From Gemmatimonadota bacterium (lineage in GTDB: Bacteria; Gemmatimonadota; Gemmatimonadetes; Gemmatimonadales; GWC2-71-9): a stretch of DNA of 64,000 bases. A program made the position numbers and the translations under genes. The notes beneath the pieces are model-generated. The model had not been told where the DNA came from, searched no databases, and saw nothing but the letters and a program-made list of their open reading frames with translations. Where the stretch lies: NCBI GenBank assembly GCA_040388535.1, contig JAZKBR010000002.1, positions 62,001-126,000 of the forward strand. Direction: 5' to 3'. Below, piece by piece: positions 1-64,000 of this stretch. Positions within the stretch are counted from its first letter, which is position 1, and each line of letters starts with the position of its first letter.

Positions 1-168
1 GCGGCGCGGCTGAACGTCAATGGCGAAATGATCGCCGCCACCATCAGTGTGGGGGTGGCGATGCGTCACGCCGCCGATACCACACCAGAGGAGTGCCTGC
101 TGCGTGCCGATAAGGCGATGTACCTGGCGAAGTCCAGGGGTCGGAATCGCGTAGAGGTCGCCGATTGA
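1..168 (+). CDS. GGDEF-domain protein (diguanylate cyclase), 3' end only
   Basis: The first 55 codons, in frame 1 from the window edge, read as the C-terminal part of a GGDEF domain: an ISVGVA strand, then the LLRADKAMYLAKSRGRNRV helix typical of the end of these domains, then a TGA stop at 166-168. GGDEF enzymes make cyclic di-GMP from two GTP. The GG(D/E)EF active-site loop lies outside the window, so activity cannot be judged. The family call rests on the conserved tail only. The 36 bases after the stop separate it from the convergent kinase-permease gene. Confidence 0.8.
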   Translation, partial: AARLNVNGEMIAATISVGVAMRHAADTTPEECLLRADKAMYLAKSRGRNRVEVAD

Positions 169-204
169 GTGCGTGACCCGCAGCGCGCGGGGTGAGCGCC
201 GCTC

Positions 205-3200
205 CTACTCCGACCGGAGTGCCTCCATGGGGGCCACCCGCGCCGCCCGCCAGGCGGGCATCAGGCATGCGAACACCGCGGTCACGAGCAGCACGCCGGC
301 CACCACCCCATAGACGACCGGATCGAGCGGATTGGTGTCGAAGAGCAGCGGCGCAATGGCCCGCCCAGCGGCAAGCGCAATGAGGAGGCCCACCACGAGC
401 CCGACCACCACCAGGCGCATACCGGACGAGAGCACGAGGGCGATGACGTTGGGGACGCTTGCGCCAAGCGCCGTGCGGATGCCGAATTCACGGCGACGCC
501 TGGCAACGGCGAAGGAGAGGACACTGTAAAGTCCGATGGCGGCGACCACGATCGCGAGCACGCCGAACAGTGTGAAGAGTGTCGCGCCAAGTTGCCACGA
601 TCGAGTCTCGGGTGCCGCCAACTCCCAGAGTGGCTGCACGTCCACGACTGGCAGGTCCGGCGCCATCTCCTGCAGCGTACGGCGCACCGGCGTGGTGAGA
701 AGCGCCGGATTCCCCGCCGTGCGGATGAAGAAGGCAGCATATGGCACGTCGGGTTGGTATTGCTCGGCCGGGACGTAGTACTGCGCGTTGGCGCGATCCA
801 GCAGCGAGGAGCGAGGGGCGTCCTTCGCAACCCCCACGATCGTGGTGCACGGCATGGTGTCACCACCGATCTTCAGGCACTTCCCCAGCGGACTCTGTTT
901 CGGCCAGATCAGTTCCGCCATCGTCTCGCCGACAATCGCCACGCGCGCACTCCCCTCGCGGTCGGTGCCATCGAAGGCACGACCGTCCCGGAGGCCGGTG
1001 CCGACGGTCCTGAAATAATCCTGGCCAACCATGTTGATGTAGGGGCCCCCGCTCCTCACCGACGGAATGGAATCGACACCAGGAATCGAGAGATCCTCGG
1101 CCCAGCTGGTATTGAATGGGATCGAGTTCGAGGCGGTGACGGCCGTGACGCCCGGCAGCTGCCGCAGCTTTTCCATCACCCGGAGCTGGGCATTCCGTTG
1201 CTGGATCGGCGTGAGGCCGGTGCCGCGCAGGTCCGCGCTCGCCATCATCAGGTGGTTGAGGTCGAGCCCGGCATCGAGGCCGCGAATCTGGCGCATGCTG
1301 CGGACGAAGAGCCCGGCACCAACCAGCAACACGACCGACAATGAGGCCTGGAATATCAGCAAGCCCGATTGAAGCACCGATCGCCCGCTGCGCGCACCAC
1401 CGCGTCCAACCTTGAGTGCCGTGATCAGGTCCGGCTTGCTCCCCCGCCAGGCCGGGACCACTCCAGCGAGCAGGCCGGCCACGAACGCCGTGACCAGCGT
1501 GAAGCCGATCACCCGTACGTCCGTCAGCGGTGACGCGAGGGCGACATCAGGGAGCAGGGTCCGCGCGAGGGCGATGCCGCCCCACTGAGCGAGGAAGAGG
1601 CCGACGAGTGCGGCCGCCAGCGAGAGTACCAGCGTCTCCACCACGATCTGACCAACCAGTCGGCCTCGACTCGCTCCGAGCGCTGCCCGGATGGCGAGTT
1701 CCGCATCGCGATGCGTCAGCCGGGTGAGCAGCAGATTCATGACATTGGCGCAAGCGATGATCAGCAGGATCAGCGAAACGCCACCAAGCCACAGCGACAC
1801 CTTGTGTTCCCGGCTGGCCTCTGGGCCCATCGCCACCAGCAGCGGTCCCGCGACCACCGCGGCCTTGGGGTCGGCGCGGCGCACCCCGGCCTGCGCCATC
1901 CGCAGCTGGGTAGTCGCCGCAGCTGTGGCCGCGAGCTCCGATGTGCCGGGGGCGAGGCGCGTCAATGCCCGCACCCACTGGATCCCGCGGCTGTGTTCCC
2001 AGTCGCCCCCGATGTTTTCGTGTGCTGCGGTCTTGAGTGGCAGGAAGAGATCGACCCGTTCAAGATCGATCCCGTTGAACCCCCGTGGCGTGACGCCGAT
2101 GACGATATAGCTGCCACCGCCGAGTCGAAGGGTCCGGCCGAGCACGTTTCTGTCGCCCTGAAAACGACGCTGCCAGAAATCATACGTGAGCACTGCGGTC
2201 CCTGCAGCGCCCTGCGCATCCTCTTCGGCACTGTAGAACCGCCCGAGCAGCGGCTGAACACCAAGCAGCGAGAAGAAGTCGTGAGTGGCCATGAGCGTGG
2301 CGGCCGTGGTCGCCTCGCGCCCCCGGTCGAGTGAAAGCGACGTCGAGAAGAAGGCGGCAGTCGCCTTGGTCGCCGGGACCGATCGGAGATCGTCCACGGT
2401 GGGAAACGCCAGCGAACTGTTGGTCACCTCGCGGCCGAGGAAATTGCGCCTGACGTACATCCGCCGCAGCTCGTGCGGCGCACGAACCCCGGCTGGAGCG
2501 CGGAAGAAGAGTCGATCGATCATCCCGAACATTGCCGCGTTGACGCCGATGCCGAGCCCGAGTGTGAGGGCGACGGCAACAGCCACACCGGGCGCGCGTG
2601 CGATGCCGCGCAGCGTGTGACGCAGATTGCGACTCAGCATACCGATCCGCTCCGTGACAGTTGAGGTGGAATCAACGCGGGGCGTCCGCGCAGGTGCTCC
2701 GACGTTGGTGGCCGCCACGACCACCGCCCGCGCGCAGTCGGCGACGAACTCCCCCGCCGTTGCCGTCCGTCGCTCACGGTCGACCGACATCGCCCGCGAC
2801 AGCGCTTCGGAAAGCTCGATCGGAATCGAAGGCACCTGTTGCGTGAGCACAGGTGGAGGTCCGGTGAATCGCTTCGCCACTGTGGCAAGCGTGGTGGTGC
2901 CGGCGAACGGGGTCTGCCCCGCCAGCATCTCGTACGTCATGCAGGCGAGACTGTATACATCGGAGCGACGATCGAGGTTCGGATCGCCGCTTGCTTGCTC
3001 CGGCGAGACATAGGCGGGTGTCCCTGCCCCGGAATCGAACTCGGAGTGCCATCCCTCCGCCCAGACTTCGGCCTGGATCACCCGCGCCACTCCGAAGTCG
3101 ATCAACCAGGCGTGCTCCTCGCTGAGGAGGACGTTGTCGGGCTTCACATCACAGTGAAGCACGCCCAGGGCATGGGCGTGATCGAGCGCGGCCGCGACGC

Positions 3201-3774
3201 CTGCGAGCAAGCGCAACACGCGATCGATCGGTAGCCGTCCTTCGCGCTTGAGCAGATCGCGCAGTGACCCGCCCCGCACATATGGCATCACGTAATAGGG
3301 AGAACTCTCCGCCTCACCGGCGTCGAAGATCGGCAGGATGTTGGGATGCTGCAGGCGGTTGGTGTTGATGATTTCCTTGAGCAGCGCCTTGCTGCCCACG
3401 CCACTGACCACTTCGGAGTTGACGATCTTGATCGCGACCGGCCGGCCGAGGCGGGTATCGCGAGCGAGGTAGACGATCCCCATGCCACCCTGGCCAATCT
3501 CGATGTCGATCAGGTACTGATCGCGCAAAGCCCCCTGGATACCATGCTCCGGCAGTTCGTGACCGGGCTCGACCTCGAATAGCGCCTCGAAGGGGACGGC
3601 GAGCACCTCAAGCATTCGCTCCCGGGTCCGGGCCGACGGATAGAGATGCTTCCCGGCGAGCAGATTGGAGAGATGGCCCTTGGAGAGGCCGAGCCGCATC
3701 GCCCAGTTATTCTGGCTGATCGCGCTTTGCGCCAGCAATTGCTGCAGCCGGGTGTGATGGAGGCGAATGCGCAT
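205..3774 (-). CDS. HTH - serine/threonine kinase - ADOP (MacB/FtsX) permease fusion
   Basis: One uninterrupted 1189-residue frame holds three modules. Residues about 9-55 form an XRE-like helix-turn-helix. Residues about 86-350 are a Hanks-type kinase: glycine loop GQGGMG (94-99), Lys116 in VAIK, HCDVKPDN (207-214) with Asp209, DFG (226-228), then an activation segment with GTPAYVSPEQ. The usual HRD arginine is Cys208, so this is a non-RD kinase. From about residue 380 the chain is a permease with two FtsX-like membrane blocks separated by MacB periplasmic domains, the ADOP layout known from Acidobacteria and Gemmatimonadota. No ATPase is encoded beside it. The ATG at 3774 starts directly at the HTH. 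The likely role is a membrane transporter or mechanotransmission permease with cytoplasmic kinase and DNA-binding parts; the substrate is unknown. Confidence 0.85.
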   Translation of the reverse strand: MRIRLHHTRLQQLLAQSAISQNNWAMRLGLSKGHLSNLLAGKHLYPSARTRERMLEVLAVPFEALFEVEPGHELPEHGIQGALRDQYLIDIEIGQGGMGIVYLARDTRLGRPVAIKIVNSEVVSGVGSKALLKEIINTNRLQHPNILPIFDAGEAESSPYYVMPYVRGGSLRDLLKREGRLPIDRVLRLLAGVAAALDHAHALGVLHCDVKPDNVLLSEEHAWLIDFGVARVIQAEVWAEGWHSEFDSGAGTPAYVSPEQASGDPNLDRRSDVYSLACMTYEMLAGQTPFAGTTTLATVAKRFTGPPPVLTQQVPSIPIELSEALSRAMSVDRERRTATAGEFVADCARAVVVAATNVGAPARTPRVDSTSTVTERIGMLSRNLRHTLRGIARAPGVAVAVALTLGLGIGVNAAMFGMIDRLFFRAPAGVRAPHELRRMYVRRNFLGREVTNSSLAFPTVDDLRSVPATKATAAFFSTSLSLDRGREATTAATLMATHDFFSLLGVQPLLGRFYSAEEDAQGAAGTAVLTYDFWQRRFQGDRNVLGRTLRLGGGSYIVIGVTPRGFNGIDLERVDLFLPLKTAAHENIGGDWEHSRGIQWVRALTRLAPGTSELAATAAATTQLRMAQAGVRRADPKAAVVAGPLLVAMGPEASREHKVSLWLGGVSLILLIIACANVMNLLLTRLTHRDAELAIRAALGASRGRLVGQIVVETLVLSLAAALVGLFLAQWGGIALARTLLPDVALASPLTDVRVIGFTLVTAFVAGLLAGVVPAWRGSKPDLITALKVGRGGARSGRSVLQSGLLIFQASLSVVLLVGAGLFVRSMRQIRGLDAGLDLNHLMMASADLRGTGLTPIQQRNAQLRVMEKLRQLPGVTAVTASNSIPFNTSWAEDLSIPGVDSIPSVRSGGPYINMVGQDYFRTVGTGLRDGRAFDGTDREGSARVAIVGETMAELIWPKQSPLGKCLKIGGDTMPCTTIVGVAKDAPRSSLLDRANAQYYVPAEQYQPDVPYAAFFIRTAGNPALLTTPVRRTLQEMAPDLPVVDVQPLWELAAPETRSWQLGATLFTLFGVLAIVVAAIGLYSVLSFAVARRRREFGIRTALGASVPNVIALVLSSGMRLVVVGLVVGLLIALAAGRAIAPLLFDTNPLDPVVYGVVAGVLLVTAVFACLMPAWRAARVAPMEALRSE

Positions 3775-3997
3775 GAGACCGCACGGTTAGGGCCGATGAG
3801 CCTGGTCGCGCCTAAGTTATGGAGTCGCTGTGGCGGGGAAAGGGCCTTCTCGCACAAAGTGTTTCGGAACGTTCGATTTCACCCAGATCGTCCCAACCTG
3901 TGACAGAAATCGCGACGCTGCGAGTGGTGGAGCGGGGCCGCACATTCGGAGTTACCCTTTTTCTGTTTCCTCCACCCCTCTTCCTGAAGGGATCCCC
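3775..3997. promoter_or_regulatory. Divergent intergenic region between kinase-permease and peptidase genes
   Basis: These 223 bases lie between two divergent genes, so both promoters should be here. The sequence just before 3998 is pyrimidine-rich with a GAAGG ribosome-binding motif at 3985-3989. I see no convincing -35/-10 pair or operator palindrome. The peptidase frame stays open upstream to an ATG at 3830, but that extension lacks a signal peptide at its start, so this stretch is treated as non-coding. Confidence 0.45.
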
Positions 3998-6121
3998 ATG
4001 CGCCGAGCGCTGCTCGTTCTTGCCCTCCTGCTCACTTCCCTGCGGCCCGCCGCGGCCCAGGTCTCTCGCCCCGATACCAGCGACCACTTCATCTGGCTTG
4101 AGGATGTCAGCGGTGAACGAGCGATGTCGTGGGTCAAGGCCGAGAACGGCAAGACCACGGACTTGCTCGAGAAAGACCCGCGCTACGCGGGTTTCTATCA
4201 GGGAATCCTGAAGATGGCCCAGGCGCAGGACCGCATCCCAGGCGTCAACTTCATCGGTGGCAGGCTTTACAACTTCTGGCGTGACTCGGCCCACATTCGT
4301 GGCATCTGGCGGAGCACGACACTCGCGAGCTATCGGACGCCGAAGCCGGTGTGGAGCACGGTGCTCGATCTCGACGCCATCGCGAAGCGCGAGAACGCTA
4401 ACTGGGTCTGGCAGGGCGCCGATTGTGTGCCGCCTGCAGAGCGGCGTTGCCTCATCTCACTCTCCGATGGTGGCGAGGACGCCTCCACCGTCCGCGAGTT
4501 CGATCTTGTCACCCGTGACTTCGTGCCCGGCGGATTCTCACTCCCGAAGGGGAAGCAAGACGTCACCTGGATGGGAAGTGACACCATCGTTGTTTCGCGC
4601 GAATGGAGCCCCGGCGATGTCACGGCGTCAGGATACCCCTTCATCGTCAAGCGACTCGCGCGCGGGCAGCCACTCTCGACCGCGGTCGAACTCTTTCGCG
4701 GCACCAAGGCCGATGTCTCGGCTCGCGCCGGCACCCTCGTCGACGGCGCTGGCCGAAGGGCCACCATCATCACCCGCTCTGTCTCCTTCTTCGAATCTGA
4801 GTTGTACATCGTCCGTGCCCACGACGTCGCAAGACTCGCGATGCCATTGAAGGCGAATTTCTCGGCGATGATCGATGGTCAGCTGGTGGTCGCGCTCTCC
4901 GAGGCCTGGCACGCTGGCGCGACGACGATAAAGAGTGGTGGCCTCGCCTCGTTCTCGGTGGCGACCGCAATGAAGACTCCCGACGCGCTCGCTCCGGTTG
5001 CGATCGTCGAGCCCGGCCCGCGCGAATCCGTCGCCGGTGCGTCAGCAACGCGAAACCGCCTGCTCGTGGGGATGACGGAGAATGTGAAGGGACGCGTGTT
5101 CTCGTTCGCGCGCAGCGCCGACGGCCACTGGCACCGCACGGCCATCGCCCTCCCCGATAACGCGGCCACCTACGTGGCAGCCGCCGATTCCCGCAGCGAT
5201 CTCGCCTTTCTCGGCGTGACGGGATTCCTGAATCCGACGTCGATCTGGATCGCCGACGCTGCCACAGCCTCGGCGAAGGTGCTCAAGTCGACGCCAGCTC
5301 GCTTCGATGCGTCGGGCCTCATGGTCGAGCAATTCGAGGCAACCTCGACCGATGGCACGAAGATCCCGTACTTCATCACCCACCCGAAGACGATGAAGCT
5401 CGACGGCTCGACACCAACTATCCTCACGGCATACGGCGGCTTCGAGGTATCCAGCACGCCGTACTACGATCAGAACGCTGGCAAGCTCTGGCTCACCCGG
5501 GGCGGTGCACTCGTGCTCGCGAATATTCGCGGCGGCGGAGAGTTCGGTCCGGCGTGGCACGAGGCCGGTCTCAAGACGAAGCGGCAGGTGATCTACGACG
5601 ACTTCGCTGCCGTGGCGCAGGATCTCATTGCCCGCAAGATCACGTCGCCTCGCCGGCTCGGCATCGTGGGTGGATCGAATGGTGGACTGTTGATGGGCGT
5701 CGAGATGAACCAGCACCCGGAGTTGTGGAACGCGGTGCAGATCGCCGTACCGCTGCTCGACATGCTGCGGTATGAGCAGATCGCTGCCGGCGCCTCGTGG
5801 GTTGGCGAGTATGGCAGCGTGGCGAACCCCGACGAGCGCGCCTTCCTCGCGAGCATCTCGCCGTACCACAACCTCAAGCCGGGGGTGAAGTACCCCACCC
5901 CGTTCATCTGGACTACCACGAAGGATGATCGGGTGGGCCCTCAGCACGCGCGAAAGCTTGCCGCGAAGATGGCGGAACTTGGGATGCCATATCTGTACTA
6001 TGAGGTGATCGAGGGAGGCCACGGTTCGGGGGCGAATGCGATCCAGCAGGCCCATACGAACGCCCTGGGGTACGTCTACTTCACCCGGCAGTTGATGGAT
6101 GGCGGGGCGGCGATTCCCTAG
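3998..6121 (+). CDS. Secreted prolyl oligopeptidase family (S9) serine peptidase
   Basis: The ATG at 3998 was chosen because it opens a clear signal peptide (MRRALLVLALLLTSLRPAAAQ) and has GAAGG 8-12 bases upstream; an in-frame ATG at 3830 would bury that signal. The 707-residue product has an N-terminal beta-propeller-like half and a C-terminal alpha/beta-hydrolase half. The catalytic serine is Ser560 in GGSNGGLL. The acid is Asp643 or Asp644 in KDDRVGPQHARK and the base is His675 in GGHGSG, the order expected for S9A enzymes. It should cleave proline-containing peptides outside the cytoplasm. Similar secreted peptidases are numerous in Gemmatimonadota. It ends 68 bases before the island's left boundary and is host chromosome. 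Confidence 0.88.
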   Translation: MRRALLVLALLLTSLRPAAAQVSRPDTSDHFIWLEDVSGERAMSWVKAENGKTTDLLEKDPRYAGFYQGILKMAQAQDRIPGVNFIGGRLYNFWRDSAHIRGIWRSTTLASYRTPKPVWSTVLDLDAIAKRENANWVWQGADCVPPAERRCLISLSDGGEDASTVREFDLVTRDFVPGGFSLPKGKQDVTWMGSDTIVVSREWSPGDVTASGYPFIVKRLARGQPLSTAVELFRGTKADVSARAGTLVDGAGRRATIITRSVSFFESELYIVRAHDVARLAMPLKANFSAMIDGQLVVALSEAWHAGATTIKSGGLASFSVATAMKTPDALAPVAIVEPGPRESVAGASATRNRLLVGMTENVKGRVFSFARSADGHWHRTAIALPDNAATYVAAADSRSDLAFLGVTGFLNPTSIWIADAATASAKVLKSTPARFDASGLMVEQFEATSTDGTKIPYFITHPKTMKLDGSTPTILTAYGGFEVSSTPYYDQNAGKLWLTRGGALVLANIRGGGEFGPAWHEAGLKTKRQVIYDDFAAVAQDLIARKITSPRRLGIVGGSNGGLLMGVEMNQHPELWNAVQIAVPLLDMLRYEQIAAGASWVGEYGSVANPDERAFLASISPYHNLKPGVKYPTPFIWTTTKDDRVGPQHARKLAAKMAELGMPYLYYEVIEGGHGSGANAIQQAHTNALGYVYFTRQLMDGGAAIP

Positions 6122-6140
6122 GCAGCGGTTCTGCCGGGGG

Positions 6141-6176
6141 AAAACAAAAACGCCCACCCCCGTCGGGATGAGCGTT
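6141..6176 (-). terminator. Rho-independent terminator, displaced tRNA-Gln terminator
   Basis: Read on the minus strand, 6176-6165 (AACGCTCATCCC) pairs along its whole length, with three G-T pairs, with 6160-6149 (GGGGTGGGCGTT), followed by a run of T interrupted by one G (6150-6141). It points leftward, away from the left att copy at 6190-6232. Before integration the leftward tRNA-Gln gene would have ended about 13 bases upstream of this hairpin, so it fits as the original tRNA terminator, now about 49.5 kb from the gene. It can also separate the S9 peptidase from leftward transcription. Confidence 0.75.
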
Positions 6177-6189
6177 TAAGCTGCTGCTT

Positions 6190-6232
6190 ATTGCCCCGCC
6201 TGGGGTCGAACCAGGAGTCTTCTGCTCCAGAG
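6190..6232. repeat. Left attachment site (attL), 43-bp direct repeat of the tRNA-Gln 3' half
   Basis: These 43 bases are identical to 55737-55779. They cover tRNA-Gln from anticodon-loop position 32 through the 3' end plus one flanking base. To the left of the repeat is host sequence with the displaced terminator; to the right, the sequence diverges from tRNA and leads into the integrase gene. It is not a functional tRNA because the 5' half is absent. This is the standard footprint of a tyrosine integrase that targets a tRNA gene. Confidence 0.93.
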
Positions 6233-6341
6233 TCCGAAAACACACCGAAGATCAAGATTGTCGGTGATCCCCGGGGAAAACATATCACCTTTCGCTATAT
6301 ATAGTTAGGGCGTTGCTATGGACCTTCCGTGTTTGTTCGGG

Positions 6342-6351
6342 TTGGGGTAAG
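6342..6351 (-). promoter_or_regulatory. Candidate integrase arm-type site, left arm copy 1
   Basis: TTGGGGTAAG is the reverse complement of CTTACCCCAA at 6387-6396 and of the two tandem copies at 55649-55669. It lies between attL and the integrase start. Assigning it to integrase binding is inference from its position and repetition at both island ends. Confidence 0.45.
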
Positions 6352-6364
6352 CTTGATAGCCATT

Positions 6365-6385
6365 TCAGGGTCGTCCTGACCCTGA
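6365..6385. other. 8-bp perfect inverted repeat upstream of integrase
   Basis: TCAGGGTC (6365-6372) and GACCCTGA (6378-6385) are perfectly complementary around a 5-base spacer. The repeat sits 26 bases before the integrase GTG and between the two CTTACCCCAA-type motifs. It could be an operator for the integrase gene or part of the recombination complex. There is no T tract, so it is not an intrinsic terminator. Confidence 0.45.
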
Positions 6386-6386
6386 C

Positions 6387-6396
6387 CTTACCCCAA
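6387..6396 (+). promoter_or_regulatory. Candidate integrase arm-type site, left arm copy 2
   Basis: CTTACCCCAA, identical to the two tandem copies near the right island end and inverted relative to 6342-6351. A slightly longer block, ACCTTACCCCAAAAC, is shared between this site and the inner right-end copy. Confidence 0.45.
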
Positions 6397-6410
6397 AACT
6401 CGAGGCAGGT

Positions 6411-7646
6411 GTGTCCACGCTCACGGTACGTGCCCTCAACAACCTCTCGAAAAATCCGCCCGCCGAGAGGATAGAGCTCCAAGACCAGGCGGTGCCATCC
6501 CTCCGAGCAAGAGTAACCCCAAAGGGGGTGGTCTCGCTCTCCTGGTTCCGGTGGGTCGGTGCGCGGGCAAGACGAGTGACCCTCGGTCGATGGCCTGGCG
6601 TCTCCCTCGACGATGCGCGGGATGCTGCACGAAGGAAAGACCTCGATCTTGCGGCAGGTCTCGATGTTGTGCCCGCGCGGGGAGCGACTGACGGGCGATC
6701 GATCCTGAGTGCGGTCTGGGCCTCCTACTTCGAGCACTCCAAGTCACACCGAAAGCGGCCGGACGATGCGGCAAGTCGGTGGAAGCACCTCGCCTCGTTC
6801 AAAGATCGCCCCCTAGGAAGCATCACTGAGCAGGATGTCGAGCGATGGCACCGAACTCTCGGTCGCTCCACCGGTCAGGTCACCGCAAATCGCTGCCTCG
6901 GATTGCTCAGCGCCCTCTACAACCGGGCCATCCGCTCCGGCTTCCGAGGGAAAAACCCTTGCGCCTTCGTGGAGCGGTTCGCAGAGTCGCCACGAACACG
7001 GGTGCTTCAGGGCCACGAGACCACCAGGCTGCTCGCCTCGCTCGAGGCAGAGGCGGATGCGGACCTCAGGGATTTTATTCGCCTAGGGATGTCGACGGGG
7101 GCGCGCCGCGGGAATATCGCGGCGATGCGCTGGTCTGAGCTCGACCTGAACGCCCAGCTCTGGAGCATCTCCGGGGCGGATGCAAAGAACGGCCTCCCAC
7201 TGGTCTTGCCTCTCGGTGCGGATGCCATCGCGATATTGCGTCGGCGCGCGGAGGAAAATCGTGAATCGTCGGACTACATCTTCCCCGCCCGACGAGCGAA
7301 CCCGAAGTACCCCTACCAGACTTCGTGGCAGCCCCGCGTTCGGCGAGTTTTCGACCGCGCCGGGCTTCCCGATATCCGCTTCCACGATCTACGCCGGTCA
7401 TTCGGGACCTACTGCCTCAACTCCGGTACCGACCTCGCCCTTGTATCGGCCCTGTTGGGGCACCGGCAGCTCTCAACGACTGCGGCGGTCTACGCTCACG
7501 CAACGGCAGCAACGCTGCGCGCCGTTGTCGACCGAACCACCGTGCACCTCCTCGCTACTGCGACCGAGTCCCAGCGTCCGAAACTTCGGGCTCCATCTGC
7601 TGCAGCTCGTGGTGAACTCACTCCCGATTTTATGGAGGTGAGCTGA
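6411..7646 (+). CDS. Tyrosine recombinase / site-specific integrase of the island
   Basis: This 411-residue protein has the layout of island and prophage integrases of the P4/CP4-57 type. An N-terminal DUF4102-like arm-binding domain covers residues about 3-85, a core-binding SAM-like domain about 100-185, and the catalytic domain about 200-375. Catalytic residues are visible: Arg232 in TGARRG, Lys259, His325 and Arg328 in HDLRRS, His351 in LGHRQLS and Tyr361 in VYAH. The start is GTG at 6411, preceded by CGAGG. Its stop overlaps the next ATG by one base, so the two genes are co-transcribed. It sits 179 bases inside attL and should catalyse integration and excision at the tRNA-Gln site. Confidence 0.95.
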   Translation: MSTLTVRALNNLSKNPPAERIELQDQAVPSLRARVTPKGVVSLSWFRWVGARARRVTLGRWPGVSLDDARDAARRKDLDLAAGLDVVPARGATDGRSILSAVWASYFEHSKSHRKRPDDAASRWKHLASFKDRPLGSITEQDVERWHRTLGRSTGQVTANRCLGLLSALYNRAIRSGFRGKNPCAFVERFAESPRTRVLQGHETTRLLASLEAEADADLRDFIRLGMSTGARRGNIAAMRWSELDLNAQLWSISGADAKNGLPLVLPLGADAIAILRRRAEENRESSDYIFPARRANPKYPYQTSWQPRVRRVFDRAGLPDIRFHDLRRSFGTYCLNSGTDLALVSALLGHRQLSTTAAVYAHATAATLRAVVDRTTVHLLATATESQRPKLRAPSAAARGELTPDFMEVS

Positions 7647-8083
7647 TGTCGGATCCTTCGAGCAATAAGGAAAAGCGTGGGTTCAACATCGGCGACCCCG
7701 AAGCCTGGCATCGGCATTGGCTGGAAATGCAGCGACAGACCGTGAGGGAGCTTCGAGCCGAGGCAGACTATCTGGAGGATGCCACGGACAGGGGGATCGC
7801 CATCAGACCGGAAGTGAAGCAAATGACACAAGAAGAGGCCTTAATGCTCTGGGCCGAGGAGGACGGGAAACGCGGACGTAAGGTCTACCTCGCCTCACGA
7901 AGGGGAGGCTTAATCCACTCCGAGATGCAGCGGGCCAAGACAGCGGCCCGAAACGCCGAAATTCGCAAGGCAGTCACCAGCGGGGATGCTGTGAAGCCAG
8001 GCGGTCGTAAGCCAACCCAGAAAGAGATAGCAAAGCGGTTCAGAGTGAGCGCCTCGACGGTCAGCAGAATCGCCAAAACGTAA
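7646..8083 (+). CDS. Small HTH protein co-transcribed with integrase
   Basis: This 145-residue, highly charged protein has a C-terminal helix-turn-helix of the resolvase/Hin type (KPTQKEIAKRFRVSASTVSRI, about 123-143) and a helical N-terminal part rich in Glu, Lys and Arg. Its ATG overlaps the integrase stop by one base and follows a GGAGGTG ribosome-binding site. Position and fold suggest an accessory factor or regulator of island recombination. I do not recognise a named family beyond the HTH. Confidence 0.7.
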   Translation: MSDPSSNKEKRGFNIGDPEAWHRHWLEMQRQTVRELRAEADYLEDATDRGIAIRPEVKQMTQEEALMLWAEEDGKRGRKVYLASRRGGLIHSEMQRAKTAARNAEIRKAVTSGDAVKPGGRKPTQKEIAKRFRVSASTVSRIAKT

Positions 8084-8098
8084 CCTGGACCTCAGGTT

Positions 8099-8129
8099 GC
8101 CGTTGCATGTGCCCGCCACATGCAACGGC
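8099..8129. other. Perfect 13-bp hairpin
   Basis: GCCGTTGCATGTG (8099-8111) pairs perfectly with CACATGCAACGGC (8117-8129) around a CCCGC loop, just after the integrase-HTH operon. No T run follows on either strand, so an intrinsic terminator is not supported. It could be an RNA-processing or transcript-end hairpin, or a binding site for the flanking HTH proteins. Confidence 0.6.
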
Positions 8130-8184
8130 CTCCTGACAAGATTGCTCTTCATCGCAGGTTCACACTCGATGGAGACCACTCGCT

Positions 8185-8397
8185 ATGTCGATCGATATTG
8201 CTTCACTACCCCCGCTCCTCAAGCCAGCCCAGGCCGCCGCGTTGCTCAGCGTTGAGGTTGCCACCCTGAGCACCTGGCGCTGCCGCGACCCCAACCGCGT
8301 TCCGTTCGTCAAGGTTGGCGGCCGAGCGGTCCGGTACCGCCTCAGCGACATTCTCCGGATCATCGAGGGCGCGAATAGCCCAACTACCCGGGCTTAG
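8185..8397 (+). CDS. Excisionase/AlpA-type HTH_17 protein
   Basis: This 70-residue protein has the winged-helix pattern of the MerR-like excisionase family: PLLKPAQAAALLSV (helix-turn-helix), then TWRCRDPNRVPFVKVGGRAVRYRLSDI with the GGRAVRY wing. Proteins of this class bind att-site DNA to direct excision or activate the integrase gene (AlpA). The ATG at 8185 is preceded by GATGGAGA. It lies 101 bases after the HTH gene on the same strand and is the best candidate recombination directionality factor of the island. Confidence 0.78.
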   Translation: MSIDIASLPPLLKPAQAAALLSVEVATLSTWRCRDPNRVPFVKVGGRAVRYRLSDILRIIEGANSPTTRA

Positions 8398-8857
8398 CTC
8401 ACCGAAGACAGGCTAGGGCTGGACCGGTCTTCTGCCACCGTTGTGGCCGGGCAGCGTGAGAAGGCAAGCTGCGAAACAACGGGATGAGGATGCACGGGGG
8501 CTTTCATGATACGGGTTTCTCCCCCACCGGACTGCGACGCCTCGACACGCTCGAGGGGGGAGCAGTCCAGCGACGCCGGGACGCTTGCGGCCCCTGGCGG
8601 CGTAGAAACCATGCGAGGATTGCCAATCGCCCAGAAAGGCCTCGCAACCCAGAGCGGATGTGGTCGTCACGACGGTGACCAAGGACTATCGGCCGAGCCG
8701 CTCCGGCCAACACGACGTGCATTCGGTGCCGCACCAGCCCTTCGAGAAGCAAGAAGGCCTTACAGGGGCCAAACCACATTGGGGTATCCGGGCGCACGCC
8801 CACCGTACAAGCTTCGACCCTCCGCTAGCGGACCACATTTGATGGAGATTGATCGCG
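8398..8857. other. Gene-poor stretch in the recombination module
   Basis: About 460 bases without a credible gene. Open frames here lack good starts and have biased, non-protein-like composition, and I recognise no domain in them. A ribosome-binding site (GGAG, 8844-8847) for the next gene lies at its right end. It may be decayed coding DNA between two related small HTH genes. Confidence 0.4.
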
Positions 8858-9325
8858 ATGTCCAGACGCCAAGATCGAGTGAAGTATCGACCCGTGGAAA
8901 GGGACCAGCTCCTGACCGCCCGCCAGGTCGCTAGCTATTGCCAGATTTCTTTGTGTACCGTGTACAGACCTGAAATCAGATCTCTAGGTGTTCATCTCGG
9001 TCGTCGATCGCTTCGCTGGTCGCTCCGCGCGCTTCGGGCCTACTTGCGGCCAGTCGCGGCCGGCGGGCCGGGGCCAGTAGACCGCCGCGGCTGCAACCAG
9101 CACAGACGTCCACGCACATCGGGCCGCAACGGCCCCCTCGAAATCACCCGGCCATCACTGCCTGCCGCGATGGCAACTCAGGCCGCTCTTGCCCTGGGCG
9201 AGCCTACGGGGCCCCGCATAGAGCCTCATACGGTGTGCGCGCCCTCTAGGAGGCTCAAGAAGCGAAAGGGAGATCGCGCCATGATGCGTGACAAGCGGGA
9301 CCTGGTCCCCGGAAAGGGCCGCTAG
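8858..9325 (+). CDS. Excisionase-like HTH protein with Arg/Pro-rich tail
   Basis: From the ATG at 8858 the first about 66 residues match the HTH_17 pattern: DQLLTARQVASYCQISLCTVY, then a wing with HLGRRSLRWSLRALRAYLR. This would be a complete excisionase-type domain. The following about 90 residues are Arg-, Pro- and Gly-rich with no recognisable fold, which is unusual because family members are normally about 70 residues. A lost stop codon or frameshift near residue 66 would explain the tail. It is the second HTH_17 gene in 700 bases, so the pair may have arisen by duplication or stacked insertions. Confidence 0.55.
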   Translation: MSRRQDRVKYRPVERDQLLTARQVASYCQISLCTVYRPEIRSLGVHLGRRSLRWSLRALRAYLRPVAAGGPGPVDRRGCNQHRRPRTSGRNGPLEITRPSLPAAMATQAALALGEPTGPRIEPHTVCAPSRRLKKRKGDRAMMRDKRDLVPGKGR

Positions 9326-9350
9326 CTAAATCTTCGGGCGGGCGCGCGCG

Positions 9351-9375
9351 CGTTTTTTACTGCGTGTAAGAATTG
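9351..9375 (+). repeat. Dispersed motif copy A (TACTGCGT ... AAGAATT)
   Basis: A GC-rich alternating CG tract, a T run, TACTGCGT, two variable bases and AAGAATT. The same arrangement occurs at 27613-27636 and 44176-44199. Here it lies just beyond the 3' end of the P-type ATPase remnant. Confidence 0.6.
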
Positions 9376-9402
9376 CCTAGAGCCGAACCATGGTTAGCCA
9401 AT

Positions 9403-9560
9403 CTAGGGTGGGAGACCGTGCCGGTACCTCAACAATCGCAGCGCATTGGCAATCACCAGCAACGTACTCCCCTCGCGGCCGACGACATCGAGACCGATTC
9501 CAATGAGCCCGGTACCGGTCGAAAGCATCCACAACTCGAGCGTCGCGATGTCGCGGCCCT
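9403..9560 (-). pseudogene. P1B-type metal ATPase, C-terminal remnant
   Basis: On the minus strand this reads LSTGTGLIGIGLDVVGREGS followed by TLLVIANALRLLRYRHGLPP and a stop at 9403-9405. It matches the end of the intact ATPase encoded at 27634-30063 (LSTSTGLIGIGLAVVGHEGS, then TLLVIANALRLLRYRRGLP). The DNA identity is high, including a 33-base identical run (9443-9475 against 27684-27716). Similarity fades upstream of about 9560 and no start or catalytic core remains. The HEGS histidine is Arg here. It is the stump of a second copy of the ATPase, lost by deletion or recombination. Confidence 0.85.
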
Positions 9561-9729
9561 GCGAAGCCAGCAACCCCTCTGGCGTTCACACGGAATTGGT
9601 TTCCCGAATTTGGTTGCGGAAGATTGATTTCAACGCGAAAATACTGAGCGGGGATCGCTTCGTTGGTCGTGAAGCTTCTCTAGGAGGTTTCAAACCCTTG
9701 AGTAGGGTTAATCCGCCGAATCGAAGGCC
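9561..9729. other. Non-coding stretch between ATPase remnant and next gene
   Basis: No gene is visible. The sequence contains CTAGGAGGTT at about 9681-9690, a strong ribosome-binding-like motif too far from the next start, so a short decayed open frame may have existed. Together with 9326-9402 it forms a degraded junction. Confidence 0.4.
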
Positions 9730-10038
9730 ATGGACGACGGAGCAAGCGAAATGCAGCCAACCTGGACGTGGACTGAGACGATCCTGGCCGTGATGGCGGA
9801 GCGTCCAGCACACTACTGGACCCTCACCGAATTGTGCGACGAAATCGCCCCGCTCCCCATTGTTGTACGGTTCCACAGGGAGCACTGGGGCGCTCGACCG
9901 GACTACCGTCATCGAGTGCGAACCTATCTCCTGCGACTGAAAGCTCGAGGTCGGATCGAGAGGGTGGCTCGGGCGACGTACGTTCTGGCGGCGAGGCCTG
10001 CCTCATCAGCAATCGTTGAGCCGTCCGGAACAGGCTGA
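9730..10038 (+). CDS. Hypothetical protein, possible winged helix
   Basis: This 102-residue protein has a helix-rich N-terminal half (TETILAVMAERPAHYWTLTELCDEIA) and a second helix plus wing-like strand (YLLRLKARGRIERVARATYVL). That resembles a winged-helix DNA-binding fold. An internal ATG at 9751 is an alternative start. I do not recognise the family. It is isolated between the decayed ATPase junction and the convergent copper operon. Confidence 0.5.
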   Translation: MDDGASEMQPTWTWTETILAVMAERPAHYWTLTELCDEIAPLPIVVRFHREHWGARPDYRHRVRTYLLRLKARGRIERVARATYVLAARPASSAIVEPSGTG

Positions 10039-10084
10039 CGCATACCTGCTGCGGCCTGCCCCGACCGGCTTTCAGGCCGTCAAC

Positions 10085-10426
10085 TCAGGCCATGGCTCCG
10101 CAGGCCTGCGCACATGCTCGGCATACTTCCGCGCACCGTTGCATGGTTGCATCATCGCCGAATGCTTCACACGAGTCGGCGCACTTGTTACAACGCTCGG
10201 CGCACTCACGGCAGACGGCTTCGACTGACGGCGACATCTCCTGCATTGCCGTCGTGCACTTCGCGCAGCTCTCGACACAATCCTTCAACGATTGGATGTG
10301 ATCTGCCTCGGCGTGAGCACCGCCTTTGTCCAGGCAATATTTGAGAGTGCTTTCGCAGGTATCGTGGCACAGCTGACACGCTTCGATGCATTCCTGCATC
10401 GTTCCGTGATCCTGATGGGTCGTCAT
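10085..10426 (-). CDS. Cys-rich four-helix copper-storage protein (Csp/DUF326-like)
   Basis: This 113-residue cytosolic protein (no signal peptide) carries 17 cysteines spaced as CxxxC/CxxC along four predicted helices, for example ECIEACQLCHDTC, DCVESCAKC, VCRECAERCNKCADSC and RCAEVCRACAQAC. This is the pattern of Csp copper-storage proteins and DUF326, in which the helix bundle lumen is lined with Cys thiolates that bind many Cu(I) ions. The start follows GGAGATGA. It is the last gene of a leftward copper operon and should buffer cytosolic Cu(I). Confidence 0.85.
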   Translation of the reverse strand: MTTHQDHGTMQECIEACQLCHDTCESTLKYCLDKGGAHAEADHIQSLKDCVESCAKCTTAMQEMSPSVEAVCRECAERCNKCADSCEAFGDDATMQRCAEVCRACAQACGAMA

Positions 10427-10518
10427 ACTTCATCTCCACAGCAGGGGCAGTGAGGGAGCCGGTACGCCTGCCGCCCCTGCCTTGATTCAAGGCTGGCGCA
10501 CCGGTAGAGCAGTCAGTG

Positions 10519-11151
10519 TCAGGGGGTTGCCTTGCTCGTGAACTCGGCGATCTCACGCGTCTGGTCGCGCTTCATCTGCTCCGCCATCGCCTTGAGGTCA
10601 GGTCGCGTCGCCTTTGGCAGGTACGCATCGATCAGCGTGAGTGCTTCGCGATGGTGCTGAATGACGAGGCGATAAAAGGTTGAGGCGTACGCGCTCCCGG
10701 ACTTCGTGAGCAGCGTGTCGAGCATCGCGCCGTGAGCCCGGACCACCTTGGGTTCATAGGGATCCTTGTAATCCTTGTCGAGCATGGTGACCATCTTCTT
10801 GAGCTCCTCATCTTGCTGGGCATCCATTTTACCCGCGTCATTGCGGGACGCGGCGGTCCCCCGCCCTTCCTCCATCGTCTCGTGAGCCATCGCAATGAGG
10901 CCCTTGTGATGGTCGCTCATCATCCGAAGGAAATCGTGATTGGCGTCGCCAGTCATCGCCATTCCTTCCATCGCTCCGCCCGTCATGGCGGAGGCTGGAG
11001 CGACGGTGCCGGGGGCTGCCCCGGTCGCCGTGCTATCGACCGCTTTGCGTTCGACTTTGCTGCCACAGGCAGCGATCAACAGGAGGAGGGTAAGCTGGGC
11101 ATTACGTCGCACAGCGGTATTTCGGGAAGCTCGCGAGGTGATGCGATTCAT
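10519..11151 (-). CDS. DUF305 lipoprotein
   Basis: The start was set at the ATG at 11151, which gives a lipoprotein signal with lipobox LIAAC (Cys29); the frame is open further upstream but that part is antisense-like sequence overlapping copC-D. The 210-residue product has the two DUF305 helical units marked by HH pairs: NHDFLRMMSDHHKGLIAMA and YRLVIQHHREALTLIDAYL. A Met-rich linker (GGAMEGMAMTGD) precedes them. DUF305 proteins often accompany copper genes and their His/Met content suggests metal binding, but no enzymatic role is established. It is periplasmic, lies 49 bases after the CopC-CopD gene and is probably co-expressed. Confidence 0.82.
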   Translation of the reverse strand: MNRITSRASRNTAVRRNAQLTLLLLIAACGSKVERKAVDSTATGAAPGTVAPASAMTGGAMEGMAMTGDANHDFLRMMSDHHKGLIAMAHETMEEGRGTAASRNDAGKMDAQQDEELKKMVTMLDKDYKDPYEPKVVRAHGAMLDTLLTKSGSAYASTFYRLVIQHHREALTLIDAYLPKATRPDLKAMAEQMKRDQTREIAEFTSKATP

Positions 11152-11200
11152 TGGTCGTCGTCCGTTGGGTGGGAGCGCGCTGGCAGGGGAGGAACTGCCG

Positions 11201-12619
11201 TCATGGACCGCCCGCGGCGAGCGGAGTCGGCAGGGAGACGAGGACGGCCGTGACGAAAAGCACAAGGATGGCGATGAGCGCCTCCACACTGGCTGATCGA
11301 ACCACCCGGGCTGCTCCGACTCGGTCTCCGAGCGCGGGAAGGACGCGTCGCCAGTTGTAGGCACCCGTAGCGACGACCAACGAGAGAATCGTCAGCTTGA
11401 GTAACAGCACGCGCCCGAAGGCCGTCGTCAAGAGTTCCGAAAGGTGTCCGATATGAATCCACGCCGAGGCGACCCCGGTAAGCCCCGCAAGTGCAGCACA
11501 GGTAAGCGCGACCGGAGAGTACGCGGTGACCAGTTCAGCTGCCAAAGTGCCATGATCCTCTGTCGACCCCACTGCCGCTGTTATGGAGACGATCAGCATC
11601 ACAGCAAGGGTTCCCAACCATCCGGCAGCGCCGAGGATATGCAGACCATCGGAGAGGACAGCAAGCGGGACCAGTCGTTCGGCAGCAATGGCGTGTCCCG
11701 AGAATGCGGGAGTGAAGGCGAGGAATAACGTCACGACGCGCACCGGCATCCAATGCGACGTCGCGCGGGCCCGACGGAACAAGACTACGGCAGCGAGTGT
11801 GAGCGCCAGCTGCGCCAACCAGCTCCACCCCCACATCGTGTGCGCGATCATCCCGCCAACTATCTCGGCCTGGAACGCCTGTCCCGGCGCGTGCATTGCC
11901 ACCGACTGGGCGACCAGCCGAAGAGGTAGCGTCACGAGGAGCAGAAGAGCGGCGATCTGCCCGACGGCGGCGCTCAACACCGTCAACTCCCCGCGGGGTG
12001 GCATCCCGAGGGCTGTCCAGCGCCGCGCAACGCGCCCGAGGACGGCCGCTTGAAAGACCGCGGCACCAACGATGCCAACGAGGGCCAGGTACATCAACCA
12101 TCGCACTCCGACGAAAAGCGGATCCGAGGCGTCAAACGCCGGCCAAACCGATTCAGCCAGATGGTGACCCTCGTGCGCCACTGCTTCGGCCGCAGGCACA
12201 ACTACGGCAGCGGCCTCCCCGCCCGCCCGCACGCGCCTGCCCACCACGAAGCGGTATTCACCCCTGACAACGTGGGCGTCATCACCTGCCACCTGCCAGC
12301 GCACGAGATACTCACCAGTCCCGAGAGCACGCGGGAGCGTAGCCACGATGGTGCCGAGCGAGTCCGGGACTACGACGAGCGGACCCAATGCCGCCATGGT
12401 GCCATCGGGAGCTACCAGCTCGAGGCGGGAGAAGCGCAGCTCGATTGCTTCGCTGAAGGTGAGCCGCAGTTGCAGTGGTGAAGCGACTAAGGAGTCGGCA
12501 GCCGCAGGTGTCGACCGACGGAGGAAGGGGTGGGCGCGCGCGATCGATGGCTGGGTCAGCAGCAGCAGTGCCGCGCCCAACGTGGCGAGGGGAAAAACTC
12601 GAGCTGCATTCCCTTTCAC
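11201..12619 (-). CDS. CopC-CopD fusion, copper resistance/import protein
   Basis: This 472-residue protein joins a periplasmic CopC domain to an eight-helix CopD membrane domain. After the signal peptide (cut after ARA, residue 29) the mature chain begins with His30. Together with Asp114 and His116 in DDAHVV, this forms the histidine-brace Cu(II) site of CopC. CopD segments follow from about residue 160. In YcnJ/CopCD systems this pair takes copper across the inner membrane. The GTG start overlaps the upstream stop as GTGA (4 bases), showing tight translational coupling to the Met-rich secreted protein. Confidence 0.9.
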   Translation of the reverse strand: MKGNAARVFPLATLGAALLLLTQPSIARAHPFLRRSTPAAADSLVASPLQLRLTFSEAIELRFSRLELVAPDGTMAALGPLVVVPDSLGTIVATLPRALGTGEYLVRWQVAGDDAHVVRGEYRFVVGRRVRAGGEAAAVVVPAAEAVAHEGHHLAESVWPAFDASDPLFVGVRWLMYLALVGIVGAAVFQAAVLGRVARRWTALGMPPRGELTVLSAAVGQIAALLLLVTLPLRLVAQSVAMHAPGQAFQAEIVGGMIAHTMWGWSWLAQLALTLAAVVLFRRARATSHWMPVRVVTLFLAFTPAFSGHAIAAERLVPLAVLSDGLHILGAAGWLGTLAVMLIVSITAAVGSTEDHGTLAAELVTAYSPVALTCAALAGLTGVASAWIHIGHLSELLTTAFGRVLLLKLTILSLVVATGAYNWRRVLPALGDRVGAARVVRSASVEALIAILVLFVTAVLVSLPTPLAAGGP

Positions 12620-14034
12620 GGGTGCTTCATCCCCGGCATTGGTGGTATCGGTTTCGTGACGGTCGTGTCGGGTCGCACGCGAGGTTTCGGTACCGCACTC
12701 TGTCGGGGTGTCACCGAAGGTGGAGTGGTTGGCGCGGGGAGTGCGGCCCTCAGCCGCCGCAGCATCGCATCGGACTGCAGCCGGCGACTGATGACGGGAT
12801 CGCGCAACATCGCCTCGAGCAGCTGTCGTCGCGCGGCATCAACATTCGGCATCGTCATCCCCGGCATGGATGGCGCAGCCGGGGTAGAGTCGCGGCTTAC
12901 CGGACGAATCTGCGGAGGTGGCGGGGTTGCCATCCCAGGCATCCCCCGCATCGAGGAGTCCCTAGATGACGCGGCACCGTGCTGCATCCCGGCCATCCCT
13001 TCCACCGGCTCGCTCGACGAGGGACGCAAGAGCAGCCCCGTCGCGGGACCGCCCATCGCCCCGACTCCCCCCATCATCGACCCCATTTCATGCCACTCCT
13101 TCATGGTCATCACGTTGCGTGTGGTATCACGGAACTCTGCCAGCGCCTCGTAGATCACCTTCCGCTTGTCTGCGCGAGGGACCACATCCGCCGCGAGGAT
13201 GTCGGAGATGATGTCGTGCATCATGTGCAGGTTGTCGAAAATCACTGCGGCGCGCGGATGCGCCGCACTGAATCGCGGCGCGATCGCAGAAGCCATCGGC
13301 ATCGTCTTGGGCAAGTTGACGGGTGCGTCCTTGAGCATCGACCAGAATCGTGCCAGCGTCGCCTGCACCCCGGCTTTTCGTTCTGCACGCGTCGCACCGA
13401 TGATCAGCGGTTCGTACAGCCCCACCTGCAGCCAGTGGTACGACCAGATGAGACCATTGAACTTTGGGTACCCTTTGCGAAAGACCTGGCTGTAATACTG
13501 CTCGTCCATCAACGCCATCGACTTCGGCACCGGGCGGAAAGCGTAATCCGACCGCGTCAGGTAATAGTCGGTGAGCCGTTCGATCAAGACATCTCGCTCC
13601 GCAGGCGAGAGTCGCTCATCGGAATACGCGTCATAGATCTGCCGGTGGAGCAGGTGCGCCCAGTCGAACATCTGCTTCGCCTGCCAGACCAGCTTGGAGT
13701 ATGTTGGTTCCACAGCCTCCTCGACGATGGCGAATCGCGGCGGACGAATGAGGAGATCTTTGGTGAGGAAGTCGAATTGCCGACCCTCCAGTTCCGAATG
13801 CAGGTTGCCCGGCTTGGTGAGCAGCTTCTCGTAGAGCACCGCATGCCCATAGTCGAACGCATTGAAGAGCCGGGCCGCCTCGGGATACGTGCTCAGGAAT
13901 TGCCAATTGAACGAACCGGGAAAGTAGAACTGTTCATTGCGCTGATCCTGTGCGCCAACCGTGATGGCCAGGAGGGCCACCCCGATGGTCCCGCACGCAG
14001 TGCGCCTGATTGCGCGATGAATCTTCGTGGGCAC
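12616..14034 (-). CDS. Secreted Met-rich protein of unknown family in copper operon
   Basis: A GTG start at 14034 was chosen because AGGAGG lies 8 bases upstream; a GTG at 14043 would overlap that site. The 472-residue product has a signal peptide (TIGVALLAITVGAQ) and a long helical body rich in Trp, Tyr and His up to about residue 300. The C-terminal about 170 residues are low-complexity with repeated Met motifs: MAGMQHG, MRGMPGM, MPGMTMP and a final MPGMKHP. Met clusters of this kind bind Cu(I) in periplasmic proteins. I do not recognise the body as a known family. It lies between an outer-membrane barrel and CopC-CopD, so a periplasmic copper carrier or sensor is plausible. Confidence 0.7.
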   Translation of the reverse strand: MPTKIHRAIRRTACGTIGVALLAITVGAQDQRNEQFYFPGSFNWQFLSTYPEAARLFNAFDYGHAVLYEKLLTKPGNLHSELEGRQFDFLTKDLLIRPPRFAIVEEAVEPTYSKLVWQAKQMFDWAHLLHRQIYDAYSDERLSPAERDVLIERLTDYYLTRSDYAFRPVPKSMALMDEQYYSQVFRKGYPKFNGLIWSYHWLQVGLYEPLIIGATRAERKAGVQATLARFWSMLKDAPVNLPKTMPMASAIAPRFSAAHPRAAVIFDNLHMMHDIISDILAADVVPRADKRKVIYEALAEFRDTTRNVMTMKEWHEMGSMMGGVGAMGGPATGLLLRPSSSEPVEGMAGMQHGAASSRDSSMRGMPGMATPPPPQIRPVSRDSTPAAPSMPGMTMPNVDAARRQLLEAMLRDPVISRRLQSDAMLRRLRAALPAPTTPPSVTPRQSAVPKPRVRPDTTVTKPIPPMPGMKHP

Positions 14035-14056
14035 GACATCCACCTCCTGTAATGTC

Positions 14057-14944
14057 TCAGCGGCCCCGAGGCATCAGCCCCGGAATTGCGAAGGCGTGCG
14101 ACAACCCGACAGTGAGGGCGACGTCCGGGCCGAGGTCGGAGCGGAGGCGTCGTGCAATGCCTGCGTCGAACACCGTGGTCGCGTGCCACTGGTAGCGCAG
14201 GCCAAATCCGGCGTTGACCTCAGTTGGGACTCCCTCGGTCGTACGGCGCGCTGTGATTTCTCCGATGAACATCAGGCTCTGCCGAAAAAACGTCCTGTCG
14301 ATCGCTGCGCCGTAGCTCCATCGACTCAGTGGATCGACCGGCCGGAGGCTGGCTTCCGATCCGAGCCCTCGCGCGACATTCAAATGCAAGCGTGTCGCAC
14401 CCCAGCTCCTGGTGGCGATGGCTTTCACAGCGACCCGGGTGCCGTGGCCCCCTAGCGGCCCGACCCCGAATGACACATCGGCCCGCAAGGCCAAGGCAGG
14501 TACCCGTGCTCGCTCGGTGTTGAAATTGTAAAACCCGAAGAGTGAAACACCGGCCAGACCGGATCGCGACCCTGCGGCGGGCTCGGCGACGCTGGAGCCG
14601 TCGGTGAGCGTCGCGAACGGGAGCTTCAGGCCGATCTGTCCATTCTGAATCAGGCCGTACGCCAATTCGGGTACCGTGAGGTGGAGTCGGCTACCACCCA
14701 CCATTCGCTCGAAGCGATACGGCATCAACAGCTCGAACGCATAGCGCTCGACCGGATAGGCATCTTCAGTGACAGTTGGGCGGTCGTCATCGAGGTTCCG
14801 GTAGTCGATCTGGGCCGTCGCCGGACGAGCGATGGTCACAAGTAGCAGCAGACCACCGAGCCCCACGGATGGCAACCAACGTCGCGATGCTCCCTGCCTC
14901 AAGCCCTTACCTGCTGCCGCAACCTCATTCGCGGTGCGTAACAT
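14057..14944 (-). CDS. Outer-membrane beta-barrel protein, first gene of copper operon
   Basis: The 295-residue protein has an N-terminal signal anchor ending at ARPATAQ (about residue 45) and then alternating strands ending in an aromatic/hydrophobic terminal strand, with many Gly, Arg and aromatic residues. This is the look of the MetA-like/transporter-type barrels annotated as putative outer-membrane proteins. It starts the leftward operon with the Met-rich protein, CopC-CopD, DUF305 and Csp genes, 23 bases from the next start. A role as a copper-related porin or exporter is inference from position. The ATG at 14944 has only a weak ribosome-binding site. Confidence 0.65.
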   Translation of the reverse strand: MLRTANEVAAAGKGLRQGASRRWLPSVGLGGLLLLVTIARPATAQIDYRNLDDDRPTVTEDAYPVERYAFELLMPYRFERMVGGSRLHLTVPELAYGLIQNGQIGLKLPFATLTDGSSVAEPAAGSRSGLAGVSLFGFYNFNTERARVPALALRADVSFGVGPLGGHGTRVAVKAIATRSWGATRLHLNVARGLGSEASLRPVDPLSRWSYGAAIDRTFFRQSLMFIGEITARRTTEGVPTEVNAGFGLRYQWHATTVFDAGIARRLRSDLGPDVALTVGLSHAFAIPGLMPRGR

Positions 14945-15125
14945 CGTGCTCTGCCCCTGATACAGTGGTCCGGCCGGAGCGACGCTCCATCCCTCAGGTT
15001 ACCCGGCCAAAGGTTATGGCAGCATCAAGCACAGATTAAGGTTTCGTGGAATTGTCGGAGGGGGCGGCGTAGCATCGGCCCGGTTACCATTTGATCAAGC
15101 CAATTCATCAGACTTCGGGGCAGGT
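14945..15125. promoter_or_regulatory. Divergent control region of copper operon and two-component system
   Basis: These 181 bases separate the leftward copper operon from the rightward response regulator-kinase pair, so they should hold both promoters and the regulator's binding sites. A relatively AT-rich segment lies at 15024-15052. I could not identify a clear direct repeat that would mark an OmpR-family box. Confidence 0.5.
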
Positions 15126-15803
15126 ATGCGCATTCTAGTCGTCGAGGATGACCCGAAAACAGCCAGATTCCTCAAGCAAGGACTGGAGGAGGAGGGCCAC
15201 GCGGTAGACGTCGCGGTCGACGGCGAGGAGGGATCGTTTCTGGGTCACCTCAACCCTTACGACCTGATTCTCCTGGACATCCAGCTCCCCAAGCGGAACG
15301 GATTGCAGCTCTCCAGCGAGTTGCGGCGTGAAGGGATCAGCACACCGATTCTCATGCTTACGGGGCGCGACTCGACTCCCGATGTGATCCGCGGCCTCAA
15401 CGCCGGTGCCGACGACTACCTCACGAAGCCGTTCGACTTCGACGAACTGTTGGCGCGAGTAAACGCCCTCACTCGACGGCAGACTGGACCGGTGAGCGGT
15501 GTGCTCCGCTTCGGCGATCTCGAGCTCGATCGCCTCCAGCGGCGAGTGCGTACGGGCGGCCGCGCGATCGACTTGTCCCCTCGAGAGTTTCGACTCCTGG
15601 AGTATTTCATGCTGTTCCCAGAGCAGGTGGTGACGCGGGTGCAGTTGCTCGAAAAGGTCTGGGATATGTCGTTTGACCCCGAGACAAACGTGATCGACGC
15701 GCACGTCTCGAACCTCCGCAAGAAGCTCGAGCAGCACGGTAACCCGCGAGTCATCGAGACCGTTCGCGGCGCTGGCTACGCCCTGCGACACGGCAGACAG
15801 TAG
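15126..15803 (+). CDS. OmpR/CusR-type response regulator
   Basis: The 225-residue protein has a receiver domain (1-118) with acidic pocket EDD (7-9), phosphoacceptor Asp51 in LLDIQLP, Thr79 and Lys101 in LTKPF, followed by an OmpR-type winged-helix domain (about 128-223). The gene is one base before a histidine kinase, so the two form a two-component system. Its divergent position to the copper operon points to control of that operon, as with CusR/CopR regulators, although the metal sensed cannot be read from the regulator. Confidence 0.93.
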   Translation: MRILVVEDDPKTARFLKQGLEEEGHAVDVAVDGEEGSFLGHLNPYDLILLDIQLPKRNGLQLSSELRREGISTPILMLTGRDSTPDVIRGLNAGADDYLTKPFDFDELLARVNALTRRQTGPVSGVLRFGDLELDRLQRRVRTGGRAIDLSPREFRLLEYFMLFPEQVVTRVQLLEKVWDMSFDPETNVIDAHVSNLRKKLEQHGNPRVIETVRGAGYALRHGRQ

Positions 15804-15804
15804 A

Positions 15805-17220
15805 ATGCGGTCGTTTCGGGCTGCTCTTGCCGTCCGAGTGGCCCTCGGAGCATTGGCCCTGCTGACCGCTGCTGGCATCGTCAGCACACTCGCGCTGCGC
15901 ACGATCCTCTATCGCCAACTGGACGGCACACTCCTGCACCTTGCCGAGGTGGAGGCGCAGGCAGGAGCCGCGACCAGCGGCTCAGATTTTGTGTTCCACG
16001 AGGGCGTCTTGCTCGCCGCGCGCGAAGGGCCCTCGGTGGAACTGATTCGGTACGCTCAGCTGTGGAGCCACGACGGGCAGCCCGTCGTGCGCAGCGGCAA
16101 CCTGACAGCCAACCTCACCCTCCCAGCCTCGGCGCTCGAGGAGGCGGGAGCTGGCCAAGTGGCGAGTGTGAGCCAGGTTTGGCGCGGGCGTCCGATCCGG
16201 AGTGTGGTGTATCCGATGTCGCTCGTCGGTGCGGCGCACCAGGTCCATCTCCTGCAGGTCGCCGCACCCACTGAGCCGCTACGCCAGACACTTGTGCGCT
16301 TCGCCTTGTTTGTCGTATTCCTCACCCTGCTCGGAACCGTCGGGGGCTATGCCCTTGGCCGGGGGCTGGCCGCGGCGGCACTTCGACCGACTGGGGAGAT
16401 CACGGCGCAGGCCGAGGCGATTTCGGAGGGCACGCTGTCGGAGCGGATTACGGCGCACGCGGACGTCGACGAATTCACTCGCCTGGTGACCGTCCTGAAC
16501 GGGATGCTGAATCGGCTCGATCGCGCCTTCCAGGTCCAACGGCAATTCACCGCTGATGCCAGCCACGAGTTACGCGCCCCGCTCACCGTCCTGAAAGGCG
16601 ACATCGACGTAACGTTGAAGCGGGACCGGACCGTGGAGGAGTACCGAGACACGCTGGTGCGCTGTCGCGAGGAAGTGGAACGGCTGACGCGGCTTGCCAG
16701 CGATCTTCTGGTGTTGGCGCGTTCGGATGCCGCCCTCCCGCTCGAGCACGTCGCGGAGGTCGATGTGCGTGGGCTGATCGATCGGGTCGCGGCTCGATTC
16801 CAGGCGGCGGCGGCAGCTCGCCATGTCCACTTGACCACCGTAACGGTGGACGCGGTTGGGTGGGGGGACGAACGCTTGCTCGATCGCATCGTGACGAACC
16901 TGGTCGACAATGCCGTCAAGCACTGCGCACCAGATGGACACGTCGTTATCGAACTCGTTCAAGAGGCCCACATTGCGGTCACGGTTCGGGACGACGGCCC
17001 CGGAATCCGACCCGAGCATCTACCGCAATTGTTCGTGCGGTTCTTCCGAGGAGATCCCGCCCGGCGGCGCGGCGACGGCACCGGACTCGGCCTCGCTATT
17101 GCGAAGGCGGGGGCCGAGGCGCACGGGGGTCGTCTCGAGTTTCTTGGTAATTCTCCCGGCGCAGTGTTTCGGCTCAGTCTACCGGCGGCCAACTCCGCCG
17201 GAGATACTACCGCGCGGTGA
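15805..17220 (+). CDS. Sensor histidine kinase, CusS-like
   Basis: The 471-residue kinase has TM1 at about 8-30, a periplasmic sensor loop of about 120 residues, TM2 at about 165-185 and a HAMP linker. Then follow HisKA with His254 in DASHELRAPL and a HATPase domain with N box DNAVKH, G1 DDGPGI and G2 GTGLGLAIAK. The layout matches CusS/CopS metal sensors. The periplasmic loop contains a few His residues but no obvious Met cluster, so the Cu(I) assignment depends on context. It starts one base after the response regulator. Confidence 0.92.
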   Translation: MRSFRAALAVRVALGALALLTAAGIVSTLALRTILYRQLDGTLLHLAEVEAQAGAATSGSDFVFHEGVLLAAREGPSVELIRYAQLWSHDGQPVVRSGNLTANLTLPASALEEAGAGQVASVSQVWRGRPIRSVVYPMSLVGAAHQVHLLQVAAPTEPLRQTLVRFALFVVFLTLLGTVGGYALGRGLAAAALRPTGEITAQAEAISEGTLSERITAHADVDEFTRLVTVLNGMLNRLDRAFQVQRQFTADASHELRAPLTVLKGDIDVTLKRDRTVEEYRDTLVRCREEVERLTRLASDLLVLARSDAALPLEHVAEVDVRGLIDRVAARFQAAAAARHVHLTTVTVDAVGWGDERLLDRIVTNLVDNAVKHCAPDGHVVIELVQEAHIAVTVRDDGPGIRPEHLPQLFVRFFRGDPARRRGDGTGLGLAIAKAGAEAHGGRLEFLGNSPGAVFRLSLPAANSAGDTTAR

Positions 17221-17265
17221 CGCCCCGGTTTCCCGTTCTTCCGTTCCGTCGCGCCGCCCGAGCCT

Positions 17266-18384
17266 TCAGCCAGCCACGAGCATGACCTTGATCGCGTGCT
17301 CGCCAGCGGCGTTGGCGAACGTATCGTACGCCTTCATCGTGTCCGCGAGCGCGAACCGATGCGTGACCAGGGTAGCCGGGTGGACCCGGCCAGCGACGAC
17401 GGCCTTGAGCAACATCGGTGTCGTAACGGTGTCCACCAGTCGGGTACGCAGCGTGATGTTGTGGGACCACAGTCGGTCGAGCTTGAGTGACACCGGACGG
17501 CCATGCACGCCGATATTGGCGAGATGACCGCCAGCACCGAGGATATCCTGACATATATCGAAGGTGACGGGAGTGCCCACCGCCTCGATGGCGACATCCA
17601 CGCCGGCCCCCGCGGTGTGCTCCATCACTCGCTCGGCCGCCTTGCCATCCGCATTGGTGACGGTGAAGGTTGCGCCGAGCTTGCTCGCCACGGCCAGCCG
17701 AGCCTCATCCACGTCGATCACGATGATCTCCGCCGGCGAATAGAACTGCGCCGTGAGCAGCGCGGCCAATCCGATCGGACCGGCACCGACGATGGCAACG
17801 ACGTCACCCGGCTTGACTTCGCCATTCTGGACACCGCATTCATACCCTGTCGGGAGAATGTCGCTGAGCATCGCTGCGGCTGCTTCGTCGATTTCCTCCG
17901 GAAGACGGTGCAGACTCGTGCTGGCATACGGGATCCGCACGTACTCGGCCTGGGTGCCGTCGATCAGGTGACCGAGAATCCAGCCCCCGTTGCGGCAGTG
18001 CGAGTACATCCCGCGGCGGCAGTTGTCGCACTGGCCGCAGGACGTGATGCACGAGATGATGACGCGGTCACCGACGGCGAAATTTGTCACCGCCGAGCCA
18101 ACTGAGTCGATGATGCCGACGCCCTCGTGCCCGAGGATGCGCCCCGGCTCGACGGTCGGTACGTCCCCCTTCATGATATGCAGGTCCGTTCCGCAGATGG
18201 ACGCGGTTGTCATTCGGACAACGGCGTCCGTGGGAAGTTGTATAGCCGGCTTCGGACGGGCTTCCCAGGCTCGCTGGCCCGGGCCGTTGTAGACCAGGGC
18301 GTGCATCCCGGCACTGACGCCAGCAGCATCCGGCAAAGGTCTTTGCGGTTGCGCCCTGTTGAGCGGCGGGTCGATGGTTTTCAT
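17266..18384 (-). CDS. Zinc-dependent medium-chain alcohol dehydrogenase
   Basis: The ATG at 18384 has AAGGTG six bases upstream and was preferred over a GTG nine bases earlier. The 372-residue product has the MDR pattern: catalytic-zinc Cys in SICGTDLH, GHEGVG, the structural-zinc cluster CGQCDNCRRGMYSHC, and a Rossmann motif VAIVGAGPIG. It should oxidise an alcohol or reduce an aldehyde with NAD(P)(H). It lies alone between the sensor kinase and the Cus operon. Such dehydrogenases recur in metal-resistance islands, but a link to metal handling is not shown by the sequence. Confidence 0.88.
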   Translation of the reverse strand: MKTIDPPLNRAQPQRPLPDAAGVSAGMHALVYNGPGQRAWEARPKPAIQLPTDAVVRMTTASICGTDLHIMKGDVPTVEPGRILGHEGVGIIDSVGSAVTNFAVGDRVIISCITSCGQCDNCRRGMYSHCRNGGWILGHLIDGTQAEYVRIPYASTSLHRLPEEIDEAAAAMLSDILPTGYECGVQNGEVKPGDVVAIVGAGPIGLAALLTAQFYSPAEIIVIDVDEARLAVASKLGATFTVTNADGKAAERVMEHTAGAGVDVAIEAVGTPVTFDICQDILGAGGHLANIGVHGRPVSLKLDRLWSHNITLRTRLVDTVTTPMLLKAVVAGRVHPATLVTHRFALADTMKAYDTFANAAGEHAIKVMLVAG

Positions 18385-18624
18385 GGTGTGCACCTTGATG
18401 GTGTGGTCGTGCTGTGCGAGCTGAACTTTTCGTCCCGTGGAGCGTGAGCTACTCGGTTGCCGGACATCGCAGGCCTCTTGGCAGGATCACCTGCACATGC
18501 GATCCGATCGAATCGCCTGAAAACGTATCCGATGTGCGTAAGGGGCCGGTGAGTCGACAGTGAACATTTCTTGAGGAACAGTCCCGGGTGACGTAGCATG
18601 AACAGATGCTTCTTCAAAGTTTGC

Positions 18625-19149
18625 TTACCGTGTGAAGGCGTGCTGGGCCTCCCGAACCATCCGCCGCGTACACCATCGCGCGTATGATCGTCCCAGAAGC
18701 CGGCCCAGGACCCAGGAGATCCCCTTGGCCGGAAGCTCGTAGTCGATCACGACACGCAAATTCGTCTGCGCCCCGACTGGCGCGAGGTCGAAGCCCATGT
18801 GATATGGCCCCATCACGAGTAGCCGCGGCTCGCCGACTGTTTCCCAGGTTTTGCCGAGCGGCGGATCGCGGCGGGTCACAACCTCATCGAGATGCAAACG
18901 GACCCCGAATACCCGCCCGCGCAGGACGATGTGCGACCCCACCGAGCGCCCGCGCTGCGCGTCGAGCACCGTCTCCATTTTCCCCCACCCGAGCTTCCAC
19001 GAGCGCTTGCTCATATGTTCCGTCAGGCGCGTCTGATCGTCTAGCAGTTCGAAGACCCGTTCGGCCGAGGCGTGGATCGCTCCGCTGTGTTCCTCATGCT
19101 GCAGCTCCGGGCAGTGACCTTTGCGATGACGAAAATGAAAGCGCTTCAC
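18625..19149 (-). CDS. SRPBCC-fold protein, last gene of Cus operon
   Basis: The GTG at 19149 overlaps the stop of the RND gene as GTGA, so translation is coupled. The frame is open further upstream but only as antisense-like sequence inside the pump gene. The 174-residue product contains a START/SRPBCC-type pattern: HASAERVFELLDDQTRL, VGSHIVLRGRVFGVRLHLDE, PRLLVMGPYHMGFDLAP and a C-terminal helix. Such proteins bind small hydrophobic ligands or lipids. An N-terminal His/Cys stretch (FHFRHRKGHCPELQHEEH) is unusual and could bind metal. Confidence 0.7.
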   Translation of the reverse strand: MKRFHFRHRKGHCPELQHEEHSGAIHASAERVFELLDDQTRLTEHMSKRSWKLGWGKMETVLDAQRGRSVGSHIVLRGRVFGVRLHLDEVVTRRDPPLGKTWETVGEPRLLVMGPYHMGFDLAPVGAQTNLRVVIDYELPAKGISWVLGRLLGRSYARWCTRRMVREAQHAFTR

Positions 19150-22100
19150 TTTGCCAGCGCCGGAGGCGACGTTGCGAGCGGACCGGCCCTCACACCGCGT
19201 TCCTTCCAGAGCGAGTAGACCGCAGGGATGACGACGAGCGTCAGGATGGTGCTGCTGACCATCCCGCCCACCATCGGTGCCGCGATTCGCTTCATTACGC
19301 TCGCCCCCGCTCCTGACCCCCACAAAATCGGAAGGAGACCTGCCATGATGGCCGTCACCGTCATCATCTTGGGTCGCACGCGTTCGACGGCTCCTTCCAT
19401 GACTGCCTCGTACAGGTCGCGGAGGGAGGGGCTCCCTGTGGCTTTGCTACGAGCGGCCCACGCATGGTCGAGGTAGATCAGCATCACGACCCCGGTTTCC
19501 GCCGCCACCCCGGAAAGCGCGATGAACCCGATGGCCACCGCCACGGACCAGTTGTAGCCCAGCAGCCAGATCAGCCAGATGCCACCCACCAGGGCGAAGG
19601 GGAGAGAGAGCATCACGATCAGCGTCTCGCCGACGCTCTTGAAATTGAAATAGAGCAGCAGGAAGATGATCGCCAGCGTCGCCGGAATCACCAGCTTCAT
19701 CCGTTCCTTCGCCCGCTGCATATACTCGAACTGTCCACTCCAGACCATCGTGTATCCGGGGGGCAACGTCACCGCCCGCTCCACCTGGCTCTTGGCGTCT
19801 GCCACGTATCCGCCGATGTCCCGCCCAACCACGTCCACGTACACCCACGCCGTTGGCTGAGCGCCCTCGGTACGTATGACCATCGGGCCAGCGACCTGCT
19901 TGATGGTTGCAATCTGGCCAAGTGGAACGAACGCCTCCCCTCCGCCGCTCGTGGCGGCATCGCCCATCGAGGCGGCTGCCGAGGTCCCCTGGCCGGGGGC
20001 GAGCCCGTGGATCGTGGGGATCAGGACCGCGGCCAGCCGCTCAGGGTTATCGCGCAGTTCTGTCGGGTAGCGAATCCGGACGCCGTAACGCTCACGTCCT
20101 TCCACGGTCTGGGTAATGACCATTCCTCCGACCGCAGTCGCGATCACCGTCTGCACGTCGCCGATATTGAGACCGTGACGCGCCGCCGCAGCGCGGTCGA
20201 TATCGATGTCGAGGTAATAGCCTGACACCGCCCGCTCGGCGAAGGCGCTGCGAGTGCCGCGCACCATTTGCACCGCACGCTCTACCTCCTTCCCGAGTCG
20301 CTCAAGTTCGGCCAGGTCGGGGCCGAACAACTTGATTCCCACCGGCGTGCGAATGCCGGTGGCGAGCATATCGATACGCGCCTTGATCGGCATCGTCCAG
20401 GCGTTGGTGATGCCCGGCAGCCGCACCGCTGAGTCCATCGCCGCCACGAGGGCGTCATACGTCATCCCCTCACGCCACTCCGACTCGGGCTTGAGGGTGA
20501 TGGTCGTCTCGAACATATCGAGCCCCGCGGGGTCGGTCGCCGTGTTGGCGCGCCCCGCCTTGCCCCAGACGTGATCAACTTCCGGGAAACTCTTCAGTAT
20601 CCCGTCCTGGACCTTGAGGATTTCCCTCGCGCGCGCCACGCTCACCCCGGGCAATGTGGTCGGCATGAAGAGGATGGTGCCTTCGCCGAGCGGCGGCATG
20701 AACTCCCCGCCGATGCGCGACCAGGGAATCAGCGTCAGCACCAGCGCCACCACCGCTCCACCCACGACCGGCCAACGACTCCGCAACACGAAGGTGATGA
20801 CCGGTCGGTAGACCGCGATGAGCCAGCGATTGATGGGGTTGGCGCGTTCCCGGTAGATCTTCCCTCGGATGAAGAGCCCCATCGTGACCGGCACGATGGT
20901 GAGAGAAAGGAGGCTCGCGGCGGCCATCGCGAAGGTCTTGGTAAAGGCGAGGGGCTTGAAGAGCCGGCCTTCCTGCCCCTCCAGTGTGAATACCGGAATG
21001 AACGACACTGTGATGATGAGCAGGGAGATGAACAGCGCAGGACCGACCTCTCTGGCGGACTCGCGGACCACCTGCCATCGCTCCTCAGTGGTGAGGACTC
21101 CGGTATCCAGGGCACGTCCCGCCGGCTCCCGCCCGACGGCGTGCTCCTTGGCGTCCACGGCGCGTTCCAGATGTTTGTGCATGTTCTCGATCATCACGAT
21201 GGCGGCATCGATCATTGCGCCGATCGCGATCGCGATACCGCCGAGCGACATGATGTCGGCCCCCACGCCGACCCACCGCATCGCAATGAACGCCATCAGG
21301 ATTCCGAGCGGCAATGTCAGTATGGCCACCAGGGCCGAGCGGGCGTGGAGCAGGAACACGATGCAGACCACCGCAACGACCAGGCTTTCCTCGAGCAACT
21401 TGCCACGTAGATTTTCGATCGCCCGGTTGATCAGATCGCTCCGATCGTAGACCGGGGTGAGCACGACACCCTCAGGAAGCCCCCGCTGAATCTCCTGAAT
21501 CTTCGCCTTGACCCGGCCGATCGTGGCGAGCGCGTTCTGACCGAAGCGCATCACTACGATCCCGCCCACGGCGTCCCCACGTCCGTCCAGTTCCGCAATC
21601 CCTCGTCGGACAGCGGGACCGACGCTCACGCGACCCAGTTCGGCGACGCGAATCGGTGTCCCACTGGCGGTGGCACCGACGACGACGTTCTCGATATCGG
21701 CGAGCGACTTGAGGTAGCCCAATCCGCGCACCATGTACTCCCGCTCGGACAGCTCCACCACCATGGCCCCGATATCGGCATTCGCATTCTGAATTGCCGC
21801 CATGACCGCGGTGATCGGGATGCGATAGCCGAGCAGCTTGGCTGGATCGAGGTCCACCTGATATTGCTTTTCGAACCCGCCGAGCGCCGCGACTTCCGAG
21901 ACTCCGGGCACCGCCGTCAGTGCATACCGGAGGTACCAGTCCTGGATACTGCGCAATTCGGCGAGACTCTTGCGCCCGGTGGTGTCTTCGAGGGCGTACT
22001 GATACACCCAGCCCAGACCGGTCGCGTCGGGCCCGAGTGTGGGGGTCACGTTCGCGGGAAGCTTTCCCTTGATGCCGCTCAGGTACTCAAGGACTCGTGA

Positions 22101-22424
22101 GCGTGCCCAATAGAGGTCGGTCCCGTCTTCGAAGATGATGTAGACGAAGGAGATCCCGAAAAACGAGTAACCACGCACCGTTCGCGACCCCGGCACCTTG
22201 AGCATCTCGGCCGCGATGGGATAGGTGACCTGGTCTTCAACGATCCTGGGTGCCTGGTCGTTGTACTCGGCCTGCACGATCACTTGCACATCGCTGAGAT
22301 CGGGCAACGCCTCGAGCGGCGTACGGTTGATGGCCCACATTCCGCCGCCAATCACCGCGATCGTGAAGATGAGGACGATGAGCCGGTTTGACACCGACCA
22401 GTCGATGAGCCGTCTAAGCATCAC
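19146..22424 (-). CDS. cusA: CusA-type heavy-metal RND efflux pump (HME, Cu/Ag)
   Basis: The 1092-residue inner-membrane pump has the RND repeat of two 6-TM blocks with large periplasmic loops. TM4 carries IAIAIGAMIDAAIVMIEN (about 392-409), the form found in CusA Cu(I)/Ag(I) pumps rather than the DFGxxVD form of CzcA. The protein is slightly longer than E. coli CusA. It follows an adaptor with a Met-rich tail and an outer-membrane factor, in the order C-B-A, with near-zero spacing. It should use the proton gradient to export monovalent copper or silver from the periplasm through the tripartite channel. Confidence 0.93.
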   Translation of the reverse strand: MMLRRLIDWSVSNRLIVLIFTIAVIGGGMWAINRTPLEALPDLSDVQVIVQAEYNDQAPRIVEDQVTYPIAAEMLKVPGSRTVRGYSFFGISFVYIIFEDGTDLYWARSRVLEYLSGIKGKLPANVTPTLGPDATGLGWVYQYALEDTTGRKSLAELRSIQDWYLRYALTAVPGVSEVAALGGFEKQYQVDLDPAKLLGYRIPITAVMAAIQNANADIGAMVVELSEREYMVRGLGYLKSLADIENVVVGATASGTPIRVAELGRVSVGPAVRRGIAELDGRGDAVGGIVVMRFGQNALATIGRVKAKIQEIQRGLPEGVVLTPVYDRSDLINRAIENLRGKLLEESLVVAVVCIVFLLHARSALVAILTLPLGILMAFIAMRWVGVGADIMSLGGIAIAIGAMIDAAIVMIENMHKHLERAVDAKEHAVGREPAGRALDTGVLTTEERWQVVRESAREVGPALFISLLIITVSFIPVFTLEGQEGRLFKPLAFTKTFAMAAASLLSLTIVPVTMGLFIRGKIYRERANPINRWLIAVYRPVITFVLRSRWPVVGGAVVALVLTLIPWSRIGGEFMPPLGEGTILFMPTTLPGVSVARAREILKVQDGILKSFPEVDHVWGKAGRANTATDPAGLDMFETTITLKPESEWREGMTYDALVAAMDSAVRLPGITNAWTMPIKARIDMLATGIRTPVGIKLFGPDLAELERLGKEVERAVQMVRGTRSAFAERAVSGYYLDIDIDRAAAARHGLNIGDVQTVIATAVGGMVITQTVEGRERYGVRIRYPTELRDNPERLAAVLIPTIHGLAPGQGTSAAASMGDAATSGGGEAFVPLGQIATIKQVAGPMVIRTEGAQPTAWVYVDVVGRDIGGYVADAKSQVERAVTLPPGYTMVWSGQFEYMQRAKERMKLVIPATLAIIFLLLYFNFKSVGETLIVMLSLPFALVGGIWLIWLLGYNWSVAVAIGFIALSGVAAETGVVMLIYLDHAWAARSKATGSPSLRDLYEAVMEGAVERVRPKMMTVTAIMAGLLPILWGSGAGASVMKRIAAPMVGGMVSSTILTLVVIPAVYSLWKERGVRAGPLATSPPALAK

Positions 22425-22427
22425 CGG

Positions 22428-23765
22428 TCATTCCGGCATCTTCATGCGCATGGTGTCTTTGGGGGCCGGCTTCCCGACGACAGGTGCCGTACCCTTCCCC
22501 GGCCGGACGGGGGTGGTTGACGGGGCCACCGAGCCGCCCATCCCGGGCATATTCCCCATCCCTCCGAGTAGGCTGCTCAGATTCGACTCGGCGTCCACCA
22601 GAAAGGTCGCCGAAGCCACGACCGTATCCGATCGCGTCAGGCCGGTGAGGATCTCGATGCGTTCATCGGTCGCCAGGCCAACGGTGACATTGCGTGCCAC
22701 GAGGGCACCATCCGGACGGCGGATGAACACCAGGTCCCGCTTTCCCGTGGAGAGGAGGGCCGAGCGCGGCACGCTGAGGACGGGCTCGGTCATTGCAGCG
22801 AAGGTGAAGGTCGCGTACATCCCGGGCTTGAGCGCAAGCTGAGGATTCGCCAGCTCAACCCGAACTCGTGCCGTCCGTGTTTCGGGATTTAGCGTGGGGT
22901 AGATGTATGTGATGCGCCCACTGCGCGGAGCACCGGGCAACGCCGCGAATTCGGCGACTACCTCCAGACCAAGGCGGACCGAGGGGAGGTCGCGCTCGAA
23001 AATCTCCCCCTCCAGCCAGACGATGCTGAGGTCCGCAACCCGGAACAGCGTCTCACCGGCCATGATCCGTTGGCCGCCGATAATCGACTTCTCGATCACG
23101 ACCCCCCGCACCGGCGACCGGAAGGTGAGCGCCTTCCGGATGGTACCGCTTGCTTCGATTTGTTCGACATCACTCGCAGGCACGTCCCAGTACAGGAGCC
23201 GTTGCCTCGCCGATGCCAGGAGTTCGTCCGCCCCGCGAATTGCGTCGACTGAGCCGTTGGCGACCCGCTCGCGAAGTTGCTTGGCGAGGAGGAGCTCCTG
23301 CTGGGCCGAGACGAGCATCGGGGAGTAGAGAGTGAAGAGCGGATCGCCAATCCGCACCGCTTCGCCGTTGAAGTCGAGATAGAGGCGCTCGACCCAGCCA
23401 TCGACACGCGCCGTCACCGCTTTGATTCTAGTCTCATCGTACGCCACCACCGCGACGGTGCGCACGACCCGCCCAAGCGCCCCCAGTCGTACCGGGGCAT
23501 AGGTGACGCCGATCCGACGGGCTTGCTCATCCGACAACTTGACGGGCATCGCGCTCTGTTCGGTGGGCGACACGGCATCGGCCTGCTTGTTGGAGGCCAC
23601 TGGCGGTTCCGTCCGCCGACCTGCGAGTCGGACCGCGAGGAACGCCACTAACAGCACGGCACCAAAAATCACCAATGCCGGCACTCGGCCGATCCGACGC
23701 CGACCAGCGGAACGGAATGGCGACAGGTCGGCTCCGTCTGGTGAACGCTCGTCGCGCCGAATCAT
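22428..23765 (-). CDS. cusB: CusB-type periplasmic adaptor (membrane fusion protein)
   Basis: The 445-residue protein has an N-terminal membrane anchor (about 27-47) and the lipoyl, hairpin and beta-barrel order of RND adaptors. The C-terminus is Met- and Pro-rich (GNMPGMGG and a final MRMKMPE), as expected for Cu(I)/Ag(I) handling. Its ATG overlaps the stop of the outer-membrane factor gene by 4 bases, and its stop lies 3 bases before the pump's start. It should bridge the pump and the outer-membrane channel and help deliver metal. Confidence 0.9.
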   Translation of the reverse strand: MIRRDERSPDGADLSPFRSAGRRRIGRVPALVIFGAVLLVAFLAVRLAGRRTEPPVASNKQADAVSPTEQSAMPVKLSDEQARRIGVTYAPVRLGALGRVVRTVAVVAYDETRIKAVTARVDGWVERLYLDFNGEAVRIGDPLFTLYSPMLVSAQQELLLAKQLRERVANGSVDAIRGADELLASARQRLLYWDVPASDVEQIEASGTIRKALTFRSPVRGVVIEKSIIGGQRIMAGETLFRVADLSIVWLEGEIFERDLPSVRLGLEVVAEFAALPGAPRSGRITYIYPTLNPETRTARVRVELANPQLALKPGMYATFTFAAMTEPVLSVPRSALLSTGKRDLVFIRRPDGALVARNVTVGLATDERIEILTGLTRSDTVVASATFLVDAESNLSSLLGGMGNMPGMGGSVAPSTTPVRPGKGTAPVVGKPAPKDTMRMKMPE

Positions 23766-25084
23766 CGTGGGGCTCCCTGCGACTTCACTGGTTCGGAGAC
23801 CGCCGAGTCGAAGAGGGCTCGACCGAGGAGCATCTCGATTTCGGCCAGGGCCGTCCCCTCATCGGCGTCCAGCTGGGACAATTGCTGGCGATAGCGGTAT
23901 GCCGTCATCCGCGCTTCAAGCAGCATCGGCAAGTCCACCTCGCCGGCTTGATATGCCGACAGTGCTGCGCTCACGGTCGCTTCCGCCTGGGGCAGAATGC
24001 TGCTGTTGTAGAGGGCGCGGAGCGCGCGGCTGCGTCGTACCGCTGCAGCCAGTTCGCCAAGCCTCCCCCGAGTGTCTGCTCGCATGCTGCGCAATTCCGC
24101 CTCAGCACCGAGCCGCATCGCCTCGGTTTCGCGACGCATCTCGAACTGGCGGCGGCCAGCCCAGATCGGCACCGAGAATCCCAGCATCAGGCTGACCATC
24201 CGGTCAGTGCCGCTTGCCATGGGTCGCTGGCCGTAGATCGCGCCGAGCTGGAGGTCGGGCCAGATCTCGCGGCGAGCGCGTTGTTCCGCCGCCACGGCGG
24301 CGGCAACCTCCGACTCGCCAGCGAGGAGCATCGGACGACCGGCAAGTGCCAGCCGTTCCAGCGAGTCGGCGGAGGGAATCGTTTCGGGAAACCGGGGAAG
24401 CGCTGGTGTCGGCACATCGGTATCGGCAGGTCGGTCGAGCAAGGCATTGAGTCGCGCGGCCGCCGCCTCTCGCATTGCCTTCATCCGCGCGACCTCTTCA
24501 CTCATCCGGTCGATCTCGATGGATGACCGGAGCACGTCTGCTTGGCGACCCCTGCCCACCGAGTACATCGTGCGCGCTGTCGTTGCGATATCGCGCAGGA
24601 GTGTCCGAGTCGCAGCGTTCACCTCGATCGCGCGATCGAGCTGGTAGATCTCGTAAAATGCCATCGCGACCCGCGCGCGGAGCTCCCAGCCAACATCGGA
24701 GGCGCGGGCGCGGGCCGCACTCGCCCGTGCTGCCGCCGCGCGCCCTGTGAGCCCGAGTTGACCAGCGATCGGAATCATCTGCATCACCTGCACCTGGTTC
24801 ATTCCAAGCGGATCCTGCAGACCGAAGCCGGGGAGATTCCGATTCATGAGGCCAAACTGGATTTGCGGGTCGGAGAGGGTACTCGCTGGCTTGACACGCG
24901 CCTCGGCGGCGATGGCCATCTGCCGTGCCGCTTCGATCTGCGCATTCCCGCTGCCGAGCGCTTGATACACATCGGCGAGGTGCAGCACCCGATCGCCTGG
25001 TGAGACCTGGGCCCCAAGCGGAGTGACGATCCAGCAGACGCCGAGCGTGCAGACTACGGTCAGGATCAGAAGCGCTCTCACCAC
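23762..25084 (-). CDS. cusC: CusC/TolC-type outer-membrane efflux protein
   Basis: The GTG at 25084 follows AGGGGA by 6 bases and opens the signal peptide VRALLILTVVCTLGVCW; the frame also allows a GTG at 25108. The 440-residue product has the two OEP repeats of outer-membrane factors with long helical stretches (for example EIYQLDRAIEV and SALSAYQAGEVDLPMLLEAR). It is the first gene of the leftward cusCBA operon and supplies the exit duct. Confidence 0.88.
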   Translation of the reverse strand: MVRALLILTVVCTLGVCWIVTPLGAQVSPGDRVLHLADVYQALGSGNAQIEAARQMAIAAEARVKPASTLSDPQIQFGLMNRNLPGFGLQDPLGMNQVQVMQMIPIAGQLGLTGRAAAARASAARARASDVGWELRARVAMAFYEIYQLDRAIEVNAATRTLLRDIATTARTMYSVGRGRQADVLRSSIEIDRMSEEVARMKAMREAAAARLNALLDRPADTDVPTPALPRFPETIPSADSLERLALAGRPMLLAGESEVAAAVAAEQRARREIWPDLQLGAIYGQRPMASGTDRMVSLMLGFSVPIWAGRRQFEMRRETEAMRLGAEAELRSMRADTRGRLGELAAAVRRSRALRALYNSSILPQAEATVSAALSAYQAGEVDLPMLLEARMTAYRYRQQLSQLDADEGTALAEIEMLLGRALFDSAVSEPVKSQGAPR

Positions 25085-25475
25085 TACGGTTCCCCTTTGC
25101 CAGAGCACGCGCCTGGTACTCGGTCACACCCACGACGACAGGAAGCAAGCTAGCATGAGGTACTCGGTGCGAATCGTGAACCGCAGATGAAGATCTCTTG
25201 AACCGGGAATGGACTCATTCTTTCGAGCGATTGTCCCGCCGTGCACCACCACGCTGAGTTCCCGTGACCTCACGCCGCCAGCTCGGTCTTGTCCCACAGA
25301 GTTGCATCACGGGGCGTCGACGCCGAGCTCCACCCTGTGCCACGTTGCCATTCTCGTCCTCCCGGACCCGCTTCAGTTCTCCGGGCCACACGCCAGTGCA
25401 TCTTTCCGATGCCGTCGTGTGTGCAGGCGGCCGCAAAGCTGCACCTCCCAAGGGGAGTAGTTTTGCCGTATCGCA
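25085..25475. promoter_or_regulatory. Divergent intergenic region, cusCBA and CPD-type ATPase
   Basis: These 391 bases hold no credible gene; short open frames are antisense-like. Divergent promoters for the cus operon and the ATPase should lie here. An AGGGGAG ribosome-binding motif is visible at 25450-25457, upstream of the ATPase. I found no palindrome shared with the control region at 14945-15125. Confidence 0.45.
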
Positions 25476-27572
25476 GTGACGACTCTACCAATGCGTCCAC
25501 CTGAGGACCTACGAGAAATGACCGCGACCTCACATCATCAGCACGGTGCCTCCGCACCATCGGGAGGAACAACTGCCCGACACGACCATGCGGCGATGAT
25601 GGCGGATCCATCGCACGCGAAGGCGATGGAATCGGATATGCGCCGTCGGTTCTGGGTGGCGCTCGCCTTCACCGTCCCGACGGCGCTGTTGGCCGGGCAC
25701 CTGCCGGGTGTTCCCATGCTGGTCGAGGCACCGCTCAGCAGCTGGCTCGGGCTGGCCCTCGCGACACCCGTCGTCTGGTGGTGCGGTTGGATTTTCATCG
25801 TCGGCAGCTACGACGCCCTCAGGAAGCGAAAGCTCGACATGTCGGTCCTGATTGCGACTGGCGTCCTCGCAGCGTACCTGAGCAGCGTCTACCTCACCAT
25901 CGTCGGCTATCCCGTCGCCTATTACGAAGCGGCGACGATGCTGGTGACCTTCGTCCTGTTCGGTCACTGGATGGAGATGAAGTCCCGTCGCGGCACCTCC
26001 GATGCGCTCCGAGCGCTGTTCGACCTGGTGCCACCGATGGCTCGTGTGTTACGTGACGGGAACGAGGTCGAGGTTCCGACGAGTGAAGTAGTGACCGGGG
26101 ATCTGCTCCGACTCCGGCCTGGGGACAAGATTCCCGTCGATGGGGAACTCACAGAGGGTAACACCGACGTTGATGAAGCATTGGTGACCGGTGAGAGCGT
26201 CCCGGTGGCGAGACACTCCGGTGATGCGGTGGTTGGTGGGTCAATCAATGTCACGGCAGCTGTGACAATGCGGGCGACGAGGATCGGTCGCGATACCGTG
26301 CTCGCCCAGATCGCGGCGCTCGTGGCCACCGCCCAGAATTCCAAGGCACCGGGTCAGCGTCTTGCCGACCGCGCGGCAGCGATCCTGGTCGTCGTCGCGG
26401 TGTCAGCCGGAGTACTCACCTTTCTGGGCTGGCGCTTTGTGGCAGACGAGCCGTTTCTGACGGCGTTGACCTTTGCGATCTCGGCGGTGGTCATCGCCTG
26501 CCCGGACGCCTTGGGCCTCGCGACACCCACGGCAGTCGCTGTTGCGACGGGGCTCGGTGCCAAGCACAACATCCTGATCAAGGACGCTGCCACACTCGAG
26601 GGCGTGAGCAGAATCCAGACCATCGTACTCGACAAGACCGGTACCCTGACCGAGGGAAAGCCAAGCGTGACCGACGTTGCCGCTGCAGCCGGCGTCGATG
26701 AGGCGTCCGTGCTCAGTGCGGCTGCCGCCGCTTCGGGCCAGTCGAGCCACCCACTCTCTCTCGCCATCACAACTGCTGCCTCCGAGCGCAGAGCAACGCC
26801 GGCGCAGCCTGCAACGAACGTCGAAAACCTTGCGGGTTTCGGACTGAAGGCCCGTCTCGGCGATGACATTCTGCTCACCGGTAACGCGAAGTTGCTCGAA
26901 CAGGATGGCATCGACCTCGCGCCGGTGCGCGAGGCCGCCGATCGGCTGGCCGCCGCTGGTCGATCGATCACCTATGTGGCGCTCGCTGGCCGAGCGATCG
27001 GGGTCATCGGCATCACCGATGCCATCAGGCCAAGTTCCGCCGGTGCCATCCGGGAACTCCGTCAGATGGGAATTACACCCGTACTCTTGAGTGGAGACCT
27101 GCGCCCGGTTGCGGAGCGAGTCGCCGCTGAGGTGGGAATCGAAAAGGTATTCGCTGAGGTGCGACCGGAACAAAAGGCCAGCTATGTGAAGCAGCTGCAG
27201 GATGCCGGACAGTTCACTGCGATGGTGGGTGACGGCGTCAACGACGCCCCGGCGCTCGCCCAGTCCGACATCGGCATTGCCATCGGGGCCGGCACGGATG
27301 TCGCAATCCAGGCAGCACAGGTCGTCTTGATGCGGTCCGACCCGGCAGACATTGCCAAAGCGGTCCGCCTCAGCAAGGCCACCGTCCGCAAAATGAAACA
27401 GAACCTGGTCTGGGCGAGCGTGTACAACATCCTGGCGATCCCGGTGGCGGCCGGAGTGTTCTATCGATCGCTGGGTTGGTCATTGCGTCCGGAGGTTTCG
27501 GCGCTGTTGATGTCGGCCTCGTCGATTATCGTGGCGCTGAACGCCGTCTCATTGCGCCGCGCCAAGTTCTGA
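25476..27572 (+). CDS. P1B-type copper ATPase with CPD metal motif
   Basis: The 698-residue ATPase lacks HMA domains and instead has a His/Met-rich N-terminus (HHQHGAS, ARHDHAAMMADPSH), as in CopB-like enzymes. The TM metal-site motif is Cys342-Pro-Asp instead of CPC or CPH. Phosphorylation site Asp386 is in DKTGTLTEG, the hinge is MVGDGVNDAPAL, and TGES is present. A GTG at 25476, an ATG at 25491 or an ATG at 25518 may be the true start. It should export copper or a related cation at the expense of ATP. It is divergent from cusCBA and probably expressed under the same conditions. Confidence 0.9.
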   Translation: MTTLPMRPPEDLREMTATSHHQHGASAPSGGTTARHDHAAMMADPSHAKAMESDMRRRFWVALAFTVPTALLAGHLPGVPMLVEAPLSSWLGLALATPVVWWCGWIFIVGSYDALRKRKLDMSVLIATGVLAAYLSSVYLTIVGYPVAYYEAATMLVTFVLFGHWMEMKSRRGTSDALRALFDLVPPMARVLRDGNEVEVPTSEVVTGDLLRLRPGDKIPVDGELTEGNTDVDEALVTGESVPVARHSGDAVVGGSINVTAAVTMRATRIGRDTVLAQIAALVATAQNSKAPGQRLADRAAAILVVVAVSAGVLTFLGWRFVADEPFLTALTFAISAVVIACPDALGLATPTAVAVATGLGAKHNILIKDAATLEGVSRIQTIVLDKTGTLTEGKPSVTDVAAAAGVDEASVLSAAAAASGQSSHPLSLAITTAASERRATPAQPATNVENLAGFGLKARLGDDILLTGNAKLLEQDGIDLAPVREAADRLAAAGRSITYVALAGRAIGVIGITDAIRPSSAGAIRELRQMGITPVLLSGDLRPVAERVAAEVGIEKVFAEVRPEQKASYVKQLQDAGQFTAMVGDGVNDAPALAQSDIGIAIGAGTDVAIQAAQVVLMRSDPADIAKAVRLSKATVRKMKQNLVWASVYNILAIPVAAGVFYRSLGWSLRPEVSALLMSASSIIVALNAVSLRRAKF

Positions 27573-27612
27573 CGGTGGCAATGCTCCGGATCGCAGCCGC
27601 TCGCGCGCACGC

Positions 27613-27636
27613 CCTTTTTACTGCGTCAAAGAATTA
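27613..27636 (+). repeat. Dispersed motif copy B (TACTGCGT ... AAGAATT)
   Basis: A CG-rich tract, a T run, TACTGCGT, three variable bases and AGAATTA. It lies between two convergent ATPase genes and its last three bases are the stop codon of the leftward ATPase. Compare 9351-9375 and 44176-44199. Confidence 0.6.
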
Positions 27637-30063
27637 GTGCGCCTGCACCGGAAGCCCGCGCCTGTAGCGTAGCAACCGCAAAGCATTGGCAATCACCAGC
27701 AACGTACTCCCCTCGTGCCCAACCACAGCGAGACCGATTCCGATGAGCCCCGTACTCGTCGAGAGGATCAGCAATACGATCGTCCCGAGAGAGATATACA
27801 GGTTCTGACGGATAACCCTTCGCGATTCTCGCGAAAGACCGATCGCAAACGGGAGCGTGCTGAGGTCATCACCCATCAGCGCCACGTCGGCAGTCTCCAG
27901 TGCTGTCGCGGAGCCGATTCCCCCCATTGCAATGCCGACGGTGGCGTGGGCCAGGGCGGGCGCATCGTTCACTCCGTCGCCGATCATCGCGACGTAGCGG
28001 TGTGTCGCGAGCAACGCCTTGACCGCGACCACCTTGTCCTCCGGGAGCAGTTCGGAGCGCACCTCGTCCACGCCTACCTCACGAGCGATCGCGTCGCCGA
28101 CGCCCTTGTTGTCACCCGTGAGCATCACCAACGGCGAAACGCCGAGTCCGCGAAGCCGGTCGAGGACGGCGCGAACGCCCTTGCGAGGTTGGTCGGCGAT
28201 CCCGAGCACCCCTAGCCACTTCTCAGCCTTTCGGATCACGACAATGCTGCGGCCGCCGGCCTGCAGCGTAGCAACTTTCTCGACGATTTCTCCTGGCACG
28301 GTGACGCCGCCGTCCTGCCACAGTTTCAGGGTGCCGATCTCGACCCGCTCGCCCGCCACCGACGATCGAACTCCCCGGCCGGTGACGCTCTCCAGCGCGC
28401 CGGCTTGTTGGAGGGCAATCCCGTCCTTGGAGGCGCGCCGCACGACTGCTGCGGCGAGGGGGTGCTGTGACTCGGTCTCGACGCTCCCCGCGATCGCGAG
28501 CAACTCCTCTGCGGTGACTCCAGTGGAAGGGAGTACGTCAGTGACCTCCGGCCTCCCCTCGGTGAGAGTACCGGTCTTGTCGAAGGCCAAGGCCCGGATG
28601 ATCCCGAGATTCTCGAGATGCATTCCGCCTTTGACCAGCACGCCGTGACGTGCAGCCTGAGCAATGCCAGCGAGCACCGCCGATGGGGTGCCGAGAGCCA
28701 AGGCGCACGGCGACGCTGCGACCAGCAATGACATTCCGCGGTAGAGTGACTCGGACCATGTCCACCAGCCGAAGAGCGCTGGAACCACGATGAGGAGCAC
28801 GTCAGCGATCAGTACCACCGGCACGAAGACCCGCTCGAAGCGCTCGGTAAATCTCTGGGTCGGTGCCTTCTGGGTCTGCGCCTCCTCGACCAACTTGATC
28901 ACACGATCGAGTGTGCGATCTCCAGCACGCCTGGAGGTGGCAACTTCCATCGCCCCGTCGCCATTCACCGTGCCTGCATACACGGGATCGCCGGCCGCCT
29001 TCTCAACCGGCACTGATTCACCGGTTATTGGTGCCTGATTCACGGCCGAGGAACCGCTGGCCACATCGCCGTCAACCGGAATTCGCTCCCCGGGACGCAC
29101 TAGCACAATTTCGCCGACGGCAACGGATTCCACCGCTACCTCGGCGATCGAGTCACCGCGCCGAACGCGGGCCGTCGATGGAGCCAAGTCGGCGAGGGCC
29201 GAGATTGCCCGGCGAGCACGATCGTTAGCGTAGTGCTCTAATGCGTGTGCCAGGGAGAAGAGCCCAAGCAGGAAGGCACCTTCAGCCCATTGCCCCAGAA
29301 CAGCAGCACCAAGGGCCGCCACCAGCATCAACAGGTCGATATCAAAGGACAGCTGCCCGCGTCGCAGAGCAGTCACCCAGTGTCGCGTGAGGTCCCACGC
29401 ACCAAAGGCGTAGGCTGTCAGGTAGAGAGCGAGAGCTGCGGTACGCGGCAAGGCGAGCCACCGCTCCCCTCCCCAGGCCAATGCAAGGGCCGAAAGCGCG
29501 ATCAGACTCCAGACCAGCTCCTGATTGCGACGATACCACGAGGCGGCAGGTGGAGCCGGGTCACGAGGCCCACAACAGCTGTTGCCCGCGACCGGCGTCG
29601 GCGCGCCTGTACCAAGTGACTCAACCGCCTGCTGCACCACCTCGTCAGTTACGAGCTCTCGATCCCATTCCACCTGGACGCGCTGCGCGGGCAAATTGAC
29701 CGAGGCGCTGACCACACCGGTGAGCGAACGGAGCTTCTGCTCCATACCTCGCCCGCTATCTTCGCTGCCGATGACGCGAACCGAGAATACCTCGTGACCG
29801 AAACGCGCGGTCAGGACTGCTCCAGTGGAGCGAGCGAGGTCGTGAAGTCTGGCCAGCGTAATGACGTCCGGGTCATAGTGCAGACAGAGCACATTTCCCG
29901 GCGTCGATTCATCCTCCGAGTCGACCGAACCGACGTGCGCCTGTGACACGCCCTGATACGACGCCAACATCGTCGTCAGTCGTTCAACACACGCGTCGCG
30001 GGCATCGGGGAGGTCCGGGAGTAGCACCGGGATGTCGATTCGTACCTTGAGGGTTGTGCTCAT
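27634..30063 (-). CDS. P1B-type divalent-cation ATPase (SPC motif; Zn/Cd/Co type)
   Basis: The 809-residue protein has two N-terminal HMA-like domains (about 1-75 and 90-155) without CxxC, then a CCGP motif at about 163-166 before the first TM helix. The metal-site motif is Ser451-Pro-Cys453; phosphorylation is at Asp495 in DKTGTLTEG; the hinge is MIGDGVNDAPAL. The C-terminus has HEGSTLLVIANALRLL, matching the HEGG(S/T) signature of P1B-4/CzcP-like enzymes that move Co, Zn or Cd. Its start overlaps the stop of the PII-like gene by 4 bases, and it is the last gene of a leftward RND operon. Confidence 0.9.
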   Translation of the reverse strand: MSTTLKVRIDIPVLLPDLPDARDACVERLTTMLASYQGVSQAHVGSVDSEDESTPGNVLCLHYDPDVITLARLHDLARSTGAVLTARFGHEVFSVRVIGSEDSGRGMEQKLRSLTGVVSASVNLPAQRVQVEWDRELVTDEVVQQAVESLGTGAPTPVAGNSCCGPRDPAPPAASWYRRNQELVWSLIALSALALAWGGERWLALPRTAALALYLTAYAFGAWDLTRHWVTALRRGQLSFDIDLLMLVAALGAAVLGQWAEGAFLLGLFSLAHALEHYANDRARRAISALADLAPSTARVRRGDSIAEVAVESVAVGEIVLVRPGERIPVDGDVASGSSAVNQAPITGESVPVEKAAGDPVYAGTVNGDGAMEVATSRRAGDRTLDRVIKLVEEAQTQKAPTQRFTERFERVFVPVVLIADVLLIVVPALFGWWTWSESLYRGMSLLVAASPCALALGTPSAVLAGIAQAARHGVLVKGGMHLENLGIIRALAFDKTGTLTEGRPEVTDVLPSTGVTAEELLAIAGSVETESQHPLAAAVVRRASKDGIALQQAGALESVTGRGVRSSVAGERVEIGTLKLWQDGGVTVPGEIVEKVATLQAGGRSIVVIRKAEKWLGVLGIADQPRKGVRAVLDRLRGLGVSPLVMLTGDNKGVGDAIAREVGVDEVRSELLPEDKVVAVKALLATHRYVAMIGDGVNDAPALAHATVGIAMGGIGSATALETADVALMGDDLSTLPFAIGLSRESRRVIRQNLYISLGTIVLLILSTSTGLIGIGLAVVGHEGSTLLVIANALRLLRYRRGLPVQAH

Positions 30064-30425
30064 ACAGCATCCACTCCGGGGAGGAATTCACGAATCGAGA
30101 TGCTCTCCTGTACCGGCAGGATCAGCACTTTTCCATCACCGTAGCGGCCCGTGTGGGCCGCGTGGGCGATGGCATCCGCGATTGCCTCCGCCTGCACACG
30201 GCCAGTCACAAGAAGCTCAAGCCTCGTTCGCGGCTGAGGCTCATCCTCTTCCCCGCGGGCTGCACTCCCGCGACCGGCAATGGTAGGGAGTCCACGGCAA
30301 TCAGTCAGCGTCATCCCATCGTAGGCCGGGTGCCGAGCTAGCGTGAGCACGATGACGTCAACCTTGAACGGTTGCACCATCGCCACCACGAGCCAGAGAT
30401 CCCTGCTGGGGGTTTCAGTTGTCAT
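30060..30425 (-). CDS. PII-like signalling protein of a metal-efflux operon (PII-NG type)
   Basis: The 121-residue protein aligns with PII proteins over its length: a first strand with QPFKVDVIVLTL, then GMTLTDCRGLPTIAGRG for the T-loop entry, and the C-terminal signature AAHTGRYGDGKVLILPVQESISIR. The tyrosine normally uridylylated in GlnB T-loops is absent and the loop is acidic (GEEDEPQP). A PII subgroup (PII-NG) is known to be encoded beside heavy-metal RND pumps. Here the gene overlaps the pump's end by 11 bases and the ATPase's start by 4. It probably senses a nucleotide or metal and modulates one of these transporters. Confidence 0.85.
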   Translation of the reverse strand: MTTETPSRDLWLVVAMVQPFKVDVIVLTLARHPAYDGMTLTDCRGLPTIAGRGSAARGEEDEPQPRTRLELLVTGRVQAEAIADAIAHAAHTGRYGDGKVLILPVQESISIREFLPGVDAV

Positions 30426-33400
30426 TGGTTGATCCCTCGAACCAGCCGTAGAGTGCCGGGAGAAGCAATAGCGTCAGCACTGTTGACGTCAACAGCCCAC
30501 CGACCACCACCGCAGCAAGCGGTCGCTGGACCTCGGACCCTGCCCCGCTCGAGAATAGCAGCGGGAGCAATCCGAGGATTGCCACCGTGGCCGTCATCAG
30601 CACGGGACGGAATCGCAGGACGGTTCCGGTGTAAACCGCATCTCGAATGCTGCGTCCCTCAGCTCGAAGAGAGTTGATATAGGACACCAACACGACGCCG
30701 TTCAGGACCGCGACACCGAAGAGCGCGATGAAACCAACTGAAGCCGGAACGGAGAGGTACTGACGGGAGACAATCAGTCCGCCGATCCCTCCGATAAGCG
30801 CGAAAGGGACGTTCAGGATGATCAGCGCCGCTTGTCTCAAGGAACCAAAACTGGCGAAGAGAAGCAGGTAGATCAGTCCGATCGTGATGGGAACGATGAT
30901 CGCCAACCGCTTCATCGCCCGCTGCTGATTCTCGAATTGACCACCCCAGCTCAGGAAGTAACCGGTCGGGAGGGTGACGCCTGACGCGATTCGCTGCTGC
31001 GCCTCGGCAACAAAGCCACCCATATCCCGGCCCCGGACATTCAGCTGAATGACGATCCGTCGCTGCCCGTCCTGGTGACTGATCTGCTTGGGCCCAGTGA
31101 CTGTCCGGATATCGGCGAGTTGCCGCAACGGGATGTGTGCCTCGCCGCTGGGCGTCGGCACCAGGAGATTCGAAATCGCCTCGACGTCGAGGCGGAACTC
31201 CTCCTTGAGTCGGACCGTGATATCGAAGCGCCGGACTCCTTCGAAGACCTGCCCAACGTTCTCCCCGCCCACCGCAAGCTCCAGCGCCTCCTGCACGTCG
31301 TCGACGTTTATTCCGTGCCGCGAAATTGCCCCTCGGTCGATCCGGATCTGGACTTGCGGCTGGCCGGTGACCTGCTCGGTCTGGACGTCGGCTGCACCGG
31401 GGACACCCTTGACGGTGCGCTCGATTGCTTGCGCCGTGTTCACGAGCTTGTCCAGGTCATCGCCAAAGAGCTGAATCGCCAGCTGCGCCTTGACGCCGCT
31501 GAGCAGTTCATCAACGCGGTTCGCGATCGGCTGGGTAAAGTTCATTGCGACGCCAGGCAGCTTGGCAAAGCTGGCTTCCATCGCCTCAACCAGTTCGGCC
31601 TTGCTGCGACCCGACTTCCATTCCGCTTCGGGCCGAAGTGTCACGATCGCCTCGATGTTGTTCACCGGCTCGGGATCGCCTCCAGCTTCCGCCCGGCCGA
31701 TCTTGGAGACAACCCGGTCGACCTCCGAGAAGCCTTTCGCAAGTGTCTCCAATGTCGACGCTGTGCGGATGCCCTCATCAAGTCCGGCCGAGGGTGCCAA
31801 TGTGGCCCGATAGAGAATTGAGCCCTCCTCGAGGGCGGGTACGAACTCGGTACCGATGAACGGCACGGCGGCCAGACTGATCCCGAGGGCCGCAACAGCA
31901 CCAAACAGCAGGCGTTTGCGATTGTCGAGCGCCCAGCCGAGCATCGGCAGGTAAGGGCGTTTGAGGACCCGCATGATCCAGGTGTCCTCCTCACTTCCCC
32001 CCTTGAGGAAGAACGCTGACAGCACTGGGATCACGGTGAGCGAGAGAATCATCGACGCGAGCATTGCGAACGCGATCGAAAATGCCATCGGCCGAAACAT
32101 CTTTCCTTCCACGCCTTCCAGAGTGAAGAGCGGGAGAAACACCAGAATGATGATCGCAATGGCGAACACCACCGGTCGGCCCACTTCCCGAGCGGCCCGC
32201 AAGATCTGGTGTCCCTTTGACTCCCCAGCGGCCTGGGGCGGGCGATCCGGGCCAGCACCCGACCAGGCGGTAGGGTGGGCCGCCTCCTCGGAGAGATGAC
32301 GGTAGATATTTTCGACCATCACGACTCCGCCGTCGACCATCATACCGATCGCGATGGCGAGCCCACCCAGGCTCATCAGGTTTGCACTTATTCCTGCGTA
32401 CCGCATCAAGGCGAAGGCCAGCAGCAACGAAAGCGGCAGCATCGAGGCGACAATGAGCGCGCTCCGGACGTTGCCAAGAAAGAGAAAGAGAATGACGACG
32501 ATCAGGACCGCGCCTTCCAGGAGAGCATCCCGCACGGTGCTCACTGCGCGCTCGACCAGCTCCGACTGGTCATAGTACGGCTCGATCCGGGTTCCCTTTG
32601 GCAACGACTTGTTGATTTGTTCAACCTTGGCTTTGACGGCGCGAATCACATCGGATGTGTTCTCGTAGATTCGCTTCAGGACGATGCCGGTTACCACCTC
32701 GCCCTTTCCATCGGACGTCACCGCGCCGCGCCTGACCTCCGGGCCAAGGACGAGCTCTCCGAGATCGCGGAGATACACCGGACTGCCGCCCCGCTCTGCC
32801 ACGATGATATTGCCGAGATCAGTGAGGTCTTCCACAAGGCCGACGCCCCGGATCAGCAGTTCCTCCGGCCCACGCGTGATGTAGCCGCCGCCGACGTTCC
32901 GGTTGTTCGCTGATACAGCCTGGCGAACGTCCGACAGGGTGAGTCGATGCTGCAGGAGCGCACGCGGGTCAATGCGAACCTGATATTGCTTGACATCACC
33001 ACCGAATGAGAGCACATCGGTCACGCCCGGCACGCCGCGAAGGTTGTACTTCACGATCCAGTCCTGATCGCTCCTTAGGTCGACCGTCGACCGGCCGTCA
33101 CCACGAAGCACGTACTGGTACACCTGACCGAGGCCGGTGGTAATTGCGCCGAGCGCCGGGTCGCCCAAGCCAGGCGGGATCTGCTCTCGAGCCGCTGTGA
33201 GCCGCTCGAGCGCCAACTGCCGGGCGAAGTAGATGTCGACGTTGTCGCGGAAGTACACGCTCACTTGGGAGATTCCGAACGCGGAGATCGATTTCACCTG
33301 CTCCACCCCCGGCAGGCCGTTCATCGCGACCTCGACCGGATAGGTGATAAGGCGCTCGACCTCCTCTGGAGCCAGCCCAGGGGACTCGGTGCTGATTTGC

Positions 33401-33540
33401 ACGAGAACCGGCGAAACGTCAGGGAAAGCATCGATCGGCAGCCCACGGAGGGCGACGTACCCACCCCCGATGATTCCGAGCATCATCAGAACGATGAGCA
33501 GCCGGTTGTGCAACGAGAAAGAAATGATCCGGTCAATCAT
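30415..33540 (-). CDS. Heavy-metal RND efflux pump (CzcA/CusA family), PII-linked
   Basis: The 1041-residue pump has the full RND repeat. TM4 carries LAIAIGMMVDGGVVMVEN (about 392-409), different both from CusA (IGAMIDAAI) and from the CzcA DFG form, so the cation is uncertain. It starts one base after the adaptor stop and ends overlapping the PII-like gene. With the adaptor, outer-membrane factor, PII protein and SPC ATPase it forms a five-gene operon, which favours a divalent cation such as Zn, Cd or Co. That is inference from neighbours. Confidence 0.9.
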   Translation of the reverse strand: MIDRIISFSLHNRLLIVLMMLGIIGGGYVALRGLPIDAFPDVSPVLVQISTESPGLAPEEVERLITYPVEVAMNGLPGVEQVKSISAFGISQVSVYFRDNVDIYFARQLALERLTAAREQIPPGLGDPALGAITTGLGQVYQYVLRGDGRSTVDLRSDQDWIVKYNLRGVPGVTDVLSFGGDVKQYQVRIDPRALLQHRLTLSDVRQAVSANNRNVGGGYITRGPEELLIRGVGLVEDLTDLGNIIVAERGGSPVYLRDLGELVLGPEVRRGAVTSDGKGEVVTGIVLKRIYENTSDVIRAVKAKVEQINKSLPKGTRIEPYYDQSELVERAVSTVRDALLEGAVLIVVILFLFLGNVRSALIVASMLPLSLLLAFALMRYAGISANLMSLGGLAIAIGMMVDGGVVMVENIYRHLSEEAAHPTAWSGAGPDRPPQAAGESKGHQILRAAREVGRPVVFAIAIIILVFLPLFTLEGVEGKMFRPMAFSIAFAMLASMILSLTVIPVLSAFFLKGGSEEDTWIMRVLKRPYLPMLGWALDNRKRLLFGAVAALGISLAAVPFIGTEFVPALEEGSILYRATLAPSAGLDEGIRTASTLETLAKGFSEVDRVVSKIGRAEAGGDPEPVNNIEAIVTLRPEAEWKSGRSKAELVEAMEASFAKLPGVAMNFTQPIANRVDELLSGVKAQLAIQLFGDDLDKLVNTAQAIERTVKGVPGAADVQTEQVTGQPQVQIRIDRGAISRHGINVDDVQEALELAVGGENVGQVFEGVRRFDITVRLKEEFRLDVEAISNLLVPTPSGEAHIPLRQLADIRTVTGPKQISHQDGQRRIVIQLNVRGRDMGGFVAEAQQRIASGVTLPTGYFLSWGGQFENQQRAMKRLAIIVPITIGLIYLLLFASFGSLRQAALIILNVPFALIGGIGGLIVSRQYLSVPASVGFIALFGVAVLNGVVLVSYINSLRAEGRSIRDAVYTGTVLRFRPVLMTATVAILGLLPLLFSSGAGSEVQRPLAAVVVGGLLTSTVLTLLLLPALYGWFEGSTNDN

Positions 33541-33541
33541 C

Positions 33542-34732
33542 TCACTCGTCTCCGGCGAAAGTCGACTTGAGCAGTTCCGACTTCAACTGGAATGCACCCG
33601 TGGTGACGATGCGGTCACCGCGCTCGAGACCTTGCGTCACAGTGATCAACCCACCGCCGACCGATTTTCCGGGGAGGACGCGCCGGACCATGAAGCGACC
33701 GGGCTGGCTGCCGACGACGAATACTACCGGCTGGCCATTCAGGTCCTGAATCGCGGCTTCCGGCACCGCGAGCATCTCCGCTCCCTGCGCATTATTGGGG
33801 GTAGCAATCACGACCGAAGCGAACATCCCGGGGCGCAATCGATGCTTCGGGTTTTCGACCTCCACCCGCACTTTGAACGTGCGGCTGGTCGGATCCATCA
33901 CCCCGCCGGAGTAGGTGACACGTCCTTCGAACGTGTCGTCGGGGAGTGCGCTCGGAGTGACCGTGACGGCAGCCCGTTGCTTGATGCGAGCATAGTCACG
34001 CTCATACACATCCACCGTGATCCAGACGTGCCGAAGATCGGCAACGGTGAAGAGGTTGGAAGATGGGCCGGTCAGTTGTCCAGGCGTCGCGTTGCGCTCG
34101 ACCACCACGCCAGCGACGGGTGTCCGCAATCCGAAGGAAGAGCCCTTCCCGTTGACATCCGCACCGACTGCCTCAAGTCGAACGACGGCACTGTTGTAGT
34201 CGGCCTCGGCCGTCCGAAATTCCCCTTCCGCCTCGAGCATCTCCTTCTGCGAAGAAATCTGCTGCTTGAAGAGTCGCTCCTCACGCTCGAAGTTGCGCTG
34301 CGCGACCGAACGCCGCACTCGCGCGCGCTCGACGTCACCCCGCATCTCACCGATCTCCGAACTTTCAATCGTGGCCAACACCGTCCCTGAGCGAACTTCA
34401 CTCCCCAGATCGGCATTGATTGTGGCCACCCTCCCCTCGACTCGCGATCCAACCGCCGACACCCGGTTCGCATCGAAGGTGATGACACCATTCGCTGAGA
34501 GTGCAGTCCCGGCGATGAGCCTTACGCTGTCGATGACGATTCCGGCGAGCCGCTGTGCTGTGGTGTCGAGCACTACAGCGCTATCCAGTGCGGGGGCCTG
34601 GGGTTCTGGTACCACAGGAGGTGCCGCAGGCTTTCGGAGCAACAGGTATCCCGCAATGAGTACCGTCACGCTTCCAGCACCCCAGAGCAGGCGCGCCGAA
34701 GTGGTTCCCTTCTCGGTAGAGTCCTGCATCAT
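33542..34732 (-). CDS. RND periplasmic adaptor (CzcB/HlyD family)
   Basis: The ATG at 34732 (alternative ATG at 34729) follows GGAG by 4-7 bases and overlaps the preceding stop as ATGA; the longer frame is antisense-like. The 396-residue product has a single N-terminal TM helix (about 16-33), lipoyl and hairpin segments, and a C-terminal barrel ending in a LERGDRIVTTGAFQLKSEL motif common to CzcB-like adaptors. No Met-rich tail or His-rich extension is present, unlike the CusB-type adaptor in this window. It links the PII-associated pump to its outer-membrane factor. Confidence 0.88.
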   Translation of the reverse strand: MMQDSTEKGTTSARLLWGAGSVTVLIAGYLLLRKPAAPPVVPEPQAPALDSAVVLDTTAQRLAGIVIDSVRLIAGTALSANGVITFDANRVSAVGSRVEGRVATINADLGSEVRSGTVLATIESSEIGEMRGDVERARVRRSVAQRNFEREERLFKQQISSQKEMLEAEGEFRTAEADYNSAVVRLEAVGADVNGKGSSFGLRTPVAGVVVERNATPGQLTGPSSNLFTVADLRHVWITVDVYERDYARIKQRAAVTVTPSALPDDTFEGRVTYSGGVMDPTSRTFKVRVEVENPKHRLRPGMFASVVIATPNNAQGAEMLAVPEAAIQDLNGQPVVFVVGSQPGRFMVRRVLPGKSVGGGLITVTQGLERGDRIVTTGAFQLKSELLKSTFAGDE

Positions 34733-36084
34733 GGAACTCCTGCACTGCTGGGGAATAGGTCTTGGCCGGTGGCCTCGGCGAGCGTGACACGCGCTTCGCG
34801 CTCGGCGAGCCACGCCGACCAGTAGTCGAGTTCAGCACTGATCGCCTGATTGCGAATGAGGAGGATTTCGGGGAGTCCGATTTTACCTTCGCGATAGGCG
34901 GTTTCCGACAACTCGCGATTCTGGCGGCCAGCGCGAAGCACCGTGCTGCGTAGTGTGGCCACCTCGGCGGCCGCCGCCACATAGTCAGCCACAGCTCCCT
35001 CGATTTCCACCGCCACCCGTGCTGCAATGGCCCTGCTGTCCTGTTCGGCCTGCGTCGCAGCAGCCGCAAAGGCGCTCGCATCGCCCTGGTTCCGATTGAA
35101 GAGCGGAACGGCTATTCCGACACCGGGCCGCAGGGTCCGTTCTCCAGGACCGATCTCTTCCGATGTTAGTCGAAGCAGGAGGTTCGGCAGCGCCGCACGC
35201 CGGCTGCCAGCGGCGTTGGCACTCGCCTGCCGAGCGGCGGCCGTGCGTTCAGTCAGGTCGGGGCGACGGCTGAGTGCAACGGCGATTAGCTGTACTACAT
35301 CGAAGGTGTCCGCAGGTGTGACGACCTGGGCCAAGGAGTCCGGTGGCAGCAGGTCGAGATTCAGGTCCGACTCGTTGTTCACGTCAGGCACTATCTCAAC
35401 GGTAGGAGAAATGCCGAGCAAGTGACCGAGAGCGAGTCGAGCGATCCGTTCCTCGCGCTGCGCGCTCAGCAGGTTGGAACGTGACCGACCGAGCTCGATG
35501 GCCGCGAGGTTGTAGGTGATTCGGTTGACTTCACCTTCGGCAAGCTGTCGCGTGACTGCGTCCGCGAGCCGCTGGTTCAGCTGGAGTACTTCGGCAGCGA
35601 CCTCGCGACGACGGCCGGCAGCGACCAGTCGATAGAACCCGCGCGCCGCATTTCCAAGGGTCAGTCGTTCCGCGTTGGCGCTGGCAGCACGAGCGCGCGC
35701 GACACCCTCACGGGCAGCCGTACGACGCGGGCCGGCCTTTCCCGGAAACTCAACCTCTTGACTCACTCCATAGTCCACTCCGCCCGCGGCACCTGCCGAG
35801 AGCGCGTCGACCACTGGATTGAAAGGCCAGAGGCGGGCTTGGCGTTCTACCCCGAGCGCGATCGCCGTGTCGAGCCGCGCGGAGCGCAGCTCGAGATTGT
35901 CGCGACGCGCTCGGGCGAGAGCGCCCTCGAGGGTCAGTCGAAGCGTGTCGGATACGTACGTTGGCCCACCCGGTACAGCGGGTGGGAGGGTGCGGCGGTA
36001 TGGCGCTGCGCGGGCTACCCCGATCCAGCAGAGCTGGAGCAGGACAACACGCAGCAGGCACCGATACCGGGTGCCGGTCTGCAT
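34729..36084 (-). CDS. RND outer-membrane factor (CzcC/TolC family)
   Basis: The 451-residue protein starts with an ATG preceded by AAGGAGA and a signal peptide ending near ARAAP (residue about 27). Two OEP repeats with long helices follow (LEGALARARRDNLELRSARLD; AAEVATLRSTVLRAGRQNRELSETAYREGKIGLPEIL). The order C-B-A with 1-4 base junctions is typical of czc/cus operons. It is the first of the five-gene PII-linked operon. Confidence 0.88.
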   Translation of the reverse strand: MQTGTRYRCLLRVVLLQLCWIGVARAAPYRRTLPPAVPGGPTYVSDTLRLTLEGALARARRDNLELRSARLDTAIALGVERQARLWPFNPVVDALSAGAAGGVDYGVSQEVEFPGKAGPRRTAAREGVARARAASANAERLTLGNAARGFYRLVAAGRRREVAAEVLQLNQRLADAVTRQLAEGEVNRITYNLAAIELGRSRSNLLSAQREERIARLALGHLLGISPTVEIVPDVNNESDLNLDLLPPDSLAQVVTPADTFDVVQLIAVALSRRPDLTERTAAARQASANAAGSRRAALPNLLLRLTSEEIGPGERTLRPGVGIAVPLFNRNQGDASAFAAAATQAEQDSRAIAARVAVEIEGAVADYVAAAAEVATLRSTVLRAGRQNRELSETAYREGKIGLPEILLIRNQAISAELDYWSAWLAEREARVTLAEATGQDLFPSSAGVP

Positions 36085-36140
36085 AGCATCTCCTTAATAC
36101 AACGCGTGGGTCTGAACGATTCGGCGCGAGGTACTGGAGA

Positions 36141-36470
36141 TCAGATGATGGGAGGCCGCAGTCCGGGCTCGGGATGAGCCTGTGGGGCGATGGAACAGGG
36201 GAGCGCTTCGGGAGGCGTTGCTGGTGGGGTCGTCGGCGAACTCACAATGAGGCGACGATCGGGCACGATCGACAGCCCGGAGTGGCAACCGCAGACGTGC
36301 TGCGTAGTGGAGCAGCCGTGCTCCGGTTCTGGCATCGAGCCAGGGTGGCTCGGGGCGCTGGCGTGAACGAAATCGCCTTCACCCGCGAAATGGAACGCCC
36401 ACTCCCCCAGCTCAGGCCCGATCGGCGTGAGGAGGCAGAGCATCAGGAAGAAGAGCAGGCGGTCACGCAT
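36141..36470 (-). CDS. Small secreted His/Cys protein, CzcI-like by position
   Basis: The 109-residue product has an N-terminal hydrophobic segment (RLLFFLMLCLLTPIG) and a possible metal-binding core with His and Cys: EWAFHFAGEGDFVHAS, EHGCSTTQHVCGCHSGL. The C-terminal part is Pro-rich. It lies 57 bases upstream of the outer-membrane factor gene, where czc operons often encode the small periplasmic protein CzcI. I see no sequence match to CzcI strong enough to name it. It may be a leader gene of the same operon. Confidence 0.6.
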   Translation of the reverse strand: MRDRLLFFLMLCLLTPIGPELGEWAFHFAGEGDFVHASAPSHPGSMPEPEHGCSTTQHVCGCHSGLSIVPDRRLIVSSPTTPPATPPEALPCSIAPQAHPEPGLRPPII

Positions 36471-36547
36471 CAGGGATACCTACCGGCCCTGCCGGGCGAA
36501 GTCAAGAAATGCTGCGTGTTTCAACCACCTGCGGCCCGGCCGGCTGC

Positions 36548-37129
36548 TCAGGAATCGGCCTCAGCAAGCCGAACCCGCTTCCGGATGCGGAGCGCCCCCC
36601 GGAAGACGAGCCAGCAGACAACCAGGCCGATGAGAAGGTCAGGAACCGCCGAGTCAAGAAGCGATACGAGGATTCCCGCGACCAGAACGCCAAGGTTTGC
36701 CTGAATATCAGTGGCCGAGAAGAGCCAGGCCGCTTGCAGATGGACTTCGCCCTCGCGGTGCTTGTGGAGAAGGACGAGACATACGGCATTAACCGCGAGC
36801 GCCAATAGGGAGACACCGATCATTACCCGAGGCTCGGGTGCACTACCAACGAGCCATCGTCGCCCCACTTCCAGTATCGCTATGCCGCCAAGCAGAAGTT
36901 GGACGCGCCCCGCGAATCGTGCAGCGCGTATTTTCTTCATTGGAGATGCACCGATCGCGAGGAGTGCAAGAAGATAGACCGCGGCATCTGCACCCATATC
37001 GAGCCCATCGGCAACAAGCCCCATCGACTCCGCGGCCCAGCCAACGAGGATCTCCAGCACGAACATTCCCCCATTCAGCGCCAGCAGAGTCAGGAGAATG
37101 CGCCGCTGGATCACTTCACTCCGAGTCAC
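36548..37129 (-). CDS. Short CDF-family cation transporter without C-terminal domain
   Basis: The 193-residue protein is a six-helix cation diffusion facilitator membrane domain. The TM2 site is ADGLDMGADA, i.e. DxxxD as in FieF instead of HxxxD; the TM5 site is SATDIQANLG, where the usual His four residues before Asp is Phe. The cytoplasmic dimerisation domain (about 90 residues in typical CDFs) is absent. The GTG start overlaps the end of the upstream RND gene by 14 bases, so it is the last gene of the czc-like operon. The likely ion is Zn, Co or Cd. Confidence 0.82.
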   Translation of the reverse strand: MTRSEVIQRRILLTLLALNGGMFVLEILVGWAAESMGLVADGLDMGADAAVYLLALLAIGASPMKKIRAARFAGRVQLLLGGIAILEVGRRWLVGSAPEPRVMIGVSLLALAVNAVCLVLLHKHREGEVHLQAAWLFSATDIQANLGVLVAGILVSLLDSAVPDLLIGLVVCWLVFRGALRIRKRVRLAEADS

Positions 37130-40100
37130 TCATTGCGCTCCTGCCAGCCGCGCCTTCAGCGCGGGCTAGCCAGCCGTACACGGTGGGTAGGACCAGCAAG
37201 GTCAACAGCGTTGATGACACCACGCCGCCGATGACCACCGTCGCCAACGGCCTCTGCACCTCCGCCCCCGACGCGTGAGAGAGCGCCATCGGCAAGAAGC
37301 CTACCGATGCCACCGTTGCCGTGGCCAGGACGGGTCGAAGCCGCACCGACGCAGCCTCCCGCATCGCGGTGAGCGCCGACGCGCCCGCTGACCGCAACTG
37401 GTTGGCATAGCTCACCAGAACCAGACCATTCAGAATTGCCACCCCGAACACCGCGATCATCCCCACGAGTGCGCTGAGATTCAGGTGCAAACCACGCAAC
37501 CAGAGCGCTGCGATCCCTCCCACGAGCGCGAAGGGCACGTTCAGCATCACGAGCAGCGCCGGCCTGAGCGAGCCGAACGAAGCGTAGAGAAGAGCAGCGA
37601 TCACAAGCAGCACGATCGGCACGATCAGGGCCAGCCGCTTGGTCGCGCGTGCCTGGTTCTCGAATTGCCCGCCGTATTCCGCGTAATAGCCGGCCGGCAG
37701 CTTCACTCTGTTGCCGATGACCTGCTGAACCTCCGTCACAAACGAGCCCAGGTCGCGACCGCGTACGTTCGCCTGAACCACGACAAAGCGCTGCCCACCT
37801 TCGTGGTTGATGGCTTCAGGGCCCTCGACCGTCCGCACCTTGGCGACCTGGGAAAGTGTGACCGTCCCGCCCGCTGGAGTCCGCACCAGCGTCTGCCCGA
37901 CCGCCTCCGGCGTTCCCCTGAAGGGGGCGTCCAGCCGCACGACTATTGGAAAGCGACGGCGGCCGTCGATCACCTCCGAAGCCTCGGCACCTCCGACACC
38001 AGTTTCCACTGCTTGCTGCACATCGGAGACATTGAGGCTGTACCGTGCGATGGCCGAACGATCGAGCTCCACCTCGAGTTGCATTGCCCCTGCCCCGACG
38101 CCCACCGAGACATCCTCCGCACCACGGATGCCTTCCACCACGGCACGAACCTCCTCGGCCTTGGCCTCCAGCAGTGGCAATGAATCGCCGAAAAGCTTGA
38201 CACCCAGGTCGGTCTTCACCCCGGAGACTACCTCGGCAAGCCGCATTCGCATCGGTGCGCTGAATTCGTACTCCAGCCCAGGCACATCGGCGAGCGCAGA
38301 ATCCATTGCGGCAATGAGATCGTCGAGCGATGCCACCTGCCAATCGCGCCGGGGCTTCAAGAGGAGATATACGTCGCCCTGGAAGAGCGCCATCGTTTCT
38401 GTGGCCTCGTGGGGACGCCCGAGGTTCGTGACCACGCTCGCGACTTCTGGAAACTTCCTGAGAACTCGCTCCACCTCACCCGAGATCGCTACTCCCTGTG
38501 GCAACGACGTACTCGGAATGCGCCGCGTTTCGATCAGGAGCGACCCTTCATCGAGCTTGGGCATGAACTCGGACCCGAGGAACGGAACCGAGGCGAGCGC
38601 TATCGCGAGGAGGCATACCGCACCGGCCACTACGCGCTTCGGACGGGCCAGCGCCTGGTCGAGCACGCGCTGATAGCGGCTTCGGAGTGTCAGGAACCAG
38701 CCGGTATCCTCAGCGTGCGAGGATGATGCGCCAAGGCCAAGGCGCTCCGGAGTCAGGATCGACGCGGCGATCGCCGGCACGTAGGTAAGTGCGAGAAACA
38801 GCGAACCTAGTACGGCGGCGCAGACGGTGAACGCCATCGGGATGAACATCTTGCGCTCGAGTCCCTCGAGCGCACCAACCGGGAGATACACCGCGAGGAT
38901 GATCATCACTCCGAACACCACCGGCCGACCCACCTCAGTCGTGGCTTCCGCGACCAGTTCGGCACGGCGAGCCTCCGAAGCTCCGGGTTCGCTCCGCAAC
39001 CGTCGGACGATATTCTCGATAACGACTACCGAGGCATCGACGAGGAGCCCGAAATCGAGCGCGCCGAGACTCATCAAATTGGCAGTCATCCCGCCGTAAC
39101 GCATCGCAAGGAAGGCGATCAGCAGCGACAACGGAATGACGGATGCCGTCAAGAGGGACGCGCGCAGGTTGCGAAGGAATAGCAACAACACCAGCACCAC
39201 CAGGAGTGCGCCTTCCAGCAGGTTCCGGAACACTGTCTGCGTCGTTCGATCGACGACATCGCCCTGGCTGTAGAACGGCCGAATCCGCGCTCCCTCGGGG
39301 AGGAGAGGCTTGATCTCCTCCAGACGAGCGCGCACTCGCTGAACGACCTCGCGTCCGTTCGATCCCTTGAGCATCAGGATCGCCGCCGAGAGGGCTTCGC
39401 CGTGGCCATCGCGAGTGACCGCACCGTATCGCCTGCCTGGCCCAACAACCACCCGCGCGACATCTCGCACATAAACTGGTGTCGCACTCACTCCTGTCCT
39501 CAACACCACGTTGCCAATGTCAGTCGTATCGGCAATGCGCCCGAGCCCCCGCAGTGTGAACCGCTCACCACGGTCCTCGACATAGCCGCCGCCGAAGTTG
39601 GCATTGTTGTCGGCAAGTGCCCGCTCGAGGTCGGCCAGCGTGACGTTGTATCCGGCAAGCCTGGTGGGGTCCGCAAGCACTTCGAACTGCTGGGTCATTC
39701 CGCCCCAGCTGTTGACGTCCGCCACCCCAGGGACTGTCCGGAGCAGCGGCCGGATGATGTACTCCTGCACATTCGTCAGTTGCAGCAGCCGAAGACTGTC
39801 GGCGGCTGGACTTCCGGTGGAATCGGCCTCAACCAGGTACTGGAACACTTCGCCCATCGCGGTGGCTGGGGGCCCCAGCATCGGCTCGGCGGCTTCAGGC
39901 AACGACATTCGCGCATCCTGCATCCGCTGTTGGACCTGCGCGCGCGCGAAGTAGAAATCGACCTTGTCCTCGAAGGTCACCGTGACCACCGAGAGCCCCA
40001 CCTTTGACTCGGATCGCACCCCTAGGGTACGCGGGAGGCCGAGCATCGCGATTTCCATCGGGTAGGTGACCTGCTGCTCCACCTCGACCGGCGAGAGTCC

Positions 40101-40277
40101 CGGCACCGTCGTCATGACCAGAACCTGATTCGGAGTCAGATCAGGGAAGGCGTCGGTATTCAGCGTGGCGAAGGCCCAGCCACCTGCGACGACCACGACG
40201 GCAGCAGCTATCGCCACGCCGACCCGATGTCGCAGCGAGAGGTGGATGAGCCGATCGATCAGTGATCCCATGATCAC
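37116..40277 (-). CDS. czcA: CzcA-like RND efflux pump (divalent cations)
   Basis: The 1053-residue pump has the full RND repeat. TM4 carries LDFGLLVDASVVVIEN (about 406-421), the DFGxxVD...EN proton-relay motif of CzcA/CnrA-type pumps for Zn, Co, Cd or Ni. The gene starts with GTG overlapping the adaptor stop (GTGA) and ends overlapping the short CDF gene. Operon order is outer-membrane factor, adaptor, pump, CDF. It exports periplasmic divalent cations through the tripartite complex. Confidence 0.9.
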   Translation of the reverse strand: MIMGSLIDRLIHLSLRHRVGVAIAAAVVVVAGGWAFATLNTDAFPDLTPNQVLVMTTVPGLSPVEVEQQVTYPMEIAMLGLPRTLGVRSESKVGLSVVTVTFEDKVDFYFARAQVQQRMQDARMSLPEAAEPMLGPPATAMGEVFQYLVEADSTGSPAADSLRLLQLTNVQEYIIRPLLRTVPGVADVNSWGGMTQQFEVLADPTRLAGYNVTLADLERALADNNANFGGGYVEDRGERFTLRGLGRIADTTDIGNVVLRTGVSATPVYVRDVARVVVGPGRRYGAVTRDGHGEALSAAILMLKGSNGREVVQRVRARLEEIKPLLPEGARIRPFYSQGDVVDRTTQTVFRNLLEGALLVVLVLLLFLRNLRASLLTASVIPLSLLIAFLAMRYGGMTANLMSLGALDFGLLVDASVVVIENIVRRLRSEPGASEARRAELVAEATTEVGRPVVFGVMIILAVYLPVGALEGLERKMFIPMAFTVCAAVLGSLFLALTYVPAIAASILTPERLGLGASSSHAEDTGWFLTLRSRYQRVLDQALARPKRVVAGAVCLLAIALASVPFLGSEFMPKLDEGSLLIETRRIPSTSLPQGVAISGEVERVLRKFPEVASVVTNLGRPHEATETMALFQGDVYLLLKPRRDWQVASLDDLIAAMDSALADVPGLEYEFSAPMRMRLAEVVSGVKTDLGVKLFGDSLPLLEAKAEEVRAVVEGIRGAEDVSVGVGAGAMQLEVELDRSAIARYSLNVSDVQQAVETGVGGAEASEVIDGRRRFPIVVRLDAPFRGTPEAVGQTLVRTPAGGTVTLSQVAKVRTVEGPEAINHEGGQRFVVVQANVRGRDLGSFVTEVQQVIGNRVKLPAGYYAEYGGQFENQARATKRLALIVPIVLLVIAALLYASFGSLRPALLVMLNVPFALVGGIAALWLRGLHLNLSALVGMIAVFGVAILNGLVLVSYANQLRSAGASALTAMREAASVRLRPVLATATVASVGFLPMALSHASGAEVQRPLATVVIGGVVSSTLLTLLVLPTVYGWLARAEGAAGRSAMSDSE

Positions 40278-41533
40278 ATCTCCATGTCGGGCATGCTGCC
40301 CTTCTGGAGCTGCGCCTTCACGGCAAACGCGCCGTGCAGCACCACGATGTCACTCGCCGCGAGCCCAGTCGCAACCACCGCCTTGCCGCCGCTTCGTGAT
40401 GCCACCACCACCGTTCGGGCAGCGAACTGCGCGCCTCCCTTACCGTCGGGCGTCACGACGAAGACAGCCGTCCGCCCGGCAAGGAGTTGAACAGCATCAT
40501 CCGGGAGCGAGACTCCTTCGCCGTGGCTGGTACCGTCGACTGTGATGGTGGCGAGCATCTCGGGTCGCAAGCGACCATCCCGATTGTTGACGGAGGCGCG
40601 CAAGGGAAGCGTTCGCGTCGCAGCATCAAGCCCGGGGCCGACTGCTTCTATCTTCCCGTTGAAGCTCTCGCCTGGAATCGCCGGGACAGAAAAGCGAATC
40701 GCAGCACCCCGACGGATGTCGCTCAGCCCCTCAGGAGCTGAAGCCGTCACCCAAAGGGTCGTCAGGTCGGAGACCGCTGCAAGCGGAGCTCCCGCCTCAA
40801 CAACGGAGCCCGGCACCGCCGTCCGCAGCAGCACCACGCCATCGACTGGCGATCGGAGCACCATCCTGCCCGGGGACGCTTCATCTGCCCCGATGGCTCG
40901 GGCGGCCGATTGCGCGCGGAGCAGTTCGGACTCTGCCTGGTGCAACATTGCCTGGGCCAACGAATCGTCGGCCACCGCACGCTCCAGCTCCTGTCGAGGG
41001 ATGGCAGTTAGCGAAAGCAGTCGCTCTGCTCGCGCGCGAGCGCTGGCAGCATACGAGGCCTGCGCCTGTGCAGAACTCAGCTGTGCCTTGGCCTTCGCGA
41101 GGTCGGATTGTGCTGCACCGGCCTCTGCGCTCTCAAGGGTGACGAGAGGCGACCCACGCCGCACCCGATCCCCTTGGGTAACGTGGACGGTGACCACTCG
41201 GCCACGCGCCGGCGCGCCGAGTCGCGCCGTGCGATCCTCATTGGGGACCACCTCACCCGGAATTGTGACGCTCCCCACAATGGTTGCAGGGGTGGCCTGC
41301 CCCCAACGCACATTGCCGTGGGCAACCTGCGCAGCTGTGAGGCTCACGGTGTCCGATGTCGCAGCGCCACTGTCCTGTGCGCCCATCCCGGGCATCGCCG
41401 CCATTTCAGCGGCGGCCTTCGCAGCCGCCGAGTCCGAAACAGCCGGATCGGGTTTGCGCTCAGCTGAGCCGCAGGAGAGCGAGAGCGTCGCGAGGATCGC
41501 GGGGAATGCACGGCAGGCAATCGAAGATCGCAT
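40274..41533 (-). CDS. RND periplasmic adaptor lipoprotein (CzcB-like)
   Basis: The ATG at 41533 opens a lipoprotein signal with lipobox LSLSC (Cys21); a longer frame from 41572 would overlap the preceding gene's end. The 419-residue product carries a Met motif (AAMPGMG) shortly after the lipid anchor and a short Met tail (GSMPDMEM). Between these are the hairpin and lipoyl segments of HlyD adaptors. It couples the DFG-motif pump to the outer-membrane factor. The Met motifs are more usual in Cu(I) adaptors, so a broader metal range is possible. Confidence 0.86.
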   Translation of the reverse strand: MRSSIACRAFPAILATLSLSCGSAERKPDPAVSDSAAAKAAAEMAAMPGMGAQDSGAATSDTVSLTAAQVAHGNVRWGQATPATIVGSVTIPGEVVPNEDRTARLGAPARGRVVTVHVTQGDRVRRGSPLVTLESAEAGAAQSDLAKAKAQLSSAQAQASYAASARARAERLLSLTAIPRQELERAVADDSLAQAMLHQAESELLRAQSAARAIGADEASPGRMVLRSPVDGVVLLRTAVPGSVVEAGAPLAAVSDLTTLWVTASAPEGLSDIRRGAAIRFSVPAIPGESFNGKIEAVGPGLDAATRTLPLRASVNNRDGRLRPEMLATITVDGTSHGEGVSLPDDAVQLLAGRTAVFVVTPDGKGGAQFAARTVVVASRSGGKAVVATGLAASDIVVLHGAFAVKAQLQKGSMPDMEM

Positions 41534-41546
41534 GAGGGGTTCTCGC

Positions 41547-42881
41547 CTATCGCTGAGCGCCAGCAGGCGCAATCAGACCGGGAATCGTGAGAGAGAGGTC
41601 GCCGCCCTGAGCCACAACCAGTGCGATGACGCTCAGGTGTTGAGCGTAGAGCGTGCGGTAGAAGGCCATCCGGGCATCGGTCCAGGCGTGAGCGGCGTCC
41701 AGAAGCTGCACGAGGGACGTCCCACCCTCCCGATAGGCCGCCATTGCAATCCGACGCGCCTGTTCGGCTCGCCCGAGATAGCCGAGCGAGTCGATCGATG
41801 GCCGTGGCAGGAACGCCTCGACCTGCTCGGAGAGAATGCGGGCTGATGCCGCTGCACTAGCGGCCTCCACTTCAGCGCCCCGAGCCGCCAACGCAAGTTC
41901 GGCGGCCATCTCATCACGATCGGCTCGTGCCCGGGCGATCTCGCCACCGTTGCGATTGAGGAGTGGCAGCGGCAACGAGAAGCCGGAGACAAGGGAATTC
42001 ACTCCAACAATCCGCTTGAGCCCCACGGTTGCATCGACTTGCGGAATCACCTGCCGCCGCTGAATCGAGACTCCGGCTTCAGCAGCAGCGAGTCTTTCAC
42101 GCGCCGCCGTGATTTCCGGTCGTGCCTGCCAAGTCGGGGGGCCAAGGAGGCCACTGTCAAAGGGATGCTCAGGTGGGTTGGCGACCCGGGCTACCTGTGC
42201 AGCTGCCCCATCCCGGAGGTAATTGCCCAGCTCGATACGCGCGCGAGCTGCGTCTGCGCTGAGCATCGCGATATCGACACGCACGCGATCGCGCTCGAGT
42301 TCGGACCGAAGCAGGTCGACGCCTGCTGCTGCCCCCTCCGCGACGCGCGACCGCTGATAGCCCACCAAGGAGTCCAGCCACGATCCGAGGGCCTGTGTGG
42401 CTGTGAGATCGACCTCGGCAAGCGCCGATCGGTAATAGGCCCCAGCGGCGCTGAGCAGTAGTGTGTTTCGGGTTGTCGCGACCCCGGCCTCGCGCGATCG
42501 AGTCTCCGCGTTCGCCTGCGCCACGCGTGAAGAGCGCTGATAGAGGAAATCCAGCGGCAGCGTGGCCGTGGCCATCGTCTCTCCATCTCGCCCACCGCTC
42601 AGGGCTGATGACGGCTGAAGGCCGCTTTCGCGCTGAACCATCAGCATAGGATTGCCGAGGGCCCCAGCTGTTGACCGAGCTCCCACCGCCGCGCGCAGTC
42701 GAGCCTGCGAGGCGGCGAGCGTCGGGTGGTCCGAGAGCGCCGCGTTCACCACATCGAGCAGGGTGACGGATGGCGCGCTCGACGACTGCGCCAGCAGGGC
42801 GTCGCAAGGGAGCGAGGCGAGAGTTACGATCAGCGAACCATGGAGCAGGCGTTGCGATCGGAATCGCGGGATCTTGGGCAC
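41547..42881 (-). CDS. RND outer-membrane factor (CzcC/TolC family)
   Basis: The GTG at 42881 has GAGG five bases upstream and starts a signal peptide (QRLLHGSLIVTLASLPCDALLA); the frame extends to 42956 without a better start. The 444-residue product has two OEP helical repeats (LLDVVNAALSDHPTLAASQARL; AEQARRIAMAAYREGGTSLVQLLDA). It is the first gene of the czc-like operon and lies 13 bases before the adaptor ATG. Confidence 0.86.
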   Translation of the reverse strand: MPKIPRFRSQRLLHGSLIVTLASLPCDALLAQSSSAPSVTLLDVVNAALSDHPTLAASQARLRAAVGARSTAGALGNPMLMVQRESGLQPSSALSGGRDGETMATATLPLDFLYQRSSRVAQANAETRSREAGVATTRNTLLLSAAGAYYRSALAEVDLTATQALGSWLDSLVGYQRSRVAEGAAAGVDLLRSELERDRVRVDIAMLSADAARARIELGNYLRDGAAAQVARVANPPEHPFDSGLLGPPTWQARPEITAARERLAAAEAGVSIQRRQVIPQVDATVGLKRIVGVNSLVSGFSLPLPLLNRNGGEIARARADRDEMAAELALAARGAEVEAASAAASARILSEQVEAFLPRPSIDSLGYLGRAEQARRIAMAAYREGGTSLVQLLDAAHAWTDARMAFYRTLYAQHLSVIALVVAQGGDLSLTIPGLIAPAGAQR

Positions 42882-43005
42882 AATGACCTCATCACAACGG
42901 CGTCGTGCGTCGGCGAAGCAAACGCTCCGCGACGGCAGGGAGCCCTCGGTGAGCAAACTCAGTGAATTGAGCGGCTACCGCAGGGTCAGGACTGTTGGGA
43001 GAGGG

Positions 43006-43377
43006 TCAGGCGTTGGGAGGTGGGAGGGGTGGCGCGGAGCGTTCGATGCTGACCGGGAGGATGAGGGTCCATCGAGCCAGGCCTTGGGATGGGCTGACGT
43101 TGAACTCGAGTGCCGAGATCGCTGTGGCATTCACCACGAGGCTGGAGCAACCGGCACCAAGGGCACAATCGGTTACCCCGGTGACTTTCGCCTCCGCCAT
43201 CACGACCGTGCTACCTGCACCAACCGCGCTTGTCGCCGGCGAATGCATGGTGGCCGCATCGGGACAGTCCGGGTCTCCACCAGACGTCGCAGACACGCAG
43301 CCGGCCGAGCAGAGCGCAGTCCCGGCGAGGGACCAGAGCTGCAGGGTCAAAAGGGCGAGGGCGGCGAGGCGGCGCAT
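43006..43377 (-). CDS. Small secreted Cys-containing protein
   Basis: The ATG at 43377 starts a signal peptide (MRRLAALALLTLQLWSLAGT) and was preferred over the open frame further upstream, which would overlap the divergent cation transporter. The 123-residue product has paired cysteines (CSAGC, DCP, DCALGAGC) and no known domain. It is divergent from the CDF gene at 43472, with 94 bases between, and ends 125 bases upstream of the previous operon start. It might be a periplasmic metal-binding or accessory protein; this is inference from context. Confidence 0.55.
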   Translation of the reverse strand: MRRLAALALLTLQLWSLAGTALCSAGCVSATSGGDPDCPDAATMHSPATSAVGAGSTVVMAEAKVTGVTDCALGAGCSSLVVNATAISALEFNVSPSQGLARWTLILPVSIERSAPPLPPPNA

Positions 43378-43471
43378 CCTGAACTCTAACACCAACCGCA
43401 CTATTGGGGTTGGGCCGATCGCGCCGGGCTCGACTGCCATAGTCGGGCATCGGTTCCGGCTAGCTTCCGGT

Positions 43472-44101
43472 ATGTCCGACCTCGCCCCGGATCGCCCTGC
43501 GCTCGTGCGCCGTGGTCTAGCGCTCAACTACCTGACCCTTGGCTACAACGCTGTCGAGGCGGTTGTGGCTATCGCAGCCGGAGTGATCGCCGGGAGCGTT
43601 GCGCTCGTCGGGTTCGGAATCGATAGTGTCATAGAGGTGACCGCCAGCGGCGCGGCGCAGTGGCGGCTCCGGATTGATCACGACGAGTCTCGCCGTGCGC
43701 ACGTCGAGCTTCGTACCCGAAAGATTATCGGGAGCAGTTTCCTCGCCCTGGCCCTCTACGTGGGATACGAGGCTGTCGCGGCCTTGCTCACACGCGAGGA
43801 ACCGGACCGGAGCACAGTAGGGCTCCTGCTCTTGACTGTTTCTGTGATCGTGATGCCTTGGCTCACCGGGCAGAAGCGCGCCGTAGCGAGCGCCTTGTCC
43901 AGCAAAGCCTTGCAGGCCGACGCAACTCAGACCGCGCTTTGCGCCTACCTGTCAGCAATCGCCCTGGTCGGCGTCGGGCTGAACGCACTCCTGGGGTGGT
44001 GGTGGGCCGATCCAGTATCTGCGCTTGCAATGACACCGATCATGTTCAAGGAAGGTTTCGAGGGCTTGCGTGGCAAGGACGGGTGCCAAGACTGCGCCTG
44101 A
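43472..44101 (+). CDS. Short CDF-like cation transporter
   Basis: The ATG at 43472 gives a 209-residue protein beginning MSDLAPDRPALVRRGLALNY; a longer frame exists but is antisense to the secreted protein. It has the CDF membrane-domain pattern: NYLTLGYNAVEAVVA, then SVALVGFGIDSVIEV in TM2 (DxxxE in place of HxxxD) and ADATQTALC in TM5. The C-terminal cytoplasmic domain is missing and is replaced by a Cys-containing tail (KDGCQDCA). This matches a common group annotated only as cation transporter. The substrate is unknown; context favours Zn, Co or Cd. Confidence 0.82.
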   Translation: MSDLAPDRPALVRRGLALNYLTLGYNAVEAVVAIAAGVIAGSVALVGFGIDSVIEVTASGAAQWRLRIDHDESRRAHVELRTRKIIGSSFLALALYVGYEAVAALLTREEPDRSTVGLLLLTVSVIVMPWLTGQKRAVASALSSKALQADATQTALCAYLSAIALVGVGLNALLGWWWADPVSALAMTPIMFKEGFEGLRGKDGCQDCA

Positions 44102-44426
44102 TCAGCCCAAGAGCGTCCTCGATGCACCCCACCGCTTTCGCCCGAGTGTAGGTAATCGGTTCCTCGCGCTCGCGCCTTTTATACTGCGTAAAAGAATTAC
44201 CCCGTTCTAAAAGCAAAACCCACTTCCTGCGCCATTTCCGGGACTTATCGCGAGGAAGTTATCGACAAAATACTTGTGACTTGGAGCGCTCTGAGGGCGA
44301 CTTTCGTAGCGTTTTCCTCGGTATTTGATCGATTTCTCACCGAAACGGCCAAATCAACGACACTCGCGAGAGTCTATCGCGCCCTTCCTCGATCAATGAC
44401 GAACAACGCCAATCACATACCGCGCC
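44102..44426. other. Intergenic stretch, end of metal-resistance array
   Basis: These 325 bases contain no credible gene. Motif copy C lies at 44176-44199, followed by a comparatively AT-rich segment (44200-44400) with short frames that lack ribosome-binding sites. It marks the junction between the metal-resistance cargo and the defence-like cargo, where base composition changes. Confidence 0.5.
44176..44199 (+). repeat. Dispersed motif copy C (TACTGCGT ... AAGAATT)
   Basis: CTCGCG-type tract, a T run with one A, TACTGCGT, then AAAAGAATTA. It is in the same orientation on the plus strand as copies at 9351 and 27613, but here it follows a CDF gene rather than an ATPase end. Confidence 0.6.
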
Positions 44427-44924
44427 TCAGCGACGCGCCGCCACGACTGAATCGCTGATCGCGAGGGCCCGTCGCATGGACCTCATGAATTCGGTGAATT
44501 GCTGCGACGTGACGGGAGATAGGACCGGACCACCCGAGGTACGCACGTCGCTGGAAAGAAACATCCGATAGGTATCGCCCGACTGTCGGGTGTACCGCTC
44601 CCATCCCAGGCGAGAGAGGCCATCAAGGCTCCGGAGGTCCGGTGCTCCAGTCGTGACCCGCTCCCCGATGGCCGCAGTGAAACGTCGAGCGAAGCTGCTG
44701 TCAGTGGCGGCGACCCATGCGCGAATGAGAGCCCCTGAGGTTCTGACGAGCACGGCGGAGGTAGCGCCCCGCCCAAGGAGCCACACTTCCCCATCGGTGG
44801 CCACCGTCAGCTCAAACCGGGCGCTGTCGAGTGCGGGCACCGGCACTTCGAAGACTCTCGTCTGGGCCGAGGCCTGGGAGGTCAGCAGGGTGATCAGTAG
44901 CGAGGTGGTGAGGGCGAATCGCAT
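44427..44924 (-). CDS. Secreted hypothetical protein, divergent from XRE regulator
   Basis: The ATG at 44924 follows AGGAGGC and starts a signal peptide (MRFALTTSLLITLLTSQASA). The 165-residue mature part has no domain I recognise: alternating strands early (RFELTVATDGEVWLLGR) and an amphipathic C-terminal helix (QQFTEFMRSMRRALAISDS). The gene is divergent from the XRE regulator, with two palindromic operators between them, so it is probably controlled by that regulator. Confidence 0.65.
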   Translation of the reverse strand: MRFALTTSLLITLLTSQASAQTRVFEVPVPALDSARFELTVATDGEVWLLGRGATSAVLVRTSGALIRAWVAATDSSFARRFTAAIGERVTTGAPDLRSLDGLSRLGWERYTRQSGDTYRMFLSSDVRTSGGPVLSPVTSQQFTEFMRSMRRALAISDSVVAARR

Positions 44925-44972
44925 CGGAAGCCTCCTAGGGGGTTGGTGCCTTCCCTCAGGGAGGCGATCGAA

Positions 44973-44989
44973 TATGCAATGTTTGCATA
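44973..44989. promoter_or_regulatory. Palindromic operator 1 (TATGCA-n5-TGCATA)
   Basis: TATGCAATGTTTGCATA is a perfect inverted repeat and shares its half-sites and spacing with the second site centred 44 bases downstream. It lies in the 93-base divergent region between the secreted protein and the XRE gene. Confidence 0.75.
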
Positions 44990-45014
44990 ACCAATCGCCA
45001 GTGCGTCCGTCAAC

Positions 45015-45035
45015 GGTATGCAAAGTGTGCATACC
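45015..45035. promoter_or_regulatory. Palindromic operator 2 overlapping the XRE start codon
   Basis: GGTATGCA and TGCATACC are perfect inverted 8-base arms around AAGTG. The site covers the ATG at 45018-45020 and the first codons of the XRE gene. Binding here would block initiation, as expected for autorepression. Confidence 0.75.
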
Positions 45036-45236
45036 CCCGCCTACCGCGAGTTCCTGCTGCGGCTGATCAAGGCCCGGCAAGCCGCCGGCCTGACCCAGGC
45101 GGACGTGGCCAAGGCCCTGCGGATACCGCAGTCACGGGTGTCTCGAATGGAGTCGGGGGAACGGCGGATTGATGTGATTGAGCTGGATGCGTTCGCGAAG
45201 CTATACCGCAAATCTCTTAAGTTTTTCGTTCCTTAA
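45018..45236 (+). CDS. XRE-family transcriptional regulator
   Basis: The 72-residue protein is a single XRE helix-turn-helix (LIKARQAAGLTQADVAKALRIPQSRVSRMESGERRID). Small stand-alone XRE proteins are autoregulators in toxin-antitoxin and defence loci. The start codon lies within operator 2 and operator 1 is 44 bases upstream, so the protein probably represses itself and the divergent secreted gene. It faces the convergent SIR2 gene, so any control of the defence-like genes would be indirect. Confidence 0.85.
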   Translation: MQSVHTPAYREFLLRLIKARQAAGLTQADVAKALRIPQSRVSRMESGERRIDVIELDAFAKLYRKSLKFFVP

Positions 45237-45350
45237 AGGTCTACTTCGCCCTACTCCCGATCGCTACGGGCCGAGAGCTCCCTATGGCACCCGGTGACCA
45301 CACGCCGATGGAGAATCCGCCGTGCTGCAGGGGTAGTGGAACATCACTCG

Positions 45351-48300
45351 CTACTGTTCCGCATCTTGGCGCACCTTCGTCAAGAGTGTCACGGCGGCGG
45401 CGCACGGCAGTTGAGCTAGGGCGTCAGCCGCCCGCAGCACCGCCTCCTGCTTAGCGCCCGCCGCAAGCGACACTTCAAGAAATGCCACGCAGTCGTCTGC
45501 AAACCATGTCGAAATCGAGTCCCGCGACGCCAACCAGCCAACTATTGCCACAGTTTCCTCGGGATGAGCCTCGATCCAAGCGGGGTCTAGTTTCCATTGT
45601 CTCAAGTATCGATCCACCTTCCGAAGCGACTGACCAGGTGTCTGGAGCAATTCGGCGACCGCATCCGGTGCGACCTCGGGGAGACTTGTGACCCACCCGA
45701 TCATTGCGGCCACCTCGGCGGGGGTGAAAGCGACCGGGACGTTCGTCCTCCGGTCTCGCCAATACGGCCTCAATGCTTCATACCAGAGCGACTCACGGGC
45801 CTTCGGCTCAAGTCGATCGAGCTGCACGGGCATCGCGATCGTGAAGGCATCCCGGTTGTTTTGCCCGGCGTGCTGAATGAAGAACTGCAAGTCAGTAAGC
45901 CCAAACTCAGACTTCAGTGGCTCAGCAACCAGGAAAGCAACCCACTCCCCAATTTGCCGAGACCGCCAAGGGAGCAAGGACTCACTCGCGGCGAACATCG
46001 CCTTCCTATAGGGCCGCAGCCCTTCCACCGTTGTCCACGACCAACGGTGCTGTGACAAGCGCCCATCCCACATAGGGCCAGCGACGTCCTCGCCGGTCAC
46101 GGGATCGAAAGCTGGGAAGATGGTGGCCACGGCCCACGGTTTGTCCCCCTCGCTCAGCCGATCAGTTGCCATACCAAGAAATACACGGGCGTATGCGGCC
46201 GCAGTATTGCGTTCAGCGACCACCTTCTCCCACCGCACGCGTTCGGCGTGGTCGATCGACAACACATATCGGCCATCAACCTTGTCACGGCAGTGCGCGA
46301 CAGTCAGCCACACTGAAGCTGCGTGACCGCCAGGATGATTGATTGCGCGATCGACCCACCCCCTTTCGTTGGGAACTGCGGAGTCGAGGTTCCCGGCCCT
46401 GGCGTAAATTAGGTCAGCTATCTCATCGAGAGCATCAAGAAGCGCGACGTCCGATTCACCTGGAATTGCCCTAGCCCAATGATCGACAAGGGCACTCAAT
46501 GGCCGTATGACGCCTTCTGGCCATACCCAGCTGATAGCTGCGCGCAGCATTTCGATTTGCTTGTCGACTGTGATTGGTGCGTCGAATAGCCCCCAGAGAA
46601 TCGCCGTTGAGATCAGCGGTAAGGCCGTCCCCTCAGTGATAAACACCATGAGGTCGACGCCCCACGAGGGATTGCCTTTCACAGCCTCCTGAATCGCGCC
46701 ACGCAAGGGTTCGCCTTTCCCGGAAACTCCGGGCGTTTCCTGCGCCTCTGAAAACGCCACTTCGATTGCCCGCACAGCTTCCGCAGGGGTAAGCTGCAAC
46801 ATCTGGGCAGCGCTTATGGGTGATGGCACATCGCTTCCCCACGACATAGAGATACGCCGCAGATAGCCGTCGTACTCCGGTTCTTCCCAATCAGGGTGGG
46901 CTTCGCGCTGAATCCTCGCGAATTCCTGGGTTGAAGGGCTATCACCAGCGAGGTGAAGCAGGATTCGACTCAGATTGAACGTTCGGCGGTCGGTGGTGTC
47001 GTCAACACCCTCACCAGAAATTCCCTCACGAAACGTCTGTAGGAAGCGTACTTTCACTTCTTCGCTTCCTTCCGGATACCTGAGTCGCAGGAAGCGTGCG
47101 AACTCCGGTCGAATCCATTCGTCTTTCGCCCAGCCGTCGGTAGCCGCTCGATCGAGGAGTTCGTCCGAGGAATAGCCGCTGTCCGTGAGGGCGTAGAGTG
47201 CCAAACGCTTCAAAAGTCGTCGATCGTCTCGAATGTGAAGATTCCCAAACTCCAAGAGCAGGGGGGAATCGGTTGTCCCCCAGTGGTGAAGGCCCGCCCG
47301 GACGATCTCGACAAATACGTCCTCCACTTGCGCGACCGCATCTTGGTCCGAGTCCTCAATTGCGGTTCTGCCGTAACTCGGTCCATCGAAGCCACCCCGC
47401 TCTCCACTTGCCAGCCCGAGAAGCGCATAGGTATCGACAATGCGCTGTACCCCGAGTGCAACCAGTCGGCTTGGCTCGAGCGCTGCCAAGGTGTCTCCAA
47501 CAACCTCAATGGCCCTGCGTATATCATCCGGCTCCGAACAAGTAGCGACCTCAACACTCAGCGGCTGAAGTGCTAGCTTCTCGTCGTCGGTGCGTTTGTC
47601 CTCGAACGCGAAGTCAAGTGAGCTCAACGGCGCGAGCCGAACCTGCGTGATCCACGCCAACACTGCCAGCGCTTCGTCGGCCATTCTTTGTTCTACAAGG
47701 CGCTTAAACAACTCCTCTGCGTTTTCCCCTTGGAGATCCTGGAAGATTGAATGGTTGACTAGCAATGCGACCAGCTGACGTGTAGTAGTCTTCTCAAGCG
47801 ACGGTAGCTGTCCGATCAGGTGAAACAGGAGTTCACGGGCAAACTGCTTGCCAATCGTGAGCGACTTGCGGCGGAAGAAGTCCAGCAGTGGCGGGTTGGA
47901 GCCTTTACAAAAATTTCGCAGAGCCCAGCGCGACCAGTTCGCGGCGTCTGGACCTTCCGCCGAGCGATCGATCAGACATGAGAGCAAATTGTGCGTTGCA
48001 GCCCAAGCGAACCATGCGGGATCGGTCGCACTCTCCCAGAAGGTGAGCCCGCCCTGGGCAGTGGAGAGGCGAACCAACACGTAGTCTGAGTCGATTGGTG
48101 ATGCCGATGGTCCAGCCACGATGAACTGCCGCAGTTCGCGGTCATGGTCGACAACTGAGCCACTCGCGATCCAAGCCCACTGCTTCAATCCATCCCTTAA
48201 GTCGCCGAACGCGTCGCCATCCGCGCGTGTGCCAAAGGCAATCCTTGTGATGTCATGGTCGGCCCAGTTCGACACCTCGTGCTCCGGCACAAGGACATAC

Positions 48301-48956
48301 CACCTCTGCGTGCTGGGTAGAGCGCTAAGTAGGTAGCGCATGACCGGGTCGCCCAAACTGTAACCCACGAAGAGGACTGTTCGTTCCGCGAATACTCCCA
48401 CTAGAAAACGCGCAGCCCAGCCGTCGGTCATATAGGCTGCTGCGAAATCCTGCTGGGTTAAGACGAGACGATCTTCTGGTCGGCCGAGGGAACCGTGAAG
48501 GTGTACAATCCCGCGAAAGCCTCTGCCGGGAGGGAGTGCCGGTCCGATGTAGTGGGGAATCGACGCCCCTGCAAACACCTTTGCGGCAGCCGTCGTGAAG
48601 TGCCCGTCAAAGTTCGTTGTGATCAACTTGAGATCGTGGGGGTTGCCGAAGATCGCCACGAGGTGTTCGTGAATCGAAGTATGGCCGCCCTGCCGAGCTA
48701 GCAGGTTCGCCCGCGCCCGCGCGTGCACCATGACCGATGCTCGCTCAGCGCGCATCAGGTACCGATCAAGGGCACCCTCATCCTTAGGCTCCAGTGGGAT
48801 CGGTGGATCGGCGATCTCCTTTGCGAGGGCCTTGAAGCTCGGCATGAGTGCAGGCGGGCCCATCGACACTCCAGCGCCTGCGAAGACCACAAGCTCGCCC
48901 GCCGCTCGAGCCCGTTCTAGCTCATCAGGGAGAGTGAGCGACGGAGCTACTCGCAT
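45351..48956 (-). CDS. Large SIR2-domain protein, candidate anti-phage NADase
   Basis: The 1201-residue protein begins with a SIR2_2-type domain (about 15-270): GAGVS (27-31), TTNFD with Asn115 and Asp117, HLHGS with His154 and FVGYSLGDP (196-204), the last typical of SIR2 domains in bacterial defence proteins. The remaining about 930 residues are a long alpha-helical solenoid-like region without a motif I can name. This SIR2-plus-large-C-terminus layout resembles anti-phage sirtuins (DSR and SIR2-DUF4020 types), which deplete NAD+ on infection. The C-terminal family is not verified. It is the last of a series of leftward genes. Confidence 0.85.
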   Translation of the reverse strand: MRVAPSLTLPDELERARAAGELVVFAGAGVSMGPPALMPSFKALAKEIADPPIPLEPKDEGALDRYLMRAERASVMVHARARANLLARQGGHTSIHEHLVAIFGNPHDLKLITTNFDGHFTTAAAKVFAGASIPHYIGPALPPGRGFRGIVHLHGSLGRPEDRLVLTQQDFAAAYMTDGWAARFLVGVFAERTVLFVGYSLGDPVMRYLLSALPSTQRWYVLVPEHEVSNWADHDITRIAFGTRADGDAFGDLRDGLKQWAWIASGSVVDHDRELRQFIVAGPSASPIDSDYVLVRLSTAQGGLTFWESATDPAWFAWAATHNLLSCLIDRSAEGPDAANWSRWALRNFCKGSNPPLLDFFRRKSLTIGKQFARELLFHLIGQLPSLEKTTTRQLVALLVNHSIFQDLQGENAEELFKRLVEQRMADEALAVLAWITQVRLAPLSSLDFAFEDKRTDDEKLALQPLSVEVATCSEPDDIRRAIEVVGDTLAALEPSRLVALGVQRIVDTYALLGLASGERGGFDGPSYGRTAIEDSDQDAVAQVEDVFVEIVRAGLHHWGTTDSPLLLEFGNLHIRDDRRLLKRLALYALTDSGYSSDELLDRAATDGWAKDEWIRPEFARFLRLRYPEGSEEVKVRFLQTFREGISGEGVDDTTDRRTFNLSRILLHLAGDSPSTQEFARIQREAHPDWEEPEYDGYLRRISMSWGSDVPSPISAAQMLQLTPAEAVRAIEVAFSEAQETPGVSGKGEPLRGAIQEAVKGNPSWGVDLMVFITEGTALPLISTAILWGLFDAPITVDKQIEMLRAAISWVWPEGVIRPLSALVDHWARAIPGESDVALLDALDEIADLIYARAGNLDSAVPNERGWVDRAINHPGGHAASVWLTVAHCRDKVDGRYVLSIDHAERVRWEKVVAERNTAAAYARVFLGMATDRLSEGDKPWAVATIFPAFDPVTGEDVAGPMWDGRLSQHRWSWTTVEGLRPYRKAMFAASESLLPWRSRQIGEWVAFLVAEPLKSEFGLTDLQFFIQHAGQNNRDAFTIAMPVQLDRLEPKARESLWYEALRPYWRDRRTNVPVAFTPAEVAAMIGWVTSLPEVAPDAVAELLQTPGQSLRKVDRYLRQWKLDPAWIEAHPEETVAIVGWLASRDSISTWFADDCVAFLEVSLAAGAKQEAVLRAADALAQLPCAAAVTLLTKVRQDAEQ

Positions 48957-49151
48957 GGATTCTCTGGCGTAGAGGAACTAGATAATCGCTGATCCAACTC
49001 CGGCATCACCCCGCATCTCACCCAGGGCGGGCTCGCTCGTTCTAGCTCCGGGTGATCGCGGTGAGACTGTCACTCTTCCAAACAAGAAGGCCAAGTCTCC
49101 ATCCACCCGCGGCGGCCATGATGCTAGAGGTGCGAGTCCCGCCGAACGCCA
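48957..49151. other. Intergenic region upstream of SIR2 gene
   Basis: These 195 bases separate the SIR2 gene from the nuclease-like gene on the same strand. No gene is visible. The length suggests an independent SIR2 promoter. Confidence 0.4.
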
Positions 49152-50099
49152 TCAAAGCCGTTCACCCCATCCTCGACGAAGTGGATAGGCTTCGTAGGCA
49201 GCCCTGACCTCCCCTTCACCGAGAAGCAGACCGGGATTGGCGAGCAGCAGGGTGTCGGCCCTGAGTGCACCCGGTGCGTAGACATCATTCGCCGAAAATC
49301 CGATAAAATGCAGTCGCTCCCGAACCAGTTGGGCCGATCGTTGGCTCGTATTCTCCTGTTGGAACAAGCCGCGCACACCGCCACCTTCCCCTGTCGGAGA
49401 CTTCCACTGAGCACCGAAGGGTACTCCAGACCCGATCAGACCTTCGGGGCCGTAGGCGATCTGGCGATAGTCCCAGACATCGCCACCAGTTATCCCATAT
49501 CCTCGAACATCCGCATACACTAGCTGTCGGGTCCCCATTCTTGGTGGCGGAAATTTTGTTGGGCCGCCGTTCGCGTGGACCTTCCCGCCGATCTTCTGTT
49601 GTACGAGAATCATCTCGCCCGCTAGACTCTGGCGAGGGTCTTGAGCACCAGAGCCCAGCGACACTGAAAACTTAAGTCCGTCCTCCACCGTCGCCTCACG
49701 AACAGCATCGCTCGTCATCACGCTTACGAGTTCAATGAGCCACTCCGTTCCTTCGTGCACCATTCGAAAGTCAACAGTTGAGTCTCCGACTCCTGCCGCA
49801 AATTCGTACTCCGCTTCCAATCCTGCGTCATGGATCTCTGCTGCGAATCGGAGCTCAAAGAGGAAGCTCTTGTCTGTGTACTTGGGTGGCCAGAGCGCTT
49901 CGACACGCTGAACCAACGGTTTGCACCACGGCACATCGCCAAGTCGGCTCAGCAGAGAAGCGCAGTACTCCACTTCATCTGACGCCAGGATTTCGCCCCA
50001 CATGCTCCACTCCGGGTAAAGGAAGCCGTCGGCAACCTGTCGGGCGCTCGACGATTCCTGTCCAGCTGCCCTGAAGAGCGTTGAGCTCGCTTCACTCAA
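49152..50099 (-). CDS. Hypothetical protein with nuclease-like core
   Basis: The 315-residue frame starts at a TTG that overlaps the stop of the upstream HNH-like gene by 4 bases, so the two are translationally coupled. Residues 80-127 read FELRFAAEIHDAG, a strand with TVDFRMVHEG and WLIELVSV, giving Glu82, Asp110 and Glu123 in an order like the PD-(D/E)XK core, but the usual final Lys is Val125. It may therefore be a degenerate or variant nuclease. The rest is unrecognised. The function is unassigned. Confidence 0.6.
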   Translation of the reverse strand: MSEASSTLFRAAGQESSSARQVADGFLYPEWSMWGEILASDEVEYCASLLSRLGDVPWCKPLVQRVEALWPPKYTDKSFLFELRFAAEIHDAGLEAEYEFAAGVGDSTVDFRMVHEGTEWLIELVSVMTSDAVREATVEDGLKFSVSLGSGAQDPRQSLAGEMILVQQKIGGKVHANGGPTKFPPPRMGTRQLVYADVRGYGITGGDVWDYRQIAYGPEGLIGSGVPFGAQWKSPTGEGGGVRGLFQQENTSQRSAQLVRERLHFIGFSANDVYAPGALRADTLLLANPGLLLGEGEVRAAYEAYPLRRGWGERL

Positions 50100-50857
50100 C
50101 GCCGCTGGGTGCCGGCAGGCCTCGAGTCCGGTCGGTGCACTCTAGCGAGCGACTCCATGCCGTGAATCAACTGATTGAATACTTTCGCGGCTGAACCATC
50201 ACGATCTCGGATAATAACGAGTTCTCCTTCACGCCCGAGCACTAGTTCCTCCAGCGAAGCGTCGAGCCGCCTGCGGTCGACCACGAACACAACCACGATT
50301 CCCCCAACTACCCAGCGATAGCCCTTGTGGCCCAAAATGCGGAACGGCTCGGGGGACTGAAGAGATCGGAGGACCAGACCAGGTACAACGGTAGGCGCTA
50401 GGAAAAGCGCCGGATAGTCGAGGGGACCTCCAGGGTCTTCAGCATCGAGGCACCTCCGGATTGTGTCTTCGTGCGGCCCAAGTCGCACCGCCCTGAACAT
50501 CTCAAGCGCAGAAATGCTCATACGCCACAACACCGACATCCAGAAAAGCTTCATCCTCGCGTAGTCGACCCCTTGGATGACATACCGGTCTTGATAAGTG
50601 CAGACGGTATACCTCTTGTCGCCGCCTATGACGCGACTCGCATGTCCCTCGTACCGGCTGAGGCGGACCTCACAGCCGTCGCAGAGCAGATCCTCACGCA
50701 AACCTTGTTGAAATACCTTCGGGTGTGTGTCAGGATCGCGATTGACCAAGACGAATCGGTGCTTCTCATCGTATGTAAGTCGGTAGAGAAACTCAGGTAT
50801 GATATGTGACTTGCGCAGCACCGTGACTGCGTGACACAGCACACACTCTCCAATCAT
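50096..50857 (-). CDS. HNH-like zinc-binding protein
   Basis: The ATG at 50857 follows AGGGGCGG and starts directly at the metal-binding region (MIGECVLCHAVTVL); a longer frame has no plausible start context. The 253-residue protein has CVLC, SHIIPEFLYR and CDGC spaced as in HNH-type zinc fingers that begin many uncharacterised defence-associated proteins. A hydrophobic segment (WVVGGIVVVFVV) follows near residue 200. It forms a coupled pair with the nuclease-like gene. A nuclease or nucleic-acid sensor role is possible but not demonstrated. Confidence 0.65.
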   Translation of the reverse strand: MIGECVLCHAVTVLRKSHIIPEFLYRLTYDEKHRFVLVNRDPDTHPKVFQQGLREDLLCDGCEVRLSRYEGHASRVIGGDKRYTVCTYQDRYVIQGVDYARMKLFWMSVLWRMSISALEMFRAVRLGPHEDTIRRCLDAEDPGGPLDYPALFLAPTVVPGLVLRSLQSPEPFRILGHKGYRWVVGGIVVVFVVDRRRLDASLEELVLGREGELVIIRDRDGSAAKVFNQLIHGMESLARVHRPDSRPAGTQRR

Positions 50858-50975
50858 CGCACCGCCCCTGCACAATCTCGCATGTTGGGCATCGTTTGTG
50901 ACGCGAGCCGGGCTCGACCCAGCGGCAGTTGGGTCAGGTAGTTCGCCAAGGTTCGCAACGGTCCGTGTGCCATGG

Positions 50976-51575
50976 CTAGGCGGAGAAGAAGACCGCACAC
51001 TCTTCATCGAGTGACATGAGCAGCTGGATGACCCGATCGACGCGCTGAACTGCCTCCCGTGCTGCAGCACCGCTGTCGTCGGACCATGGCCGGTCAGGCT
51101 GGGGCGACTTTCCGGCGCGGCCCTGTACGTACTCCGCGCTGTGAGGATGGGCGATCCGATGCCGCGAAGTCGCAATATCACGCAACAGACGAAAGATCTC
51201 CGCATCCTCAGGCAGGACCTTGCCTACGCCAGCGAACACTGCCTTCAGGCGCTTCTCAGTGCTACCCATGCGGAGCACCTTGTCGTGGTTCTCGCCGCCA
51301 TACTTAAGTACGACGTAGAGACTGATAAGGGCATCCACGGTGATTGCAGCAAAGAGCTGTGTTGCGGCGGAATACCGCATAACTGCCGGCGTGTCAGAGT
51401 AGGTGGCATGAACGCCAAGCTTCGCCTTGATTGCTTCGACCTCCTGCCGGTACTCTGCCTCGGCCCGCTCTACGTCGAACAAGAACCCACGCATCGCCCG
51501 GTACGCCTCTCCGTGAGGCACAGCCAACTCTCTGCCTTGATGGTCAGTTGATCGCAGTGGAATGACTTTGGGCAT
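50976..51575 (-). CDS. HEPN-domain-like protein
   Basis: The 199-residue all-helical protein carries an Rx4H motif (Arg138 to His143 in RHRIAHPH) at the expected place in the last third, the signature of HEPN ribonuclease domains. A short insertion rich in Pro and Ser follows. HEPN proteins are common toxins in defence modules, often paired with an antitoxin; no MNT-type partner is adjacent. It is leftward, 118 bases upstream of the HNH-like gene. Confidence 0.65.
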   Translation of the reverse strand: MPKVIPLRSTDHQGRELAVPHGEAYRAMRGFLFDVERAEAEYRQEVEAIKAKLGVHATYSDTPAVMRYSAATQLFAAITVDALISLYVVLKYGGENHDKVLRMGSTEKRLKAVFAGVGKVLPEDAEIFRLLRDIATSRHRIAHPHSAEYVQGRAGKSPQPDRPWSDDSGAAAREAVQRVDRVIQLLMSLDEECAVFFSA

Positions 51576-51640
51576 CGGAACGTCTCGCTAGGGGGATACT
51601 CGCACCTCTTTTCAAACCTGCTGGCCGTTGAAGCTCTCGC

Positions 51641-52459
51641 TCAGGTTGACTCACCCTCAATCGGTGGAATGTCTGGAAGCACACTACGCGCGCGCAGCAG
51701 AAGTCGACGCATGACCTGAGTGAAGTCCCCGACAATGTACGTGACTCCAGTACTCCCAGCACCGCCCCATCGCATTGTGTGCTCTCGGAGCAAAAGTCCG
51801 CGATTTTGCAGGTCGTCAATCAACGCGATCTGAACAGCTAGCGAAGGCGCGAGAGTGCTGATTTCTGGCTTGCGTGCTCTTATCGCGTCGAAAAAATACA
51901 CAGGAGATTCCACTGCCCCATCTGGGGCACGGTCAGTCTCCTCGACCTCCGTAAGGTACAAAAACAGATCGACTGCGCGGTCGGACAGCCCGTCAAGTGC
52001 CACACATGCCTGCCCTTTCAACTCGGGTGCATAGGACGCGTTGTCAGAGTCGGTATAGAGAATTGCGAGGGCTGCGCCGACAGTTCTGGATGCCGTGCGG
52101 ACGGCCGTGTCGGCAAAATCCGACAGGATCTCCGCACCGGCTTCAGTGGCCAGTAACTCGTCGAGGCGTTGTCGCGCCTCTCCCCCGTTGCGCGCGACTT
52201 CATAGTCGAGCACCTGGAGAAACCGGACCAATCGCCGACGCTTCGCCCATCTGTAGGCGGCTAACGCCTTCGACCCTATCGGTAACAGTCGAAGCAGCTC
52301 TTCATGCTCGCCTGCGAGTTGCTCTGCCCCCTCAACCAAGTCCTTTACTTTCGATCGCTCTATAGCTGACATCTTATTGGCAGTGCCTCGCAATAGCAGA
52401 GGTAGACCTGTTCCTTCACTGTCCTGCGTAGAGCCTAAATTGTCGCTTACGTCGGCCAA
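51641..52459 (-). CDS. Hypothetical alpha-helical protein
   Basis: The 272-residue frame begins at TTG 52459; an ATG at 52372 (MSAIERSKVKDLVEGAEQL) is an alternative that would remove 29 residues. The sequence is helical and acidic, with a long segment TAVRTASRTVGAALAI that may be an amphipathic or membrane-associated helix and a C-terminal winged-helix-like end (LIDDLQNRGLLLREHTMRWG). I do not recognise the family. It lies between HEPN and PD-(D/E)XK genes on the same strand, so it could be a partner of either. Confidence 0.5.
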   Translation of the reverse strand: MADVSDNLGSTQDSEGTGLPLLLRGTANKMSAIERSKVKDLVEGAEQLAGEHEELLRLLPIGSKALAAYRWAKRRRLVRFLQVLDYEVARNGGEARQRLDELLATEAGAEILSDFADTAVRTASRTVGAALAILYTDSDNASYAPELKGQACVALDGLSDRAVDLFLYLTEVEETDRAPDGAVESPVYFFDAIRARKPEISTLAPSLAVQIALIDDLQNRGLLLREHTMRWGGAGSTGVTYIVGDFTQVMRRLLLRARSVLPDIPPIEGEST

Positions 52460-52488
52460 CCGAGGGCGATCCGTCCATCACCACGCAA

Positions 52489-53157
52489 CTAGGGGCGAAT
52501 CCGTTGCCCGGTGGGTCGAGTACGTGCAACACGGGATTGAAGGACAAGTCGAACCGCCTCAGTGAGCCGCGCTGATGGCCTACCGGATGATGCTCGACGG
52601 ACGACTCGCAGACTCACTCCCCCGGCAAGCGTGAAGTCTCGATCCACCGGCTGAGTCAGCTGCAGGGAGAGCACTCCAACTTCCGGGCGGAGGTTCAGGT
52701 CCTGCACCACTGTGTCGATGAGCTCTATGAGCTCAGGAGAGGCTCCTCGGCCTATGAAATTGTAGCTCCCTCGCTCACGCCCATCCGTCACTACAATCAC
52801 CAGGAGCCAGGCTTGACAGAATCCGCGGATTGCGAGGCCATTCGCTTGGCGCGCACCCTTGCGAAGCTCGTGCAACTTGTTTGGTTGTAGGGTGCGAAAA
52901 GCCGAGGAAGGAACTAGCACCCGTTTCGCTTCGAGTGCAACCGCCTGCTCCGGCACGTCAACGTCACCTATTAGTGCATCAATGTCGCCTGGCGGACCGC
53001 TCTCCAGCTCAATTATTGGGCCCGCGACCTCCAGGCAGACCGTTGCCTCCAAAGGCAATCCTAGCTCGGAGAGGACGTGGCATCGGCCCACGAATTCCGT
53101 AAAGATCCATCGCAGAAGCTCGGACTCGGAGATCTTTACAAGAGAGCGCGCCTCCAC
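52489..53157 (-). CDS. PD-(D/E)XK nuclease-like protein
   Basis: The 222-residue protein has a classic core pattern: Asp58-Ile-Asp60 in GDIDALIG, then Glu76-Ala-Lys78 in VALEAKRV, after a helix with Glu21. This is the PD-(D/E)XK active-site arrangement used by restriction and defence nucleases. The start is GTG at 53157. It is one gene upstream of the helical protein and one downstream of the trypsin-like protease, with gaps of 29 and 41 bases, so these three are probably one operon. Confidence 0.7.
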   Translation of the reverse strand: MEARSLVKISESELLRWIFTEFVGRCHVLSELGLPLEATVCLEVAGPIIELESGPPGDIDALIGDVDVPEQAVALEAKRVLVPSSAFRTLQPNKLHELRKGARQANGLAIRGFCQAWLLVIVVTDGRERGSYNFIGRGASPELIELIDTVVQDLNLRPEVGVLSLQLTQPVDRDFTLAGGVSLRVVRRASSGRPSARLTEAVRLVLQSRVARTRPTGQRIRP

Positions 53158-53198
53158 GATACCTCCGGTGTAGCAGTACTTGGAGTCCCTAACTCACC

Positions 53199-54065
53199 TC
53201 AAGTGTGGCGAAGGGAACCCGATGGAGATTGTGATTGAATAAACGAGGCGACATCTTCGTGACTGTTGGCCAGTCCGGCGACAATGGACTGAATTCGCGT
53301 CGCCAGGATGTGCTGGTGCCTCCCCCGCGCAACCCACTCGACCACGATCCCTGCGAGTTTTGGTGCGACCGTCGCCGACAATAGATTCGGGCCGAATCGC
53401 CAAACCCCGCTCCCACTCATCCCAAACATGTCAGGCGCAGTGGATCGACCTTCTGGCCCCCAAACTTTTCGCTTTTCGAAGCCAACCATCAGACTAGAAT
53501 GCGGATTGCGCCTAGCTGCCAGATAGCCCTCACCTCGACTCTCCTTAGCGACAACTTGGTACATAAGGGCGGGCAGTTGATCCCCTCTCCGGAGGCCGCG
53601 TTGCTTCGAAACGGGATACCCTGCCAACCCGAAAGCATCCCGCGACAGGACAGGGACCGAGTGGTCCAGCTCGTCCCAAGAAAGGAAGGCTTCATTTGAC
53701 ACCGTGCTCCAGATGTCGCCACTAACCCGAATAGCCGTGACGTCCACGTCATCTTCGTTCGGAAGCGTCGTACCTTCCCTGAAAATCTCGACCCGGGGCC
53801 CGGTGAGTGGGGCCAGCATCTCACCTGTTGCGACCGCCACTTGTCGAACTCGCGCGACCCGCGCAACATGAGTCGCCGTAAGCACGAAACGCGTCCCACC
53901 TAGGTGAAGAAGGACTCCGCTCCCAAGGGCGTCTGGTCTACCTTGATCATCGGCCTGATAGATCGGGAATGTCGTCGCCACTACGCGGGCGGAGAGCGCA
54001 ATAGCGTGATCAGCTAGGCGACCCGCGTGAGTTCTTTGATCTTCGTCGCGCCGGCGTTCCGTCAC
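53199..54065 (-). CDS. Trypsin-like serine protease
   Basis: The 288-residue protein has a chymotrypsin-like triad: His66 in LTATHVAR, Asp108 in DVDVTAIRV and Ser217 in GMSGSG. There is no signal peptide, so it probably acts in the cytoplasm. Cytoplasmic trypsin-like proteases occur in several bacterial defence loci, where they cleave partner proteins after a trigger. It starts at GTG 54065 and lies 62 bases downstream of an HNH-like gene. The target is unknown; neighbouring nuclease or HEPN proteins are candidates by position only. Confidence 0.8.
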   Translation of the reverse strand: MTERRRDEDQRTHAGRLADHAIALSARVVATTFPIYQADDQGRPDALGSGVLLHLGGTRFVLTATHVARVARVRQVAVATGEMLAPLTGPRVEIFREGTTLPNEDDVDVTAIRVSGDIWSTVSNEAFLSWDELDHSVPVLSRDAFGLAGYPVSKQRGLRRGDQLPALMYQVVAKESRGEGYLAARRNPHSSLMVGFEKRKVWGPEGRSTAPDMFGMSGSGVWRFGPNLLSATVAPKLAGIVVEWVARGRHQHILATRIQSIVAGLANSHEDVASFIQSQSPSGSLRHT

Positions 54066-54126
54066 AGGCCTACCCCTGATGTGCAGCCCCGTTGGCGTGG
54101 ATCGCGCGAGAAGGAAATCGGCAAGC

Positions 54127-54888
54127 TCAGGCAGCCTCTGAGCCTAGGGCAATTGGACGGAACCTCCGGCTAAGTGCCTCGACCCCACACTCACCGTCAA
54201 ATCCCATCGCGAGTGGCCATTGGGCGTGTTCGGTCGGGGGCCAGACCCTGAGCAATGTGCTATCCCACGGGCCTGGCTGAACATCTGTAGTTATCTGGCC
54301 GATGCGAGCATCGTCCTTAGAGAGCCGCACGCTCATCACCTGGACGGCTAACGTGCCGAACGCGAGCGTCGTCACATACCCCCTAGCGGCTGATTCGTCG
54401 CGAGATGGCGCATCGGCCAGGTCAGAGGCCACGCAATGCAGGCTCGGCAGATTTACGCACGTGCCAATCCAGATTCTCGTGAACCGTTCTGGCATCGAGC
54501 CAGCTCGGACACCGGCGCGATCCTCGGGTCGATAGAACCAGTCCATATTGTCACGCAGTGCTTCGAAAACCATCGCCGATTTTAGCGACCACCGTCCGAG
54601 GATGACCTGATCCTCGACTGTAAGCGCGGACGTACGACTTTCAAGGAGCGACTCGAGTATGGGCTTGGCAAGATTTTCCAACTGGCTCATCCAGCCACTA
54701 TTACACGAGGCACAGACGAACCGCACCTTGGCAAAGTGACCTGATTGCTTCCAAGAAGGCAGGGCTATCCCTCCGCGCTCTGCATCCACACTCACGCCTT
54801 CGTTGGTCACGAACTTTCGTACCAACCAGAGTGGCCAAGCATCTTCCTTTGTCAAGGATCCCGCGCCACAAAACATGCATTTCCGCAC
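54127..54888 (-). CDS. HNH-like zinc-binding protein, second copy of the type
   Basis: The GTG at 54888 follows AGGGAGGG and starts at VRKCMFCGAGSLTKEDAW; an upstream GTG at 54936 is possible. The 253-residue protein has CMFC, then PLWLV, then CASCNSGWMSQLEN, the same CxxC...CxxCN layout as in HNH-type zinc-finger proteins, and a conserved aromatic middle (MDWFYRPED). It is similar in plan, not in close sequence, to the protein at 50096-50857. Role unassigned. It is the gene upstream of the trypsin-like protease on the same strand. Confidence 0.65.
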   Translation of the reverse strand: MRKCMFCGAGSLTKEDAWPLWLVRKFVTNEGVSVDAERGGIALPSWKQSGHFAKVRFVCASCNSGWMSQLENLAKPILESLLESRTSALTVEDQVILGRWSLKSAMVFEALRDNMDWFYRPEDRAGVRAGSMPERFTRIWIGTCVNLPSLHCVASDLADAPSRDESAARGYVTTLAFGTLAVQVMSVRLSKDDARIGQITTDVQPGPWDSTLLRVWPPTEHAQWPLAMGFDGECGVEALSRRFRPIALGSEAA

Positions 54889-55013
54889 TTGGCACCCTCC
54901 CTCACCCTTGCACCCGTCCAATCTTGGCACTCTCACCGAGAGCCTTCTGCCCGCCTTGGTCCTGTGTGCGCCACGGCCCTTGGTGGGGAATGGAACATGG
55001 GCTCCTCGACGCC

Positions 55014-55493
55014 CTACGGCTGGATTGTCGTCACGTTCGCGTCATCGGTCCCGTCAGCATTGGTCCACCTGAGATCAACCTTCCTTGCGAGGGTGGAGCT
55101 GGTCGCGGTGATGAAGAGGCGATACTCGAATTCGCCGCCAGGTCCGAGCGGAGGAACTTCCTGATCCGGACCAAAATGCTCGTCGTGCTGTAGAATTGGC
55201 GTCCCATCAATCAGCACCGCGATGCCTGTTGCCGTCGCCGGACCACGGTTTCTGATGACGAGCCGTGGATGTGCGAAAGCGTCGCCGGGGGCCAGGGCTG
55301 CAACTACGAGCGCGATGTCGCTCTCGCGGCGTCGGACGCCTTCTCGGTGGCTTTCCAAGGCAAGCATCCGCTCCTGGAGCAAATTCCCCCGGCGAGCCTC
55401 TCTCGATGAAACTCGATTCGACAGGATAGCGACAACAAGCGCTGCAATGCCTGTAATGGCTGCCACAATCGCAATAGCGAGTTCTGCCTTCAT
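55014..55493 (-). CDS. Membrane-anchored hypothetical protein
   Basis: The ATG at 55493 starts a single N-terminal TM helix (AIAIVAAITGIAALVVAILS), then a charged coiled-coil-like stretch (REARRGNLLQERMLALESHREG), then a beta-rich C-terminal domain (RLVIRNRGPATATGIAVLIDG) resembling an immunoglobulin-like fold. The longer open frame lacks a ribosome-binding site. It is the rightmost gene of the island, reading away from the tRNA. Confidence 0.6.
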   Translation of the reverse strand: MKAELAIAIVAAITGIAALVVAILSNRVSSREARRGNLLQERMLALESHREGVRRRESDIALVVAALAPGDAFAHPRLVIRNRGPATATGIAVLIDGTPILQHDEHFGPDQEVPPLGPGGEFEYRLFITATSSTLARKVDLRWTNADGTDDANVTTIQP

Positions 55494-55648
55494 TGCTTTG
55501 TCCCGTAGCAAGGATGGGCGTTCACCGTGGCTAGAGCCCGGCCGGGACGACCGAGCCCGGGAGGTTCGACGGACCATGAGATACTAGCGAAGGCCGAGCG
55601 TCGAACAGGGCAAGCCCACCATTCGCCCTACTCACGAAACCTATCTTC

Positions 55649-55669
55649 CTTACCCCAACCTTACCCCAA
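55649..55669 (+). promoter_or_regulatory. Candidate integrase arm-type sites, right arm (two tandem copies)
   Basis: CTTACCCCAA occurs at 55649-55658 and again at 55660-55669, one base apart, about 70 bases inside the right att copy. Identical and inverted copies flank the left end at 6387 and 6342. Tandem arm sites of about 10 bases near att cores are typical for tyrosine integrases. This assignment is inference. Confidence 0.5.
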
Positions 55670-55677
55670 AACGCCGA

Positions 55678-55710
55678 TTGGCCGCCCAGCGCTAATCGCT
55701 GAACGGCCAA
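55678..55710. terminator. Hairpin near the right island end, possible replacement tRNA terminator
   Basis: TTGGCCG (55678-55684) pairs with CGGCCAA (55704-55710), and CAGCG (55687-55691) with CGCTG (55697-55701). T4 runs follow on both strands, so termination in either direction is weak but possible. It lies 27 bases beyond the tRNA-Gln 3' end and could serve as its terminator now that the original is displaced. Confidence 0.45.
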
Positions 55711-55736
55711 CCTTTTACGGCTCAAACACTTGGGAA

Positions 55737-55779
55737 ATTGCCCCGCCTGGGGTCGAACCAGGAGTCTTCTGCTCCAGAG
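55737..55779. repeat. Right attachment site (attR), 43-bp direct repeat within tRNA-Gln
   Basis: Identical to 6190-6232. It forms the 3' half of the intact tRNA-Gln, from anticodon-loop position 32 to the 3' end plus one base, so insertion left the tRNA sequence unchanged. The distance between equivalent positions is 49,547 bases, the size of the island. Confidence 0.93.
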
Positions 55780-55810
55780 GCAGACGTGTTGCCAGTTACA
55801 CCACAGGGCA
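55738..55810 (-). tRNA. tRNA-Gln (anticodon CTG), island integration site
   Basis: Minus-strand folding gives a full cloverleaf of 73 nt: acceptor TGCCCTG/CGGGGCA with U1-A72, a D arm GTGTAACTGGCAACAC, anticodon stem TCTGC/GCAGA with loop CTCTGGA (anticodon CTG), and a T arm CCTGG/CCAGG with loop TTCGACC. U1-A72 is characteristic of bacterial tRNA-Gln. No CCA is encoded. The discriminator base reads A. Confidence 0.95.
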
Positions 55811-55957
55811 TTGCTACTGGGAGGGATAAGGTAAAAGCGCGCCGGCCGGGTCGCAATGACGCTGGGGAGCCCTCCCCCCAGCCGGCCGGCAGCGCCCTGA
55901 GGGCAGAGCCCGAAGGGGCGAAACTCCGGCTCCTTCGACTTCGCGGCCCTTCAGGCC

Positions 55958-55974
55958 GCTTCGCTCAGGATGAC
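55958..55974 (+). repeat. Dispersed GCTTCGCTCAGGATGAC repeat, copy 1
   Basis: A 17-base sequence recurs with one mismatch at 55992-56008 (inside the end of the HD-GYP gene) and one at 60485-60501 (between the S41 peptidase and rnz genes). Similar short repeats are scattered in many high-GC genomes. It lies in host chromosome just right of the island, in a GC-rich stretch (55840-55984) with no gene. Confidence 0.6.
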
Positions 55975-55984
55975 AAGCCTGGCT

Positions 55985-57574
55985 TCACGCCGCCTCGCTC
56001 AGGATGACGTCCCTGGAGGCGAGCCCAGTGAAGGTGGCGGTCACCCCCTCCACCGCCGCCGCGCAGAGGTGCCCCTCCCGGACCAGCTTCTCCAGGATCA
56101 CGAAGGTCTCATTCAGCGGCATCCCGGCCCGGTAGGGCCGGTCGGCGGAGAGCGCCTCGGTCACGTCGGCGACGGCGATCATCCGGGCCACCGGACCCAG
56201 CTCCTCGCCACGGAGGCCGAGGTGATAGCCATCACCGTTGAGCCGTTCGTGGTGCGCGGCCGCGGTCGCGGCGAACTGCCGGAACCGGGTCACCCGCTTG
56301 AGAATCTCGAGCGTGAAGCGGGTGTGCTGCTTCATCGTCTCGTACTCCACCGGATCAAGCGCGGATGGCTTGTCGAGAATCGTGTTGCTGACACCGAGCT
56401 TCCCGATGTCGTGCAGCAGCGCCGCCCGCTTGAGCGTGCGCAACTCCTTGTCCGCCATCCCCATTGCAGTCGCCGCGGTCACCGCGATGGTCGCGACGTT
56501 CTGCGAGTGCTGCGCGGTGTATGGACTCTTCGCGTCAATGACTCGCGCGAACGCTTCGGCCACGGTATCTAGTCTTGCGTCATCGGCGACAATCACTCGC
56601 TCTTCTGGTTCGAGCGCGCTGACCGCCTTCAACGTGTCGGTCGTGCGCAGCCGGCCCCAGAAGTCGCTGTCCATCTGGAATGCATCGAGGCAATCGACCA
56701 GGACCGGGTCGAACCAGCGGCCGCGACGGGCATGCGCCATCTCGTACGCGGTCCGCACATCGAAGGCGTTCTGGAAGACTTCCACCGTCTGGGCCAGCGA
56801 AACAATCCGCCCGAGCATCGGGATACCGGAGCCGCGCAAGCCGAATGGCAGGCCGTTACCATCCCAGTGCTCGTCGAGCGTCCGGATTGCTTCCGAGGTC
56901 CCGCGCGGAAGCTGCAGCAGCGTCGCGATGTCGGCGCCTCGTTCGCATCGCTGTTGCATCATCTGGTGGGCGCTGCCCCGCTCGTTCACACCGAGCATCA
57001 GCAGATGCCACGCCTTGGCGAGCCTCGACTTCCCCGGCACCGAAAACTTGAAGGCGAGCTTCGCGCGGCCTGAGCCGGCGGTCCAGTCGGTGAGCTTGTG
57101 CGCGTGCTTGAGCAACCGGTCATCAGCGCCGAAGAGCGACGTCAGTCGCGCCGCGTTGCTCGAACAGCCGAGGTCCTTGAGCAGCAGCGCATAGTAGAGC
57201 GCGCTCTTCTGTTCATCCGTAAGGCCGAGGGTGTCACCGATACGCATCCCAATAAGGGTGCTGCGCACCGAGTGCCCCATCGGCTGCCCTTCGGTCAGGT
57301 CGAGCGCAAAGGAGAGCGCACCAACGACCTCCGAGAGTCGCACGCCATCGATCGGCGGATCCTGCTTCAGCGCCTGGACCGACGTCCCCCTGGTGGCCCG
57401 GGAATTCGGGAGCACCTGTCGGGGAGTGGTAGCGCCCGCCCGCCCCCCGCCTGACTCCAATGCGGAGTCGGAACGGAGGACGGCGGGCGCCGGGGCCGGA
57501 TAGGCCACCCTGAGGGTCCGGGGGAACCGGAGGGTGCTGGCCTTCTGGGTCAGGGCAAGGAGTCCGGACGACAT
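55985..57574 (-). CDS. Two-HD-domain HD-GYP protein
   Basis: The ATG at 57574 starts 529 residues; a GTG at 57610 would overlap the tRNA-Ala terminator and is rejected. The first half contains a divergent HD-like domain (FALDLTEGQPMGHSVRST ... LLKDLGCSSNA). The second is a standard HD-GYP: HSQNVATIAV, HDIGKLG, HHERLNGDGYH and ADVTEALSADRPYR. Such enzymes hydrolyse cyclic di-GMP; the GYP motif is GYH here. The last residues (VILSEAA) are encoded by a copy of the dispersed repeat, so the C-terminus may have been extended by repeat insertion. Confidence 0.85.
   Translation of the reverse strand: MSSGLLALTQKASTLRFPRTLRVAYPAPAPAVLRSDSALESGGGRAGATTPRQVLPNSRATRGTSVQALKQDPPIDGVRLSEVVGALSFALDLTEGQPMGHSVRSTLIGMRIGDTLGLTDEQKSALYYALLLKDLGCSSNAARLTSLFGADDRLLKHAHKLTDWTAGSGRAKLAFKFSVPGKSRLAKAWHLLMLGVNERGSAHQMMQQRCERGADIATLLQLPRGTSEAIRTLDEHWDGNGLPFGLRGSGIPMLGRIVSLAQTVEVFQNAFDVRTAYEMAHARRGRWFDPVLVDCLDAFQMDSDFWGRLRTTDTLKAVSALEPEERVIVADDARLDTVAEAFARVIDAKSPYTAQHSQNVATIAVTAATAMGMADKELRTLKRAALLHDIGKLGVSNTILDKPSALDPVEYETMKQHTRFTLEILKRVTRFRQFAATAAAHHERLNGDGYHLGLRGEELGPVARMIAVADVTEALSADRPYRAGMPLNETFVILEKLVREGHLCAAAVEGVTATFTGLASRDVILSEAA
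55992..56008 (+). repeat. Dispersed GCCTCGCTCAGGATGAC repeat, copy 2
   Basis: One mismatch from copy 1, 18 bases away from it, in the same orientation. It encodes the C-terminal residues of the HD-GYP protein on the other strand. Confidence 0.6.
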
Positions 57575-57593
57575 GATGGACTGAGGTAGGGGC

Positions 57594-57629
57594 AAAAAAG
57601 ATGCCCACACCGGAATCAGTGCGGGCGTC
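57594..57629 (-). terminator. Rho-independent terminator of tRNA-Ala
   Basis: Read leftward after tRNA-Ala: GCCCGCAC pairs with GTGTGGGC (one G-T pair) around a short loop, followed by TTTTTT (57599-57594). It ends the tRNA transcript about 20 bases before the HD-GYP start. Confidence 0.85.
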
Positions 57630-57631
57630 TA

Positions 57632-57704
57632 TGGAGCTGAGGGGGATCGAACCCCTGACCTCTGCTATGCGAAAGCAGCGCTCTCCCAGCTGAGCTACAG
57701 CCCC
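57632..57704 (-). tRNA. tRNA-Ala (anticodon CGC)
   Basis: Minus-strand folding gives a 73-nt cloverleaf: acceptor GGGGCTG/CAGCTCC with the G3-U70 pair that identifies alanine tRNAs, D arm GCTCAGCTGGGAGAGC, anticodon stem CTGCT/AGCAG with loop TTCGCAT (anticodon CGC), T arm AGGGG/CCCCT and discriminator A73. No CCA is encoded. A terminator follows directly. Confidence 0.97.
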
Positions 57705-57845
57705 GGGAAGGGGCGAAACAATAGGGTCTGAGGGCATCCGGGGCAAGGGCAATTCGCGGGGTACCGGGGCCGGCCTGCTCACAGATGAGCAGATTCCGAA
57801 CACCCCTGGCAATCCGGGCAAGCTCGACCGACGTACCTTGGAGCA

Positions 57846-59231
57846 ATGCAACGCTACGCGCCGCTCACCGACGACCGGGTCTGGACCGCCGGGGCCACTC
57901 GCCCCCTGCCTGGCCGGGAGTTCGTGCTCTACTGGATGCAGATCACCCAGCGGGCCCACGACAACTTCGCCCTGAATTTCGCCATCGAACGCGCCGACGA
58001 GCTCGGGCTCCCGGTGCTGGTCTATCACGGCCTCCGACACGACTACCCCTGGGCCAGCGACCGATTCCACACCTTCATCCTCGAAGGGATGGTCGACCTC
58101 CAGCGTGATTTCGCGGCGAAGGGGATTCAGTACGCCTGCTACCTCGATACCCGCACCGCGAGCGATGAGACAGAAGGGCTCTCCCCACTCGTGGCACTTG
58201 CTTCGCGGGCCGCGATGGTGGTGACCGACTGGTTCCCGACCTTCCTGATGCCGCGACAGACGAAGGCGCTCCGCACCAGGGTCGACTGTCCCGTCGTGGC
58301 CATCGATTCGGCAACCATCATCCCCGCGAAACGACTCGACAAGGCCTTCTCCGGTGCCCGACACATTCGCCCGGTGCTGATGAAGGATCTCGACGACTGG
58401 CTTCTACCGCCCGAAAACCCCGAGCCAAAGTACCGCACCACCGTCGCGTTGCCGTTCGTTGCTGCCGCGCCCTCCGATGACTCCATCGCCGCGCTGGTCG
58501 CTTCCTGCGCCATCGATCACGACGTACCACCGGCGCTGGGCTGGCGCGGCGGTTCGACCGCGGCACGCGCGCGCCTGAAGTGGTGGGTCAAGAACGGACT
58601 GCCGAACTATCTCGAGCGCAACGATCCGAACCTCGACGTCACCTCGAAGATGTCGCCCTGGCTCCACTTCGGGCACATCTCGCCGCATGAGGTGCTCCTG
58701 GCCGCAAAGAAGGGAGGGCCGCAGGAGCAGTGGGAGAAATTCCTCGACGAAACGCTCACCTGGCGCGAGCTCGCCTTCAACCTCTGCGCCCGGAATCCGA
58801 AGCACCGCACCGTCAACGCAATTCCCGACTGGGCCCGCAAGGAACTCGCCGATCACGAGGACGATCCGCGGACGCTCTATTCGGATTCACAGCTCGAGCA
58901 CGCCGCCACCGGCGACGAGCTCTGGAACGCCTGCCAGCGCGCCTACCTCCGCGATGGCTGGATGCCGAACTATCTCAGGATGCTCTGGGGAAAGTCGGTG
59001 ATCGGCTGGAGCAAGGATGCGGCGACTGCACTCCGCATCCTGGAACACCTCAACAACAAGTATTCACTCGACGGTCGCGATCCCAACTCGTACGGCGGCA
59101 TCCTCTGGTGCTTCGGGAAGTTCGACCGCCCGTTCTACCGCCGCCCCGTCTTCGGGACGGTGCGCTACATGTCGCTCAAGGCCGCGACGACCAAATTCGA
59201 CGTCAAGAAGTTCATCGCCTCGCAGGTGTAG
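57846..59231 (+). CDS. phr: Class II deoxyribodipyrimidine photolyase
   Basis: The 461-residue enzyme has the N-terminal antenna domain (REFVLYWMQITQRAHDNFAL, then a Rossmann-like region to about 160) and the C-terminal FAD-binding helical domain: LTWRELAFNLCARNP, YLRDGWMPNYLRMLWGKSV and NKYSLDGRDPNSYGGILWCF. These motifs match class II photolyases. It repairs cyclobutane pyrimidine dimers with blue light. It is divergent from tRNA-Ala and preceded by GGAG. Confidence 0.92.
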   Translation: MQRYAPLTDDRVWTAGATRPLPGREFVLYWMQITQRAHDNFALNFAIERADELGLPVLVYHGLRHDYPWASDRFHTFILEGMVDLQRDFAAKGIQYACYLDTRTASDETEGLSPLVALASRAAMVVTDWFPTFLMPRQTKALRTRVDCPVVAIDSATIIPAKRLDKAFSGARHIRPVLMKDLDDWLLPPENPEPKYRTTVALPFVAAAPSDDSIAALVASCAIDHDVPPALGWRGGSTAARARLKWWVKNGLPNYLERNDPNLDVTSKMSPWLHFGHISPHEVLLAAKKGGPQEQWEKFLDETLTWRELAFNLCARNPKHRTVNAIPDWARKELADHEDDPRTLYSDSQLEHAATGDELWNACQRAYLRDGWMPNYLRMLWGKSVIGWSKDAATALRILEHLNNKYSLDGRDPNSYGGILWCFGKFDRPFYRRPVFGTVRYMSLKAATTKFDVKKFIASQV

Positions 59232-59251
59232 GGCGCGCGCATGCGCGCGCC
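59232..59251. terminator. 20-bp GC palindrome between convergent genes
   Basis: GGCGCGCGCATGCGCGCGCC is fully self-complementary, in the 25-base gap between the photolyase and S41 peptidase stops. It may act as a bidirectional terminator hairpin, although T runs are absent on both strands. Confidence 0.4.
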
Positions 59252-59256
59252 TCCGA

Positions 59257-60318
59257 TTAGTTGAGGAGCGTCTCCCCTCGCTCCGCCTTGGCCCGCGCCG
59301 CCCGCAGCTCGTTGATCTTCAGGTCGGTCTTCGCGGACTTCTCCAGCGTCTTCAGCGCGTCCAGATACGCGACCTTGAGCGCCTCAGCTCGAGTAGTCGC
59401 GATCTCCGGCACGTTCCCCGTCCCCTCCCAATTCCCCTTGGTGATCGGATTGATCGCCCTGCCGCGGGGAATGAAGGCCGAGTAGTGATCCGACAGACGT
59501 TCCTGTCCGCCAGGATGCGCACCTCCCCCGGTAGTCTCACCAACTTGCGTCGCCCTCTTCAACGCCTTCAGGTTGCTGGTGTACTCCTCGGCCGCCGAAA
59601 AGGTGCGCGAGGAAGTCACCGTGTACACCGGGCCCGTGATCCGGCCGACGGCGAGGTCGGGATCGGTGTAGAACTCGTCGGTGTGATCGGTGGGGCGCCA
59701 GTACAGGTCGTTGAGGTGGACCTTTTTCCCCTTGGGAAAGAGCTGCGACGAGAGCAGCGCCACCATATAGGGATCGCCGCCGCCGTTGCTCCGCAGATCG
59801 ACCAGCAGCGCGTCGACACCGGCGAGCCGCTTCATCACCGCGATGGCCGTGTCGCGGATCTCGCCCTCGGATTGCTGGAAGCCGGTGAACTGGAGCAGGC
59901 CGACGTTGCCGGGAAGCACCTTCACATTCACGAAGCCGAAGTGATTCGCCCGGGCCCGCGCCACCTGCTCCTCGCTCGGCTCGCGCCCTGCGTCGCCGTG
60001 GAACTCGGGGAGAACATCCATGGAATACGCCACCCGCAGATGCTTGTCGTGCACCAGGGCGTCGAGGTCGCGAGTGAGACGCTGCGCGAAGGCCGGCCCG
60101 TTGGCCAGGGAGTCGTAGTCGCCACGCGCCAGGTTCGCGCGCAACGTTGTCGCCATCACCGTGGCCTTCTCGGGAAACACGTAAAGCGTGGTGAGCTGAT
60201 CGGCGAGAGCGTTGATGGCGGTCTGCTTCTCGGCTGCATCGAGGGCGCCGGGTGCCTGCGCGGCGAGTGCGCTCGCGGTACTCACGATCAGCATCACGGC
60301 GATGTTAAGAGTCTTCAC
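59257..60318 (-). CDS. Secreted S41-family peptidase (IRBP-like)
   Basis: The 353-residue protein starts with GTG 60318 after CTGGAGAAAG and has a signal peptide (MKTLNIAVMLIVSTASALAAQ). An N-terminal helical region and a C-terminal S41 core follow: VDALLVDLRSNGGGDPYM, TSSRTFSAAEEY with the likely catalytic Ser, and VGETTGGGAHPGG. No PDZ domain is evident, which places it with interphotoreceptor-retinoid-binding-like S41 peptidases. It is convergent with the photolyase and isolated from rnz by 186 bases. Confidence 0.87.
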   Translation of the reverse strand: MKTLNIAVMLIVSTASALAAQAPGALDAAEKQTAINALADQLTTLYVFPEKATVMATTLRANLARGDYDSLANGPAFAQRLTRDLDALVHDKHLRVAYSMDVLPEFHGDAGREPSEEQVARARANHFGFVNVKVLPGNVGLLQFTGFQQSEGEIRDTAIAVMKRLAGVDALLVDLRSNGGGDPYMVALLSSQLFPKGKKVHLNDLYWRPTDHTDEFYTDPDLAVGRITGPVYTVTSSRTFSAAEEYTSNLKALKRATQVGETTGGGAHPGGQERLSDHYSAFIPRGRAINPITKGNWEGTGNVPEIATTRAEALKVAYLDALKTLEKSAKTDLKINELRAARAKAERGETLLN

Positions 60319-60484
60319 AACTTTCTCCAGGAGTTTGCAGAACGAAGAAACCGACGAGCGTGAGGCGTCGTCGGTTTCGAAGTGCGCGCGCGAAATGTTG
60401 ATTGAGCAAATCAGAGGACCGGAGGCGAGGTCGGGTGGGCCTCGCCATCGAACTCCGCCCCCTCACTGCGTTCAGGGCGACAAC

Positions 60485-60501
60485 GCTTCGCTCAGGGTGA
60501 C
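60485..60501 (+). repeat. Dispersed GCTTCGCTCAGGGTGAC repeat, copy 3
   Basis: One mismatch from copy 1 at 55958. It lies just before the rnz stop, after another partial copy (about 60468-60481). Confidence 0.55.
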
Positions 60502-60504
60502 GGC

Positions 60505-61419
60505 TTACGTGCGGTACGGCACCTCGATAACCATCCCGTCCTTCGCGATCGTTGTCGCCTCGAACACCGCGCGCGCCTCGGCCAGCAGCTCGGGCGCCTC
60601 GCGTGAATAGCGAGCAGAGATATGCGTCAGCACCAGCCGCTTCACTCCCGCCTCCATCGCGACGGTCGCGGCTTCTCGCGCGGTCGAGTGCATCGTCTCT
60701 CTCGCGCGCGCGCGCTCGTCTTCCCCAAAGGTCGCTTCGTGAATCAGCAGGTCGGCGCCAACCGCGAGGTGCAGCATGGCATCAGTCGGCGCCGAGTCAC
60801 CGGAGTAGGTCACCCGCCGGCCTGCTCGGGCGGGCCCGACCAGCTCCGCCGGCGTCACGACCCGCCCGCTCTCGAGCGTGACGCTTTCCCCCCTGTGGAT
60901 CTTGCCCCAGAGGGGCCCCTCGGGAATGCCCAGCGTACGCGCGAGTTCGGGATCGAAGCGACCGAGCCGGTCGTGCTCCACCAGCGCATAGGCGACGCAG
61001 TCGCCGCGATGACTCGCCTCGCCGACGTGAAGGTCGTATTCGCCACGTGGCAGCACCTGTCCCGGGGCCACTTCAATGATCTCGACCGGAAACTTCACCT
61101 TCTCCATCCCGAGCGCGACCAGCTGGCCGAGATGCTTGTGCGCCCCGCGTGGGCCGTACAGCGTGAGCGGTGCCGTCCGCGCCATCATGCCGAGCGAGCG
61201 CAGCAACCCCGGCAGTCCGAGGGTATGATCGGAGTGATAGTGGGAGAAGAAGATATCCGACATCGTGAAGCCGGCACCGTAGCGCATCATCTGTCGCTGA
61301 GTCCCTTCGCCGCAGTCGAACAGCAGCAACTCCCCTTCCCGCTGCATCATCAGCCCCGAGACGTTGCGCTCCGTGGTCGGCAGCGCCGCGCTGGTGCCGA
61401 GGAAGGTCACCTGGATCAT
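60505..61419 (-). CDS. rnz: Ribonuclease Z
   Basis: The ATG at 61419 gives a 304-residue protein beginning [15 protein letters not shown], the family N-terminus; the frame runs further upstream only as antisense to folE. It has the metallo-beta-lactamase motif [15 protein letters not shown], a second-metal region [22 protein letters not shown] and a C-terminal LTHISARYS. It matures tRNA 3' ends. The start overlaps the folE stop by 4 bases (ATGA). Because none of the host tRNAs in the window encodes CCA, its activity is needed before CCA addition. Confidence 0.94.
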
Positions 61420-61973
61420 CGGGTCGCGTGCACCAGTCGGAGGAACTCCTCGCGGGTTCGCGGATCGTCGAGAAACGCGCCGCGCATCGCCGATGTCACG
61501 GTCTGGGAGCCCTGCTTCTGGACGCCCCGCATCATCATGCAGAAGTGAGCCGCCTCCAGCACCACCCCCACACCGCGCGGTTCCAGTTCGGCCGACAGGG
61601 CGTCGGCAATCTGGTCGGTCATCCGTTCCTGCACCTGCAACCGCCGGGCGAAGACATCGACCACGCGCGCCATCTTCGAGAGGCCGACAATCCGGCCGCT
61701 CGGGATGTAGGCCACGTGCGCCTTCCCGAAGAATGGGAGCATGTGATGTTCGCACATCGAGTAGAACTCGATGTCGCGCACGACCACCATGTTGTGGTGG
61801 GTTTCCTCGAACAGCGCTTCGCCGATCACCCCGGCCGCACTCTGCTCGTAACCCTGGGTCAGAAAGCGCAACGACTTCTCGACTCGCTCCGGCGTCTTCT
61901 GCAGGCCGTCACGGTCGGGATCTTCGCCGACCGCCTTGAGGATGGCGCGGATCTGGTCCTGGAACTCGGTCAC
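61416..61973 (-). CDS. folE: GTP cyclohydrolase I
   Basis: The 185-residue protein has the FolE zinc and active-site motifs [20 protein letters not shown] and [14 protein letters not shown], then [11 protein letters not shown]. It converts GTP to dihydroneopterin triphosphate at the entry of folate and pterin synthesis. The GTG at 61973 is preceded by GGAGAGA. Its stop overlaps the rnz start, and it lies 11 bases after the mlaD stop. Confidence 0.96.
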
Positions 61974-61984
61974 GCAGTCTCTCC

Positions 61985-62860
61985 TCAGAAGAGCTTGACA
62001 GTCACCCCGATCTTGCCGGGATTCTTCTTGAGCTCGTCGATCAGCCCGTTGGTGGCCTGCAGGGTTTTCCGGAGATCAACATACAACCCCGAGTCCGACG
62101 CCAGCTTGCCCAGGGTTCCGTCGCCCCGCTGAATCTTCGCCAGCAGCGAGTCCATCCGGGTCGAGGTCGCAGCCAGACGGTCGGCAAGCGCCCCGGTCGA
62201 GCGCATCGTGGAATCGAGCCGGGTCTGGAGCGACTTGGCGTCGAGTTGCTGCAGCGTGGTGTCGAGCCGTGCCGACGTCTGCTGCAACGACCGCATCGTG
62301 CTGTTAACCTCGGCCGTGGGGCCGCCCTTCTGGTCGCTCAGGTAGCGGAGCAGCTTGTCTGTCGTGGTCAGGGTATGGCGCAAGTCGATCACCAGCCCCG
62401 TGTCGAGCATCCGGTTGAGTGAAGTCAGCGTCTGCGACGCCTGGTCGGCAATCACGGCGCCCTTGTCGAAGATCCCCTTCTCGACCGTGCCGATGATCGT
62501 CGCACCCTTCGCCAGCGGTTCGCCGGTCCCGGGGTCGAAGTTCACGATCACGTCGCCGAGCATCCCGACGCTGCCGATCGAGGCCTTGGCATTCTTCGCC
62601 GGCACGATCTTCTCCGAGAAGATGATGCCGATGCGCACCTTGCCGACACCCTCGAAGGTGATCCCGTCGACCCGGCCAACTGGTGCACCGGAGATGCGCA
62701 CCGGCGCGCCATCCTTGAGGTTGCCGATGTTGTCGAACAGCACCATGACATCGGGGCTCTTGATGCTCTTGTTGCGCAGGAACATCCCGCCACCCACGAA
62801 CGCGAGCGCGCCCAGGATCACGAGCAGTCCGACGGCGGCTTCCTTCTGATATGAATTCAT
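61985..62860 (-). CDS. mlaD: MlaD/MCE-family lipid-transport protein
   Basis: The 291-residue protein has an N-terminal TM helix ([21 protein letters not shown]), an MCE domain ([27 protein letters not shown] ... [14 protein letters not shown]) and a long helical C-terminus (about 120-280) with repeated [18 protein letters not shown]-type helices. It should work with the ATPase and permease encoded upstream in moving phospholipids between the membranes. Spacing to the ATPase is 13 bases. Confidence 0.92.
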
Positions 62861-62873
62861 CGGTCAGTCCCGG

Positions 62874-63620
62874 TCAGATGGGCTCATTGTCGAAGTCGCG
62901 TTCGAGGAACGCTCTGACTTCTGGTACGGTCGAATCACGGAATTCTTCCGGTGTGCCGATCGCGACGATCTTTCCCTGCGTCAGCAGCGCGATCCGGTCA
63001 GCCGTGCGGAAGGCACCCCGGACGTCGTGGGTCACCATGATCGAGGTCACACCAAGCTCGGTATCGAGCCGCTTGATCATCGTGTCGATCACATCCGAGT
63101 TCACCGGATCAAGCCCCGAGGTCGGCTCGTCATAGAGCAGGTACTTCGGCTTCCCCGCGATCGCCCGGGCGATCCCGACCCGCTTGCGCATCCCGCCCGA
63201 GAGTTCTGACGGCATCTTCCGAGCGGTTTCAGGCACCAGGTTCACGATCTTGAGGCATTCCCCCACCCGCTTCTCGACGAACTCGGTGTCGTTGAACTGT
63301 GCCGGGTCGGTCAGGCCGAGCCGGATATTCTCGTGCACGTTCATCGAGTCGAAGAGCGCGCCATTCTGGAAGACGTAGCCGATGGTCGAACGCAGCGCCG
63401 CCAGCTCCTTGCGCTTGAGCTTGGCCACATACAGCCCGTCGACAATCACTTCACCCCGGTCGGGCCGCAGCAGCCCGATGATATGCTTGAGCAGCACGCT
63501 CTTGCCGGTGCCCGACGGCCCGAGGAGCGCCAGGGTCTCGCCTTCATTGACGGTAAGCGTGACGCCGTCGAGGACGACCTGGGCGCCGAAGCGTTTGGCG
63601 ACATCGCGGAGTTCGATCAT
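62874..63620 (-). CDS. mlaF: MlaF-family ABC transporter ATPase
   Basis: The 248-residue ATPase has Walker A GPSGTGKS, Q-loop YVFQNGALFDSM, signature LSGGMRKRVGIARAI and Walker B YLLYDEPTSGLDP, with the H-loop TH following. The sequence IELRDVAKRFGAQVVLDGV is typical of the MlaF group. It overlaps the permease gene by 4 bases. The complex with MlaD and MlaE powers lipid transport to or from the outer membrane. Confidence 0.95.
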   Translation of the reverse strand: MIELRDVAKRFGAQVVLDGVTLTVNEGETLALLGPSGTGKSVLLKHIIGLLRPDRGEVIVDGLYVAKLKRKELAALRSTIGYVFQNGALFDSMNVHENIRLGLTDPAQFNDTEFVEKRVGECLKIVNLVPETARKMPSELSGGMRKRVGIARAIAGKPKYLLYDEPTSGLDPVNSDVIDTMIKRLDTELGVTSIMVTHDVRGAFRTADRIALLTQGKIVAIGTPEEFRDSTVPEVRAFLERDFDNEPI

Positions 63621-64000
63621 GCCTTGAGCAACAGCTTTGCGAGCACAGTGTCGAGCAGCAGGATCAGGACCGACGAAGTCACCACGGCCCCGGTCGCGGC
63701 CTTGCCAACGCCCTCCGCTCCCTGCTTGGTGGTGTAGCCCCGGTAGCAGGAAATGAGCGAGATCGCCGCGGCAAAGAAGAACGCCTTGGTCACCGAATAC
63801 GTCGCATCAAAGGGGCGCCAGAAGATCCGGGCACCGTAGATGAAATCCTGGTCGGTAATCGGCAGCGCCTGCTTGGCGGCAAGCCAGCCGGCGAGCACCG
63901 CCACCACATCGGCGAAGATCACCAGGACCGGGATCATCAGCAGGCACGCCATCACCCGCGGGATCAGCAGGTGACTCGCCGGTGAACGACCGAGCGATTC
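63617..64000 (-). CDS. mlaE: MlaE-family permease, 5' end missing
   Basis: The frame is open to the window edge at 64000 and carries the conserved MlaE region ESLGRSPASHLLIPRVMACLL, then several TM helices (VLVIFADVVAVLAGWLAA; FFFAAAISLISCY) and a GAEGVGKAATGAVV motif near the C-terminus. About half of a typical 260-residue MlaE is present. It is the membrane subunit of the MlaEFD complex. Confidence 0.92.
   Translation of the reverse strand, partial: ESLGRSPASHLLIPRVMACLLMIPVLVIFADVVAVLAGWLAAKQALPITDQDFIYGARIFWRPFDATYSVTKAFFFAAAISLISCYRGYTTKQGAEGVGKAATGAVVTSSVLILLLDTVLAKLLLKA

Follow-up and report, generated by a model that had tools for sequence, protein, structure and literature searches.

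The closest described layout is that of the PcoABCD/CopABCD copper systems, in which PcoB is reported to be a 12-strand barrel and PcoC and PcoD to be often fused (PMC9210255). Most PcoB homologues are described as carrying a disordered Met/His-rich region, which in Caulobacter was required for function (PMC12509749). A second group of barrels is formed by the COG4313/Phenol_MetA_deg channels and FapF, and the account given in PMC4493636 implicates the known COG4313 channels in the uptake of hydrophobic molecules, not of copper. The window analysed here, a stretch of 64,000 nucleotides from a Gemmatimonadota bacterium, contains an operon which shares with PcoABCD/CopABCD a predicted 12-strand barrel, a putative periplasmic partner, a Met/His-rich disordered region and the presence of CopC and CopD together. 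It differs by lacking a multicopper oxidase (none was found among the operon genes and neighbours scanned with Pfam) and by a barrel that resembles COG4313 (with PF13557 matches in part of its family) rather than CopB. Its periplasmic partner is a helical protein unrelated to PcoA, and the resemblance to Pco is one of layout only. The cupredoxin domains of PcoA/CopA were not found: Pfam gave no family at all for the 472-aa protein and no cupredoxin family in 20 members, and the structure model was all-helical. The genes and sites of the region are the following.

10085-10426, minus strand: Cys-rich DUF326, Csp-like protein (Pfam DUF326, 1.7e-07; below the cut-off of the Csp1 model)
10519-11364, minus strand: DUF305/CopM-like protein (Pfam DUF305, 4e-19; taken from the first start of the frame, the true start not being fixed)
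11201-12619, minus strand: fused CopC-CopD with a GTG start (Pfam CopC 1e-16, CopD 9.7e-17)
12616-14034, minus strand: the gene under study, an open frame of 472 aa for a secreted helical His-motif protein with a Met-rich tail
12619-12999, minus strand: accessory Met-rich C-terminal tail of this protein (residues 346-472, 127 aa)
14043-14048, minus strand: ribosome-binding site AGGAGG, 8 nt ahead of the GTG at 14034
14057-14944, minus strand: the partner, a predicted 12-strand COG4313/FapF-type outer-membrane beta-barrel
15126-15803, plus strand: divergent response regulator (Pfam), a possible regulator
15805-17220, plus strand: divergent sensor kinase (Pfam), a possible regulator
19146-22424: RND pump gene, called CusA by eye

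The gene at 12616-14034 is not an ordinary one: it belongs to an unannotated, duplicated family with His motifs and a near-constant channel partner. The original prediction had taken positions 12616-14034 for the gene of a secreted protein, and the frame, 472 aa on the minus strand, proved to be real, its family being conserved at the protein level. A chance open frame was ruled out by this conservation, which extended across hundreds of loci. A plus-strand frame, 12979-14052, overlaps the gene. The open-frame list gave an alternative in-frame GTG at position 14043, but the GTG at 14034 is the better start because the AGGAGG sits at 14043-14048, eight bases ahead of it. The N-terminus resembled a Sec signal peptide by eye, in keeping with the predicted secretion. 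At the other end, the stop codon of the gene overlaps the start of CopC-CopD at 12619 by four bases (GTGA), so that it is the end of the gene which is coupled to CopC-CopD, and not its start as had been stated. CopC-CopD is followed downstream by the DUF305/CopM-like gene and then by the small Cys-rich DUF326 gene. The divergent response regulator was found again at the related loci L025, L027, L028 and L029. A second copy of the family is present in the genome from which the window was taken; this copy is tail-less and lies behind a barrel gene of its own, which it overlaps by four bases.

The core of the protein (residues ~26-345) had no informative match in Pfam, NCBIfam or PDB sequences. 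Nothing rose above noise in Pfam and NCBIfam for single sequences or for a 20-row alignment, the PDB sequence search gave no match at E <0.3, and the cores of a Methylobacterium-plasmid relative and of divergent Gemmatimonadota relatives were likewise without a family match. No known enzyme family emerged from these searches, whether run with single proteins or with the alignment. The AlphaFold2 model of residues 20-360, built with 81 sequences, was all-helical with a disordered end (mean pLDDT 91.3, pTM 0.88). Profile search and structure prediction were the checks named with the original prediction; they matched no known enzyme family and upheld its description of some 300 helical residues of an unknown family. 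Compared with the PDB, the core model gave at best an E of 0.67 and a TM of 0.11 with Foldseek and a Z of 4.2 with VIA-align 2, values which are at the noise level for helical proteins and do not amount to a credible match. Tyrosinase, imelysin and haemerythrin were absent among the Foldseek and VIA matches listed for the core, an absence that excludes none of the three. The predicted fold would thus be one for which no solved relative was detected, which is not in itself proof of a novel fold.

Relatives of the core were present in 18 of 61 close genomes and in 120 of the 395 genomes sampled across the phylum. Stretches with such relatives numbered 284 in the genome_contigs collection, of which the best 80 (L024-L103) were retained; the class II sample described below leans to the window's own clade because only the best 80 of the 284 were used. 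Three records of the plasmid collection carried relatives (one Gemmatirosa and two Methylobacterium), none was found in viruses, and among the openly licensed papers searched none was listed as naming the family. On its sequences the family appears to be new, and we propose for it a copper-related function.

Comparison of the two halves of the core revealed an internal organization, listed here with the motifs of the four long helices (all on the minus strand).

13483-13938: first repeat of the core, covering residues 33-184, from the profile comparison with repeat 2
13033-13482: second repeat of the core, covering residues 185-334, from the profile comparison with repeat 1
13828-13854: helix A motif, D61xxH64x4E69 (in class I, HxxHx4[E/D])
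13630-13656: helix B motif, H127xxH130x4D135
13411-13437: helix C motif, H200xxQ203x4E208 (in class I, HxxH)
13201-13227: helix D motif, H270xxH273x4D278

The profiles of the two halves aligned with a score of 68.9 (E 4.3e-11), as compared to at most 23.6 when the columns of one half were shuffled 100 times and 9.5 with a reversed half. By this profile evidence the core is an internal tandem duplication of one predicted helical unit. In the aligned halves the motif of helix A corresponds to that of helix C, and the motif of helix B to that of helix D.

The relatives were divided into three classes, the names of which are our own. Class II comprised 84 rows (L024-L103, L001 and L120-L122), class I eight rows (L021, L022, L109-L112, L117 and L119; six from Gemmatimonadota and two from Methylobacterium) and class III ten rows (L104-L108, L113-L116 and L123). 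Excluded from these counts were L003-L020, many of which are duplicate genomes of L024-L103, and L023; L118, where most motif His are missing, was assigned to no class. In class II, all 84 rows without exception had the six His (H64, H127, H130, H200, H270 and H273) as well as E69, D135, Q203 and D278. D61 was present in 83 of the 84 rows, with one gap, and E208 in 80, the four others having an Asp. In class I, positions 61 and 203 were both His in all eight rows, giving an HxxH on each of the four helices and eight invariant His in total. H127, H130 and D135 of helix B were kept in 8/8 rows and so were H270 and H273 of helix D, with D278 in six of eight and a Ser at this position in the two Methylobacterium rows; the six Gemmatimonadota rows kept the acidic position on all four helices. 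In class III most of the motif His were gone. A tree of 49 rows (31 class II rows out of 84, together with the full 18 from classes I and III) recovered class I as one clade (100/99) and class III as another (100/100), with class III nested in class II. The symmetry of the two repeats in class I points to an ancestor with eight His, of which class II would have lost one in the first helix of each repeat. In a helical-wheel test, the motif residues lay 28-60 degrees from the conservation moment and 72-121 degrees from the hydrophobic moment, which hints that they may face inward. The conserved His of the core resemble a metal site of putative geometry.

The barrel gene lies upstream, ending 22 bases ahead of the start codon of the 472-aa gene; it had been missed in the original prediction. 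The model of the barrel was all-beta (pLDDT 90.0, pTM 0.86) and resembled FapF (5o68; VIA Z 25.1, rmsd 2.1, 220 aligned) and a COG4313 channel (4rl8; VIA Z 23.1, rmsd 2.3, 218 aligned; Foldseek E 3.4e-8). The predicted fold is the same as in these channels, whereas the setting is different, being copper-linked and including a near-constant helical partner, or fused domain, with His motifs. The barrel encoded in the window was without a PF13557 match, which at E<=0.1 was obtained for 33 of 70 barrel members with a best value of 1.8e-6, and the CopB Pfam family was listed for none of the 70 at the same threshold. PcoB was absent among the Foldseek and VIA matches listed for the barrel, which does not exclude PcoB.

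A homologue of the barrel adjoined the core in 74 of the 80 class II loci (best 80 of 284) and in none of the controls, which were 20 stretches of 20 kb taken at round positions chosen in eight genomes (400 kb vs 795 kb). In five of the six barrel-less loci the stretch extended no further than about 220 bases ahead of the core, which leaves L103. In eight of the 80 loci (L037, L038, L045, L070, L072, L090, L091 and L094), barrel and core were encoded in one frame. In class I the barrel was found downstream on the same strand in 8/8 loci, the Methylobacterium plasmids included, and in class III a barrel match was found in 0/10. The constant partner of the core is the barrel, not CopC. PMC9210255 places barrel termini in the periplasm, which is where a core fused after the final strand would be expected.

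We tentatively favor, at somewhat less than an even chance, a periplasmic and probably copper-binding helical domain docked on an outer-membrane channel, in a layout analogous to PcoA-PcoB-PcoC-PcoD with non-homologous proteins at the positions of PcoA and PcoB. Several described proteins come near to such a domain. The type-3 copper proteins (tyrosinase, haemocyanin), characterized by an HxxxH motif, are alike in idea only, with two halves each giving helix-borne His. The core differs from them by its HxxH motifs and by the lack of a sequence match, and no fold match was seen among those listed. The Pfam tyrosinase and haemocyanin models did not match the core or the relatives scanned, and a tyrosinase search of the related genomes gave no match, with none in the control genomes either, and so carries no weight. 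The proteins of the imelysin/EfeO/EfeM group (Peptidase_M75) are also secreted helical metal proteins, tandemly duplicated and with an HxxE motif. Here again the core differs by its HxxH motifs and by the lack of a Pfam match: PF09375 matched neither the core nor the 20-row alignment and was found nowhere in G000, as compared to four of 14 control genomes. Csp and DUF305/CopM proteins bind copper with a helical fold and are represented in the window as well, and a DUF305/CopM-like domain was fused to the core of one relative, L093 (E 5.9e-42). The core does not have the Cys-lined four-helix bundle of Csp, the only Cys of the 472-aa protein being residue 14, inside the signal peptide. Kinship with DUF305/CopM was ruled out by an hhalign probability of 0.2 against the N half, the C half and the whole core.

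The main rival to a copper-binding domain on the channel is a metalloenzyme, for example a binuclear-copper oxidase functionally replacing the multicopper oxidase PcoA, or an oxygenase whose hydrophobic substrates come in through the channel. The invariant His, six to eight in number and accompanied by Asp/Glu in pseudo-twofold halves, would be closer to a catalytic binuclear site than to a chelator. The N-termini of two Methylobacterium relatives show strong Tat-like signals, but the motif of the Tat consensus was found in just these 2 of 89 N-termini, which rules out Tat export as a family-wide trait. A cytochrome c gene is located near the class III locus L104, and COG4313 channels are reported from catabolic settings (PMC4493636). 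Against these points stand the lack of any matching enzyme family and the absence of recognized substrate genes around class II, and we consider a catalytic activity rather unlikely.

The neighborhood of the core is one basis for the proposal of copper as the metal. Among the 80 class II loci (best 80 of 284), 13 had CopC, 17 a P-type ATPase with the CPC motif (Cu-type) and nine a regulator of the CsoR type showing the C-H-C pattern, each vs 0/20 controls. Jointly, the three markers covered 28 of these 80 loci and none of the 20 controls; the other 52 loci of the best 80 of 284 had none of the three within the stretch examined, which speaks against copper. In the same sample (best 80 of 284), CopD was present in 11 loci, a DUF326 relative in two, and a CusA-like pump, which is a weak marker, in ten as compared to two of the 20 controls. 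CopC is common in the phylum (273 of 395 genomes), and neighborhood therefore outweighs co-occurrence. Also against copper as the metal of the motif, five of the ten class III loci lay beside CopC despite the loss of most motif His, so that the copper link is independent of the full motif.

The second rival gives the site another metal (iron, zinc, manganese or haem), the copper genes being merely frequent neighbors. Ligands of the His/Asp/Glu type, free of Cys, would fit iron or zinc, the class I loci are nearly devoid of copper markers (only L022, with a Csp-like match) and one of them lies near MerT. The excess of copper genes around class II, the Met-rich copper-type tails and the DUF305 fusion all argue the other way, and a metal other than copper is in our opinion unlikely.

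The Met-rich tail of the window's protein contains 12 Met and 2 His among its 127 aa. The MPGM-type motifs which had been described in it were confirmed, with five M[AGPRT]GM, a number reached in 0 of 10,000 shuffles; MxxM also occurred five times, for a shuffle mean of 1.03, and 7 of 10,000 shuffles of the same tail were as high. Among 101 frames examined, some genomes being represented twice, 63 had tails of at least 40 residues, which when pooled contained 8.0% Met and 5.4% His; the cores averaged 4.6% Met. Other additions took its place in some relatives, such as a SnoaL-like domain in L060, L030 and L120, a DUF2231 membrane domain in L029 and the DUF305 domain in L093. The Met-rich tail is real yet accessory: it is variable, often missing and sometimes swapped for other domains.

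The original prediction had relied mainly on this tail to propose a copper chaperone for the fused CopC-CopD, with delivery at its CopC site. The copper setting that it assumed was borne out, by CopC in 13 of 80 loci (best 80 of 284) vs 0/20 controls as well as by the CPC-type ATPase, the CsoR-type regulator and the DUF305 fusion, and both the stop-start overlap with CopC-CopD and the tail motifs agree with such a chaperone. Delivery to CopC as a general function was not supported, as 67 of the 80 loci (best 80 of 284) were without CopC within the stretch examined, and the conserved partner is the barrel, found in 74 and fused in eight. Nor did the tail keep its weight, being short or absent in many relatives, whereas the invariant part is the His/Asp/Glu set of the core. 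We regard a chaperone for CopC as decidedly improbable. A mainly structural domain, gating or plugging the barrel with His motifs that hold a structural metal, would account for the fusions, the constant pairing and the family signature retained by class III despite its His loss, but it is very unlikely given that twelve polar positions are almost absolutely conserved in the window's clade and that a barrel match was obtained in 0/10 of the His-poor class III itself.

We propose the following model for the copper-binding domain on the channel. The 472-aa protein would be a periplasmic, all-helical metal binder made of two tandem copies of a helical unit, and its four long helices, with their His/Asp/Glu motifs, would probably create one or two copper sites within the helical bundle. 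The core would dock at the periplasmic mouth of the COG4313/FapF-like 12-strand channel, with which it shares one frame at some loci. There it may capture periplasmic copper and either pass it out through the channel or keep it from the channel, a putative role in copper resistance. The flexible Met/His-rich tail, where present, would be a mobile copper-catching arm, and the fused CopC-CopD would serve the inner-membrane side. A more far-reaching version, in which the tandem doubling of a helical unit with the HxxHx4[E/D] motif (eight His ancestrally) gave rise to a new fold with a new His-built multinuclear copper center that functionally replaces the PcoA oxidase/PcoB channel pair at the channel mouth, seems to us rather improbable.

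Its near-constant co-encoding with an outer-membrane channel makes the core a possible component of an undescribed route for managing copper at the cell surface. If this is true, an unannotated family, carried by about a third of the genomes sampled in a phylum common in soil, would join the few bacterial envelope copper systems, and a layout of the PcoA/PcoB type could arise from unrelated parts. For a protein without a solved relative, the family offers a candidate metal site defined by twelve named residues, a natural fusion of channel and domain, and, in its His-poor sister clade, a built-in control.

The copper gene run of the window is extended by the following genes:

10085-11364, DUF305/CopM-like and DUF326 genes.

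The DUF305 frame overlaps the end of CopC-CopD if it is counted from its first possible start at 11364.

The pair formed by the predicted outer-membrane barrel and the secreted helical core was present a second time in the same genome, as a copy without the tail (locus L121, C2:998000-1008500, pair at 3873-5665). The two genes overlapped by four bases, and no copper markers were found around this tail-less pair within the 10.5 kb stretch.

Pairs of class I, the eight-histidine relatives, were carried by Methylobacterium plasmids (L021, 8983-11338; L022, 6902-9147), and the signal peptides of these two relatives were strongly Tat-like. L022 also contained a DUF326 relative and, as judged by eye, a CsoR-like frame upstream. 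At locus L111, a MerT mercuric transport gene (7396-7758) was located approximately 2.5 kb from the class I core gene.

The histidine-poor class III relatives were adjoined by CopC/CopD at L104 (1705-5871, which additionally encodes a cytochrome c), L105, L106, L113 and L123. An unnamed downstream gene with a four-base overlap was observed at L104, L106 and L113.

The core relative at L118 (3939-5564) was devoid of most motif histidines, and its source genome, G124, possessed a separate, intact-looking copy elsewhere. L118 is perhaps a paralogue in the course of losing the putative motif site.
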